The position numbers and the translations under genes were made by a program. Positions 1 through 45,121 of a DNA stretch of 45,121 nt are shown here, piece by piece. The DNA is from Thermodesulfobacteriota bacterium (lineage in GTDB: Bacteria > Desulfobacterota_D > UBA1144 > Nemesobacterales > UBA2774): contig BQJP01000022.1 in the NCBI GenBank assembly GCA_021604765.1, positions 1 through 45,121 of the forward strand. The letters are read 5' to 3'. The notes beneath the pieces were generated by a model. The model worked only from the letters and a program-made list of their open reading frames with translations. It searched no databases and had not been told where the DNA came from. Position 1 is the stretch's first letter, and every line of letters begins with the position of its first letter.

Positions 1-1
1 T

Positions 2-277
2 CAAGTGACTGGAGCACCTCCAGGAGAAACAATACAATTTAAGTACTCCTTTAATATCGGATCCAGTGTAATTTCCGGCGGTATATGCAACGGGCAAACT
101 TTAGACCTGACCAGCCAATTTAATATAGCAATGACAACAGCGGACGGTAGTGGTATAGCTACGCTTAATGTCCCAATACCTCTTAACGGTTCGGGTGTAA
201 CAGTACATATGCAGGCCTATACCGAGACTGGTGCTTCCTGTGGGATAAGTAACCGCGTTACTCAGATTCTCCAATAG
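2..277 (+). CDS. C-terminal end of a secreted or surface protein (5' truncated by window edge)
   Basis: The frame is open from the first bases of the window and stops with TAG at 275-277. The GTG at position 5 is probably an internal valine, so this is the tail of a longer gene. The visible 91 residues are rich in small and polar residues with predicted beta-strand character. The end carries the pattern 'G-x-A-x-L-x-V-P-x-P', then 'G-V-T-V-H-M-Q-A-Y', then 'C-G-I-S-N'. To my recollection this resembles a C-terminal beta-sandwich module of secreted proteins in Planctomycetes, Myxococcota and related groups, which end with 'vyfQA...C..SN'. Two cysteines could form a disulfide. The role of the whole protein cannot be told. 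The next gene begins 143 bases downstream and has its own promoter. Confidence 0.55.
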   Translation, partial: QVTGAPPGETIQFKYSFNIGSSVISGGICNGQTLDLTSQFNIAMTTADGSGIATLNVPIPLNGSGVTVHMQAYTETGASCGISNRVTQILQ

Positions 278-383
278 AGATGTTTTTGATTCAGATTTTT
301 TATATTTATAGCTGTAATGCTAATGTTCCTCTGGTATAAGTCTTAAACTCTAGTTAATATATAATTCGAGAACCGAATAAAAC

Positions 384-413
384 TTGACACGTAAACTTTT
401 ATCTAAATACTAT
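384..413 (+). promoter_or_regulatory. Candidate sigma70 promoter of bamD, near-leaderless
   Basis: A perfect TTGACA at 384-389 is followed after 18 bases by TACTAT at 408-413. Transcription would start at about position 420, and the bamD ATG is at 421. No Shine-Dalgarno sequence precedes that ATG, so the message is predicted to be leaderless or nearly so. Confidence 0.5.
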
Positions 414-420
414 AGACTTC

Positions 421-1260
421 ATGAATAGAATATTATTATTGCTTTTTCTTTCACTATCGTTGATGTTTGTCGTCAATTGTGGCTCCAGAACTGTGCCTAA
501 GGGCTTAAATGATCAGGAGTTGTATGAAGGCGCTATGGAGAGGATGAATTCAGACGGTGGTGGTTTTCCATGGGTTTTTAGAGGTAAGGATTATGAAACT
601 ATACTTAAATACCTTAAGGAAGTTCAACTAAGATATACATATAGTCCTTATGCAACACTTGCAGAACTTAGAACTGGTGATGTTTTCTTTGAAAAAGGAG
701 AATATGAACAGGCTGCAATCGAGTATGAAGAGTTTCTAAAAAGGCATCCGGGTCACCAAGATGCTTCTTATGCCACTTATCAGTTAGCCAGATCTTATTC
801 CAGACAGATAAATAGCCCAGATCAGGATCCGACAGAAACAAGAGAGGCTTTAAAGTGGTTTAATATCTTTGTTGAGAAATATCCCGATTCGCCCTTGGTT
901 CCAAAAGCAGAACATCGCATAGTAAAGTGCAGGCAAAGACTTGCTAAAAGAGAGATTTACATCGGCAATTTTTACAACAAACGCAAAAATTATAAAGCAG
1001 CAGCTCATAGATATGGTGTAGTTGTTGCGGATTATAGCGATACTAAACAAATGCCCGAAGCTATGTATCTGCTGGGTAGGGCATATGCAAAACAAGATCA
1101 ATATGATCTGGCAAGAGCGACATTAAATCAATTAGTCCAAACTTATCCTGATGAAAAGTATGCAAGCAAAGCAACTTCCCTTCTAAATGATATAGAGGGT
1201 AAGACACCACCTGTTCCGGAAGAAACCCAGGATAAGATAGAAGAGCAGTCACAAGGATGA
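421..1260 (+). CDS. bamD: Outer-membrane protein assembly factor BamD-like lipoprotein (TPR)
   Basis: 279 residues, somewhat longer than E. coli BamD (245). A hydrophobic signal peptide ends in a lipobox (V-V-N-C) with the lipidated cysteine at residue 20. The mature protein is a chain of TPR-like helical repeats, for example 'A-x-x-x-Y-E-E-F-L-K-R-H-P' around residue 100 and 'A-x-Y-Q-L-A-R-S-Y' shortly after, typical of the YfiO/BamD family. Known role: periplasmic face of the outer membrane, helping BamA fold beta-barrel proteins. The start ATG lacks a Shine-Dalgarno sequence but sits just behind a good promoter. The next gene overlaps its stop (ATGA), so the two are probably translated together. 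A related TPR lipoprotein such as ComL or a tol-pal-associated protein is possible, but the lipobox-TPR layout and size favour BamD. Confidence 0.85.
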   Translation: MNRILLLLFLSLSLMFVVNCGSRTVPKGLNDQELYEGAMERMNSDGGGFPWVFRGKDYETILKYLKEVQLRYTYSPYATLAELRTGDVFFEKGEYEQAAIEYEEFLKRHPGHQDASYATYQLARSYSRQINSPDQDPTETREALKWFNIFVEKYPDSPLVPKAEHRIVKCRQRLAKREIYIGNFYNKRKNYKAAAHRYGVVVADYSDTKQMPEAMYLLGRAYAKQDQYDLARATLNQLVQTYPDEKYASKATSLLNDIEGKTPPVPEETQDKIEEQSQG

Positions 1261-1712
1261 CATTCCACTATTACCTTTTCCTACTTTTAGCCTTATTCAT
1301 AGTGTCCTGCCAAAGTTCTCAAAATGAAGAAATTGAGGCTTTGCTCTCCAAAAGAGAAGAAGCGATAGAGACAAAGAATATAGATCTCTACATGACTTTA
1401 ATTTCACCTGAATATAGTGTAGAAGAAGATAATAAGGTCATGGGTAGAGAAGAGATTAAGAAAAAGTTTTTGTCTAATGTTACTCTCTTCGATGATTTAG
1501 AACTTACTAGTGCCAACAGAAGTATTTATGAAAGAGATGGTATTACAGAAGTTGTTCAGTTAACAGTTGTTGATGCTTTGGTCGACGATACAAAAAATCG
1601 GTTTAAAGTAAATGAAAAAATACAAATTTCACAAATAGATGGAAAATGGTTAATCGTAAAAGAATCCGATGCTGATTTCTTAGAAAGGTTTGTTTTCGGG
1701 GGAAGTAATTAA
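1257..1712 (+). CDS. Small lipoprotein with NTF2/SnoaL-like fold
   Basis: 151 residues. The ATG overlaps the bamD stop as ATGA, indicating translational coupling. The N-terminus is a signal peptide with lipobox V-S-C, the lipidated cysteine at residue 18. The mature part begins with a long helix (E-E-I-E-A-L-L-S-K-R-E-E-A-I-E-T) followed by 'L-Y-M-T-L-I-S-P-E-Y' and alternating beta strands ending in 'I-D-G-K-W-L-I-V-K-E', which is the layout of NTF2-like proteins (SnoaL or DUF4440 type). Such domains bind ligands or other proteins in many contexts. No catalytic residue pattern is evident. Pairing with bamD suggests an envelope role, but that is inference only. Confidence 0.7.
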   Translation: MTFHYYLFLLLALFIVSCQSSQNEEIEALLSKREEAIETKNIDLYMTLISPEYSVEEDNKVMGREEIKKKFLSNVTLFDDLELTSANRSIYERDGITEVVQLTVVDALVDDTKNRFKVNEKIQISQIDGKWLIVKESDADFLERFVFGGSN

Positions 1713-1730
1713 GTTTTAAAGAATATTGGT

Positions 1731-2093
1731 TTATCTTCCAAATTTTTTTTCTTCTTTTTCCTGCTCTTCCTTACAACTGATACATAGAGTGGTTTCAGGC
1801 CTTACCATGAGCCTGTCTTCAGTTATTTCATCATCACATATCTCACAAATTCCGTATGTTCCATCCTCAGTCTTTTGTATAGCTTTCTGGATTTTGGATA
1901 TAAGTTTTCTTTCCCTGTCTCTTTTCCTTAATTCTATACTTGTACTGGATTCTGTCATAGCGCGGTCAATAGGGTCTGGAAAGGTGCCGTCCCCCTCATT
2001 CATTCTGGTAACTGTGCTTTCTGCTATTCCAAGAAGACTCGCCATTTTCTTAATCAGAATCTCCTTAAATATTTTGCGTCTCTTCTCATTCAT
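1731..2093 (-). CDS. DksA/TraR-type C4 zinc-finger transcription factor (DksA-like 1)
   Basis: 120 residues. The C-terminal half carries a four-cysteine zinc finger, C-E-I-C then C-I-S-C with 17 residues between the pairs. The coiled-coil tip has the DksA signature D-P-x-D-R-A (in F-P-D-P-I-D-R-A), whose acidic residues in E. coli DksA enter the RNA polymerase secondary channel and work with ppGpp. The stretch after the tip (E-L-R-K-R-D-R-E-R-K-L-I) is very close to classical DksA. It is shorter at the N-terminus than E. coli DksA (151). It converges with the lipoprotein gene (18 bases between stops). No Shine-Dalgarno sequence is seen, and a TGA-TATAAT box lies 8 bases before the ATG. A second DksA-type gene lies at 4241-4633. 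Confidence 0.88.
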   Translation of the reverse strand: MNEKRRKIFKEILIKKMASLLGIAESTVTRMNEGDGTFPDPIDRAMTESSTSIELRKRDRERKLISKIQKAIQKTEDGTYGICEICDDEITEDRLMVRPETTLCISCKEEQEKEEKKFGR

Positions 2094-2101
2094 AAGGGGA
2101 A

Positions 2102-2110
2102 ATTATATCA
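2102..2110 (-). promoter_or_regulatory. Extended -10 promoter of DksA-like 1, leaderless configuration
   Basis: On the minus strand the bases read TG-A-TATAAT, a textbook extended -10 element. Only 8 bases (2094-2101) separate it from the ATG at 2093, so transcription should begin at or next to the start codon. No Shine-Dalgarno sequence is present. Confidence 0.5.
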
Positions 2111-2266
2111 CTTCCAAATATCTCTGTAAAACCCAAATAGGGTTTGCATTCACAAGTGAGAACCAATCTGGATATGTATTTCGCAATATCTTTTCTCTTA
2201 TTTGAATTTAGAGTGTAAGATAAATGACTTTGCTGTCGTAATGAAAGATTTTAATGGGAGAATATA

Positions 2267-3136
2267 ATTAGATTATCACAACTCAAATTAGAAGTTTCAG
2301 AGCAGGCTACACCTTTAATTTCAGACCTTCTTTTAGGACTCGGCTCACTTGGAGTGGCAGAGGACATAAGAGCAGAGGGACTCTATGAGGTGTCAGCATA
2401 CTTTCCTATGGAAACAGACATTAACATGGTAATAAGTAGATTGAAAGAGTATTCAGAACTACTCAAGCAATCCATCTCAGGTGTTGTTATCAGTCCTGTG
2501 ACAGTCGAATATATAGACCAGTCTGGTTGGGAGGTCTGGAAGAGTGTCCTTAAGAAAATAAGAGTTGGTAAAAGAGTAATTATAAGACCTCCTTGGGAAG
2601 AACATATAGCGGAGGGTGATGAAATAGTAATTGACATAAATCCTTCGCAAGCCTTTGGAACGGGGCACCACGAGACTACCAGACTATGCATTGAGGCTAT
2701 TGAGGAAGCTGTTCAGACAAGCAATATTAAAAATATGCTTGATGTTGGATGCGGGAGCGGGATTTTAAGCATTGCAGCTCTCAAGTTAGGGATAAGGGAT
2801 GTAACGGGTTTTGACACAGATCCAATAGCCATCGAGGAGTCCAGAAAAAATGCTAATGAAAATGATGTTCTCAATAAAATAAACTTTTTCTGCGGTTATA
2901 TTCAAAGTGCAAAGGGGCAGTACGATTTGATAGTGGCGAATGTTTATATTGAGTCAATATTGTTAATGAAAGAGGAGTTCCTGTCCAGATTATCTCCTCC
3001 TGGGAGATTGGTGGTTTCAGGTATACAGTACAAAAGACGAGAAGAGGCGATAAGGGGTCTTCAAGAAGCAGGATTCTTGCTTCAAAATGAGAGGGTAGAT
3101 AAGGACTGGGTAGCACTTGAGTTCGTAGTTGGTTGA
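2267..3136 (+). CDS. prmA: Ribosomal protein L11 methyltransferase PrmA, probable ATT start
   Basis: SAM-dependent methyltransferase that trimethylates ribosomal protein L11. The SAM-binding motif 'L-D-V-G-C-G-S-G-I-L-S-I-A' and the upstream 'D-P-S/N-P-S-Q-A-F-G-T-G-H-H-E-T-T' type segment (here I-N-P-S-Q-A-F-G-T-G-H-H) are diagnostic. A GTG at 2354 would give only 260 residues and remove the conserved N-terminal domain. The frame is open upstream to 2255 and encodes R-L-S-Q-L-K-L-E-V-S...L-L-L-G-L-G-S-L-G-V-A-E-D, an excellent PrmA N-terminus. No ATG, GTG or TTG is available there. An ATT at 2267 sits 6 bases after GGGAG (2256-2260) and gives 289 residues, close to the E. coli length (293). 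I chose that start. A sequence error near the start is the main alternative. Confidence 0.85.
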   Translation: MRLSQLKLEVSEQATPLISDLLLGLGSLGVAEDIRAEGLYEVSAYFPMETDINMVISRLKEYSELLKQSISGVVISPVTVEYIDQSGWEVWKSVLKKIRVGKRVIIRPPWEEHIAEGDEIVIDINPSQAFGTGHHETTRLCIEAIEEAVQTSNIKNMLDVGCGSGILSIAALKLGIRDVTGFDTDPIAIEESRKNANENDVLNKINFFCGYIQSAKGQYDLIVANVYIESILLMKEEFLSRLSPPGRLVVSGIQYKRREEAIRGLQEAGFLLQNERVDKDWVALEFVVG

Positions 3137-3203
3137 TAAAAATATACTCTAAAGTAAAATCTAATCCGCAATTGTAGAACTGCTTCAGATTAAGGGGAAA
3201 TAT

Positions 3204-4238
3204 ATGTCATCATTTAAAACGATTGAGTGGAAAAACAATAAAGTAATAATGATAGATCAAACACGTCTACCTAAAGACGAGATTTATCTGGAGTTTGAAA
3301 CCTACGAAGAAGTGGCGGATGCAATTAAAAGAATGGTCATTAGAGGAGCACCTGCAATAGGCGTAGCAGCGGCTATGGGTATTGCTCTAGGGGCGCTCAA
3401 CACAACCATTGAGGACAGAGATCAGTTTATTAAAGAAGTGAATAAAGTTACAGATGTTATTATGGCTACAAGACCTACAGCTGTGAATCTCTTTTGGGCA
3501 GGCAAGAGAATGCTAGGGGTGTTAAATTCTCAAAATGGAAGCGTTGGAGATATGAAAGCTAGGCTAGTAGAGGAGGCAAATATTATCCTCCATGAAGATA
3601 TTGAAACCTGTCGGAGTATTGGAAGAGTAGGAGCCGAGCTAATACCTGATAATTCTACTATCTTAACTCATTGTAATGCCGGGGCACTTGCCACAGCTGG
3701 GTATGGCACTGCTCTCGGGGTCATTAGAGGAGCAAGAGAGGCTGGTAAGAATATAAAAGTCATTGCTACAGAAACAAGGCCTTTCCTTCAGGGCGCACGC
3801 CTTACAGCCTGGGAGCTGGATAAAGACGGCATTTCCGTTTCCCTTATTACTGACAACATGGTTGGTCATATTATGAGTAAAGGCATGGTGGACGCAGTAG
3901 TCGTAGGTGCAGACAGAATTGCAGAGAACGGAGATGTTGCAAATAAAATAGGTACTTACTCAATATCAGTATTAGCTAAATCACACGGTATACCCTTTTA
4001 CGTGGCCGCACCTATCTCCACAATAGATTACAATTGTCCCAATGGTGGTAATATTCCTATAGAAGAGAGGGATATTAATGAAGTTACGCATGTATTAGGA
4101 AGCAGAATAGCACCTGATGTTAATGTTTATAATCCCGCCTTTGATATAACACCAAATGAGAATGTTAGTTCAATCATAACTGAAAAAGCTGTAGTTAAGA
4201 ATCCCTTTCTCAAGGGATTGTCAGATCTTAATAAGTAG
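3204..4238 (+). CDS. mtnA: S-methyl-5-thioribose-1-phosphate isomerase MtnA
   Basis: 344 residues, normal for the family. It converts methylthioribose-1-phosphate to methylthioribulose-1-phosphate in methionine salvage. Visible signatures: R-G-A-P-A-I-G-V-A-A-A near residue 50, the catalytic-cysteine segment T-H-C-N-A-G-A-L-A-T, and the catalytic-aspartate segment V-G-A-D-R-I-A-E-N-G-D followed by A-N-K-I-G-T-Y. The start ATG has a Shine-Dalgarno-like AAGGGG about 6 bases upstream. No other methionine-salvage gene is nearby, so its partners must be elsewhere or it may work on another ribose-1-phosphate substrate, as some related isomerases do. Its stop is 2 bases from the stop of the convergent second DksA gene. 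Confidence 0.93.
   Translation: MSSFKTIEWKNNKVIMIDQTRLPKDEIYLEFETYEEVADAIKRMVIRGAPAIGVAAAMGIALGALNTTIEDRDQFIKEVNKVTDVIMATRPTAVNLFWAGKRMLGVLNSQNGSVGDMKARLVEEANIILHEDIETCRSIGRVGAELIPDNSTILTHCNAGALATAGYGTALGVIRGAREAGKNIKVIATETRPFLQGARLTAWELDKDGISVSLITDNMVGHIMSKGMVDAVVVGADRIAENGDVANKIGTYSISVLAKSHGIPFYVAAPISTIDYNCPNGGNIPIEERDINEVTHVLGSRIAPDVNVYNPAFDITPNENVSSIITEKAVVKNPFLKGLSDLNK
4200..4219. terminator. Hairpin between convergent mtnA and DksA-like 2
   Basis: A perfect 8-base inverted repeat, AATCCCTT / AAGGGATT with a 4-base loop, covers the last codons of mtnA and lies about 20 bases beyond the end of the minus-strand DksA-like gene. There is no clean T tract on either side, so it is only a weak candidate for a bidirectional terminator. 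Confidence 0.3.
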
Positions 4239-4240
4239 TT

Positions 4241-4633
4241 CTATCCTCTTTCAAGATCTTCTTGGCAAGAAAGACAAAGTTTAGTAAAAGGCATGGCTAT
4301 TAGCCTCTCTTTGTCTATAACTTCATCACAGGAATCACATATTCCATATGTGCCATTTTCAATTCTCTTTAATGCATCATCTACTAAGACCACTTTTTCG
4401 CGTTCTCTATCTGCTAGCATTAAAGATAGCTCTCTGTCCCTATCGCTGGATGCCTGATCGTAGAAATCACCAATATCATGTTTTAAATGATCAGATTCAG
4501 CCTTCATAGACTGTGATACTTCTTGAAGCAATTCCTTTCTCATGGCAAGTAACATGTTTTTGATTTCATCTTGCCACGTGGTTTTTGCTTTTCTTGTGCT
4601 CTTTTTCTTAGTAGCTTTTTTTGCTGTTGCCAT
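4241..4633 (-). CDS. DksA/TraR-type C4 zinc-finger protein with basic N-terminal tail (DksA-like 2)
   Basis: 130 residues. The C-terminal zinc finger is C-D-S-C then C-L-S-C, again with 17 residues between the pairs. The middle is a coiled coil with a tip D-F-Y-D-Q-A-S, which keeps the D-x-x-D-x-A spacing but not the proline-arginine of classical DksA. This resembles the broader TraR/DksA or YocK-like families. The first 18 residues are a lysine-rich tail (A-T-A-K-K-A-T-K-K-K-S-T-R-K-A-K), which could contact nucleic acid. With the gene at 1731-2093, two divergent DksA paralogs lie within 3 kb. They may compete for the RNA polymerase secondary channel, as DksA and GreA-type factors do, but that is inferred. 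Confidence 0.82.
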   Translation of the reverse strand: MATAKKATKKKSTRKAKTTWQDEIKNMLLAMRKELLQEVSQSMKAESDHLKHDIGDFYDQASSDRDRELSLMLADREREKVVLVDDALKRIENGTYGICDSCDEVIDKERLIAMPFTKLCLSCQEDLERG

Positions 4634-4874
4634 ATTAGCTTTAGAGTCTCCTTAAGATTGATAGTCTAAAATTCATACCATGCCCCAAATACTCAAAAAT
4701 AATAATAAAATATGTAGACTCGATGAAAAAAATCAGATAAAACGCAATTATGTTATAGCAACTTATAACCTTGTAATCTAAAACTGAAGGTGTATTAAGA
4801 TAAGGATATAAAGTTGTTTGTCAAGAGTAAAAAAAATAGAATGAGCAAATATAGCGTTGAATCATAGATTAATT

Positions 4875-4895
4875 TAATCATAGTAGCTATGATTA
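4875..4895. repeat. Perfect 9+9 inverted repeat, candidate operator
   Basis: TAATCATAG (4875-4883) and its exact reverse complement CTATGATTA (4887-4895) flank a 3-base centre. The element is downstream of the candidate promoter and upstream of the transporter start, where a dimeric repressor could bind. As RNA it would be an AT-rich hairpin with a very tight loop, so a DNA site is more likely. Confidence 0.4.
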
Positions 4896-4915
4896 CTTCT
4901 TCTTGCTTAATAATA

Positions 4916-4941
4916 CAAATTACTTAAAATAACGTAATTTG
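4916..4941. repeat. Second inverted repeat before the transporter gene
   Basis: CAAATTAC (4916-4923) is repeated inverted as GTAATTTG (4934-4941) around a 10-base centre. The right arm ends 16 bases before the transporter ATG. It could be an operator or an mRNA hairpin near the ribosome binding site. Its sequence differs from the 9+9 repeat just upstream. Confidence 0.35.
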
Positions 4942-4957
4942 CTTCAGGATTATTCTA

Positions 4958-6508
4958 ATGGCTAAGAAAGCACCTCACACAAGAGAACTATGGAAATCCA
5001 GAACCGGACTTATTCTAGCAATGGCCGGCGGCGCAATTGGTCTAGGTAATTTTTTAAGGTTCCCAGTTCAAGCAGCTGAAAATGGCGGTGGTGCTTTTAT
5101 GATTCCTTATATCATTGCCTTTTTTGTTATAGGTATACCTTTAATGTGGATAGAGTGCTCAATTGGAAGATACGGTGGTGCTAGAGGGCATGGAACCGCG
5201 CCAGCTATATTCAACTTAATATGGAAAAGTCCAATATCACGTATTATAGGAGTATTAGGTCTCTGGATTCCTCTTATAGTTGTAATTTATTATATATATA
5301 TAGAGTCTTGGACATTGGGTTATTCCATTCATTTTCTTTTAGGGACAAGCCCTGAGCTAGCAGTAGGGGCAAATAACCCTGATGAATTCTTAAAGCCCTA
5401 TAGTAATTTCTTAGGATCATATATTGGAGCTGGTGGGGGAGATTTGTTAAGTCCTTCCAATATGGCTTATTTTGCATTAATAGTTACTGTAGCTCTCAAC
5501 TTATTCATTTTGTTGAGAGGAGTTTCAAGAGGAATTGAAGCCTTCGCAAAATTTGCATTACCCGCTCTTTTTGTAATGGCTATAATCCTACTTGTTCGCG
5601 TTCTAACTTTAGAAACCCCAAGTGGTAATGCGATTGAAGGGCTTAACTTTCTTTGGACCCCGGACTTAAATGCGTTAAAGAACCCTGGAGTATGGGTAGC
5701 GGCTGCTGGGCAAATGTTCTTTACCCTCAGCTTAGGCTTTGGTTCCATGATCGTTTATTCTTCTTATTTGAGAGCAAATCAAGACGTTGCATTAAACGGA
5801 CTTTCCTCTGCAGCCATTAATGAAACAGCTGAGGTTGTTTTAGGTGGTTCAATTGCTATTCCAGCAGCGGTAGCATTCTTTGGAGTTGCAGGGGCTATAT
5901 CAATAGCTCAGTCTGGCGCTTTTAACCTCGGATTTGTAAGTCTCCCCGCAATATTTGCCAGTATGCCTGCCGGGCAGTTCTTAGGATTCTTATGGTTTTT
6001 CCTACTCTTCTTTGCAGGCCTAACCTCCTCACTGTTCCTAATTCAAACTATTGTCGCTTTTTTTGAAGACGAATTTAAGTTAAGTAGAAAAAAATCAGTC
6101 CTTATTACAATGGGAATAATTGTTTCAAGCATGTTAATGATTATTTTTGTTAATCAAACATTAGATGAGTGGGATTTCTGGGCTGGTACAGTAGGAATCG
6201 TTTTCTTTGGATTAATGGAAGTTATAATATTTATGTGGGTTTTTGGAGGGGAGAAAGCATGGGCTGAGATAAATCGAAACGGAACAATCAAAGTGCCTAG
6301 ATTTTTCTATTATGTTTTAAGATATATTACACCGCTTTTTATGTTCATACTCCTTCTCTGGTGGGGAATAGAGCTTCTTCCGGAGCAGCTTGAGAAAACT
6401 AGTTGGACAATATGGGTAGCAAGAGGTTATTTAATAGTTCTCTTTTTCGTCCTAGCTGCTCTAGTCTTTATGGCTGATAAGAGGGGGAATCGTGAAAATG
6501 AATCTTGA
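4958..6508 (+). CDS. Neurotransmitter:sodium symporter (NSS/SNF) family transporter
   Basis: 516 residues with about 12 membrane segments in the LeuT fold. The first segment carries the family signature: [10 protein letters not shown] near residue 12, then [12 protein letters not shown], which lines the sodium and substrate sites. The family couples uptake of amino acids or related amines to sodium entry at the inner membrane. The substrate cannot be read from sequence. A weak AGGA lies 8 bases before the ATG. The gene overlaps the tiny downstream ORF at 6498-6632, an arrangement known for MetP/MetS-type methionine/alanine importers. Two inverted repeats upstream suggest repression control. 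Confidence 0.93.
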
Positions 6509-6632
6509 AGCTGCGATATTTATGTTTTGTGCTTGGGGTTTTACATTGGGTTTATTAGCTTTTTGTATAATAAAACTAATGAATAGCGCTGATAACAATT
6601 TTAATAACACAGAACATATAGACGACGAATAA
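6498..6632 (+). CDS. MetS-like small subunit of the NSS transporter
   Basis: A 44-residue ORF overlapping the end of the transporter gene by 11 bases. It is a single membrane helix containing [16 protein letters not shown] followed by a polar, acidic tail. The W-G-x-x-L-G pattern in the helix is typical of the methionine/alanine importer small subunit (MetS) family, whose members are needed for activity of NSS partners in Corynebacterium. A purine-rich GAGGGGG at 6481-6487 precedes it. An in-frame GTG at 6492 is an alternative start. Overlap and shared strand argue for translational coupling with the transporter. Confidence 0.75.
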
Positions 6633-6681
6633 ATATAACTTTATTGAGTAGTGATAACGTTATGCCGTAAATAATAGCAAA

Positions 6682-7470
6682 TTACTGCTTATAGAACTTC
6701 TTTTCCCATTCTTTATGTTTCGTCTCAGCTTCACGAATAAAAGGCGCAAAAGCGGCAGCACTTACAACGAGTTTATTGAACAAATTGAACGGAAACTTAA
6801 CCGGTCTCACAAAGTCTACAAACAATACCGCTCTAAACCCATTGGTATCATTCCACACTTCATGATTGTAAGTGTCGTCAAAAATAATACTTTCACCCTC
6901 GTCCCAGTTTTTGATTTCTTTATCTATACGGATTCTGCATTTTTCTTTTGGTTCCGGAACAATTAATCCGAGGTGATATCTGAGAACACCGTTAAATGGT
7001 CCCTTATGAGCGGGTATATGCTTATTTGGCGAAAGTATTGAGAACATGGCTGTTTTCATGCCTGGTATTTTTTTGAGCAGACGGGTTGTCTCGGGACACC
7101 TTTTTGTGTTTTCGTCACTCTCAAGTCCATATCCTGCAAGAAAAAATGTTTTCCAATTGTTATCAGTTGTGATAGTCTCGACCTCAGGCATTACTTCATG
7201 AAAGCTTGGGAGGTCTTCCCGTCTTTCCATAACTTCATTAATCTCGTCCCTGATTTTCTCCCAGTTGTCTTCAATCTCTTTAACCCACGGAAAAGTTGAG
7301 TTGTCATAAATAGGGGGATTGCCGTATTTAGAAAACTTTTCATTGAACTTCTCTACCATGTTAATGAAAGAGGCGATAAGCCCATTAGCATATTCCTTAG
7401 TTTCATAATCAGCTTTTCTGTATTCTACTTCTTCCTGGTTATTTTGCGTTTCTTTGTTTATATCGCTCAT
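6682..7470 (-). CDS. Aspartyl/asparaginyl beta-hydroxylase-domain dioxygenase
   Basis: 262 residues. The C-terminal half is an AspH domain (the family that includes LpxO). A first iron-ligand histidine is expected at H155 in P-A-H-K-G-P-F-N-G, then L-R-Y-H-L-G-L, and the second at H203 in F-D-D-T-Y-N-H-E-V-W-N. A conserved arginine follows in G-F-R-A-V-L-F, which would hold 2-oxoglutarate. Family members use Fe(II), oxygen and 2-oxoglutarate to hydroxylate protein residues or lipid A acyl chains. It is the last gene of a minus-strand operon, 21 bases after the CDP-alcohol phosphotransferase, with a good AAGGA ribosome site. Context suggests a lipid or inositol-compound substrate (inference). 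No membrane anchor typical of LpxO is obvious. Confidence 0.8.
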   Translation of the reverse strand: MSDINKETQNNQEEVEYRKADYETKEYANGLIASFINMVEKFNEKFSKYGNPPIYDNSTFPWVKEIEDNWEKIRDEINEVMERREDLPSFHEVMPEVETITTDNNWKTFFLAGYGLESDENTKRCPETTRLLKKIPGMKTAMFSILSPNKHIPAHKGPFNGVLRYHLGLIVPEPKEKCRIRIDKEIKNWDEGESIIFDDTYNHEVWNDTNGFRAVLFVDFVRPVKFPFNLFNKLVVSAAAFAPFIREAETKHKEWEKKFYKQ

Positions 7471-7491
7471 AGTTTCTTCCTTTTACGCTCT

Positions 7492-8814
7492 TTAGTCTTG
7501 TATCTGTTTGTCAGGCTTAATTCTTCTTAGCTTAAGTATATCCTCAAATGAGTGAATAAAAAATAATATTGCCGCAATAGTTGTAATTCCCAGCACCCAT
7601 GGATACCCTCCTACTGCAGCAATCAATATAAATGCGGCTGAATATACGTTCCTTCTGCCCAGAGGACGCACTATTTTGATTAACTTTCTCATGAGCGAAG
7701 TTTTTTGCGGCTCAACAAGTTTGTCCACTTCAAAGTATGTTACCAGACTTCCCGAGTTGGTATATCTTGTCAGGAAATAAAACGACCACATTACAAAAAA
7801 TAGGAAGATAGAGACATTTATCCCACCTAGAATAAGCGCAATTGGTTTATGTGAAATGAGATAATAACCCAATGGCACGCCGATCAAGAAAGAAAGCACA
7901 GTAAACTGGTCTGAAACCGTATCTACCCATTGCCCCTTTTTAGTCTCCATTAATTTGACTCTTGCCACCTCTCCATCACACCTATCGAGTACTGTCGCAA
8001 TGTGCATAAAGAGCGCTCCGATTACCGGGTGGCCTAAAGCGTAAAATAAACCACACAAAGATCCTATAATATTGATCCCTATGCTAATCATATTAGGCGT
8101 AAGAGGCGTTTTGATTAATTGTCTGCTTGTTGGCAGGGAAAATTTGCTGTTTATATTTATCGAAATCCATCCTGTTGCAGTTTTCCCTACATAGTTGAAA
8201 ATGAGGTCTTCTGCATTTTTAGCCGTATCGTGATCCTCGTTTAACCTCATCCAATATTTCCCAGAAAACTTGCTATACTTAGCTCTCCCCTCATTTATTA
8301 GTTCAGCAATCATCTCATAAAGTGATTTAGAATCTGCAAAATATTTTTTCAGTATTTCTCCTGAAGCAATGAAAGCACCTACTGCCTTGCCACCATTTGG
8401 CGCCATTTCTTCAACTTGATCTTTGTTAGTTCTTACCCAGAGATCATCAGACGTGTCTGTTAGGATATATATCTCAGCTTTCTCAGTCTCTTGATCAATG
8501 AAATCAGATAAGGCTTGAGGAGTCGTAAGAAGGTTTGACTGAACTATTAAATACGGGATGTCATCAAAGGCTATATTCTCTTGAGTAGTTGTCCAGATTA
8601 TGGAACTTTCAATTCGTTTGTCGTGTGCTAATAAATCTTTAAGTTGGGAATCACTGTCTTCAGTGATAATTGTAAAGTGAGAAATTCCTGCTCGCTGAGC
8701 GGTAATAATTAGTCGTTTTATTTGGGCAAGCGCACCGAATTCGATGTTGCCATAAAGGCTTAGGTCAGTATCTTCAATACCTATGCCGGCCGCCACTACT
8801 ATTGCATGGTCCAT
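7492..8814 (-). CDS. Degenerate nucleotidyltransferase domain fused to CDP-alcohol phosphotransferase (IPCT/DIPPS-like)
   Basis: 440 residues in two parts. Residues 1-200 resemble a sugar-nucleotidyltransferase fold, but the nucleotide-binding loop is not canonical: instead of L-A-A-G-x-G-x-R-L it reads V-A-A-G-I-G-I-E-D. Residues 215-440 form a membrane CDP-alcohol phosphotransferase with the full motif D-G-x2-A-R-x8-G-x3-D-x3-D (D280 to D302) and several membrane helices. The join T-P-N-M-I-S is typical of the same family. The layout matches the bifunctional inositol-1-phosphate cytidylyltransferase/di-myo-inositol-phosphate-phosphate synthase of hyperthermophiles. Here the cytidylyltransferase half looks inactive, and the intact enzyme encoded 4 bases upstream may replace it. 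A polar product or a phospholipid are both possible. Confidence 0.78.
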   Translation of the reverse strand: MDHAIVVAAGIGIEDTDLSLYGNIEFGALAQIKRLIITAQRAGISHFTIITEDSDSQLKDLLAHDKRIESSIIWTTTQENIAFDDIPYLIVQSNLLTTPQALSDFIDQETEKAEIYILTDTSDDLWVRTNKDQVEEMAPNGGKAVGAFIASGEILKKYFADSKSLYEMIAELINEGRAKYSKFSGKYWMRLNEDHDTAKNAEDLIFNYVGKTATGWISININSKFSLPTSRQLIKTPLTPNMISIGINIIGSLCGLFYALGHPVIGALFMHIATVLDRCDGEVARVKLMETKKGQWVDTVSDQFTVLSFLIGVPLGYYLISHKPIALILGGINVSIFLFFVMWSFYFLTRYTNSGSLVTYFEVDKLVEPQKTSLMRKLIKIVRPLGRRNVYSAAFILIAAVGGYPWVLGITTIAAILFFIHSFEDILKLRRIKPDKQIQD

Positions 8815-8818
8815 GTCG

Positions 8819-9592
8819 TTAACTTGTTTCTACTACTCTTAGGACCCTTTCCTGATATGATTTCTTTATAAACTTATCAGAATTTAGTCTTGCTTTAAAT
8901 AAATCGCTCGGATAATCAACGTCCATCCAGAATAAGTCGTTTATATCTAGTGAGTTAACTTTATATCCTTTCTTTATTAACCTGTGAATGGCTGATATAT
9001 ACCATTTGTTTTCAGCCCCGCCAGTCCTCATTTCTTCTTCTATTGATCTCTTGAGAAGTTCTACACCTGTATCTCTGAAAACCCTCACACCCACTGACTC
9101 AGCTGATGCTCTGTTTGTAAGTGTTTTGCTGATATCAACAATCTTTGATTCCTGTATTATAACTTTCATGTCCTCGTCTTCATAATTAGTTTTGCGCTTG
9201 ACCGGAAGACAAATTTTCTCATCTCTCATTCTGAGAGCTTGTTCTAAAACATCAATTTCAAATACATCATCACCATTCATAACAACCATGTCGCTATCCA
9301 TTTCCCCTCTTGCTATCCAGAGAGATATCAAACTGTTTGTAGTTTGGTAAAATGGGTTATAAAGGGTTTTTATTTTCATTCCCAAGCCATCATAGTTTCT
9401 AAGAAAGTTTTCAACTTTCTCAAAACCAAATCCGACAACAATGACGATTTCATCAATACCACAATCTCTGATATGGTTGATCTGATGCTCTAATATTGTC
9501 TCACCACCGATTTCTAGCAAACACTTAGGAATATACTTAGTGTATGGGTAAAGCCTTTGGCCTCTACCGGCTGCAAGTATGACCGCTTTCAT
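8819..9592 (-). CDS. NTP transferase (candidate inositol-1-phosphate cytidylyltransferase)
   Basis: 257 residues, single domain. The N-terminus is the intact nucleotidyltransferase signature M-K-A-V-I-L-A-A-G-R-G-Q-R-L, then Y-I-P-K-C-L-L-E-I-G-G. The end has W-M-D-V-D-Y-P-S-D-L, a metal-binding motif seen in cytidylyl- and sugar-1-phosphate nucleotidyltransferases. It makes an NDP-activated alcohol or sugar. Because the next gene (gap 4 bases) is a CDP-alcohol phosphotransferase of the inositol type, a CTP:inositol-1-phosphate activity is plausible. Other substrates such as phosphocholine (LicC-like) fit the family equally well. The ATG overlaps the end of an upstream 32-codon ORF (ATGA), and a strong GGAGAGGA site precedes it. 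Confidence 0.82.
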   Translation of the reverse strand: MKAVILAAGRGQRLYPYTKYIPKCLLEIGGETILEHQINHIRDCGIDEIVIVVGFGFEKVENFLRNYDGLGMKIKTLYNPFYQTTNSLISLWIARGEMDSDMVVMNGDDVFEIDVLEQALRMRDEKICLPVKRKTNYEDEDMKVIIQESKIVDISKTLTNRASAESVGVRVFRDTGVELLKRSIEEEMRTGGAENKWYISAIHRLIKKGYKVNSLDINDLFWMDVDYPSDLFKARLNSDKFIKKSYQERVLRVVETS

Positions 9593-9687
9593 TTTTTATA
9601 TCCTCTCCGCTTAAGAAGGCTATGGACTAGTTGTTTATACTTTAGGTGTTTTAAAAACGATAGATCGGATACGAATTCAGTATCCAA
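9589..9687 (-). CDS. Candidate 32-codon leader ORF ahead of the inositol-type operon
   Basis: A TTG at 9687 follows the strong Shine-Dalgarno AAAGGAGG with a short gap of 3 bases. The frame runs 32 codons to a TGA that overlaps the ATG of the nucleotidyltransferase as ATGA, the usual sign of coupling. The encoded peptide is basic at its C-terminus (H-S-L-L-K-R-R-G-Y-K-K). A predicted promoter (9710-9738) would start the message near 9703, just before this Shine-Dalgarno. The same bases can fold into a hairpin (GGATAC / GTATCC with flanking GATC / GATC, about 9665-9692), so the region could act instead as a leader structure. I do not recognise the peptide. Confidence 0.35.
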   Translation of the reverse strand: MDTEFVSDLSFLKHLKYKQLVHSLLKRRGYKK

Positions 9688-9709
9688 GATCCTCCTTTAA
9701 TAACTTACA

Positions 9710-9738
9710 TTTATAACCTCGAATACAGTTTATGTCAA
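9710..9738 (-). promoter_or_regulatory. Strong candidate sigma70 promoter of the nucleotidyltransferase operon
   Basis: Minus-strand TTGACA (9733-9738), a 17-base spacer, then TATAAA (9710-9715). The expected start is near 9703, giving a leader of about 110 bases before the nucleotidyltransferase ATG. The remaining part of the 9593-9830 gap shows no other feature. Confidence 0.65.
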
Positions 9739-9830
9739 TATTTGTGATGCATTTACTGTAAATAGGCTTCTGATTTTTGCAATTTTATTCAAGAATCACT
9801 ATGAATTTACTATAATATAATAAAAACAGA

Positions 9831-10226
9831 TTAACTTGAGCTTCTCGCCACTTTTAATTTATTACTTTCCGGTTTAATGTTGGTTATGTTATTGCCTTCG
9901 TCTACATAAATAAGTTTAGGACTATGGCTTTTGCATTCGCTTTCATCATATGTGGCAAAGCTTGCTACAATGAGGCAATCGCCTTCCCTGGCTAAATGAG
10001 CTGCAGCCCCGTTAACACATATGACGTTTGAACCTCTTTTGCCCTCTATCACATACGTTGTAAATCTATGACCGTTTGTAATATTAAATATGTGTACCTG
10101 TTCATAATGAAGTAGGTCGGCAGCATCCATCAGGTTTCTGTCGACCGTAATGCTTCCTTCGTATTCGAGGTCAGCCTCAGTAACTATTGCTCTGTGAATT
10201 TTAGATTTAAGAAGTGTTCTGTCCAT
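9831..10226 (-). CDS. panD: Aspartate 1-decarboxylase PanD
   Basis: 131 residues, near the usual 126. It decarboxylates aspartate to beta-alanine for pantothenate synthesis. The start [13 protein letters not shown] and the self-cleavage site E-G-S-I-T-V (Gly-Ser at about residues 24-25, giving the pyruvoyl group) are plain. The frame is open further upstream, but the ATG at 10226 has AAGGAG about 8 bases before it and matches family N-termini, so it is the start. It is the last gene of panB-panC-panD, 25 bases after panC. The C-terminal tail is slightly longer than in E. coli and ends in polar and basic residues. Confidence 0.95.
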
Positions 10227-10251
10227 TTGTTCTCTCCTTACATTATATACT

Positions 10252-11109
10252 CTAAAGTTTAGTGTTATCAATAAGCCGTGCATTTCCTACTTTTGCTGCA
10301 ATGGCTACGATATCTCCCTTTTTTGCTTCTTCTTGGTCTTCTAAGGTGTTTCCGTCGCGTATTTCCAAATAATCAATATCTTTAATTGAAGATTCATTCA
10401 AAATACTCGTCCCAGCTTCAACAAGGTTGCCGATGTTGTTTTCTCCATCGTTAAACATTCTTTTAATATTGTTGAGCGAGTTCGAAAGAGCTAATGCCTG
10501 AAGCCTTTGTTCATCTGAGAGGTAGGCATTCCTTGAGCTAAGAGCAAGTCCATCCCCTTCTCTTATAATAGGCATTCCTATAATTTCAATTTCAAGATGA
10601 AGATCTCTAACCATCTTTTTTATAATTAATAATTGCTGGTAGTCTTTTTCTCCAAAAATTGCAATGTCAGGTTTAACAATATTAAAAAGTTTTAATACTA
10701 CCGTTGCGACGCCTTGAAAATGGCCTGGTCTAAATTCCCCGCATAGTGGTTTCTGAAGTTGTTGTACCTCTATATAAGTCTCAAATCCTTCAGGATAAAT
10801 TTCATCTACTTCTGGAAAGAAAACTACATCCACGCCAATATCACTAATTTTTTTTATATCTCCATCCAAATCCCTAGTATATTTATTAAAATCTTCATTA
10901 GGACCAAATTGAGTAGGGTTCACAAAAATGCTGACTACTAAAAAGTCCCCTTTTTCTTTTGCTGTACTCATTAAACTCAAATGCCCTTCATGTAGTGCTC
11001 CCATTGTTGGGACAAAGGAAATTAAACTACCTTCCTTTTTAAGGCTATTTGAAAGAGCCTGCATCTCCTTAACTTCATTAACTATTTTAATATTACTGTT
11101 CTCAGTCAT
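10252..11109 (-). CDS. panC: Pantothenate synthetase PanC
   Basis: 285 residues. It joins pantoate and beta-alanine using ATP. Motifs: [10 protein letters not shown] (the HxGH nucleotide-binding site), [20 protein letters not shown], and [10 protein letters not shown] (KMSKS-like loop region). The frame could begin 16 codons earlier, inside panB, but the ATG at 11109 fits the family length and overlaps the panB stop by 8 bases (ATGACTGA). It is therefore coupled to panB. Confidence 0.95.
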
Positions 11110-11899
11110 ATGAATGCTCTTTTGATGGAAATGTTCCGGTTCTGACTTCATCAACATATTCTTCTGTGGCTTTTTTCATCAAATCTCTGATCTCTGCATA
11201 TTTTTTGACGAATTTTGGTAGAGGCTCTTCTGAAAGACCTACCAGATCATTGATCACTAGAACCTGTCCATCACAATCTGCTCCAGCACCAATTCCTATA
11301 GTCGGGATCTTTATTGATCGAGTTATCTTTTTAGCTAGTTTCTGCGGGATACTTTCCAATACTAAAGAAAAAGCTCCTGCATCCTCAATTTTTTTAGCGA
11401 GTGCGACCAACTTTGCCCCTTCGGCTTTATCTCTCCCTTGAAGCTTATACCCACCCATATCATGGACAGATTGTGGTCTAAGCCCAATATGACCCATAAC
11501 AGGTATTCCTGCCTTACGTATTTCTCTAATTGTATCTATGTAATCTTCTGTTACTTCAATTTTTACAGATTCGGCTCCGGATTCTTTAACAAATCTTCCT
11601 GCATTCTTAACAGCATCTTTGTTTGAAGATTGAAAGGACATAAAAGGCATGTCAGCGCAGAGGTGGGCATTTTGTATTCCTCGGGACACAATCTTGGTGT
11701 GATAAATCATCTCATCAACTGTGACGGGCAGAGTGTTCGGTAACCCTTGTATTACGTTTCCTACTGAGTCTCCAACCAAAACTATATCAACTCCAGATTC
11801 ATCAACAATTTTTGCAGTAGGGGCGTCATAAGCTGTAACCATGACAATTTTTTCTTTATTCTTCATAGAGCCTATAACTGGTACTGTTATTTCCTTCAT
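11102..11899 (-). CDS. panB: 3-methyl-2-oxobutanoate hydroxymethyltransferase PanB
   Basis: 265 residues. First committed step of pantothenate synthesis, adding a hydroxymethyl group from methylene-THF to ketoisovalerate. Conserved segments include M-V-T-A-Y-D-A-P-T-A, V-G-D-S-V-G-N-V-I-Q-G near residue 45 (metal-binding D), and M-G-H-I-G-L-R-P-Q. First gene of panB-panC-panD on the minus strand. It is preceded by a long leader with a large stem-loop and, 16 bases before the ATG, an intrinsic terminator with a T tract, so the operon is likely controlled by transcription attenuation. Confidence 0.95.
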   Translation of the reverse strand: MKEITVPVIGSMKNKEKIVMVTAYDAPTAKIVDESGVDIVLVGDSVGNVIQGLPNTLPVTVDEMIYHTKIVSRGIQNAHLCADMPFMSFQSSNKDAVKNAGRFVKESGAESVKIEVTEDYIDTIREIRKAGIPVMGHIGLRPQSVHDMGGYKLQGRDKAEGAKLVALAKKIEDAGAFSLVLESIPQKLAKKITRSIKIPTIGIGAGADCDGQVLVINDLVGLSEEPLPKFVKKYAEIRDLMKKATEEYVDEVRTGTFPSKEHSYD

Positions 11900-11915
11900 T
11901 TTTTTCTCTTAACGT

Positions 11916-11951
11916 AAAAAAGCCAGATTGGGCAAAGAACCCTACTGGCTT
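11916..11951 (-). terminator. Intrinsic terminator/attenuator in the panB leader
   Basis: On the minus strand AAGCCAG pairs with CTGGCTT (11945-11951 with 11920-11926). An inner GGG/CCC pair sits around a 7-base loop, with small internal loops between the two helices. A run of six T follows at 11916-11921. It lies between the structured leader and panB on the same strand, with no gene to terminate upstream. It is therefore best read as a regulatory attenuator. Confidence 0.7.
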
Positions 11952-11963
11952 ATATGTTTTCCA

Positions 11964-12040
11964 TTATTTTAGGTACGGCCTGTGTTCCGTCCTTTGTCAT
12001 TGTTATCAATTTTATTCTCTCGTCTCGGTCCGTAAAATAA
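11964..12040 (-). ncRNA. Structured 5' leader of panB, candidate pan-type RNA element
   Basis: The minus-strand leader forms a long hairpin. The arm at 12027-12040 (TTATTTTACGG-A-CC) pairs with the arm at 11964-11980 (GG-CCG-TA...AAATAA), leaving a single bulged A in the CGG-A-CC segment and a small bulge on the other side. A small ATTG-ATAA-CAAT hairpin sits within the loop. It is followed directly by a terminator and then panB. From memory, the 'pan' RNA motif found before panB in Firmicutes, Chloroflexi and delta-proteobacteria is a stem with conserved bulged adenosines. That makes the same element plausible, but I could not check the consensus. The remaining bases of the 11900-12220 gap hold only the two candidate promoters. 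Confidence 0.45.
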
Positions 12041-12078
12041 GATCCAAGCGTCAATGCTTATCCTATTAAAGCCCTTAT

Positions 12079-12106
12079 AAAATAAAGAAATCAGGAAGAA
12101 TGTCAA
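12079..12106 (-). promoter_or_regulatory. Candidate promoter of the pan operon
   Basis: Minus-strand TTGACA (12101-12106) with a TATTTT-like -10 after 16 bases (12079-12084). TTATAA just downstream is an alternative -10 at an unfavourable spacing. Either would place the whole structured leader and terminator within the transcript. Confidence 0.4.
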
Positions 12107-12220
12107 TAACTTCTTGATATTTCTGCTATCAAGATTCTTTCTATTAAGTTTGCTATGTTGAAATAGTACTTATAATATTTTTGAAGAACTTCTCATTTCA
12201 ATAAAGAGCTTTGATCACAT

Positions 12221-13012
12221 ATGGCGATTAAAATTTATCAAGTTGATGCATTTACTAATCAAGCCTTTTCAGGAAATCCTGCGGCAGTTTGCGTACTTGA
12301 GAAAGAAGCTGATAAAGATTGGATGCAGAGTGTTGCCTTTGAAATGAATCTTCCGGAAACGGCCTTTTTGTATCCAACAGCAGATACCTATAACCTCAGA
12401 TGGTTTACCCCAACACTTGAAGTTGATCTCTGCGGACACGCAACTCTGGCAAGTGCTCATATACTTTGGGAAGAGGGCCATCTTGATTCACACCGAGTTG
12501 CCCAGTTTTATACTAGAAGTGGATTGTTGAGCGCTTCAAAAAATGGAGACATTATAGAACTCGATTTTCCTTCTGAAATTGAAAAGAAAGTCCACATTCC
12601 TGATGGTCTCAAAGAGGGTTTGGGAATAAATCCGATTTATATAGGGAAGAATAGATTTGATTACCTTGTCCAGGTTGAAAATGATGAACAAGTTAGAAAT
12701 CTAGAGCCTAATTTTGATTTGCTAAAAAAAGTTCCTTCCAGAGGAATAATTGTAACAAGTTCTTATAATTCGTCTGAATATGATTTTGTCTCAAGGTTCT
12801 TTGCCCCCGGCTCGGGGATTAATGAAGATCCTGTTACAGGTTCGGCGCACTGTTGTCTTGGGCCATTCTGGGCAAAGAAATTTGGCAAGCTGCAACTCAA
12901 AGGCTTGCAGCTCTCTAAACGGGGTGGGGTTGTTCATGTTTCGGTGAATGGAGATAGAGTTATCTTAGGAGGAAGTGCCGTTACAGTATTTAGAGGCGAG
13001 ATTGTAATATAG
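12221..13012 (+). CDS. PhzF-family isomerase/epimerase-like protein
   Basis: 263 residues, normal for the family. N-terminus I-Y-Q-V-D-A-F-T and F-S-G-N-P-A-A-V-C are typical. The catalytic glutamate lies in N-L-P-E-T-A-F-L (about residue 48), and the second half repeats the fold with D-P-V-T-G-S-A-H-C-C-L-G. The PhzF/DAP-epimerase fold catalyses proton shifts without metal or cofactor. PhzF itself acts in phenazine synthesis, but no phenazine genes are here and most family members have no assigned substrate. A TATAAT box at 12171-12176, with only a weak -35, lies 44 bases upstream. No clear Shine-Dalgarno sequence. It stands alone between the pan operon and the tRNA genes. Confidence 0.88.
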   Translation: MAIKIYQVDAFTNQAFSGNPAAVCVLEKEADKDWMQSVAFEMNLPETAFLYPTADTYNLRWFTPTLEVDLCGHATLASAHILWEEGHLDSHRVAQFYTRSGLLSASKNGDIIELDFPSEIEKKVHIPDGLKEGLGINPIYIGKNRFDYLVQVENDEQVRNLEPNFDLLKKVPSRGIIVTSSYNSSEYDFVSRFFAPGSGINEDPVTGSAHCCLGPFWAKKFGKLQLKGLQLSKRGGVVHVSVNGDRVILGGSAVTVFRGEIVI

Positions 13013-13167
13013 GCTAAAATGTTTTACTAGATCAGGAGTAATGAGGCTAATGTTTAATATAAGTTAAGACAATGGCTTGAAAATCTAAAAAGATAGTTCA
13101 TAATAACTTTTTCGTTTGTAGAGATGAGCAAATTCAAATACCATATATTTTGTTTGTTTTATTAATA

Positions 13168-13242
13168 GGCGGCGTAGCCAAGTGGTAAGGCAGCGGTCTG
13201 CAAAACCGCAATGCCCCGGTTCGAATCCGGGCGCCGCCTCCA
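13168..13242 (+). tRNA. tRNA-Cys (anticodon GCA)
   Basis: All four arms fold: acceptor GGCGGCG/CGCCGCC, anticodon stem GCGGT/ACCGC with loop CTGCAAA (GCA at 13200-13202), T arm CCCGG-TTCGAAT-CCGGG. The discriminator base is T, as expected for cysteine, and CCA is encoded at 13240-13242. Confidence 0.97.
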
Positions 13243-13286
13243 AAAAAATAATTCTAAATGATCAGATTCTAAAAAAACATAATGCT

Positions 13287-13373
13287 GCCCGGGTGGCGGA
13301 ATTGGTAGACGCAAGGGACTTAAAATCCCTCGAGTTCACACTCGTGCCGGTTCGAGTCCGGCCCCGGGCACCA
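13287..13373 (+). tRNA. tRNA-Leu (anticodon TAA)
   Basis: Acceptor GCCCGGG/CCCGGGC, anticodon loop CTTAAAA with TAA at 13321-13323, a long variable arm (CGAGT...ACTCG) typical of leucine tRNAs, T arm GCCGG-TTCGAGT-CCGGC, discriminator A and encoded CCA at 13371-13373. It lies 44 bases after tRNA-Cys and is probably co-transcribed with it. Confidence 0.97.
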
Positions 13374-13522
13374 TTTCCGAAAAAAAATTCCGAGGCTGAT
13401 TCCGTAACGTTATTTAAATATTTGTTTATTCCAAAACGAATTAATCGGGTTTTAGGTAATTGTTAAAAGGGTGGTTGATACAATACTTTGAACGGTCCTA
13501 TTGGTAAGACAATAATCTGATA

Positions 13523-13699
13523 TTAATTCAGCAAATTTTCCTCTTCTTCTTCGTCATCATCATCCCAATCGTCGTCATCATCCCAATCATCGTCATCATC
13601 AAAAAAATCATCGTCATCATCCCATTCTTCTTCGTCATCTAATTCTTCATCTTCTTCCAATTCGTCATCTTTTAAAAGTAACTCAAGTTCGGTACTCAT
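13523..13699 (-). CDS. 58-residue highly acidic Asp/Glu-rich protein
   Basis: The ATG at 13699 lies 7 bases after GGAG. An ATG six bases earlier is too close to that site. By count, 39 of 58 residues are Asp or Glu and there is one lysine. After a short leucine-containing start (S-T-E-L-E-L-L-L-K), runs of four or five aspartates are separated by aromatic residues: E-E-E-W, then D5-F-F-D5-W-D5-W-D4-E5, ending N-L-L-N. There is no signal peptide. The strong ribosome site and a stop straight after the repeat suggest a real gene rather than noise. Function unknown. Ideas include a metal or cation buffer, a mimic of nucleic-acid charge, or a chaperone-like tail. The DNA is a tri-nucleotide-rich tract (TCATCATCG-like) prone to length change. 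Confidence 0.65.
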   Translation of the reverse strand: MSTELELLLKDDELEEDEELDDEEEWDDDDDFFDDDDDWDDDDDWDDDDEEEEENLLN

Positions 13700-13916
13700 T
13701 TGCATTCTCCTATACTAATGATTTATGTGAAAAGTTACATTCTGACATCAAAATGTCAAGAGAGAATTCTAAGTGAAAATCCAAATATATTATTGTTTCC
13801 ATTGGGGTAATAATTGTAGAAATTAGAGTAAGTTACAGATGTCGCAATCCTAACTAATTTATCAAAGATTATTGATTTTTTCGAGAATTTTATTAGATAA
13901 CTTCTATTATATTGTT

Positions 13917-14924
13917 CTACTTGTTCTTATCTAATAATTCTTGGGCTTTTAATACCATTTCACTTGAACCTATAAAGATCGGCGTTCTTTGATGAAGCTC
14001 TTGAGGAGCGATATCTAAAATGCGCCTAAATCCATCAGTAGCCGTCCCGCCCGCTTGCTCTATTATAAAGGCCATCGGGTTGCATTCATAAACAAGTCTC
14101 AGTTTCCCATCCGGGTAGCCGTCCAATGATGGATATATGTATATTCCGCCAGTTAACAAATTTCTATGAATATCAGCAACCATTGAGCCTATATAGCGAG
14201 CTGAGTAGGGAGAATCCGAACCCTTTCCTAACTCTTTGCAGTAGCTTATATAATCTTTAACACCTTTTGGAAAATTGTAGAAGTTCCCTGTATTAACGGA
14301 ATAGGTTTTACCGTCTTTAGGTGTAGTCATATCGGGATGTGATAAACAGAACTCTCCAATTGAAGGGTCAAGAGTAAAACCGTTTACGCCATGTCCTGTC
14401 GTATATACTAACATCGTCGATGATCCGTAAATAACATAGCCCGCACCAGCCTGCTCAATACCCTTTTGTAGAAAATCTTCAGAAGTGCAAGTTTCTCCTA
14501 GGGGTGAAACTCTTCTATATATCGAGAAAATTGTTCCAACTGATACGTTGACATCAATGTTGGAAGATCCATCAAGCGGGTCTATTGCGACAATATATTT
14601 ACCTTGTTTGGATGATTCTGCCTCGAACGCAACAAATTCTTCATTCTCTTCTGAAGCTACCCCACAACATTGCCCACCTAGCTCAAGTGAGGCTATAAAG
14701 GTTTTATTTGCGAGCAAATCCAGCTTTTTTACTTCTTCACCCTGAACGTTGGTATATCCGGTTATACCGAGTACATCTACTAATCCTGCTTTGTTTACTT
14801 CTCTATTTACTATTTTTGAGGCTAGCGCGATATTTCGGAGAAGTCTGGATAATTCGCCAGTTGCATAGGGGAAGTCAGTTTGTCTTCTAATTATAAATTC
14901 ATCTAATGTTTGAACGCTTATCAT
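13917..14924 (-). CDS. fbp: Fructose-1,6-bisphosphatase class I
   Basis: 335 residues, the usual length. Gluconeogenic hydrolysis of fructose-1,6-bisphosphate. The metal-binding motif [12 protein letters not shown] is intact, preceded by E-E-N-E-E and followed by V-G-T-I-F-S-I-Y. The C-terminal [10 protein letters not shown] (inositol-phosphatase superfamily) is also present. No Shine-Dalgarno sequence precedes the ATG. A TGG-TAATAT extended -10 ends 7 bases before it, suggesting a leaderless message. It lies 81 bases downstream of cvpA on the same strand, so it may have both its own promoter and read-through. Confidence 0.95.
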
Positions 14925-15005
14925 GATGAGTATATTACCAAAATTCTATGATTTAGGAAAATATTTACAATCCGCGTGCTAATTTGCTGCTGAAATCACT
15001 ATAAT

Positions 15006-15587
15006 TTATTGATTATTTAGGATTTCTTTTATCTGCTCGGACTCTTTTATTCTCATTGCCGCCTTTAATCCTTCTTCGCGAATTAGTTCCTTTGATCTAT
15101 TCAAACTTTCTTTTAAATCCTCCGGCAGTTTGCTTTTTACTTTTTCATAGGTCGCGTTTAAATATGGGATTGTGGTTGAACTACTTACTGCAGCGTCATT
15201 GTTGGAAACGATTAATGTAACTGTGGAGATAAATAAAAAGGCTGCTATAGCACCTATTATTGTTCCCATCACTGCCCCACCAAGTCTGTTCAGCCAGCTT
15301 AGATGAAGGCTCCCAATTAGTTTAGTTGTAATCCACCCAAGAATTTGAATTAGAATATAAGATAGAAAACTCACGATCAAGAAAGCACCAACATTTGCTA
15401 TTGATTCATTATTTACGAGGTTGTCCTTGATAAACATCACTGCGAAAACATCGTAAAAAATCAGCCCGATAATGATTCCACCAATAAGAGCTGCGATAGA
15501 AAAAATTTGTTTAACAAGACCCCTTGTCATTCCTATTACAACAAAAAAGCCAATGATTATGTAGACTGCTATATCGATCCAATTCAT
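15006..15587 (-). CDS. CvpA-family membrane protein
   Basis: 193 residues with about four membrane helices. The start M-N-W-I-D-I-A-V-Y-I-I-I and G-M-T-R-G-L-V-K-Q-I-F-S match the CvpA family (colicin V production protein). The C-terminal third is soluble and charged. CvpA proteins are inner-membrane proteins of incompletely known role, linked to colicin V export, envelope stress and purine-operon context in enterobacteria. Here it follows sbcC by 18 bases, so it is in an operon with a DNA repair gene, not purF. Confidence 0.85.
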   Translation of the reverse strand: MNWIDIAVYIIIGFFVVIGMTRGLVKQIFSIAALIGGIIIGLIFYDVFAVMFIKDNLVNNESIANVGAFLIVSFLSYILIQILGWITTKLIGSLHLSWLNRLGGAVMGTIIGAIAAFLFISTVTLIVSNNDAAVSSSTTIPYLNATYEKVKSKLPEDLKESLNRSKELIREEGLKAAMRIKESEQIKEILNNQ

Positions 15588-15605
15588 AGATTCATAGGTG
15601 CTATT

Positions 15606-18600
15606 TTAAGAGTAATTCACTTCAAAGCTCGAACCTTGACCAGCCTCCTTAGTAACTTCTATTCTAACCGGAAACCTTTCTTTTAATTCCTCGACATGAG
15701 TGATTGCGAGTATTTTTTCAAAATCGTCTTTAATTAAATTAAGGACCTGAACAAATTGATCTAGGCCTTCTTTGTCCTGCGTGCCAAAGCCCTCATCTAC
15801 AACCAGGGTTCTTAGTTGGGCGCCTGAGCGGTTAGCAATAAATTTTGAGATAGCTACTCTGAGGGCGAAATCAATTCTAAACGCTTCCCCTCCAGAGAAA
15901 GTTTCATAGCTTCTTGTTCCAGATGAATCTCCAATATAAATCTCAAGGGTTTCTTTTGCGCCCCCGGTTTGTGTCGGCTTTATCATTTCAAGGCTGAGTG
16001 CCATTGCACCATCTGTAAGTTTGCTAAGAATTTTGTTCGCTTCAATCTCTATTTCGGGAACGGCATTCTCAATTATTAAAGCTTGGAGCCCGTTTTTGCC
16101 AAACGCCTTCGCTAGTTCTTTGTAGATTGCTAATTGTCGGTTTGTTCCCTTGATTTGTTTTGTGATATTTTTTTTGTCATCAAGGAGTTTCTTAATTCTT
16201 TCAAGATGATTTTCGCTTCTCGTAATCTCAGTGACAATGTCATTCTTGTTCTTTTTTAATATTTTTATCCTATTTGTTGAAGATTCGAGTTGTTGCTTTA
16301 TTTCTTTGCTCTTTGCATTTATCCCTTCTATCTGTTTAAGTTCGTTTTTAATATTTTGACACTTCTTCTTTAAATCTAGTAGATCTTTAGAAAGTTTTTT
16401 CTCTTCTTTCTCTCTTATACTTAGCCCAAGCTTTGCCTTCTCAAGGTTTTCTCTATCTCTAGCATATATCTCTAGATCAATAGTTTGTTTTCTTAAACTC
16501 TGGTGATTTTGTTTATCATAAGAAAGTTCATTTAGTGCTGTTTGAATTTCAACAAGCTTCTTTCTGTTTTCCAGAGAATAACTTTCTTTTTTAATTTTCT
16601 CAGCAGTAAGTTTAATTATTGGCTGAAGTTCACTTAGTTCTTTGGTGTAGCGAAATTCTTTGACCTTATCATTTTTTAATATTTCATGTTCTGCTACAAA
16701 TTTTCTGTATTCCTCAAGCTCTTTCTTAATCGATGTATGCTTATTAGAATCATAACCCAACTCCGATCTCTTTTTGCTTAAGTTCAGTAAGGTTTTATTA
16801 AATTCCTGAATATATGTTTTATCCTTAATATAGTTTGTGAGGGTGCCCAATTCTTTTTTGGCTTTCTCTAATTGTTTTGAGGCAAGTTCAGATTCCCTTA
16901 AATTTTGTTCTTTTTCTCCAAGTTCTTTGCTGAGAGATATAGAATCTTTAGTTGTAGACTCTAATCTCCTAAGCTCCACCAATAATTTTTGCTCTTCTGA
17001 CTTTAACTTCTTTAGGCCTGAGCGGTTTTTTAATATACTAGCTTCCAAGTCTGATTTTGATGATTCAAGTTTTTCTATTAAAGCTTCTCTTGCTTCTTTC
17101 TCAAGCGGTGATTCGCATAAAGGGCAGTGAGGGTCTTTTCGTTCGGTTGTGATAAAGCTTAATTTTCTTATCTCTTCTTCTTTTCTGTTCTCAAGATCAG
17201 ATATTCCTGAAAGGGTAGAGCTTTTCTTCTCTCTCAATTGATTTAGGATTTCGTTGCTTTTCTCAATCTTGCTTTGAGATTTCTTTATGTCCTCAAGTTG
17301 GAGATTTAGTCTCTTTATCTCTTTTGTTAAGCCTGTTTTCTGGCCAGATCTAGATTTTAACTCTCTAGCTTTAGACTTTAGTTCTATTAATGAAGATTCA
17401 ATCTCAATTCTTTTTTGCTCAATCTTGTTGTCTAGTTCAATTTGCTTAGAGTTGAGTTCTTGCAGTAAATTTTTTTTCTTCTCCATATCAACATCTAACT
17501 GTTGGAGCTCTTTAAATTTATTGTGTCCCAGGATAATTTCTTTTTCCCTAGATGTGACTTCTCTAACATTAGTGAGATTTTTTTGTATTTCTTTCATTTT
17601 AGCATTAAGAGAATTAAATTCTCCCTGCAAACGGGCTTTTTCCGAATTGATAAGATTTTGAGCACTTTCTAATTCCATTTCCAGTTTTGATTTTGTAAGT
17701 TCTTTTTCACTTAGAATTTTCTCTTGTTTTTGAGCTAGTTCATATTTTTCAAAACCTTTTATTATTTCTTTTTCTTTAGAGACAATTTCTTTATCCCTCA
17801 AGATTAAATTTGTTAATTGCTTAAGTTCAGATTCTAATTGAAGGTTTTTCTGATTGTTTTCTTCTTTTTCTTTTTTTAATTGATCCAAATTTTCAAGTTT
17901 TGCTTTTATAGATTCATTTTGTGCTATTAACTCTGCTTGAATAGTCTCAAATTCTGATATTTCAGTTGCTAATTTAGCGTCTTCAATCTTGGCTTGATGC
18001 AACTTTTCTTCAAATATATTTTTTGTTGATATTTCATCTTCAATCTGCTTTTCTTGGCTCTGAAGGGTATTTAATTCCAAGTTCGAAATCTGTGAATGTT
18101 CCCTTGCTTTTTTTGTGATTAATTCATATTCATCAAGAGCGAGAATTGTTGAGAGAATTTCTTTTCTTTCAGAAGGCGTTCGCTTGGTAAATTCATCTGC
18201 CATGCCTTGTAATATGAACGAAGAACATATAAACGAGTTATAGTCCATTTTTAGTAACTTTTCTATCGTTATTTGTGCTTTGGATCCTTCATCTAGAGGT
18301 TTAAAAGAGCTACTATCTGTATCGTAGATATTAAGATTTATTGAGGTTGAGGAACCATTCTTTTTTCTCTCTATAACCCTCAATATTCTGTAAATGTTGT
18401 TGTCTGATTCAAACTCAAGTTCAACACTCGCTTCACTTGTGCCTCTTTTTATTACTTCGTCCTTTATTTTTACTCGGCATTTTCCCCACAGAGCCCAAGT
18501 TAGGGCATCTATTAATGCTGATTTCCCGTGTCCGTTCTTTCCACTAAGACAGGCTATATCAAAATCCCTGAAATCAAGTGTCGAAGTGTTCTCGCCGTAG

Positions 18601-18638
18601 CTAAGAAAGTTTTTTAAAGAGAGTTTTAATGGGACCAT
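15606..18638 (-). CDS. sbcC: SbcC/Rad50-type ATPase with zinc hook
   Basis: 1010 residues. It works with SbcD (Mre11) in cleaving hairpins and double-strand ends. Walker A is G-K-N-G-H-G-K-S-A-L near residue 35. Two long coiled coils fill the middle, interrupted at exact mid-length by the zinc hook C-P-L-C (residues 505-508). The C-terminal lobe has the ABC signature F-S-G-G-E-A-F-R and Walker B L-V-V-D-E-G-F-G. All core residues look intact. sbcD is not adjacent: upstream is a divergent gene and downstream is cvpA. A TGG-TATAAT extended -10 lies 10 bases before the ATG, with no Shine-Dalgarno sequence. Confidence 0.93.
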   Translation of the reverse strand: MVPLKLSLKNFLSYGENTSTLDFRDFDIACLSGKNGHGKSALIDALTWALWGKCRVKIKDEVIKRGTSEASVELEFESDNNIYRILRVIERKKNGSSTSINLNIYDTDSSSFKPLDEGSKAQITIEKLLKMDYNSFICSSFILQGMADEFTKRTPSERKEILSTILALDEYELITKKAREHSQISNLELNTLQSQEKQIEDEISTKNIFEEKLHQAKIEDAKLATEISEFETIQAELIAQNESIKAKLENLDQLKKEKEENNQKNLQLESELKQLTNLILRDKEIVSKEKEIIKGFEKYELAQKQEKILSEKELTKSKLEMELESAQNLINSEKARLQGEFNSLNAKMKEIQKNLTNVREVTSREKEIILGHNKFKELQQLDVDMEKKKNLLQELNSKQIELDNKIEQKRIEIESSLIELKSKARELKSRSGQKTGLTKEIKRLNLQLEDIKKSQSKIEKSNEILNQLREKKSSTLSGISDLENRKEEEIRKLSFITTERKDPHCPLCESPLEKEAREALIEKLESSKSDLEASILKNRSGLKKLKSEEQKLLVELRRLESTTKDSISLSKELGEKEQNLRESELASKQLEKAKKELGTLTNYIKDKTYIQEFNKTLLNLSKKRSELGYDSNKHTSIKKELEEYRKFVAEHEILKNDKVKEFRYTKELSELQPIIKLTAEKIKKESYSLENRKKLVEIQTALNELSYDKQNHQSLRKQTIDLEIYARDRENLEKAKLGLSIREKEEKKLSKDLLDLKKKCQNIKNELKQIEGINAKSKEIKQQLESSTNRIKILKKNKNDIVTEITRSENHLERIKKLLDDKKNITKQIKGTNRQLAIYKELAKAFGKNGLQALIIENAVPEIEIEANKILSKLTDGAMALSLEMIKPTQTGGAKETLEIYIGDSSGTRSYETFSGGEAFRIDFALRVAISKFIANRSGAQLRTLVVDEGFGTQDKEGLDQFVQVLNLIKDDFEKILAITHVEELKERFPVRIEVTKEAGQGSSFEVNYS

Positions 18639-18648
18639 TTACTTAGAT

Positions 18649-18657
18649 ATTATACCA
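18649..18657 (-). promoter_or_regulatory. Extended -10 promoter of sbcC, near-leaderless
   Basis: On the minus strand TG-G-TATAAT, with the box ending 10 bases before the sbcC ATG (18638). Start of transcription should fall within a few bases of the start codon. Confidence 0.5.
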
Positions 18658-18756
18658 ATTTAATTCGAATAATAGATTATATAATTTTTAGCCTAAAAAC
18701 TACATAAGAACACTGCTTTGACTTATTTCCGGTGTTCAGATAACTTAAAAGCCGCG

Positions 18757-19740
18757 ATGGGTTTCTCAGATATTCTTTCAATAGTGAGCTCTGATATTGA
18801 AGAAGTTGAAAATGAGCTTGAAGCTAATATTCAATCCCCCATACCTCTAGTATACGAGATTTCTAAGTATTTGCTTGGAAGTGGTGGGAAAAGACTTCGC
18901 CCGGCAGTAGTTCTTCTCTCATGCGGCGCATGTGGACGTCTAGAAGGTAAGGAAAGGATATACGCCGCTGCCGCTCTAGAATTAATTCATACAGCTACTT
19001 TACTTCATGATGATGTTGTAGATGATGCCAAATTAAGACGAGGAAACCCCTCATCAAACATAGTTTGGGGAAATAAGGCAACAGTGCTTGTTGGTGATTT
19101 TATGCTGGCAAGAGCTTTAGGTCTTATTCAGGCCTGTGGTGATTTGGAGCTTATCAAAGCTGTGACTGATGCTGCTGCCAAATTAGCGGAAGGTCAGGTA
19201 CTTGAGGTTATGAATGCTAACAACATGCTCGAGATAACTGAAGAAGTGTGTTTTGGAATTATTGAAAATAAAACTGCTTCGCTTTTAGAAAGCTGCGGCA
19301 GTGTAGGGGCAATACTCGCAGGTGTAGAAGATAGCTTAAAGCAATCAGCAGGGCAGTATGGATTTAATATTGGAGTTGCCTTTCAGCTGACCGATGATGC
19401 GCTGGATTACTCATCAACAGAGCAGGAGTTCGGAAAAGGTGTAGGGCAGGATCTGATAGAGGGCAAGATGACTCTTCCACTCTTCTATTCAATACAAGCG
19501 GCTACAAGTTCAGAAAAAGCGAAAATAAATGAAATTCTTGTTGGTGAGGAAGTTTTTAGTGAGGAAGAGTTAAGTTTTGTCAGAGATATAGTAGAGAGAT
19601 ATAAGGGTGTCAAAATAGCAAATGATATGGCTGAGAGTTTTGTGGATAAAGCTAAGGATTCAATTTCTTCATTGCCGGATAGTGGCTATAAAAAATCTCT
19701 AGATTCACTAGCCGAATATATAGTAGAACGAAGAATATAA
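18757..19740 (+). CDS. Polyprenyl diphosphate synthase (IspB-like)
   Basis: 327 residues from the ATG at 18757. The TTG at 18718 gives an atypical extension and that stretch looks instead like promoter DNA. Trans-prenyl transferase with G-G-K-R-L-R-P near residue 45, first aspartate-rich motif L-H-D-D-V-V-D-D-A-K, and second motif F-Q-L-T-D-D-A-L-D-Y. It extends farnesyl-PP with isopentenyl-PP to make the long chain for quinones. Length and motifs fit octaprenyl or solanesyl synthases (IspB type), but chain length cannot be read with confidence. It is divergent from sbcC. A TTGACT, 17 bases, TAACTT pair at 18718-18746 might place the start close to the ATG. Confidence 0.9.
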   Translation: MGFSDILSIVSSDIEEVENELEANIQSPIPLVYEISKYLLGSGGKRLRPAVVLLSCGACGRLEGKERIYAAAALELIHTATLLHDDVVDDAKLRRGNPSSNIVWGNKATVLVGDFMLARALGLIQACGDLELIKAVTDAAAKLAEGQVLEVMNANNMLEITEEVCFGIIENKTASLLESCGSVGAILAGVEDSLKQSAGQYGFNIGVAFQLTDDALDYSSTEQEFGKGVGQDLIEGKMTLPLFYSIQAATSSEKAKINEILVGEEVFSEEELSFVRDIVERYKGVKIANDMAESFVDKAKDSISSLPDSGYKKSLDSLAEYIVERRI

Positions 19741-19749
19741 ACCGTATTT

Positions 19750-20223
19750 TTACTTCTTGTCTGAGTCTGATTTTAACTCATACAACATTACATAAGCGTC
19801 TTCGCCGGTATCTGAGTAGTATTTCTTTCTTACCCTAAGAGTTTTAAACCCAATTTTCTCATAAAGTTTGATTGCGCTAGTGTTTGAGGTTCTAACTTCA
19901 AGAACCGCCAATTTTAAACCCCTATCATATGAAAAATCTAAACAATCTCTGACTAGCATTTCTCCTAAGCCTATTTTTCTGAAATCCGGATGAACAGCAA
20001 TGTTTAAGATATGTACCTCATCATAAATTGTCCAAGTTACTATATATGCAACTACACTGCCTGAGAATCTTACTGCCCTTTTATATGAGTTTGCCGCATC
20101 TATCTCTCTTTCAAATATCTGCCTAGGCCAGGGGGAGGGAAAACTTACATTCTCAATAGCCAATATCTGATCTATATCTGCTGGATTGATATTATCTATT
20201 TCGTATTTTGCTGCTTTTTCCAT
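19750..20223 (-). CDS. rimI: GNAT acetyltransferase RimI-like
   Basis: 157 residues. RimI acetylates the N-terminus of ribosomal protein S18, and relatives act on other proteins. The acetyl-CoA site is V-H-P-D-F-R-K-I-G-L-G, and the end L-E-V-R-T-S-N-T-S-A-I-K-L-Y and G-F-K-T-L-R-V-R-K-K-Y-Y are the usual RimI signatures. It follows meaB by 46 bases on the same strand and converges with the polyprenyl synthase gene (9 bases between stops). RimI is usually beside tsaB, which is not seen here. Confidence 0.85.
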   Translation of the reverse strand: MEKAAKYEIDNINPADIDQILAIENVSFPSPWPRQIFEREIDAANSYKRAVRFSGSVVAYIVTWTIYDEVHILNIAVHPDFRKIGLGEMLVRDCLDFSYDRGLKLAVLEVRTSNTSAIKLYEKIGFKTLRVRKKYYSDTGEDAYVMLYELKSDSDKK

Positions 20224-20269
20224 ATTACTATTTTTTCAGTTTTAGGACTTAATGTCTATAGGGTATATT

Positions 20270-21280
20270 CTATGAAATATTTTTAAAGTAAGTGCTTAAA
20301 AGTTCGTTCGCTGCAGTGAAAGGGCTTATTTTGCCATCAGTTACTTTTTCTTCCAATTCTTGCACTGCTTTGTTTATGTCCTCATTAGAATAAAAATTTC
20401 TCTTTAGAGCATATAGAATTGCCTCATGCATCCATCTCTTGGTTTGTTCCTGTCTTTTTTTCTGCAATAATCCACTTTGCTCGATCAAACTCTGGTGTTT
20501 GGAGATGGTATCCCAAATTTCTTTTATGCCTTTATTGGCGAAGGATGAACAAGTAGTTACTTTAGGAACCCATCCGCTTTGTTTTGGAGGAAATAATTGG
20601 ATTGCATTCTCGAACTCCCTTTTTGCTCGTTCAGCACTGGTAATATTTTCTCCATCTGCCTTGGTAATAGCCACTGTATCGGCCATTTCCATTATGCCTC
20701 TTTTCATGCCTTGGATTTCATCACCTGCGCCTGCGAGAAGTAGAAGCAAAAAAAAGTCCACCATCGAGTCGACAGCAATTTCGGATTGACCTACTCCAAC
20801 TGTTTCTACTATTATCGTGTTAAATCCCGCAGCCTCACATAATAGTATTGTTTCACGAGTACTCTGTGCGACTCCACCCAATGAACCAGAGGTCGGGGAA
20901 GGGCGTATGTAAGCATTTTCATCCAGGGAGAGTTTCTCCATCCTTACTTTATCACCAAGTATACTCCCCTTGGAGCGCTCGCTGGTTGGATCTATTGCTA
21001 GCACAGCGACAGTTCTTTTTACTTCCTCAGTTAGATAAAGCCCAAAAGTTTCGATAAAAGTACTTTTGCCAACTCCTGGGATGCCTGTTATGCCAATTCT
21101 TATGGATTTCCCAGTATAAGGAAGACAGTGATTGATAATTTTCTGAGCAAGCTCATTGTGTTTTGGCAATGTGCTCTCTGCAAGTGTAATGGCCTGGCTC
21201 AATACAGAACGATTACCACAAAGGATGCCTTCCGTATATTCTTTAAAAGAAAGTTCATTTTTTCTTATTATTTTGCTCAA
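20270..21280 (-). CDS. meaB: MeaB/ArgK-type GTPase, methylmalonyl-CoA mutase chaperone
   Basis: 336 residues. A G3E-family GTPase that loads and protects the adenosylcobalamin cofactor of methylmalonyl-CoA mutase. The P-loop is G-I-T-G-I-P-G-V-G-K-S-T, then A-I-D-P-T-S-E-R-S-K-G-S and the switch region V-E-T-V-G-V-G-Q-S-E. N-terminal helices (about 45 residues) match MeaB. Its place 44 bases after the large mutase subunit makes the assignment firm. The start chosen is TTG at 21280. There is no ATG upstream before a stop and no clear Shine-Dalgarno sequence, so the exact start is uncertain. Confidence 0.93.
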   Translation of the reverse strand: MSKIIRKNELSFKEYTEGILCGNRSVLSQAITLAESTLPKHNELAQKIINHCLPYTGKSIRIGITGIPGVGKSTFIETFGLYLTEEVKRTVAVLAIDPTSERSKGSILGDKVRMEKLSLDENAYIRPSPTSGSLGGVAQSTRETILLCEAAGFNTIIVETVGVGQSEIAVDSMVDFFLLLLLAGAGDEIQGMKRGIMEMADTVAITKADGENITSAERAKREFENAIQLFPPKQSGWVPKVTTCSSFANKGIKEIWDTISKHQSLIEQSGLLQKKRQEQTKRWMHEAILYALKRNFYSNEDINKAVQELEEKVTDGKISPFTAANELLSTYFKNIS

Positions 21281-21324
21281 TTGAGATTGCTCGTTAACAA
21301 AAAAGACAAGTTTTATATAACTGT

Positions 21325-23475
21325 TTAATCAGTTTGTTTGATTTTGTTAATCAATATTTCCAGTAAATTCTGAGCAGCTTGAGATATTACCGTTCCTGGG
21401 CCGAAAACAGCTGTTACTCCTGAGTCATATAAGAAATCATAATCTTGTTTTGGTATTACGCCGCCAGCGACAACCATTATGTCTTCTCGGTTTGATTTCT
21501 CAAGCTCGCTTATAAGATCTGGGACAAGGGTTTTGTGACCGGCAGCCAGACTTGAGATTCCAATAATATGGACATCATTTTCAATAGCTTGCTTTGCCGC
21601 TTCTCTGGGGGTCTGAAACAATGGCCCAATATCAACATCAAATCCAAGATCGGCAAAACTGGTGGCAATAACTTTAGCCCCACGGTCATGACCGTCCTGA
21701 CCCATTTTTGCAACCATTATTCTTGGGCGTCTTCCCTCAAGAGATGCAAATTCATCCGCCAGTTCCCTTGCTTTTATAAAGTCTTTATCCTGAGACATCT
21801 CAGAAGAATATACACCCGAAATAGATCGAATTACAGCCTTATATCTGCCAAATACCTTTTCGCAAGCATCTGATATCTCGCCCAGAGTGGCTCTTTTTCT
21901 GGCTGCGTCAACTGCAAGATCCAAGAGGTTTCCTTCGCCAGCCTCTGCGCATTTTGTAATAGCCTCCAGAGCCATCGATACAGCATTATTGTCTCTTGAT
22001 TCCTTTAATTCTTTTAGTCGCTGAAGCTGAGAACGCATTACAGCAGTATTATCTACCTCAAGAATTTCTATTTGGTCTTGTTCTTCAACTTCATATTTAT
22101 TTACACCTACTATAACGTCTTGCCCGGAATCAATACGCGCCTGTTTTTTTGCCGCCGCTTCTTCTATCCTCATTTTCGGTATTCCGGTGTCAATTGCTTT
22201 TGCCATTCCACCCAATTCCTCAACCTCGCTTATCAAATCCCAAGCTCTGTGAGTGATTTCATCAGTCAGATATTCTACATAATATGAGCCTGCCCAGGGA
22301 TCTACGGAGCGGCATATATTTGTTTCTTCTTGAAGATAAATTTGTGTGTTTCTAGCAATACGCGCCGAGAAATCAGTAGGGAGTGCAATTGCTTCATCCA
22401 GAGCATTTGTATGAAGGGACTGAGTACCACCTAGAGTGGCAGCCAATGCTTCAACACAGGTTCTGACAACATTATTAAAGGGGTCCTGCTCTGTAAGACT
22501 CCAACCTGAAGTTTGACAATGAGTTCTAAGCGCCAGGGATTTTGGATTTTGAGGGTTAAACTGTTTTACAAGCTTGGCCCATAGTATTCGAGCAGCCCTC
22601 ATTTTAGCTATTTCCATGAAATGATTCATTCCAATACCCCAGAAGAATGAGATGCGGGGAGCAAAGTCATCAATTTTCATTCCAGCCTTTATGCCTGTAC
22701 GTATATACTCGAGACCATCTGCCAATGTGTAAGCAAGCTCTATGTCAGATGAAGCTCCCGCCTCTTCCATATGATATCCGCTTACACTTATTGAATTAAA
22801 TTTCGGCATTTTCTCAGCCGTGTATTTGAAAATATCGGCTATTATTCGCATGGATGGCTCAGGAGGGTAAATATAAGTGTTCCGGACCATGAATTCTTTT
22901 AATATATCGTTTTGAATTGTTCCGCTTAGTTTTTCTGGGCTGACTCCCTGTTCCTCAGCTGCTACAATGTAAAATGCCATTATCGGAAGCACCGCTCCGT
23001 TCATTGTCATGGAAACAGAAGTTTCATCGAGTGGAATCTGGTCAAAAAGAATTTTCATGTCCAGAATGGAATCTATAGCTACCCCTGCTTTTCCTACGTC
23101 TCCCACTACTCGTTCGTGATCCGAGTCATAACCCCTATGAGTAGGGAGATCAAAAGCTACAGATAATCCCTTTTGTCCCGCGGCTAAGTTCCTTCTGTAA
23201 AAAGCATTTGATTCTTCAGCTGTTGAAAACCCTGCGTACTGTCTGATAGTCCACGGGCGGGTTACATACATAGTAGAGTAGGGCCCGCGTAAAAACGGCT
23301 CTATTCCTGCAGCATAATTAAGGTGCTCCATATTTAGAAGGTCATCCTTTGTATATAAGGATTTAACCTCAATATCTTCAGGAGTCATCCATTTATTCAC
23401 CGAGTTCTCGGTTTTCTGACTGGACCCGTTATTTGAGTTTTCCTTGAAATCTATATTTGAAAAGTTTGGTCTCAA
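21325..23475 (-). CDS. mcmA: Methylmalonyl-CoA mutase, large (catalytic, B12-binding) subunit
   Basis: 716 residues. It interconverts methylmalonyl-CoA and succinyl-CoA. The N-terminal barrel has [13 protein letters not shown] and [14 protein letters not shown]. The C-terminal cobalamin domain has the base-off motif D-G-H-D-R-G (D594, H596) with M-G-Q before it, and the later S-S-L-A-A-G-H and G-G-V-I-P loops. All are intact, so this is the active subunit. It begins with TTG at 23475, 7 bases after AAAAGG, and lies 15 bases after the small-subunit gene. No epimerase gene and no cobalamin riboswitch were seen here. Confidence 0.95.
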
Positions 23476-23490
23476 ATTTTTACCTTTTCC

Positions 23491-25527
23491 TTAAGCTTCA
23501 ATTCCAAAAACTTTTTGATACTTTGACAAAATCTCAAGAGCATTTGAACGCATATGAATAAAGTCATTTACTCCTGCATCTTCTAGTTCTTTAATATGTT
23601 CTGTGGGATTGCCTGCTATAATTATTTTTATTTCTGAATTTATTTGGTGTAATTTGCTTATTATTGTTTCGGTAACATTTGGATACTCGTTATCTGAGCT
23701 ACAGATTACAACAATATCGGCATTGTTCTCAATCGCATTTTTTACGCCATCTTCCGGAGTATCAAATCCGATGTTGTTGATAATCTCATATCCCGCACAC
23801 CCAAAAAAGTTAGCTGCAAATGATGCTCGGGCACTTCTCATTGAAGGATTTCCGATTGTGAGCAGGAAGACGATGGGGGTATGTCCTGTATCCTGAGCGT
23901 GTTTTTCGGTTGCAAGCCTAAGCTCTTCAAAAACCTGTGCCCCTCTGTAAGGTTTTAATGGCTCAATTTGAATCTCAGAGTCATTTGCTTGTTGGTATAT
24001 TAGATCTCCAACGTATGCTCCGTCATTTGAAAGATATTCAGTGGCAAAAGCTATCGATAACTTATCTTGGGTATTTATTTTATTTTTAGATTTCTCAATT
24101 TTAATTTCTGGTAGATCCTGTTTTATACTGGATAAGATATGCTCAGTTGAATTAGGATATTGGTTAACCCCTAAAATAGTGTCTTTCCGAGTTGCTATAT
24201 TCATATCCCGAGATGTTCTGGTTTGCTCAATTGCTTTCTGAATGGCGCCTGATTTAAGAGATTCGACAAATCCCCCGTTGCTTTCAATTTCTTGAATGAG
24301 CTTCCATGACTCTTTAGCGATAGAATTAGTTAAGCTCTCAATATAATAAGATCCAGCTGACGGGTCAGCTACTCGTTCCAAATAAGATTCATTCTTAAGA
24401 ACAAGCTGAGTATTCCGGGACATTCTTAAAGAAAATTCATCAGGTTTTTTATAAACTGAATCAAAAGATCTAACGGTAATCGTGCCTGCTCCACCTAAAG
24501 CCCCGGCCATGGTTTCTACTGTTCCCCTGAGCAAATTCACGAATGGATCATACTGTGTTTTGTTCCACGAGGAGTTCTGAACTTCTATCGACATTAGCTT
24601 AGAAGATTCTTTTTTAGGCTTATATAGTTCAATTATTGTTGCCCATAACATTCTTGCAGCTCTTAGTTTGGCAATTTCCATAAAGTAGTTTGAGCCTATA
24701 GAGAATGAAAATATCATCTGCTTTGTAATTTGATCAACCGTAAGATCCATATCCGTTAGTTGATCTAAATATTCCACTCCTGCTGACAGGGTAAAAGCCA
24801 GTTCCTGTGTAATGGATGCCCCAGAGTCATGAAACTGAGAACTATTTACTTTTAGGCCTTTAAAATTAGGGATGGATTCATTCAAATATAAGATTAATGA
24901 CTTTGATTCGTTAAAAGAGTTTTCCTCTCCTTTTGAGAGTGAACCATTTAAGCTTAAATCTTTCAGTGGATCACAATCTACTGAGCCGGATAAGTCTTCT
25001 GGATTGATACCTCTTTTTTTAGCCTCGTTTATATATAGAGATAATATCCCGATCGAAGAACTCCCGCACTTGAAATGAATTGGGACAGTATTTATATCAA
25101 TATTACTAAGTAATAGAGCAATGCCTTCCTTATTTTGAATAGGAATTCCAGAGTATTCTTCATCTCGAATTTCACAAATAAAACTAAGGGAATCAGCGCC
25201 GTTATTTAAGCTGTTTAAAGCCAGTTGGTTGGCTAGTTTTATATCCGTATGGTTAATTTCTTGATTGATTTGCCAATCGTTATTACTCGAACTGGCATCC
25301 TTGATAAATGGGGATTCGCCAGGGTGAGATTGTGTCTGGTATTCTAAAGTTTCTAGATCACTATCAGTATAGAAGGGTTCAATGTCGATATTCTCATACG
25401 TTTTCCAGATAAGTTTATCAAAGGGTTTTCCCTTTAAGTCTTTTACTACCTGCTCTTTCCATTCTTTCTCGGAAACAGGAGGAAACTCTTTAAATAATTC
25501 TTCTTTATGGCCTGGCTTTTTGTCCAT
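23491..25527 (-). CDS. mcmB: Methylmalonyl-CoA mutase, small (beta) subunit
   Basis: 678 residues. It has the same barrel plus flavodoxin-like layout as the large subunit, but diverged: the C-terminal domain lacks the D-x-H-x-x-G cobalamin motif, having N-F-F-G-C-A-G-Y-E and F-D-T-P-E-D-G-V instead. The N-terminus F-K-E-F-P-P-V-S-E-K-E-W-K is typical of the beta subunit of the bacterial heterodimer. It is first in mcmB-mcmA-meaB, with ATG at 25527 and AAGGA just upstream. The shared 257-base gap with the divergent FTR1 gene holds its promoter, which I could not fix. Confidence 0.92.
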   Translation of the reverse strand: MDKKPGHKEELFKEFPPVSEKEWKEQVVKDLKGKPFDKLIWKTYENIDIEPFYTDSDLETLEYQTQSHPGESPFIKDASSSNNDWQINQEINHTDIKLANQLALNSLNNGADSLSFICEIRDEEYSGIPIQNKEGIALLLSNIDINTVPIHFKCGSSSIGILSLYINEAKKRGINPEDLSGSVDCDPLKDLSLNGSLSKGEENSFNESKSLILYLNESIPNFKGLKVNSSQFHDSGASITQELAFTLSAGVEYLDQLTDMDLTVDQITKQMIFSFSIGSNYFMEIAKLRAARMLWATIIELYKPKKESSKLMSIEVQNSSWNKTQYDPFVNLLRGTVETMAGALGGAGTITVRSFDSVYKKPDEFSLRMSRNTQLVLKNESYLERVADPSAGSYYIESLTNSIAKESWKLIQEIESNGGFVESLKSGAIQKAIEQTRTSRDMNIATRKDTILGVNQYPNSTEHILSSIKQDLPEIKIEKSKNKINTQDKLSIAFATEYLSNDGAYVGDLIYQQANDSEIQIEPLKPYRGAQVFEELRLATEKHAQDTGHTPIVFLLTIGNPSMRSARASFAANFFGCAGYEIINNIGFDTPEDGVKNAIENNADIVVICSSDNEYPNVTETIISKLHQINSEIKIIIAGNPTEHIKELEDAGVNDFIHMRSNALEILSKYQKVFGIEA

Positions 25528-25600
25528 TTTCCTTTTCTATTTAAAGCTTTAAGATTATATGTCGGATAAATAGCTCAATAATAATAATTTAAATAGATAG

Positions 25601-25645
25601 TATTGCAATAATATTGCTTGACAGCAAAGGGCTATATGGTAATCT
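25601..25645 (+). promoter_or_regulatory. Promoter of the iron permease gene with upstream palindrome
   Basis: TTGACA (25618-25623), a 16-base spacer, and TAATCT (25640-25645) read toward the permease. Immediately upstream is the perfect palindrome TATTGCAATA (25601-25610), a possible regulator site. It does not match a classical Fur box. Transcription would start near 25652, leaving about 95 bases of leader with two short AT-rich hairpins (GATATT/AATATC; AGATT/AATCT). Confidence 0.45.
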
Positions 25646-25745
25646 GAAGCTCCTAATTGATATTAATTTTCAATATCGCTTAAAGATTTTGTTAATCTAG
25701 TATTTTTAGTATTTTGATGCAATAGCATACGGAGGCATTAAGCAT

Positions 25746-27941
25746 ATTCTTATCAATAAAATAACCAGAATTTCTAGTATTTCTTTGTTAAGTCTTTCTC
25801 TTTTAATACTAATCACTGTAACTTCTTTTGCCTCATCGTCAGAAAAGAGGATTTTATCTCTTGTTGACTACATTGGTGGTGATTATCAAAACGCTGTCCT
25901 GAACGGCGAAGTAATAAATAGCGATGAATACAATGAAATGCTTGAGTTTTCTGCTGAAACTAAAGAGTTATTCAAGACCCTTAAGTCATCAGAGGGTGAT
26001 AGGGCAAGTATTGAATCTGAGATTAATGAACTATCTGCTTTGATTATTTCCAAATCCTCTGTGCAAGATGTCGAGCAAGTATCTAATGTAATAAAAGAAA
26101 AAATCATTAGCTCTTATAACATTGTCCCGCATCCTGAGAAAAGGCCTTCTTTACAAGTGGGCAAGGAATTATATGCAAACAATTGCTCACAGTGTCATGG
26201 GATGACTGGTGAAGGAGATGGTTCACTTGCTCAGGGATTAAATCCGCCGCCGACTATCTTAGTTGATACTGATTTCTACTCAGGTCTTTCAGCCTTTAAG
26301 GTGCACAACACTATGACTTTTGGAATCGCAGGTACCGCAATGCCCGCATTTCCTCAGATCTCTAATGATAAGAAATGGGATGTAGCTTTTTATGTTATGT
26401 CACTTGGTGCAACTGAGGGAAACGCTAATTCTTGGAAACAAGTAACTTCCTTACTTACAAATGAAATTAAAGATTATAAAAACTTAGCCTTACTCTCCAA
26501 TAATGAAATTGTTGATGAAATAAGTTCTAGTGTTGATGAGAAAGACCAAGATGCTGCAATCTCTTATTTACGTAAGGGAATGTTTGATGATGCTGCAACA
26601 TCAACAAGTACTGCAATAGCAATGACCTCTGAGCTACTTACAGATTCCTTAAAACTTTATCAAGCAGGCAATACTCAAGAGTCTTACGAAACAGTACTCG
26701 ATGCCTATCTTATTGGATTTGAACAAGTTGAGCCTGATCTTTTTGTTAAAGACAGGAAATTCACTGGCGAAATCGAGACCAGTTTTAGTGACTACAGAAA
26801 TGCTATTAAATTGGAGAAATCAGTAGAAGAAGTTTCAAATCTGAATACAAAACTTCAAGCAAACTTAGTATCTGCTGAGGGGATTTTACAAAGCGAGTCC
26901 TCAACTAAATTTATATCCTTCTTAAACTCTTTTGCCATTATCGTTAGAGAAGGACTAGAAGCTATATTAATCATTGCGGCAATTATTGCTTTCTTAAACG
27001 CTACGGGTTCACGAAAATCTATCAAATATATACATTACGGATGGATCGCAGCAATAGGGGCTGGGATCTTAACATGGTTTCTTGCTAAGACTGTAATATC
27101 TATCAGTGGCGCCCAGCGTGAAATAATAGAAGGGATTACAGCACTAACGGCTGCAGCGGTGCTTTTTTACGTGAGCTATTGGCTAATAACGAAGATAGAA
27201 GTTAAAAAATGGAAGGAATATATTCAAGGCAAGGTAGAAAACGCTGTTTCAAGAAATAGTGTAATAGCTCTTGCAAGTGTGTCGTTTTTTGCTGTATACC
27301 GTGAAGCTTTTGAAACAGTCCTATTTTATCAAGCCCTGTGGTATCAAGCTGAAAACTCACATTCTGCAGTTATTTGGGGAATTGTGGCAGGAGCTGCAGT
27401 CTTAGTTGTGCTCTTTTACGTGATATTTAAGATGGCTCTTAGAATACCGATTAAATACTTTTTCACTTTCACAAGCATTTTCTTATATTTTCTGGCATTC
27501 ATATTATTGGGGAAGGGAATTAAAGAACTTCAGGAAGCGGGAGTTATAAACACAACACCTGTTGAGTTCCTACCGTATATAGACGCTATAGGTTTTTATC
27601 CTACTCTAGAAACTTCAGTCCCTCAGGCAATCTTAGTTCTAGCATTTATCTTTGCTACATTCTGGTTGGGGTATGTGAAAAGGGAAAGAGAGAAGAAGGA
27701 ACTGGTGGTTACGGTATCCCAAATATCTGAAGACGTAAAATCCATGCAGTCAGCTTTCAATCATATTAAAGGTCATATCATAGAGTGGAAAAAGTGTGAG
27801 GATATAGACCTGGAAGCTGAGGATTTAGATAACCAGATTCAAGATGTGGTAAGCCATGTTGATGAGCTTGAAAATAAATTAGGCGACTTCTATGATGTAG
27901 TTTCAAAAAATACAGAGACCTTTCCTAAGAAAGTCCACTAA
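25746..27941 (+). CDS. Cytochrome c / FTR1-family iron permease fusion, probable ATT start
   Basis: 731 residues from ATT at 25746. A signal peptide is followed by a helical region, then a class I cytochrome c domain with C-S-Q-C-H (first Cys about residue 147) and distal methionine in A-M-P-A-F-P. After a second helical part comes the seven-helix FTR1 permease with its iron motifs R-E-G-L-E (about 401-405) and Y-R-E-A-F-E (about 518-523). A coiled-coil tail follows. FTR1 proteins take up ferric iron after oxidation of Fe(II), so the heme domain may accept electrons. A TTG at 25785 gives a signal peptide without positive charge and has no Shine-Dalgarno sequence. GGAGG at 25731-25735 lies 10 bases before the ATT, and the added residues (I-N-K-I-T-R) supply the charged start. 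Confidence 0.88.
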   Translation: MLINKITRISSISLLSLSLLILITVTSFASSSEKRILSLVDYIGGDYQNAVLNGEVINSDEYNEMLEFSAETKELFKTLKSSEGDRASIESEINELSALIISKSSVQDVEQVSNVIKEKIISSYNIVPHPEKRPSLQVGKELYANNCSQCHGMTGEGDGSLAQGLNPPPTILVDTDFYSGLSAFKVHNTMTFGIAGTAMPAFPQISNDKKWDVAFYVMSLGATEGNANSWKQVTSLLTNEIKDYKNLALLSNNEIVDEISSSVDEKDQDAAISYLRKGMFDDAATSTSTAIAMTSELLTDSLKLYQAGNTQESYETVLDAYLIGFEQVEPDLFVKDRKFTGEIETSFSDYRNAIKLEKSVEEVSNLNTKLQANLVSAEGILQSESSTKFISFLNSFAIIVREGLEAILIIAAIIAFLNATGSRKSIKYIHYGWIAAIGAGILTWFLAKTVISISGAQREIIEGITALTAAAVLFYVSYWLITKIEVKKWKEYIQGKVENAVSRNSVIALASVSFFAVYREAFETVLFYQALWYQAENSHSAVIWGIVAGAAVLVVLFYVIFKMALRIPIKYFFTFTSIFLYFLAFILLGKGIKELQEAGVINTTPVEFLPYIDAIGFYPTLETSVPQAILVLAFIFATFWLGYVKREREKKELVVTVSQISEDVKSMQSAFNHIKGHIIEWKKCEDIDLEAEDLDNQIQDVVSHVDELENKLGDFYDVVSKNTETFPKKVH

Positions 27942-27960
27942 GAGTGCGAGACTCCTTCGC

Positions 27961-27987
27961 TTGTCCAAGTGAACCACAACATATAAT
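27961..27987 (+). promoter_or_regulatory. Candidate promoter of queC-queE
   Basis: A perfect TATAAT (27982-27987) with a weak TTGTCC -35 at 15-base spacing. The box ends 3 bases before the first ATG and 9 before the second (27997), again a leaderless-type arrangement. No Shine-Dalgarno sequence is present. Confidence 0.4.
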
Positions 27988-27990
27988 ATT

Positions 27991-28671
27991 ATGATCATGA
28001 ACAATAAGGCTGTAATTATTGCTTCGGGCGGAATAGATAGCTCCACGCTTCTTTATAAGATGGTTAAAGAAGGGTTCGAAGTCTATGTGCTTACTTTTAT
28101 TTATGGACAAAAACACCTAAAAGAAATTGAGTATGCAAAAAGCATTGCAGAAAAATTAGATGTCAATCACAAGGTTGTCGACCTTTCTTCAATGAAAGTT
28201 CTTCTTTCAGGATCTGCTCTCACCGATTCAAGTGTTGAAGTTCCCGAAGTTCCTGAAACCGTAGAACATTATGAAACACTTCAATCTACTATTGTCCCAA
28301 ACAGAAATGCTATCTTCCTTTCTATCGCTATTGGATATGCCGTTAGCTTGAAAGCCAACCACGTTTTCTTTGGCGCACATTTTTCTGATAGAGGGGTCTA
28401 TCCGGATTGTAGAAAAGAATTTGTAGATGCTTTTCAAGAATCTGAAAGGCTTGCCAATGATAATCCAGATTTGATAATCGACGCCCCATTTGTTGATATA
28501 GATAAATCCGACATAGTAAAACTAGGCGTAGATCTTGGAGTACCATTTAAAGAAACATGGACTTGTTATAAGGGGGGAGAAATGCACTGTGGAGTATGCA
28601 GCTCCTGTAGAGAAAGAAAAAGAGCATTTGTCGACTCTGGTGTGATGGATCCGACCGAGTATGAACAATGA
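27991..28671 (+). CDS. queC: 7-cyano-7-deazaguanine synthase QueC
   Basis: 226 residues from the first ATG (27991), 224 from the second (27997). The second fits better with the promoter position. It makes preQ0 from 7-carboxy-7-deazaguanine, ammonia and ATP in queuosine synthesis. The pyrophosphatase loop S-G-G-I-D-S-S-T, the N-R-N-A-I-F segment and the zinc site C-x8-C-x2-C-x2-C (C-Y-K...C-G-V-C-S-S-C) are all present. The stop overlaps the queE start as ATGA. queD and queF are not in the window. Confidence 0.96.
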   Translation: MIMNNKAVIIASGGIDSSTLLYKMVKEGFEVYVLTFIYGQKHLKEIEYAKSIAEKLDVNHKVVDLSSMKVLLSGSALTDSSVEVPEVPETVEHYETLQSTIVPNRNAIFLSIAIGYAVSLKANHVFFGAHFSDRGVYPDCRKEFVDAFQESERLANDNPDLIIDAPFVDIDKSDIVKLGVDLGVPFKETWTCYKGGEMHCGVCSSCRERKRAFVDSGVMDPTEYEQ

Positions 28672-29309
28672 AAATAAGTGAAATATTCTTTTCTCTACAA
28701 GGCGAAGGCCTTGAAATAGGACTTCCTACAGTTTTTGTTCGCTTATTTGCATGTGATTTGAGATGCAATTGGTGTGATACTATGTACGCAGTAGAAGGGC
28801 GAGATTTTAGAGAACACCCAGTTTCAGAAGTGTTAAGTGAAATTGAGAAGTATGAATGCAAGAGAGTTTGTATTACAGGGGGAGAGCCTCTTATACAGAT
28901 TAAAGAGGTCGAAGAACTCTCAAATCACCTAATTAATGATAACTACAAGATACTTCTTGAAACCAGCGGCCATAAGATGCCACCCCCTATTCTTTGGGCT
29001 GAAAACAGTACAATTAGTATGGATTGCAAATGTCCCAGCTCCTCAATGCAGCATAAAATGGATTTCGACCTCTTTGTAAAACTGAGAGCTAAGGATCAGC
29101 TTAAATTTGTTATACAGGATGAGATTGACTACAAATATGCCAGAGGAATATTAAATAGTTATAATATTAAAGCTAATATTATTTTTCAGCCTACACACGG
29201 ATCTGATTTGGGTTGGATAACTAAAAAAGTAATTGATGATAAATTAGAATTTGTTAGAGTTTTACCCCAACTGCATAAAATAATCTGGGGAGATAAAAGA
29301 GGTGTGTGA
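28668..29309 (+). CDS. queE: 7-carboxy-7-deazaguanine synthase QueE (radical SAM)
   Basis: 213 residues. A radical SAM ring-contraction enzyme of queuosine synthesis. The 4Fe-4S motif C-D-L-R-C-N-W-C (CxxxCxxC) sits near residue 30, preceded by F-S-L-Q-G-E-G, which is distinctive of QueE. C-I-T-G-G-E-P-L follows. It is translationally coupled to queC by the 4-base ATGA overlap. Confidence 0.95.
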   Translation: MKISEIFFSLQGEGLEIGLPTVFVRLFACDLRCNWCDTMYAVEGRDFREHPVSEVLSEIEKYECKRVCITGGEPLIQIKEVEELSNHLINDNYKILLETSGHKMPPPILWAENSTISMDCKCPSSSMQHKMDFDLFVKLRAKDQLKFVIQDEIDYKYARGILNSYNIKANIIFQPTHGSDLGWITKKVIDDKLEFVRVLPQLHKIIWGDKRGV

Positions 29310-29352
29310 ATAGAATGGTAGAGTTGCTAAACATTTATTTTTTCCAATGTCA

Positions 29353-29361
29353 TGTTATAAT
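29353..29361 (+). promoter_or_regulatory. Extended -10 promoter of methyltransferase gene
   Basis: TG-T-TATAAT (29353-29361), with no clear -35. About 60 bases precede the ATG, which has its own GGAGG ribosome site. Confidence 0.45.
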
Positions 29362-29421
29362 TTCCTTCTAATAACTCCGTCTCGGAATTTATAGGGTAGG
29401 GGTATAAAGCGGAGGTATTAA

Positions 29422-30312
29422 ATGCAGGAATTGCAAAAAATGAAAGAAGAATATATCGAAGATGAAGACTATAACTACGAGCCATTTGCAGACACAGAAG
29501 AATATAAAAGAGTAAACAGCGAATGCATTAACAACTGGGTTGCTATTATGAAGCAAAAAGGCATTAATGGGCTTGAAGGTGTCTTGGATGTAGCAACGGG
29601 TGCTGGAACAATGGTTCAGCTTGTGTTTGATAATTTCCCTGAATCATGGAGAAAGGCAGCAGTATTGTGCCTCGATCAATCCGCAGGGGCTTTAAAGCTA
29701 GCACAATCAAAGTTAGAGAAAACAGTAGAAACGTTAAAACTGGTTCATTCTTCAATTCAAGATATGACTCTCCCAGATAATAGTGTAGATATCGCAGTTT
29801 GGGGGAATGGAATTCATTATTTATCCGCAGCTGATCAATTAGAGTGTGTTAAGAGAATTAGAAAAGCCTTAAAGCCGGGTGGCTTCTTGTTTTTTAACAC
29901 TGCTTTCTACGAAGAGGCTAGGCCAGCGGAAACACTACCTTTTTATCGTACTCAGGTAAAAACAGCGGTTCAGTATTTGCGTGATAACGGTGTAAAAAGA
30001 GTCAAAAGTGATGAAAAAACTGAAGCAGCAAAGTTTCTGCCTCGTTCTTACTATGAAAGCTTAGTAGAAGATGCAGGTTTTAAGCTTGTAGATGCTAAGG
30101 AATTCGCCGTTGATATGCATAAAGAGGCATGGGAATATATTAGCGCTTTTCAGCAATACGCTGCCGGAGCATTAAGAGGTTACCCAATTGATGATGCTGT
30201 GAATGCAATGAGAGATTCTGTTGGGCCTTCAATAGAACTTCATGGAAATAGAGACCAGAACGGTGAACCTTATATAACACGTAAATGGCTTGCCATTAGC
30301 GCTCAGGCGTAA
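29422..30312 (+). CDS. Class I SAM-dependent methyltransferase
   Basis: 296 residues. GGAGG lies 6 bases before the ATG. SAM-binding motif I is V-L-D-V-A-T-G-A-G-T-M, motif II has L-C-L-D-Q-S, and L-K-P-G-G-F-L-F-F-N matches motif post-III of the UbiE/Coq5-like (type 11) group. The first 30 residues are acidic. The substrate cannot be assigned. It is not obviously linked to queuosine synthesis, having its own promoter, and it converges with the inositol-phosphate synthase gene across a 111-base gap that shows no clear terminator. Confidence 0.82.
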   Translation: MQELQKMKEEYIEDEDYNYEPFADTEEYKRVNSECINNWVAIMKQKGINGLEGVLDVATGAGTMVQLVFDNFPESWRKAAVLCLDQSAGALKLAQSKLEKTVETLKLVHSSIQDMTLPDNSVDIAVWGNGIHYLSAADQLECVKRIRKALKPGGFLFFNTAFYEEARPAETLPFYRTQVKTAVQYLRDNGVKRVKSDEKTEAAKFLPRSYYESLVEDAGFKLVDAKEFAVDMHKEAWEYISAFQQYAAGALRGYPIDDAVNAMRDSVGPSIELHGNRDQNGEPYITRKWLAISAQA

Positions 30313-30423
30313 TTCTACCTAAAGTATTACCCTATTTTATATCGGATTTATACTTCATAGTGATGCCTGTAACATCTCCATAAAAGCTTTATAGAACTGT
30401 TGTATAAGTGTTTTTGTCAGATT

Positions 30424-31797
30424 CTACGCGAAATCGTAGTAGTCTAACCCTAAGTGGGTAATTAACTCTTCACCCTGTAAGTATCTAAGGGTGTTCTTGA
30501 GCTTCATAAGCTGTATGAATACATCATGCTCAGGATAGAGGTTTTCGGCGTGCATAGGGCTTTTAAAGTAGAAAGATAGCCATTCCTGTATGCCATGGAG
30601 CCCTGCTCTGCTTGCCAAGTCAAGAAATATTACGAGATCAAGCACAATAGGGGCTGCAAGTATACTATCTCTGCAGAGGAAATTGACTTTAATCTGCATT
30701 GGGTAGTTCAACCAGCCAAAAATATCTATATTGTCCCAGGCTTCTTTAGCATCGCCCCTAGGTGGGTAATAGTTAATTCTCACCTTATGGTAATAATCAG
30801 AGTATAAATCTGGGTATAGGTCTGGTTGAAAAAGATGTTCAAGCACACTTAACTTACTTTCTTCTTTAGTTTTAAATGAATATGGATCGTCTAATACTTC
30901 TCCGTCTCTATTTCCTAAAATATTTGTTGAAAACCAACCATTAAGCCCAATCATTCTGCTCTTAAGGCCCGGAGCTAGTATAGTTTTCATTAATGTCTGA
31001 CCGGTTTTAAAATCTTTACCGGAAATAGGAACTTTCTTTTGTTTAGCGAGTTTGTCCAGTGCCGGTACGTCAGCTGACAAGTTTGGTGCGCCATTCGCAT
31101 AAGGGACACCGCATTTAATTGCAGCATAAGCATATATCATGCTAGGAGCAATAGCTGGATGATTTTTCTTCATCCCTTCTTCAAAGGATTTGATAGTATT
31201 GTGTACCTTTGAAGCTTGAATAAAGACCTCAGTGCTTCCGCACCATACCATTACAAGGCGATCAACACCGCTTTCTTTCTTAAATGTTTTTATGTCCTGT
31301 ATTAATTGCTCTGCAAGATCCATTTTGGTCTTGCCTTTCTTTACATGTTTACCGTTTAAGTTCTTAACATATTTTCTGCTGAAAACTGCAGACATAGGAG
31401 TTATTTCTTCAAGATCATCTTTTAGTTCATCTAAAAGAGTTTTGTCCAATACTCCTGATTTTATAGCAGCATCGTAGCAGTTATCGGCAAAGATATCCCA
31501 TCCTGCAAATACTAAATCTTCTAAATTTGTTAGTGGAATAAAATCTTTAATCAGAGGTGAATTCTTATCAGTCCGTTTCCCTATTCTGATTGTACCCATT
31601 TGGGTTAGGGAGCCGATAGGTTTACCTAAACCAGCTTTTATTGCCTCAACACCTGCAACAAAAGTAGTGCTGACAGCACCGCTCATACCCGGAAGCAATA
31701 CACCTAACTTTCCTTTTGGCGGGGCTATATTATTCTTTTTTATTGAAGTTTTCTTTTTGCTCTTACTATTTTTATTCTTATTAGTGGTAGTTGCCAA
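30424..31797 (-). CDS. Inositol-1(3)-phosphate synthase (MIPS/INO1)
   Basis: 457 residues. It converts glucose-6-phosphate to inositol phosphate with NAD. The Rossmann segment is G-V-L-L-P-G-M-S-G-A-V-S-T-T. Later blocks such as Y-A-N-G-A-P-N-L-S-A-D, G-K-D-F-K-T-G-Q-T-L, L-N-G-W-F-S-T-N-I-L-G-N-R-D-G and W-L-N-Y-P-M-Q-I-K-V-N-F mark the longer, eukaryote/Bacteroidetes-type enzyme rather than the short actinobacterial-archaeal type. A 24-residue lysine-rich N-terminal tail precedes the domain. The start is TTG at 31797, 10 bases after GAGGT and only 8 bases after the rpsI stop, so it appears to be part of the ribosomal operon. A likely partner is the CDP-alcohol operon at 6.7-9.7 kb. Confidence 0.92.
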   Translation of the reverse strand: MATTTNKNKNSKSKKKTSIKKNNIAPPKGKLGVLLPGMSGAVSTTFVAGVEAIKAGLGKPIGSLTQMGTIRIGKRTDKNSPLIKDFIPLTNLEDLVFAGWDIFADNCYDAAIKSGVLDKTLLDELKDDLEEITPMSAVFSRKYVKNLNGKHVKKGKTKMDLAEQLIQDIKTFKKESGVDRLVMVWCGSTEVFIQASKVHNTIKSFEEGMKKNHPAIAPSMIYAYAAIKCGVPYANGAPNLSADVPALDKLAKQKKVPISGKDFKTGQTLMKTILAPGLKSRMIGLNGWFSTNILGNRDGEVLDDPYSFKTKEESKLSVLEHLFQPDLYPDLYSDYYHKVRINYYPPRGDAKEAWDNIDIFGWLNYPMQIKVNFLCRDSILAAPIVLDLVIFLDLASRAGLHGIQEWLSFYFKSPMHAENLYPEHDVFIQLMKLKNTLRYLQGEELITHLGLDYYDFA

Positions 31798-31805
31798 TGT
31801 ATAAA

Positions 31806-32198
31806 TTACCTCTTAGAGAACTGTGGTCCTTTTCTCGCTTTTTTAAGTCCATATTTCTTTCTCTCGACCATTCTGGAGTCTCTTCTAAGCTGACCCGCTG
31901 CTTTAAGAGGTTGTCTAAGAGAGTCGTCTACCTGAAGTAGTGCTCGGGCAATTCCGTGTCTTACAGCACCTGACTGGCCGGTTAGACCGCCTCCCTTTAC
32001 TTTGATTAGTACGTTATATTTGCCTTTTGTGTTTGTTGTAGTTAGAGGTTCTAACGCATGCACAACCCAAGACTCACGAGGGAAGTATTCGTCTGGCTCG
32101 CGATTATTGATAGAGACTTTTCCATCTCCGGGACGTATCCACACTCGAGCTATCGAGGTCTTTCTTCTTCCTGTTCCATAGTGATTAACTTCAGCCAT
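31806..32198 (-). CDS. rpsI: 30S ribosomal protein S9
   Basis: 130 residues, standard length. The start [15 protein letters not shown] and the end [14 protein letters not shown] (the C-terminal tail contacts P-site tRNA) are textbook. It follows rplM by 8 bases. A GGAGG near the end of rplM is about 13 bases before the ATG. Confidence 0.98.
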
Positions 32199-32206
32199 AT
32201 TATTAA

Positions 32207-32635
32207 TTAAACCTCCAATGTTTCAGGCTGTTGGGGTCCATGTGGGTGCTCGTTCCCTGTGTAAACCTTTAACCTGGTAATTAGTTTTTTCTGCCACTTG
32301 TTCTTTGGCAACATTCCCCAAACTGCCTTTTCTATTATCTCATTTGGCTTGGTTTCAAGTAAATCACTAGCTTTGGTTTCCTTGATACCGCCTGGGTGAT
32401 TTGTGTGTCTGTAGTATGTTTTCTGATTCCATTTGTCACCGGAAAAATGCAATTTGTCCGCGTTGACAACTATAACGAAGTCCCCGATGTCTGCATGAGG
32501 TGTATATTGTGGTTTGTCTTTGCCCCTTAAAATATTAGCAATTCTTGTGGCAAGTCTACCCACGGTTTTACCTTCTCCGTCAATCAAAAACCATTTCTTA
32601 TCAAAATCTTCTGATTTAGCCATATAGCTCTTCAT
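32207..32635 (-). CDS. rplM: 50S ribosomal protein L13
   Basis: 142 residues, as in E. coli. Segments [29 protein letters not shown] and M-L-P-K-N-K are characteristic. First gene of rplM-rpsI-inositol-phosphate synthase. GAGG lies 8 bases before the ATG. Confidence 0.98.
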
Positions 32636-32669
32636 ATTTTTAGCCTCTAATTATAGAAATAAACAATTC

Positions 32670-32697
32670 AATTTACCAATTCAGTAGCGATTGTCAA
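32670..32697 (-). promoter_or_regulatory. Promoter of the rplM-rpsI operon
   Basis: Minus-strand TTGACA (32692-32697), a 16-base spacer that ends in TGG, and TAAATT (32670-32675), so both -35 and extended -10 elements are present. A second TATAAT at 32650-32655 lies downstream without a matching -35. Confidence 0.6.
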
Positions 32698-32744
32698 GGG
32701 TTTTGCATATCTTGTTTGTTTTAACTTGGCTCTGATTACAAAAA

Positions 32745-32773
32745 TTGGTCTACTCATCTTATGATGATATAAT
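32745..32773 (+). promoter_or_regulatory. Promoter of glcD
   Basis: TTGGTC (32745-32750), a 17-base spacer and a perfect TATAAT (32768-32773). The transcript would start near 32780 and have a leader of about 23 bases without a Shine-Dalgarno sequence. Confidence 0.55.
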
Positions 32774-32802
32774 GATGCCGTACTTTACTAATACTACATG
32801 CT

Positions 32803-34290
32803 ATGACGACACAACACAAAACTAATTCTGCTTCCTGGAAAAACAAGTTCAGAGAAAAGCTTATTGAAATCATAGGCAAGGATGGAGTTATCCATTCTGA
32901 AGATGAGTTATTGGCTTATGATTGTGATGCTCTTACCGGGTATCGAATTAAACCCATATTCGTAGTATTACCTACCAATGCAAAACAAATCTCCGAGGTT
33001 ATTAGAGAGTGCTACAATGAAAATATCCCCTTTGTTCCCCGGGGCGCAGGTACTGGGTTGTCTGGAGGAGCTCTGCCGACTGATGAGGGAATTGTAATTT
33101 CGCTTTCCAAAATGAACAAGATACTGGATGTAGACATACCTAACCAAAGAGTGGTTGTAGAGCCTGGAGTTGTAAATCTTTGGGTTACAAATGCGGTTAG
33201 TCCCTATGGTTATTATTATGCTCCTGACCCTTCAAGCCAGATAGTTTGCACAATTGGCGGGAACGTAGCTGAGAATTCTGGCGGAGTGCACTGCCTAAAA
33301 TATGGAGTAACTACTAATCATGTCTTAGGTGTAGAGATGGTAATGCCGGACGGAGAGATAATTGAGATTGGCGGTAAAGCTTTGGATTATCCTGGCTATG
33401 ATCTAACAGGACTTGTAGTTGGATCAGAGGGACTACTTGGAATAGTAACGAAGGTCACCCTTAAAATAATTAAAAAACCTGAAGCGGTAAAAACTTTGTT
33501 TGCTTCATATGACAATGTTGAAGATGCGGGAGCTTCAGTTTCCGGAATTACGGCTCGGGGTGTTATTCCTGCAGGAATGGAAATAATGGATAGTTTCTGT
33601 ATTAAATCTGTTGAAGAAACTATTGGAGCAGGTTACCCAATTGATGCTGGCGCTATTTTATTGGTTGAACTAGACGGCCCATTAGCAGAAGTTGAAGCCC
33701 AGTTGCCAATTGTTGAAGAAGTATTAAAAGAAAATAATGCTATTCAAATAAAAATAGCCAAAAATGCAAAAGAAAGAGATCTATTGTGGAAAGGAAGAAA
33801 AAGCGCTTTCCCTGCGATGGGTCGCATAAGCTCAGATTACTATGTACAGGACGGTGTGATACCCAGAAGTAAGCTTGCAGAAGTTTTGGGCGAAATAGGA
33901 GAGTTAAGCAAAAAATATGGTCTACGCGTTGCAAATGTATTTCACGCCGGAGACGGTAATTTGCACCCACTAGTACTTTATGATGCTTCAAAAAAAGGGG
34001 ATCTTGATAAAACTCTTGAGCTTGCAGGAGAGATATTAAAGGTTTGCGTAGATAAAGGTGGGAGCATAACTGGAGAGCACGGAGTGGGTCACGATAAGAA
34101 GAGATTCCTCTCGTTGATGTTTAGCGACAATGATTTAGATGCAATGAATCTGATTAGATGCGCGTTTGATAATAAAGGACTTTGTAATCCTGGGAAATTA
34201 TTTCCTACACCGAGAACTTGTGTTGAACCCGGCATGAAGAAGTTTGAAGAACATCCTGTTCAAAAAGCAGGAATGGGTGAAATGTATTAG
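32803..34290 (+). CDS. glcD: Glycolate oxidase FAD subunit GlcD
   Basis: 495 residues. FAD-linked oxidase of the PCMH/VAO superfamily, oxidising glycolate (or D-lactate) to the keto acid. P-R-G-A-G-T-G-L-S-G-G-A-L-P is the pyrophosphate-binding loop, and A-P-D-P-S-S-Q, G-G-N-V-A-E-N-S-G-G and the C-terminal H-A-G-D-G-N-L-H-P and G-S-I-T-G-E-H-G-V-G are typical of GlcD. Downstream genes encode GlcE and GlcF, so the three-subunit glycolate oxidase is complete. Electrons probably enter the quinone pool at the inner membrane. Confidence 0.93.
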   Translation: MTTQHKTNSASWKNKFREKLIEIIGKDGVIHSEDELLAYDCDALTGYRIKPIFVVLPTNAKQISEVIRECYNENIPFVPRGAGTGLSGGALPTDEGIVISLSKMNKILDVDIPNQRVVVEPGVVNLWVTNAVSPYGYYYAPDPSSQIVCTIGGNVAENSGGVHCLKYGVTTNHVLGVEMVMPDGEIIEIGGKALDYPGYDLTGLVVGSEGLLGIVTKVTLKIIKKPEAVKTLFASYDNVEDAGASVSGITARGVIPAGMEIMDSFCIKSVEETIGAGYPIDAGAILLVELDGPLAEVEAQLPIVEEVLKENNAIQIKIAKNAKERDLLWKGRKSAFPAMGRISSDYYVQDGVIPRSKLAEVLGEIGELSKKYGLRVANVFHAGDGNLHPLVLYDASKKGDLDKTLELAGEILKVCVDKGGSITGEHGVGHDKKRFLSLMFSDNDLDAMNLIRCAFDNKGLCNPGKLFPTPRTCVEPGMKKFEEHPVQKAGMGEMY

Positions 34291-34319
34291 TTCTAAAATC
34301 TATTGTTGAAATTTGAGTT

Positions 34320-35651
34320 ATGATAAAAAAGTCAGTTACAAAAAAATTAAAGAGTATTGTAGGCGAGAAAAATACAATACTTGAAAAAGAAGAACTTGAA
34401 GCATTTAGTATTGATAATGTGCTGCCAGAAATAGTTCTTTCTCCAGATAACATTGAGCAGGTATCAGAAATTATGAAACTTGCTTCCAAAGAGTCCCTAA
34501 GTGTCATACCCTGGGGATCGGGGACAAAATCGGATTTAGGGAATAAACCCGATAGGGTCGACATCGTCATTTCAACAAATAATCTAAATCGCATTATAGA
34601 GCATGAGGCATCAGACCTCGTTGCTACAACACAGTCTGGCATTTCCCTGAGTAGCTTGCAGAAAGAACTAAACAAAGAAAATCAGTTTCTGGCGCTGGAT
34701 CCCCCACATATTAATAAAGATGCGACAATAGGTGGGATAATTGCAACAAACGATAGTGGTCCTGAAAGGCTTCGCTATGGAACAGCCAGAGAGTTCTTAA
34801 TTGGAATAAAAGTTGTCAAAGCAGACGGCAGTATATTTAAAGGCGGATCAAAAGTAGTAAAGAATGTTGCTGGATATGATCTTCCTAAACTTTATGTCGG
34901 CTCTCTTGGTACTTTAGGGATTATAGTAGAAGCTACATTCAGGCTTTACCCCGTTCCTGAATACTCTGAAACCTATGTGGCAAGTTTTTCCAGCTTAGAG
35001 AATTGCCATAAAACAATCTTAACCCTTTTGAACTCCAACCTAGTACTAACCTCTCTGGAATTATTAAATCCTGGACTTGCTACTTTAATTTCTAAAAGAA
35101 ATAATCTGGATATAAATGATTCTGAGTATTGTCTTGCGATAGGAATTAAAAATGTTGAGAAAGCAGTTAAAGACCAAATTTTTGCAGCGAAAAAAATCTC
35201 AGAACAAAATGGTGGAAATGGTCTGCTAATTAGTGGATCACAAGAAGAAAAACTTTGGGAAGATGTCAGAAATTTTCCATGGGATTTAGTAAAAGCAGAA
35301 AGTGTGGTGTGTAAAGTTGGTATTCTTGTTACTCAAATTCCAGCAGTCTTAAATATGGTTAAACAATTGTCAGATGAAAATGGGGTTGAGATTTTTGTAT
35401 CGACAAGAGCGGGCAATGGTATTTGCATTATTGCCATTAGAGGTGAGGGATCTTCTATAACTAATGCTCTTAACGATATGCGTGACTTTATATCAACATT
35501 TGGGGGCTCCTTGGTAATTCAAGAAGCATCAACAGAAATAAAAGAGCAGTTCGATATTTGGGGAGATATTGGATCAGGTCTTGGAATAATGAAAAGAATA
35601 AAATCAAATTTTGATCCAGATAACATTCTTAACCCGGGAAGATATATATAA
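34320..35651 (+). CDS. glcE: Glycolate oxidase subunit GlcE (FAD-binding)
   Basis: 443 residues, longer than E. coli GlcE (350) and with a fuller C-terminal domain. It has the same FAD loop in diverged form, P-W-G-S-G-T-K-S-D-L-G, then L-D-P-P-H, T-I-G-G-I-I-A-T-N-D-S-G-P and V-A-G-Y-D-L-P-K-L, which are strong GlcE markers. It ends F-D-P-D-N-I-L-N-P-G. It starts 30 bases after glcD with no clear Shine-Dalgarno sequence. Confidence 0.9.
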   Translation: MIKKSVTKKLKSIVGEKNTILEKEELEAFSIDNVLPEIVLSPDNIEQVSEIMKLASKESLSVIPWGSGTKSDLGNKPDRVDIVISTNNLNRIIEHEASDLVATTQSGISLSSLQKELNKENQFLALDPPHINKDATIGGIIATNDSGPERLRYGTAREFLIGIKVVKADGSIFKGGSKVVKNVAGYDLPKLYVGSLGTLGIIVEATFRLYPVPEYSETYVASFSSLENCHKTILTLLNSNLVLTSLELLNPGLATLISKRNNLDINDSEYCLAIGIKNVEKAVKDQIFAAKKISEQNGGNGLLISGSQEEKLWEDVRNFPWDLVKAESVVCKVGILVTQIPAVLNMVKQLSDENGVEIFVSTRAGNGICIIAIRGEGSSITNALNDMRDFISTFGGSLVIQEASTEIKEQFDIWGDIGSGLGIMKRIKSNFDPDNILNPGRYI

Positions 35652-35667
35652 AAGTTTTTTGTTTTTC

Positions 35668-35696
35668 TTGAAGTAACTTGCGACCTAAGTTACGAT
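35668..35696 (+). promoter_or_regulatory. Possible internal promoter before the DUF3891 gene
   Basis: TTGAAG (35668-35673), a 17-base spacer and TACGAT (35691-35696). If real, the DUF3891 gene and glcF have a second transcript besides read-through from glcD-glcE. Confidence 0.35.
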
Positions 35697-35739
35697 AATT
35701 TCGCTCCTACAAAATTCCTTAATTTATTTAACGCGATAG

Positions 35740-36510
35740 ATGATAAGAAGAGATAAAAATGGCGGGTGGATATTGATTACCCAACATGACCATGCTCTGC
35801 TTTCAGGGCAAATAATGGCGCATTGGGGAAATGATCAATTTGTTGTGCCGAAACCACACGATGAAGTTCTATTTGCCATTAGTATGCATGATTCAGGCTG
35901 GAAACATTGGGATGCTAAACCAAGAATTAATTCTGAGAACGGATATCCGGCTAATTTTACAGAGATGAGCCCGTATGATCAGAGTGTTATCTGGAGTAAT
36001 AGTTACAGACCTTATTCAAAAAAACATTCATATGCTGCAGCTCTTATTGCTTTACACTTTTCAAAATTTAATAGGAGTAATCTAAAAAAAGATCCGGATA
36101 ATAAACAACTGGAATTATTACAAATTGATATGAAGGACGTTATTTCAGCAGAGCTTGGTTTTAATATTTCAAATTCCAATTCTGATAAGATTCCGGACGA
36201 TATCAGAGTTAATCTAAAAATGCTGCAGATTGGAGATATTATTTCGCTAACACTCTGTCATGGTTGGAGGTCGATAGAAATAACTGAGACTCCGATTGAC
36301 TACAGTGGGAATAGTACAACTCTGAATATGGAATCTGAAGATGGGTTCAACTACAAAATCTCTCCTTATCCCTATGATAAGTCCAAATTAGAATTTAATA
36401 TTGTTGGCAAGAATCTACATGAAAAATCATTTACAAGTGATCAAGAACTTAGAGATGCTATAGAGGCTTCTGAAGACCAAACTCTTGCTTTTACTATAAT
36501 AAGGGGCTAA
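35740..36510 (+). CDS. DUF3891-family protein within the glycolate oxidase cluster
   Basis: 256 residues. The N-terminus I-T-Q-H-D-H-A-L-L-S-G-Q-I-M-A-H-W-G, followed by I-S-M-H-D-S-G-W-K-H-W-D, is the conserved histidine/aspartate pattern of DUF3891. It recalls HD-domain metal-binding proteins (H-D pairs), though no reaction is known to me. It lies between glcE (88 bases) and glcF (9 bases), so it may act on glycolate metabolism or on the stability of the complex, but this is inference from position only. No signal peptide or membrane segment. Confidence 0.82.
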   Translation: MIRRDKNGGWILITQHDHALLSGQIMAHWGNDQFVVPKPHDEVLFAISMHDSGWKHWDAKPRINSENGYPANFTEMSPYDQSVIWSNSYRPYSKKHSYAAALIALHFSKFNRSNLKKDPDNKQLELLQIDMKDVISAELGFNISNSNSDKIPDDIRVNLKMLQIGDIISLTLCHGWRSIEITETPIDYSGNSTTLNMESEDGFNYKISPYPYDKSKLEFNIVGKNLHEKSFTSDQELRDAIEASEDQTLAFTIIRG

Positions 36511-36519
36511 ACATTTACT

Positions 36520-37827
36520 ATGAGTGAAACTCCGTATCATGCTTTTGATGAGAAGGACAAACCTAACTCAGATCTTATAAGAGACTGTGTTCACTGTGGT
36601 TTTTGCCTTTCTGCCTGCCCAACATACCTTGAAACTGGTAACGAGCTAGATTCCCCAAGGGGCAGAATTTATTTAATGCACTCAGCAGTAAATGGAGAAA
36701 TACCGCTTGAGGGCTCATTAGTAAAACATTTAGATATGTGTCTGGGTTGTTTGGCATGTGAACCGGCATGTCCTTCTGGGGTGCAGTACGGAAGTTTGAT
36801 AGAGGCTGGACGATCTCAGATAGAACGCCGCTATGAAAGATCAGGCTTCGACAAGTTCTACAGATCTACTATTTTCTCTTTATTCCCTTACCCAAAGAGA
36901 ATGAAGTTAATGCTTCCACTGTTTTATGTTTATCAAAAATTGGGTTTAAGAAGTCTTATACAATCAACAGGAGTTATAAGCCGCTTCTCGCAAAAACTTG
37001 CAAACATGGAAGCAATGCTTCCTGAAGTGGACTCCCCAACTTTTCCCGCCGAGTTGCCTGAAGTAATTTCTGCTAAAGGAAAACAGCGCTATAGAGTTGC
37101 TCTCCTCACAGGGTGTGTTCAAAGCGTCTTCTTTTCTAAAACAAATGAGGCCACAGTTAGAGTTCTGGCAGAGAATGGCTGTGAAGTGATTGTCCCTCAA
37201 AATCAAAGCTGCTGCGGTGCTCTATCAGTTCATTCAGGCAGGTTGTCAGAAGGAAGAGAATTTGCAATACAAACCATTAAGACATTTGAAAAATTAGATG
37301 TAGACGCATTTGTTATTAACTCTGCTGGATGCGGCTCTACAATTAAAGATTATGGAGAGATACTAAAGGATGACCCTCAATATGCAGAACGAGCAGAAGC
37401 ACTAAGTGAAAAAACAAAAGATATTATGGAATTCCTTTCTGAGATAGGGCTCAAAGGGGAACTCCAAAATCTGGATATTAAAGTTACTTATCAAGACGCC
37501 TGTCACATAGGTCATGCTCAGCGGATAAAAGAGCAGCCAAGAGAGGTTCTTAATGAAATACCTGGCTTAGAATTAATAGAGATGCCCGAGTCAGATCTAT
37601 GCTGCGGAAGTGCCGGGATTTATAACCTGGTACAGCCTGAGATGTCCCAGGGGTTACTCGATCGGAAAATGGGTAATGTGAAACAAAATAAAGTCGACTA
37701 TTTAGTTGCAGGAAACCCGGGATGTTTATTGCAGATTCAAAAAGGAATTAAAAATAATGGTCTGAATATTAAGACTGCACATCCGGTTGAACTGTTGGAC
37801 TGGTCCTACAGAGGAACCATAGACTAA
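36520..37827 (+). CDS. glcF: Glycolate oxidase iron-sulfur subunit GlcF
   Basis: 435 residues. Two 4Fe-4S ferredoxin motifs near the N-terminus: C-V-H-C-G-F-C-L-S-A-C-P-T and C-L-G-C-L-A-C-E-P-A-C-P-S-G. Two CCG domains follow, with S-C-C-G-A-L-S-V-H-S-G and L-C-C-G-S-A-G-I-Y-N. It passes electrons from the flavin subunits toward quinone. It starts 9 bases after the DUF3891 gene and converges with a lipoprotein gene 3 bases beyond its stop. Confidence 0.94.
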   Translation: MSETPYHAFDEKDKPNSDLIRDCVHCGFCLSACPTYLETGNELDSPRGRIYLMHSAVNGEIPLEGSLVKHLDMCLGCLACEPACPSGVQYGSLIEAGRSQIERRYERSGFDKFYRSTIFSLFPYPKRMKLMLPLFYVYQKLGLRSLIQSTGVISRFSQKLANMEAMLPEVDSPTFPAELPEVISAKGKQRYRVALLTGCVQSVFFSKTNEATVRVLAENGCEVIVPQNQSCCGALSVHSGRLSEGREFAIQTIKTFEKLDVDAFVINSAGCGSTIKDYGEILKDDPQYAERAEALSEKTKDIMEFLSEIGLKGELQNLDIKVTYQDACHIGHAQRIKEQPREVLNEIPGLELIEMPESDLCCGSAGIYNLVQPEMSQGLLDRKMGNVKQNKVDYLVAGNPGCLLQIQKGIKNNGLNIKTAHPVELLDWSYRGTID

Positions 37828-37830
37828 AGA

Positions 37831-38328
37831 TTACCAGCTAATCCCTCTGCTTTTTATATCATCAAGCAGGTTAGTGAGAGGTTTATTCTCTGCAACCCAA
37901 AAACTTCCAGAGTCCTCAGAATTAAAAACCGGTTTTTCAAATTTACATACTTTTATTACTTCCTCGCAATTTGAATCCATAACTTCTCCAGTGCCTAAAG
38001 TCGTACAATTCATTTCAAAGTCCTCTAGGTTAATAGTTATTGCGGACCAATTCCCTGCATTTAATTCCGATGCCCAACCAGCACTTGCTCCCGGATCTTT
38101 AGACATTACGTGGTTTAGCCAAAAACTCTTGTCTGATACATTATGAAGTAAATATAGACTCTGTTTTGAAGAACTTTCGTTAAGAATCACATTTTGAGAT
38201 CTAAATTCATAACTCTCGGCTGTACAACCTTCTGGAAAATCTGAATCCGCAGTGCCTCCACTGCATCCTATAGGCGATAAAAGCACAAATAAAGTAATTA
38301 TAAAGAATTTTCTTATAGGAAAAGTCAC
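37831..38328 (-). CDS. Hypothetical lipoprotein
   Basis: 165 residues from a GTG at 38328, which lies 6 bases after GGAGGG. An ATG seven codons earlier lies before that Shine-Dalgarno and would put it inside the gene. The signal peptide starts T-F-P-I-R-K-F-F and ends with lipobox S-P-I-G-C (Cys 22). The mature part has several cysteines and a central block L-Y-L-L-H-N-V-S, then K-D-P-G-A-S-A-G-W-A-S. This faintly recalls the EnhB-like secreted proteins of Legionella and Coxiella (from memory, not verified). Function unknown. Confidence 0.7.
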   Translation of the reverse strand: MTFPIRKFFIITLFVLLSPIGCSGGTADSDFPEGCTAESYEFRSQNVILNESSSKQSLYLLHNVSDKSFWLNHVMSKDPGASAGWASELNAGNWSAITINLEDFEMNCTTLGTGEVMDSNCEEVIKVCKFEKPVFNSEDSGSFWVAENKPLTNLLDDIKSRGISW

Positions 38329-38460
38329 TTTATTCCCTCCATATTTCATTTCTACTGCTTAATAATACTATAGTTGAGTAAATATTCCCAAATAATAAAT
38401 TTCAAATAGTATATCAAAAACGATCAGTTATCCTTATTAAATAACAATAAAAGGGGATAA

Positions 38461-39039
38461 ATGGCGATGAAATACCTTTCAGTTCTTTTAGTTTCAATTT
38501 TCATACTAGTTTCAATATCTTGCGATACATTAGATGATAGCGGTATAGACCCTGATCCGCTTATTACAGCGGAAATAGCGGACTCTCAAACCTACAATCT
38601 AGTAACTCCTGTATATGGAATGCAGGTATCCATTAAGAACGGTGTAGATAGAAGTGATCAGGGTGTGCTGGATATTCTAGATAGAAGAGCCACACAATTT
38701 TTGGACTGTCAATTTGCCGAGGGTTCACAACTTGGCTTTGAGCAAGTAATGCTAGATGATGGGACTATTGTTCCTCCACTCTCTGATCTCAGGGTTTTTG
38801 TAGTTCCTATCAGATATAAGTGTGATGTTCCAGGAACTAGCGTGTGTAACGGAACATACTTTAGTGGCGTTGATATAGTTACAGTTGCAGAAGGCGGATT
38901 CGCAGGATGTGATGTATTTCTTCCATGGAAGCATGAGCTTGGTCATAGATATGGTATGGAGCTCGATCATAGTAATCAATCGGATTTTCAGTCATGTATA
39001 GGAGATTCTAGTTGTGATATAGGGGATATTTTTGACTAG
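38461..39039 (+). CDS. Lipoprotein with HELGH zinc-protease-like motif
   Basis: 192 residues. Signal peptide with lipobox S-I-S-C (Cys 21). AAGGGG lies just upstream, and a second ATG at 38467 is possible. Near the C-terminus H-E-L-G-H-R-Y-G-M-E-L-D-H gives HExxHxxG, close to the metzincin zinc motif, though the third ligand would be a histidine two residues later than normal. Six cysteines occur in the second half, four of them flanking this motif. The protein is short for a protease and lacks a long C-terminal lobe, so it may be a minimal or inactive relative. It sits divergently from the preceding lipoprotein gene. Confidence 0.65.
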   Translation: MAMKYLSVLLVSIFILVSISCDTLDDSGIDPDPLITAEIADSQTYNLVTPVYGMQVSIKNGVDRSDQGVLDILDRRATQFLDCQFAEGSQLGFEQVMLDDGTIVPPLSDLRVFVVPIRYKCDVPGTSVCNGTYFSGVDIVTVAEGGFAGCDVFLPWKHELGHRYGMELDHSNQSDFQSCIGDSSCDIGDIFD

Positions 39040-39048
39040 GGTCAAAGT

Positions 39049-39645
39049 TTAGTTCCCGAAAGCTTTTTTCCTGCGCAGGCTTAGCCATATGGCAATATTT
39101 ATCAAAAAGCATGATACTATGAGCAAACCAACGGTGTACTTAAAAAAGACACGGGGCATTATATAAAAAGACAGATCATATTTATTATTCTGCCAAAGGT
39201 CATTGTCAAAAAGTAGAGGATGAAAAATATCTCTCCAGAAAGTTCCAAAAAACGGCAGTACTACAAGTAAAGCCATAATAATTACAGCATTAATTAAAGC
39301 AAAGCGTGAAGCTAGCTTCCTGTTATAGGTTCGCGCGATTATAACCAAGCTCAGCAAACCAAAGAAAAGCATTTTATCAAATATGGAGCGCACTTCTTTT
39401 AGATGTAGTTTCTCTTTCTGGGTAAGGAAGCTATCAAGTTCTCCTTGATGTCTAAAAAAAGAGGCAAGTTCATTAATGCCATCAACAGACCTCTCAATCC
39501 CGATTACCTCACATCTACCATGCCACTCACAATTAAGTTCCATCCATTGCGGCAGATAAAATGTAAGGGTCATAGGTATATAAAAGGTCAGATATAAAAG
39601 TGAAATGAATAATAAAGTTGATTTGATACGGTTATAGAAATTCAT
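39049..39645 (-). CDS. DUF1461 / TIGR01906-type integral membrane protein
   Basis: 198 residues with about four membrane helices (near 10-30, 92-106, 115-135, 165-188). The segment E-V-R-S-I-F-D-K-M-L-F-F and the later F-W-R-D-I-F-H-P-L-L-F-D-N-D-L-W, followed by Y-I-M-P-R-V-F-F, matches the layout of the DUF1461 family as I recall it. Function unknown. It ends 9 bases after the convergent metalloprotease-like gene and follows nhaA by 33 bases on the same strand. Confidence 0.7.
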   Translation of the reverse strand: MNFYNRIKSTLLFISLLYLTFYIPMTLTFYLPQWMELNCEWHGRCEVIGIERSVDGINELASFFRHQGELDSFLTQKEKLHLKEVRSIFDKMLFFGLLSLVIIARTYNRKLASRFALINAVIIMALLVVLPFFGTFWRDIFHPLLFDNDLWQNNKYDLSFYIMPRVFFKYTVGLLIVSCFLINIAIWLSLRRKKAFGN

Positions 39646-39678
39646 TTATTTTGGGTTCGACTTACTATGCCATCCGGC

Positions 39679-40881
39679 TCAATCATGATTATCCGTCTTG
39701 TTATTTAGGGATTTTTTTATAACTAGATAACCTGAAATTGCCGCAATAAATGAACCTGCGAGGATTCCAATACGTGCCGATACTGCATCATCCGCAATAC
39801 TGCTGTCAAATGCCAAAGTGCTGATAAACAGACTCATTGTAAATCCGATTCCGCAGAGGATAGAGGTTCCATAGACTAACTTCCAGTTTAAATCCGATGG
39901 TAATTTTGCCAATCCCAATTTGACTGCGGCATAAGAGAATCCGAATACACCAATCTGTTTTCCAAGAATAAGTCCCAGAGCAATCCCCAATGGAATAGGT
40001 TCTAATAATTTCTCAAATGACATGCCTTCAAGTGATACTCCTGCATTGGCAAACGCAAAAATCGGCATTATTCCAAATGCTATCCATGGGTGAAGTGAAT
40101 GTTCCATTTCGCGAAGAGGACAAGGCTCATCTTCGTTAGTCCTAAGAGGAATTGCAAAGGCAAGCACAACACCTGCTAGGGTTGCATGAACGCCCGATTT
40201 TAAAACACATATCCAGAGGATGATGCCGACTACAACATATGCGGCTATCCTTTTTACTCCAAAAAAATTCATGGCGAATAATATTGCTATAGCAATTCCT
40301 GCGAAAATTAGGGACGTGGTGGATAGCTGTCCTGAATAGAATATTGCTATTATTACTATAGCTCCTAAGTCATCTATAATCGCCAGTGTTAGAAGGAAAA
40401 GTTTTAATGAAAGAGGCACACGAGAGCCTAGTAACGCTAGTATTCCTAGAGCAAAAGCAATATCAGTTGCAGCTGGAATGGCCCATCCGCTTAAAGATGA
40501 TGAGTTGGTAAGGTTGAAGGCGACATATATAGCTGCTGGAATTACCATTCCACCTATAGCGGCAAAACCCGGCAGAGCCACCTGAGACAGGCTCGATAAC
40601 TGACCGTCTAAAATTTCACGTTTTACCTCAAGACCAATTAATAGAAAGAATATTGCCATGAGGCCGTCGTTTATCCATAAAAGAAGCGGCTTAGCTAATT
40701 GCAGCGCTCCAATACGAATTTCAACCGGGGTGTCTAAAAACAGATCATATAATCCTGAGAGGGGAGAGTTGTTAATTATTAGGGCAAGTATTGCCGCTCC
40801 GACTAGTATGATGCCGCTTGCTGATTCAAGCTTAAGAAATTCCCTGATTGCTTCTAAAGCACGTATAGGCTTAACGCTCAT
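39679..40881 (-). CDS. nhaA: Na+/H+ antiporter NhaA
   Basis: 400 residues with about 12 helices. The pair of transport aspartates appears in A-I-I-D-D-L-G-A-I, preceded by [12 protein letters not shown], both hallmarks of Nha[11 protein letters not shown] and [11 protein letters not shown] are also present. It exports sodium in exchange for protons for pH and salt control. A purine run AGGGGGG lies about 9 bases before the ATG. Confidence 0.95.
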
Positions 40882-41018
40882 TAAAAATATCCCCCCTAAA
40901 GATGAAAAAAATTATACGTTACTCGAATGTATTATCAAAACACATTCATTTTTAAAGTACTAGATAAAAGTAATAGGATTAATTTAAGCATAATTGGTAA
41001 AAAAAAAGAAACAAATTA

Positions 41019-41666
41019 TTAAGGGTTTAAAGCTTCTACGAATACACTTTCTTCAGATCTTTCTTCAAGATTTAAACTCCCAGGGTTTAGGATTGTTGTC
41101 GAACCTGGTTCCATAACTTTTGAATCTCTAAATCCTGAAGATGATAGCAGTTTGCAAAGAGAATCATCATCGTACATCCACATGTGGTGCCTGTCACCTA
41201 TCAAAAACGTTTTGATTTTATCAATAATAGACTTTGGTTTCTCTTTTGTTAGCAAAATATTCTCTACAAAGAAGTCGGCATCTTTATTGTCAAGATAGTT
41301 TTCAATATGAAATTTCAAGCTTGGTACGGCCAATCTTATTATTCCGCCGTGAATTAAGACCCGGCGAGCTTCCTTGAGGAATTCTGCCGCCTCTTTCCTA
41401 TCCAAATGCTCAAGCATATGACTGCTGTATAAGACCTCTACCGAACCATCTGATTCGGGTATATGTTTTGTGGCGTTAGCCCATTTAATATTTGAATTGC
41501 GGGCAAAGTTAACAAATTCAGTCTGAGATTCTGATAAAAGACCTATATTAGAGGCGAGATGCGAGACAATTGGAATTCCCGCTAAGCGAATAGCAAACGA
41601 GTTGTCATAATTATTCCATCCATTGGTAGGTGTCTGTCCACAACCTATATTTACTCTTAAAGACAT
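41019..41666 (-). CDS. SAM-dependent methyltransferase (type 11)
   Basis: 215 residues. GAGGT lies 7 bases before the ATG. N-terminal V-N-I-G-C-G-Q-T-P is SAM motif I, and S-S-H-M-L-E-H-L follows, typical of the predicted methyltransferases that act on sugars or surface polysaccharides. R-R-V-L-I-H-G-G-I-I-R-L-A-V-P is motif post-III. The substrate is unknown and there is no glycan cluster nearby. The 137-base gap toward nhaA (40882-41018) shows only A-rich sequence. Confidence 0.82.
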   Translation of the reverse strand: MSLRVNIGCGQTPTNGWNNYDNSFAIRLAGIPIVSHLASNIGLLSESQTEFVNFARNSNIKWANATKHIPESDGSVEVLYSSHMLEHLDRKEAAEFLKEARRVLIHGGIIRLAVPSLKFHIENYLDNKDADFFVENILLTKEKPKSIIDKIKTFLIGDRHHMWMYDDDSLCKLLSSSGFRDSKVMEPGSTTILNPGSLNLEERSEESVFVEALNP

Positions 41667-41776
41667 CTGAAATACCTCAAGTCAAAATGTATTAGAATTT
41701 GCGCAAAGCTATTAAATCTCGAACTATTATATTCTGAAAAAAAATATATGCATAGTTAAGGCTTGTTTTTATGTCT

Positions 41777-41805
41777 TTGTAGAAAAATGCAACTTGTGTT
41801 AATAT
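41777..41805 (+). promoter_or_regulatory. Promoter of the LLM monooxygenase gene
   Basis: TTGTAG (41777-41782), a 17-base spacer, and TAATAT (41800-41805) preceded by TGT, an extended -10. Confidence 0.5.
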
Positions 41806-41838
41806 GCATATCCATATTGTTTTTGTTGGAGTTTGGAA

Positions 41839-42918
41839 TTGGAAATAGGCTATTTTACAATGCCCCTTCATCCAGCTGGTAGGGAGCTTTCAGAAACTCT
41901 TCAAGAAGACCTCGAGCAGATAGTTCTACTCGATAAGTTAGGTTTTAGAGAAGCCTGGATAGGGGAGCATTTTACAGCAGGTTGGGAGAACATAGCTGCT
42001 CCTGATTTATTTATCGCAAATGCTATCCCTCTTACAAAAAACATCGTTCTTGGAACAGGTGTATCATGTTTGCCGGATCACGACCCGTTTATATTAGCTC
42101 ATAGGATTGCAGTATTAGATAATTTAGCTAAGGGCAGGTTCCAATGGGGCGTGGGGGCCGGAAGTTTTATCGGAGATTTTGAAGCATTTGATATTGACCC
42201 AAGCTCGGGAGAGCATAGGGATTTAACAAATGATGCCCTTGGGTTTATTCTGAATTTGTGGAACAACCCCAAACCTGGGAAGTATAGTAATGGTAGGTGG
42301 AGTTTTACAGTTCCAAATCCCCAGGATGATGTTGGGCTTGGAGTTCATACTAAACCATATCAAAAGCCCCATCCCCCAATAGCTGTAGCAGGTATCACCG
42401 AAAGCTCGGGCACTTTAAAAGTGGCTGGGGAGAATGGTTGGATACCTATGAGTATCAACTTTGTTACAAATAATATTTTAAGGACCCACTGGGATTCTGT
42501 GGAAGAGGGAGCTTTAAAATCGGGCAACACTCCTGACAGGTCTAAGTGGCGGATCGCAAGGGATATTTTTGTTGCGGAAACGACAGAAGAAGCGCGAGAA
42601 TTAGTCAAGGAAGGTACTTTGGCCCGCGATTTCACTGATTACTTCTTTAAGATGGTCCCCAAAATTAGAGGCAACCTTAACATTTTTAAATCTGATAAAT
42701 CCATGCCCGATACTGAAGTCACAATAGATTACATGATCGATAATCTGTGGATTGTCGGCAGCCCTGATGACGTAGTTGGTCAAATTGAAGAGCTCTATGA
42801 TTCAGTTGGGGGTTTCGGTGTACTTCTTGTTATGGGTCACGAGTGGAAACCAAAAGATAAGTGGACTCGTTCTATGGAATTGCTATCCAAAGAGGTTATG
42901 CCGAAGTTGAAGTTTTAA
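41839..42918 (+). CDS. LLM-class flavin-dependent monooxygenase (luciferase-like)
   Basis: 359 residues from the TTG at 41839, chosen because GGAG (41828-41831) is 7 bases before it. A TTG six bases upstream is too close. Luciferase-like TIM barrel: E-I-G-Y-F-T-M at strand 1, G-F-R-E-A-W-I-G-E-H-F, L-G-T-G-V-S-C-L-P-x-H-D-P-F, and G-R-F-Q-W-G-V-G-A-G. Members use FMNH2 from a separate reductase to oxidise alkanes, terpenes, aldehydes or sulfonates. It is similar in length and order to LimB- and alkanal-type enzymes. The substrate is unknown. Confidence 0.87.
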   Translation: MEIGYFTMPLHPAGRELSETLQEDLEQIVLLDKLGFREAWIGEHFTAGWENIAAPDLFIANAIPLTKNIVLGTGVSCLPDHDPFILAHRIAVLDNLAKGRFQWGVGAGSFIGDFEAFDIDPSSGEHRDLTNDALGFILNLWNNPKPGKYSNGRWSFTVPNPQDDVGLGVHTKPYQKPHPPIAVAGITESSGTLKVAGENGWIPMSINFVTNNILRTHWDSVEEGALKSGNTPDRSKWRIARDIFVAETTEEARELVKEGTLARDFTDYFFKMVPKIRGNLNIFKSDKSMPDTEVTIDYMIDNLWIVGSPDDVVGQIEELYDSVGGFGVLLVMGHEWKPKDKWTRSMELLSKEVMPKLKF

Positions 42919-42933
42919 CAGTATTTATAAGAT

Positions 42934-43350
42934 TTATTCACCTAACTCAATAATAGTTGGAGTACTTTCTTCTTTAATACGATTAGAGTCAATCACCTTG
43001 TTCATTCCATCTGATTTCACAACCGATAAACCATTCATATTTAAAATAACGTCAAAAAATTTAAGGAAGTCTTCTTTCTTCATTCCTCCCTCTGGAGTAA
43101 TAATGTTAATGTCTTGGGGTTTAACTGATTCGTCTAGAATGTAAATCTCATTGTTGATTTCACTAACGGTTTTTATTAATTGAACCAGATCCACATCGTT
43201 TTCTAGTTGCACGAATCCTTCCTGAGGAATATCAGGATTTTCACTTTCGGACATAGCGCTGCGAAGAGGGACAAGATTTGTGACGATAGGTATTAATACT
43301 AAAATAATGAGCGGATGAATAAATTTGATAGGAGTTGTAAAGAATTTCAT
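42934..43350 (-). CDS. Stand-alone secretin N0-domain protein (GspD N-terminal-like)
   Basis: 138 residues from the ATG at 43350. An earlier ATG (43386) would add 12 residues that do not look like a signal. A hydrophobic segment (about 9-27) is followed by a periplasmic part that reads like the N0 domain of type II secretins: F-V-Q-L-E-N-D-V-D-L-V-Q-L-I-K, then I-Y-I-L-D-E-S-V, I-N-I-I-T-P-E-G-G, E-D-F-L-K-F-F-D-V-I-L-N and L-S-V-V-K-S-D-G. There is no N1 or secretin barrel and no other secretion gene nearby. It could be an independent adaptor or a remnant of gspD. It lies 62 bases after the thioesterase gene. Confidence 0.6.
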   Translation of the reverse strand: MKFFTTPIKFIHPLIILVLIPIVTNLVPLRSAMSESENPDIPQEGFVQLENDVDLVQLIKTVSEINNEIYILDESVKPQDINIITPEGGMKKEDFLKFFDVILNMNGLSVVKSDGMNKVIDSNRIKEESTPTIIELGE

Positions 43351-43412
43351 ATGCTGGATTGCCCTAATTTCTAACAATCCTAACATATACCAAAAATTAT
43401 TCTACGTGAATT

Positions 43413-44387
43413 TTAATACTCATCGTTTGATTTGATTTCTTTTACCCTTTCTGATCTGAACGTTTTTCTTTCTTGGGCTTTTCTCCAAAGTCTTTTTTCT
43501 TCAGGTGTTTCAGGGTCAAATTCGGGAACAGACTTAACTGAGCCGTCCTCGCCAATATGAACAAAGCTTAAAAAAGCTGTGCAAGTATGGCGCTGCTCGC
43601 CGGACATAATATTTTCTGAAAGCACTTTGATTCCAACTTCAAGAGAGCTTTGTCCTACATAAGTAATACCAGCTTTAAAAGTGATTATGTCTCCTATTTT
43701 AATCGGAGAATAGAAATATAGATCATCGAGAGATCCTGTTATCATAAGGCCCTTTACAAATCTCATTGCAAGTATGGATGCAGCCTGGTCTATATCCATA
43801 ATTAACTTCCCAACTGCCATAAAATCACCATGGAATGTGTCTTCCGGCAGCACCACTTTAGTAGTTTCCAGACGCTCTCTTACAATTTCAGTTTCATCGA
43901 TAATATTCCTTGCTTGATTATCTCTCTTGGCAACTTGAGCGAGGCGTTCATCTTTCCTTTTCTTTGCTTCACTATATATAGCCATTTCTTCACTATTTGA
44001 AGGTGTAATTTTCTCTGTAATTTTGCGCGGTTTGCCTTCTTCATCTACTGCCACAAATGCTAAATGGGACGATGTTGTTAGTTTTTTGTTTCCTGTTTCA
44101 GGATTTTCTGAAAAAACTTCGACACCAATTTCCATTGAACTTGAACCAATATATTCAACCCAGCTTTCAAGAGTTACAATCTCTCCCACCATCACAGGGT
44201 TAATAAAATCTATACTGTCTGTTGCTCCCAGCACTGTAATACCCCTTGAGATTAGAGATGAATTAATAGTTGCAGTCTGCATGATCCAATCCATTAATCT
44301 GCCGCCGCTTAATCTATTGTTTACACTTACATGCTCCGGAAAGACAAATGATATGGTTTGACGTTTTGTTTCGGCTATAGAAGGCAT
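43413..44387 (-). CDS. Double-hotdog acyl-CoA thioesterase
   Basis: 324 residues built from two related halves. Each has an N-x-x-G/F-G-x-L-M-D-type start (N-N-R-L-S-G-G-R-L-M-D-W near residue 23; F-H-G-D-F-M-A-V-G-K-L-I-M-D in the second half) and ends with a strand such as T-S-S-H-L-A-F-V-A-V or T-A-F-L-S-F-V-H-I. This is the BFIT/Acot-like layout of acyl-CoA hydrolases. It releases fatty acid and CoA. AGAGGA lies 7 bases before the ATG, which is 1 base after the stop of the mscS gene, so the two are co-translated. Confidence 0.85.
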   Translation of the reverse strand: MPSIAETKRQTISFVFPEHVSVNNRLSGGRLMDWIMQTATINSSLISRGITVLGATDSIDFINPVMVGEIVTLESWVEYIGSSSMEIGVEVFSENPETGNKKLTTSSHLAFVAVDEEGKPRKITEKITPSNSEEMAIYSEAKKRKDERLAQVAKRDNQARNIIDETEIVRERLETTKVVLPEDTFHGDFMAVGKLIMDIDQAASILAMRFVKGLMITGSLDDLYFYSPIKIGDIITFKAGITYVGQSSLEVGIKVLSENIMSGEQRHTCTAFLSFVHIGEDGSVKSVPEFDPETPEEKRLWRKAQERKTFRSERVKEIKSNDEY

Positions 44388-44388
44388 A

Positions 44389-45121
44389 TCAGTTTCCTCT
44401 AATTATATTTTCTTCGGATTTTTCTTTTTCCTGCTCTGGGTTATCTAAATGAACATCCATCTGTGGAAATGGTATCGATATGCCATTTTTGTCGAACTCT
44501 AGTTTGATCTTTTCCGTTAAGTCAAAATGAACTGGCCAGTAATTAGATGTTGCTACCCAGGGACGAACATAGAAATTCACACTGCTATCGGCAAGCTCAC
44601 CCACAGCTATTACATATTCAGGATCTTTTAAAACTCTACTTTCTGATTTAAGAATTTCCTCTATTATTCCCTTTGCTTCTACAATGTCATCTTCATAACC
44701 GATACCAAAGACCATATCTATTCTTCTAGTACCTGTTGCTGAATAATTTGTAATGACATCCGAGTATATTTTACCATTAGGAATAATTACCATTTTGTTA
44801 TCAGGTGTCAGCAAAGTTGAGCTGAATATGTTTATTTGTTGGACTGACCCTGATGTGCTTGCCACCTCAACAAAATCACCCTGTTTAAAAGGTCTGAAGA
44901 CTAAAATCATGACCCCGGCTGCAAAGTTTTGCATTGAGTCTTTCAATGATAGAGCCACAGCCAGACCAGCAGCACCAATCAGAGCAATTAATGATGTAGT
45001 GTTGATCCCTAGCTTGCTCAGCGCTGCTATTATAACAAAGAGATATAATAACCACCTTACTATGGCAGATATGAAATTTACAAGTATTTGTTCCATCTCT
45101 GCTTTTTCTAATAACTTTATT
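44389..45121 (-). CDS. MscS-type mechanosensitive channel (5' part beyond the window)
   Basis: The frame stays open past the right edge. The ATG at 45094-45096 is probably internal, since codons upstream (L-L-E-K-A-E) look coding. Visible are the pore helix with A-L-I-G-A-A-G-L-A-V-A-L-S-L-K, the N-F-A-A-G-V-M-I turn, and the beta domain with F-K-Q-G-D-F-V-E-V, I-P-N-G-K-I and a C-terminal cytoplasmic domain ending in a charged tail. Small-conductance channels release solutes when turgor rises. The protein ends slightly longer than E. coli MscS, with an acidic-lysine tail. It is co-translated with the downstream thioesterase. Confidence 0.9.
   Translation of the reverse strand, partial: IKLLEKAEMEQILVNFISAIVRWLLYLFVIIAALSKLGINTTSLIALIGAAGLAVALSLKDSMQNFAAGVMILVFRPFKQGDFVEVASTSGSVQQINIFSSTLLTPDNKMVIIPNGKIYSDVITNYSATGTRRIDMVFGIGYEDDIVEAKGIIEEILKSESRVLKDPEYVIAVGELADSSVNFYVRPWVATSNYWPVHFDLTEKIKLEFDKNGISIPFPQMDVHLDNPEQEKEKSEENIIRGN

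Follow-up and report, generated by a model that had tools for sequence, protein, structure and literature searches.

A three-gene operon on the minus strand (positions 6682–9592) of a Candidatus Dadabacteria genome encodes a nucleotidyltransferase (NT), a fusion protein (FUS) and an AspH/OlsC-type hydroxylase (Table 1), and we put the chances at about even that it is a lipid-headgroup operon, in which CDP-X made by NT is placed on a lipid by FUS. In the proposed mechanism, NT would make CDP-X from CTP and a small phospho-alcohol; FUS, with its own nucleotidyltransferase domain dead, would take CDP-X as a soluble donor at a six-helix membrane active site and move phospho-X onto a membrane lipid's polar end; and the OlsC-like enzyme, where present, would 2-hydroxylate one of the acyl chains of this lipid. 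Phosphoglycerate is a likelier activated compound than inositol. By kinship of NT with CpgD, glycerate is the leading candidate for X, a tentative identification by analogy that needs no extra synthase because phosphoglycerate is found in every cell. Gene order and its conservation, the folds, the catalytic residues and the lack of LpxC were observed directly, whereas the identity of X, the acceptor lipid, the coupling between NT and FUS and a role in the outer membrane are inferred.

The open reading frames of the three genes and the gaps of 4 and 21 bases between them are as the original prediction described (the window, the whole stretch of DNA analysed, comprises 45,121 nucleotides). The promoter placed ahead of the operon is also present (TTGACA ... 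GAGGTTATA), and in an alignment it is kept in members of the genus and in three sequences of other genera; a mechanical promoter scan missed TTGACA-17-TATAAA because its rule demands T as the sixth base of the −10 element. Alignment shows the leader between promoter and NT to be conserved across the genus and, in part, beyond it, and comparison with Rfam gave no credible family for it. NT lies directly upstream of FUS at 44/44 Dadabacteria loci, those of streamlined 1-Mb genomes among them, so the adjacency is not chance. The same order is found at 12 Gemmatimonadota/Latescibacterota-type loci, at one of which the pair is followed by genes for a YbhN-like flippase, TolC, MlaC and MMPL, i.e., for lipid traffic to the outer membrane. 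Among plasmids, no match to FUS was found.

Table 1. Features of the operon and related elements in the window.
Feature	Positions	Strand	Description
NT	8819–9592	−	257 aa; intact CTP:alcohol-phosphate cytidylyltransferase, CpgD-like
FUS	7492–8814	−	440 aa; start 4 bases downstream of NT
AspH-type hydroxylase	6682–7470	−	262 aa; 21 bases past FUS; optional third gene
Sigma-70-type promoter	9710–9738	−	TTGACA 9738–9733, 17 bases, TATAAA 9715–9710; from sequence
Leader hairpin GGATAC...GTATCC	9665–9687	−	Between promoter and NT; conserved; terminator-type scan and alignment
FUS residues 1–195, degenerate nucleotidyltransferase domain	8230–8814	−	Foldseek matches 4mnd and AF2299 for the AF2 model; lacks catalytic R, K and D
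FUS residues 215–432, six-helix CDP-alcohol phosphotransferase domain	7519–8172	−	PF01066; AF2299 profile E 1.8e-30; AF2 secondary structure
CDP-AP catalytic motif DRCDGEVAR(x8)GQWVDTVSD, FUS residues 277–302	7909–7986	−	Invariant in 33 homologues
myo-Inositol-1-phosphate synthase (MIPS)	30424–31797	−	PF07994/PF01658; context only, not assigned to the operon

In FUS, Pfam recognizes PF01066 alone. The N-terminal domain adopts a nucleotidyltransferase fold in the AF2 model, for which Foldseek ranks 4mnd and AF2299 highest, and is degenerate, as had been proposed, in that the catalytic Arg, Lys and metal Asp are absent. The CDP-alcohol phosphotransferase (CDP-AP) motif, D277xxD280G281xxA284R285x8G294xxxD298xxxD302, is complete, as the original prediction had it, and invariant in 33 homologues; DIPP synthase has this motif too. 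The suggested kinship with the IPCT/DIPP synthase fusion extends over the whole length of FUS (profile–profile E 1.4e-42 with DIPP synthase/AF2299, compared with E 3.6e-16 for CpgA-like enzymes). Against NCBIfam NF041135, the DIPP synthase equivalog, FUS scores 91 bits, below a cut-off of 580 that reflects Thermococcales and that clear DIPP synthase (DIPPS) relatives also miss (250–319 bits). In 33/33 FUS proteins, Tyr/Phe391 stands at the equivalent of RsPIPS R153, the acceptor Arg in GRDxR of DIPP synthase; the position matching R191 varies within the same set. Six-helix CDP-APs are said to take soluble acceptors (PMC4634129). This topology, together with the resemblance of FUS to AF2299 and DIPP synthase, neither of which acts on lipids, would fit a FUS that joins CDP-X to a soluble alcohol, yielding a compatible solute in the manner of DIPP synthase. 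Such a product is nevertheless unlikely: genomes of marine, groundwater and sponge origin and streamlined ones alike retain the pair, an acyl hydroxylase is encoded in the same operon, lipid export genes accompany the pair in other phyla, and the acceptor-site residues of FUS differ from those of DIPPS and AF2299.

NT is a PF00483/PF12804 nucleotidyltransferase (Pfam) of the COG1213 type and is intact as predicted, with catalytic R13, K23 and D108 (R16, K26 and D112 of CpgD) invariant in 28 homologues. In a profile search of PDB, LicC, 4jd0 and PntC rank first, LicC being the best sequence match, and the top three in Foldseek are PntC, LicC and T. maritima IPCT, all of them CTP:alcohol-phosphate enzymes. 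Profile and structure comparisons with IPCT and LicC, proposed as a check, thus indicate a cytidylyltransferase of the alcohol-phosphate rather than the sugar-phosphate type; sugar-1-phosphate activation is not the first choice, with sugar enzymes close behind the best structural and sequence matches.

CpgD (CCNA_01210) is the Caulobacter CTP:phosphoglycerate cytidylyltransferase, in which Met147, Lys161 and Ser170 surround glycerate and Asn90 touches both ribose and glycerate (PMC12275187; PMC13228409). When its residues are placed on NT by published numbering and spacing, with no direct CpgD alignment, R13, K23, N106, G107, D108, M142, K156, S166 and W197 of NT correspond to R16, K26, N110, G111, D112, M147, K161, S170 and W201 of CpgD. 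On this basis, four of the five glycerate-contacting residues (Asn90, Asn110, Met147, Lys161 and Ser170) appear to be kept in NT (N106, M142, K156 and S166), and the Asn90 position is Ser in Dadabacteria (S87, with N86 before it). The IPCT signature found in the A. fulgidus and T. maritima enzymes and their relatives ([TS]K[VI] ... IGK ... DTG.F) is absent from NT, which carries EDMKV...SK...ES[VI]G, common to CpgD-syntenic enzymes; NT is 35–38% identical to these enzymes and in a tree forms one group with them (support 88/88), separate from IPCTs. The CpgD-syntenic enzymes are encoded on Diaphorobacter and Pseudomonas plasmids beside genes for acyl-AMP ligase, ACP, an Spt-like aminotransferase, LptF/G, a kinase and a CDP-AP, and on Pseudomonas pPNP1 a CpgD-like NT, a CDP-AP and an AspH (47% identical) adjoin as an independent trio.

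NCBI names these plasmid relatives phosphocholine cytidylyltransferase family, a name that spans glycerate, glutamine and phosphonate enzymes. A Kennedy-type route, with CDP-choline or CDP-ethanolamine from NT as the donor from which FUS passes the headgroup to diacylglycerol, would agree with that name and with LicC as best PDB match, but is quite unlikely given the breadth of the name, the presence of Pss/Psd, which can make PE in this genome, and the six membrane helices of FUS, three to four fewer than in choline/ethanolamine phosphotransferases. A phosphonate headgroup was likewise rejected, the PEP-mutase-family match being closest to methylisocitrate lyase.

Inositol had originally been put forward as the activated alcohol. 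The inositol-phosphate synthase noted elsewhere in the window was found; MIPS is single copy in this genome and occurs in 53/58 Dadabacteria genomes and in 13/13 other genomes tested. A separate PIP-synthase-type CDP-AP (C50), which keeps both inositol-phosphate arginine positions, is available to consume the MIPS product. With MIPS almost everywhere and a PIP-synthase-type enzyme in the genome, co-occurrence of MIPS with the operon is uninformative for inositol, and the idea of looking for genomes with the operon and no MIPS cannot decide the matter. Synthesis of CDP-inositol by NT, with FUS turning it into di-myo-inositol phosphate or a lipid with an inositol phosphodiester, is very unlikely: the whole-length homology of FUS to IPCT/DIPPS and the near ubiquity of MIPS favour it, but C50 accounts for MIPS, NT has no IPCT signature and falls outside the IPCT group, FUS has neither arginine, and true IPCT/DIPPS proteins are present separately in some relatives. 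Of the product first envisaged, a phospholipid possibly hydroxylated by the third enzyme is still the best reading, and the inositol part is not supported.

The third protein (PF05118, 185.8 bits in Pfam) is predicted from its sequence to be an OlsC-like Fe(II)/2OG lipid acyl hydroxylase. It scores 354.6 bits against NF052565 (OlsC), under the equivalog cut-off of 450, and 150 against LpxO; it is 51–52% identical to proteins above the OlsC cut-off, and H155, H203 and R213 are invariant. A tie to the operon everywhere was rejected: the gene occurs at only 15/44 Dadabacteria NT–FUS loci and is absent from most lineages, and the best plasmid relatives stand alone. OlsB was not found in this genome, in which the sole PF13444 match belongs to a different named GNAT family, and LpxC is absent from 58/58 Dadabacteria genomes searched; ornithine lipid and lipid A were therefore rejected as substrates. 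No PgsA was found among the CDP-APs of this genome. Nor was serine palmitoyltransferase (Spt) found in it, only BioF beside BioA; with no ceramide backbone, the lipid cannot be CPG2.

Many diderm bacteria are thought to have no lipopolysaccharide (LPS), and the outer-leaflet filler of most of them is not known; ceramide diphosphoglycerate supports Caulobacter without LPS. Dadabacteria appear to lack LPS, and a search of the literature on their envelope found nothing useful. The product of the operon is likely an anionic lipid in bacteria without lipid A, and plausibly an outer-membrane lipid doing the job of LPS. The lipid-headgroup reading is favoured by the NT–FUS adjacency, the NT–CpgD kinship, the pPNP1 trio, the lipid-export neighbours, the OlsC-like hydroxylase, the absence of LpxC, OlsB, Spt and PgsA, and the presence of BamD in the window. 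Counting against it are the greater closeness of FUS to DIPP synthase/AF2299 than to CpgA-like enzymes, the soluble acceptors ascribed to six-helix CDP-APs, Ser at the Asn90 position, the lack of a ceramide backbone, and the patchy occurrence of the hydroxylase.

A wider proposal, which we regard as doubtful, is that Dadabacteria are natural LPS-free diderms whose outer membrane would rely on a dedicated anionic glycerolipid of the phosphoglycerate or other phospho-alcohol type, the product of this operon and a counterpart to the Caulobacter ceramide lipid, with FUS as a subfamily of CDP-APs drawn from the DIPP-synthase line and given a new donor and acceptor. The two-gene NT–FUS core, retained throughout an uncultured group and through genome streamlining, offers a clear biochemical hypothesis; if true, CDP-glycerate chemistry would reach beyond sphingolipids, and orphan AF2299-like CDP-APs would gain a possible function.

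Among known systems, OlsC, the ornithine-lipid ester-linked acyl 2-hydroxylase, shares about 51% identity and the active-site residues with the hydroxylase, which differs in its score below the equivalog cut-off and in a genome in which no OlsB was found. CpgD and NT share the COG1213 type, the catalytic residues and, as mapped by published numbering, apparently most glycerate-contacting residues, whereas NT has Ser at the Asn90 position, a genome without ceramide genes, and a partner CDP-AP from another subfamily. CpgA-type CDP-APs of phosphosphingolipid loci resemble FUS in layout and partner NT, but their profile similarity to it is far below that of DIPPS and their motif is of the DSVDGK type. 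AF2299 (PDB 4o6m), whose fused domain is cytidylyltransferase-like as in FUS, and A. fulgidus IPCT/DIPPS (4mnd) share with FUS the combination of a nucleotidyltransferase-fold domain and a six-helix CDP-AP; however, the IPCT domain of DIPPS is active, whereas the fused domain of FUS lacks the catalytic R, K and D, and FUS is set apart from both proteins by the absence of the acceptor-site arginines, a G-S-x3-Y motif of its own, and an extended loop ahead of the last helices.

The three-gene operon of the original prediction was recovered in full (table). It encodes an intact CTP-type nucleotidyltransferase (NT), a degenerate nucleotidyltransferase domain fused to a CDP-alcohol phosphotransferase (CDP-AP; the fusion is termed FUS), and an AspH-type hydroxylase. 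The proposed promoter is also present, inside a block that is conserved within the genus and, in part, in three sequences of other genera; a small conserved hairpin lies downstream of the block. The conserved leader between promoter and NT is a possible regulatory leader.

Features of the operon, its leader and two further reading frames of the window
Feature	Position	Strand	Detail
NT	8819-9592	minus	
FUS	7492-8814	minus	4 bases from NT
AspH-type gene	6682-7470	minus	21 bases from FUS
-35/-10 pair	9738-9710		TTGACA-17-TATAAA
Leader, promoter to NT	9665-9700		AAAGGAGGATC and GGATAC/GTATCC hairpin, conserved in genus
ORF (172 aa)	37831-38349		no Pfam match
ORF (192 aa)	38461-39039		no Pfam match

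The closest named relatives are mostly Candidatus Dadabacteria, a class of Thermodesulfobacteriota at NCBI. By protein search, FUS is present in 55 of 58 class genomes, including streamlined ones of ~1 Mb; in the other three, the search yielded either nothing or just the phosphatidylinositol-phosphate (PIP)-synthase-type protein described below. NT lies immediately upstream of FUS in all 44 named Dadabacteria loci, mostly adjoining panD, and at most loci is conserved more strongly than the rest of the set (e.g., 92% for NT vs 64% for FUS in locus L090), and the AspH gene occurs in 15 of the 44. Two records labelled Poribacteria (L108) and Thermodesulfobacteriales (L085) hold the Dadabacteria locus and are probably mislabelled MAGs. 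Beyond the class, NT–FUS pairs were found at 12 loci in MAGs of Gemmatimonadota, Latescibacterota and the like. At the one read closely (L130), the pair is followed by LPG_synthase_TM (YbhN-type), TolC-family, DUF3047, MlaC and MMPL genes, and L130:1244-4807 adds a divergent second NT, a polysaccharide-type flippase and a CpgA-like CDP-AP whose catalytic Asp positions are degenerate; this context is one of lipid export.

The genome has a single myo-inositol-1-phosphate synthase (MIPS), for which a consumer other than the operon was found. A stand-alone CDP-AP on another contig (L033:1300-2043), adjoining argS, an SPOR protein gene and carB, best matches the archaetidylinositol-phosphate synthase (141 bits, cut-off 180) and PIP synthase (117 bits, cut-off 170) models, both under cut-off. 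Two arginines hold inositol phosphate in the PIP synthase RsPIPS (PMC4634129), and this CDP-AP has RTER and LQR at the two equivalent positions (mapped by residue counting). Together with MIPS, the protein suggests that Dadabacteria make phosphatidylinositol. Di-myo-inositol phosphate synthase (DIPPS) and AF2299 keep RDxR and RR, whereas FUS has Tyr or Phe at its R153-equivalent in 33/33 sequences and shows no conservation at the R191 position. The inositol-1-phosphate cytidylyltransferase (IPCT) signature of 2xme, 4jd0 and DIPPS relatives is absent from NT, which falls outside IPCTs in a tree. Since the tree has several long branches, we rely only on the group (88/88) that NT forms with CpgD-like and Latescibacterota-type NTs; that group includes the NT of a Rhizobium phosphonate locus. 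The homology half of the original prediction is right and its inositol assignment lacks support; the survey of MIPS co-occurrence that it proposed was uninformative. A minority of Dadabacteria (L045, L046, L047, L049, L050) carry a genuine IPCT/DIPPS fusion in addition to FUS, followed in several of these loci by a small gene (weak HDIG-domain match for the L046 copy).

Among plasmid proteins, the best relatives of NT belong to the COG1213 'phosphocholine cytidylyltransferase family'. On Diaphorobacter pDCB2 and Pseudomonas pPNP1, they share their loci with genes for acyl-AMP ligase, ACP, an Spt-like aminotransferase, LptF/LptG, a lipid kinase, a second nucleotidyltransferase and CDP-AP, in agreement with the Caulobacter phosphosphingolipid cluster (PMC11324152). 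On synteny and spacing, the plasmid proteins are identified as putative orthologues of Caulobacter CpgD, a CTP:phosphoglycerate cytidylyltransferase (PMC12275187). Among residues surrounding CDP-glycerate in CpgD (PMC13228409), N110, M147, K161 and S170 are kept in NT and N90 is replaced by Ser (mapped by spacing). On pPNP1, the CpgD-like NT, CDP-AP and AspH protein adjoin one another, the trio of the present operon.

The CDP-AP motif of FUS is complete, and its N-terminal domain is degenerate as described, with the nucleotidyltransferase fold kept (AF2 mean pLDDT 84.4; Foldseek top matches 4mnd, 4o6n/4o6m) and the catalytic Arg, Lys and Asp lost. Six membrane helices were counted by eye from the helix list of the AF2 model. 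Soluble acceptors are ascribed to six-helix CDP-APs (PMC4634129), and a soluble alcohol is the main alternative for FUS; however, CpgA is compact too and its proposed substrate is a lipid headgroup. As acceptor of FUS, our preferred guess is a glycerolipid headgroup (PI or PE).

The AspH-type protein scores 354.6 bits with the OlsC model (cut-off 450) vs 150 with LpxO, and is 51-52% identical to proteins above the OlsC cut-off. Its H155, H203 and R213 are invariant and, by alignment to AspH, likely represent the Fe-binding histidines and the 2OG arginine, respectively. Known substrates of such hydroxylases are ornithine lipid and lipid A. Both seem absent here: OlsB was not found in the genome, and LpxC is absent from 58/58 Dadabacteria genomes searched (this one and 57 class relatives; 43 were ≥90% complete and ≤5% contaminated). 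LpxC did match in four control genomes and in one outgroup. The hydroxylase therefore likely acts on a new lipid, which, judging from the operon structure, would be the product of NT and FUS. The missing LpxC suggests a class without LPS; no paper stating this for Dadabacteria was found. An outer membrane is probable, given that the window encodes BamD/YfiO. Only three PF01066 proteins were found in the genome (PssA, the PIP-synthase-type protein and FUS), with no PgsA among them, so anionic lipids other than the operon product would be scarce. Together, these features make the supply of an anionic outer-membrane lipid an attractive candidate role for the operon.

The Caulobacter ceramide-phosphoglycerate (CPG2) pathway includes a ceramide synthase, whereas none was found in this genome, in which the sole Spt-like gene is BioF. 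CPG2 also uses a CpgA-type CDP-AP, whereas FUS belongs nearer DIPPS/AF2299 (hhalign E 1.4e-42) than CpgA-like CDP-APs (3.6e-16, far weaker). The donor chemistry thus looks CpgD-like, whereas the transferase is drawn from another branch. The operon is a new combination of ordinary parts, pervasive across phylogeny.
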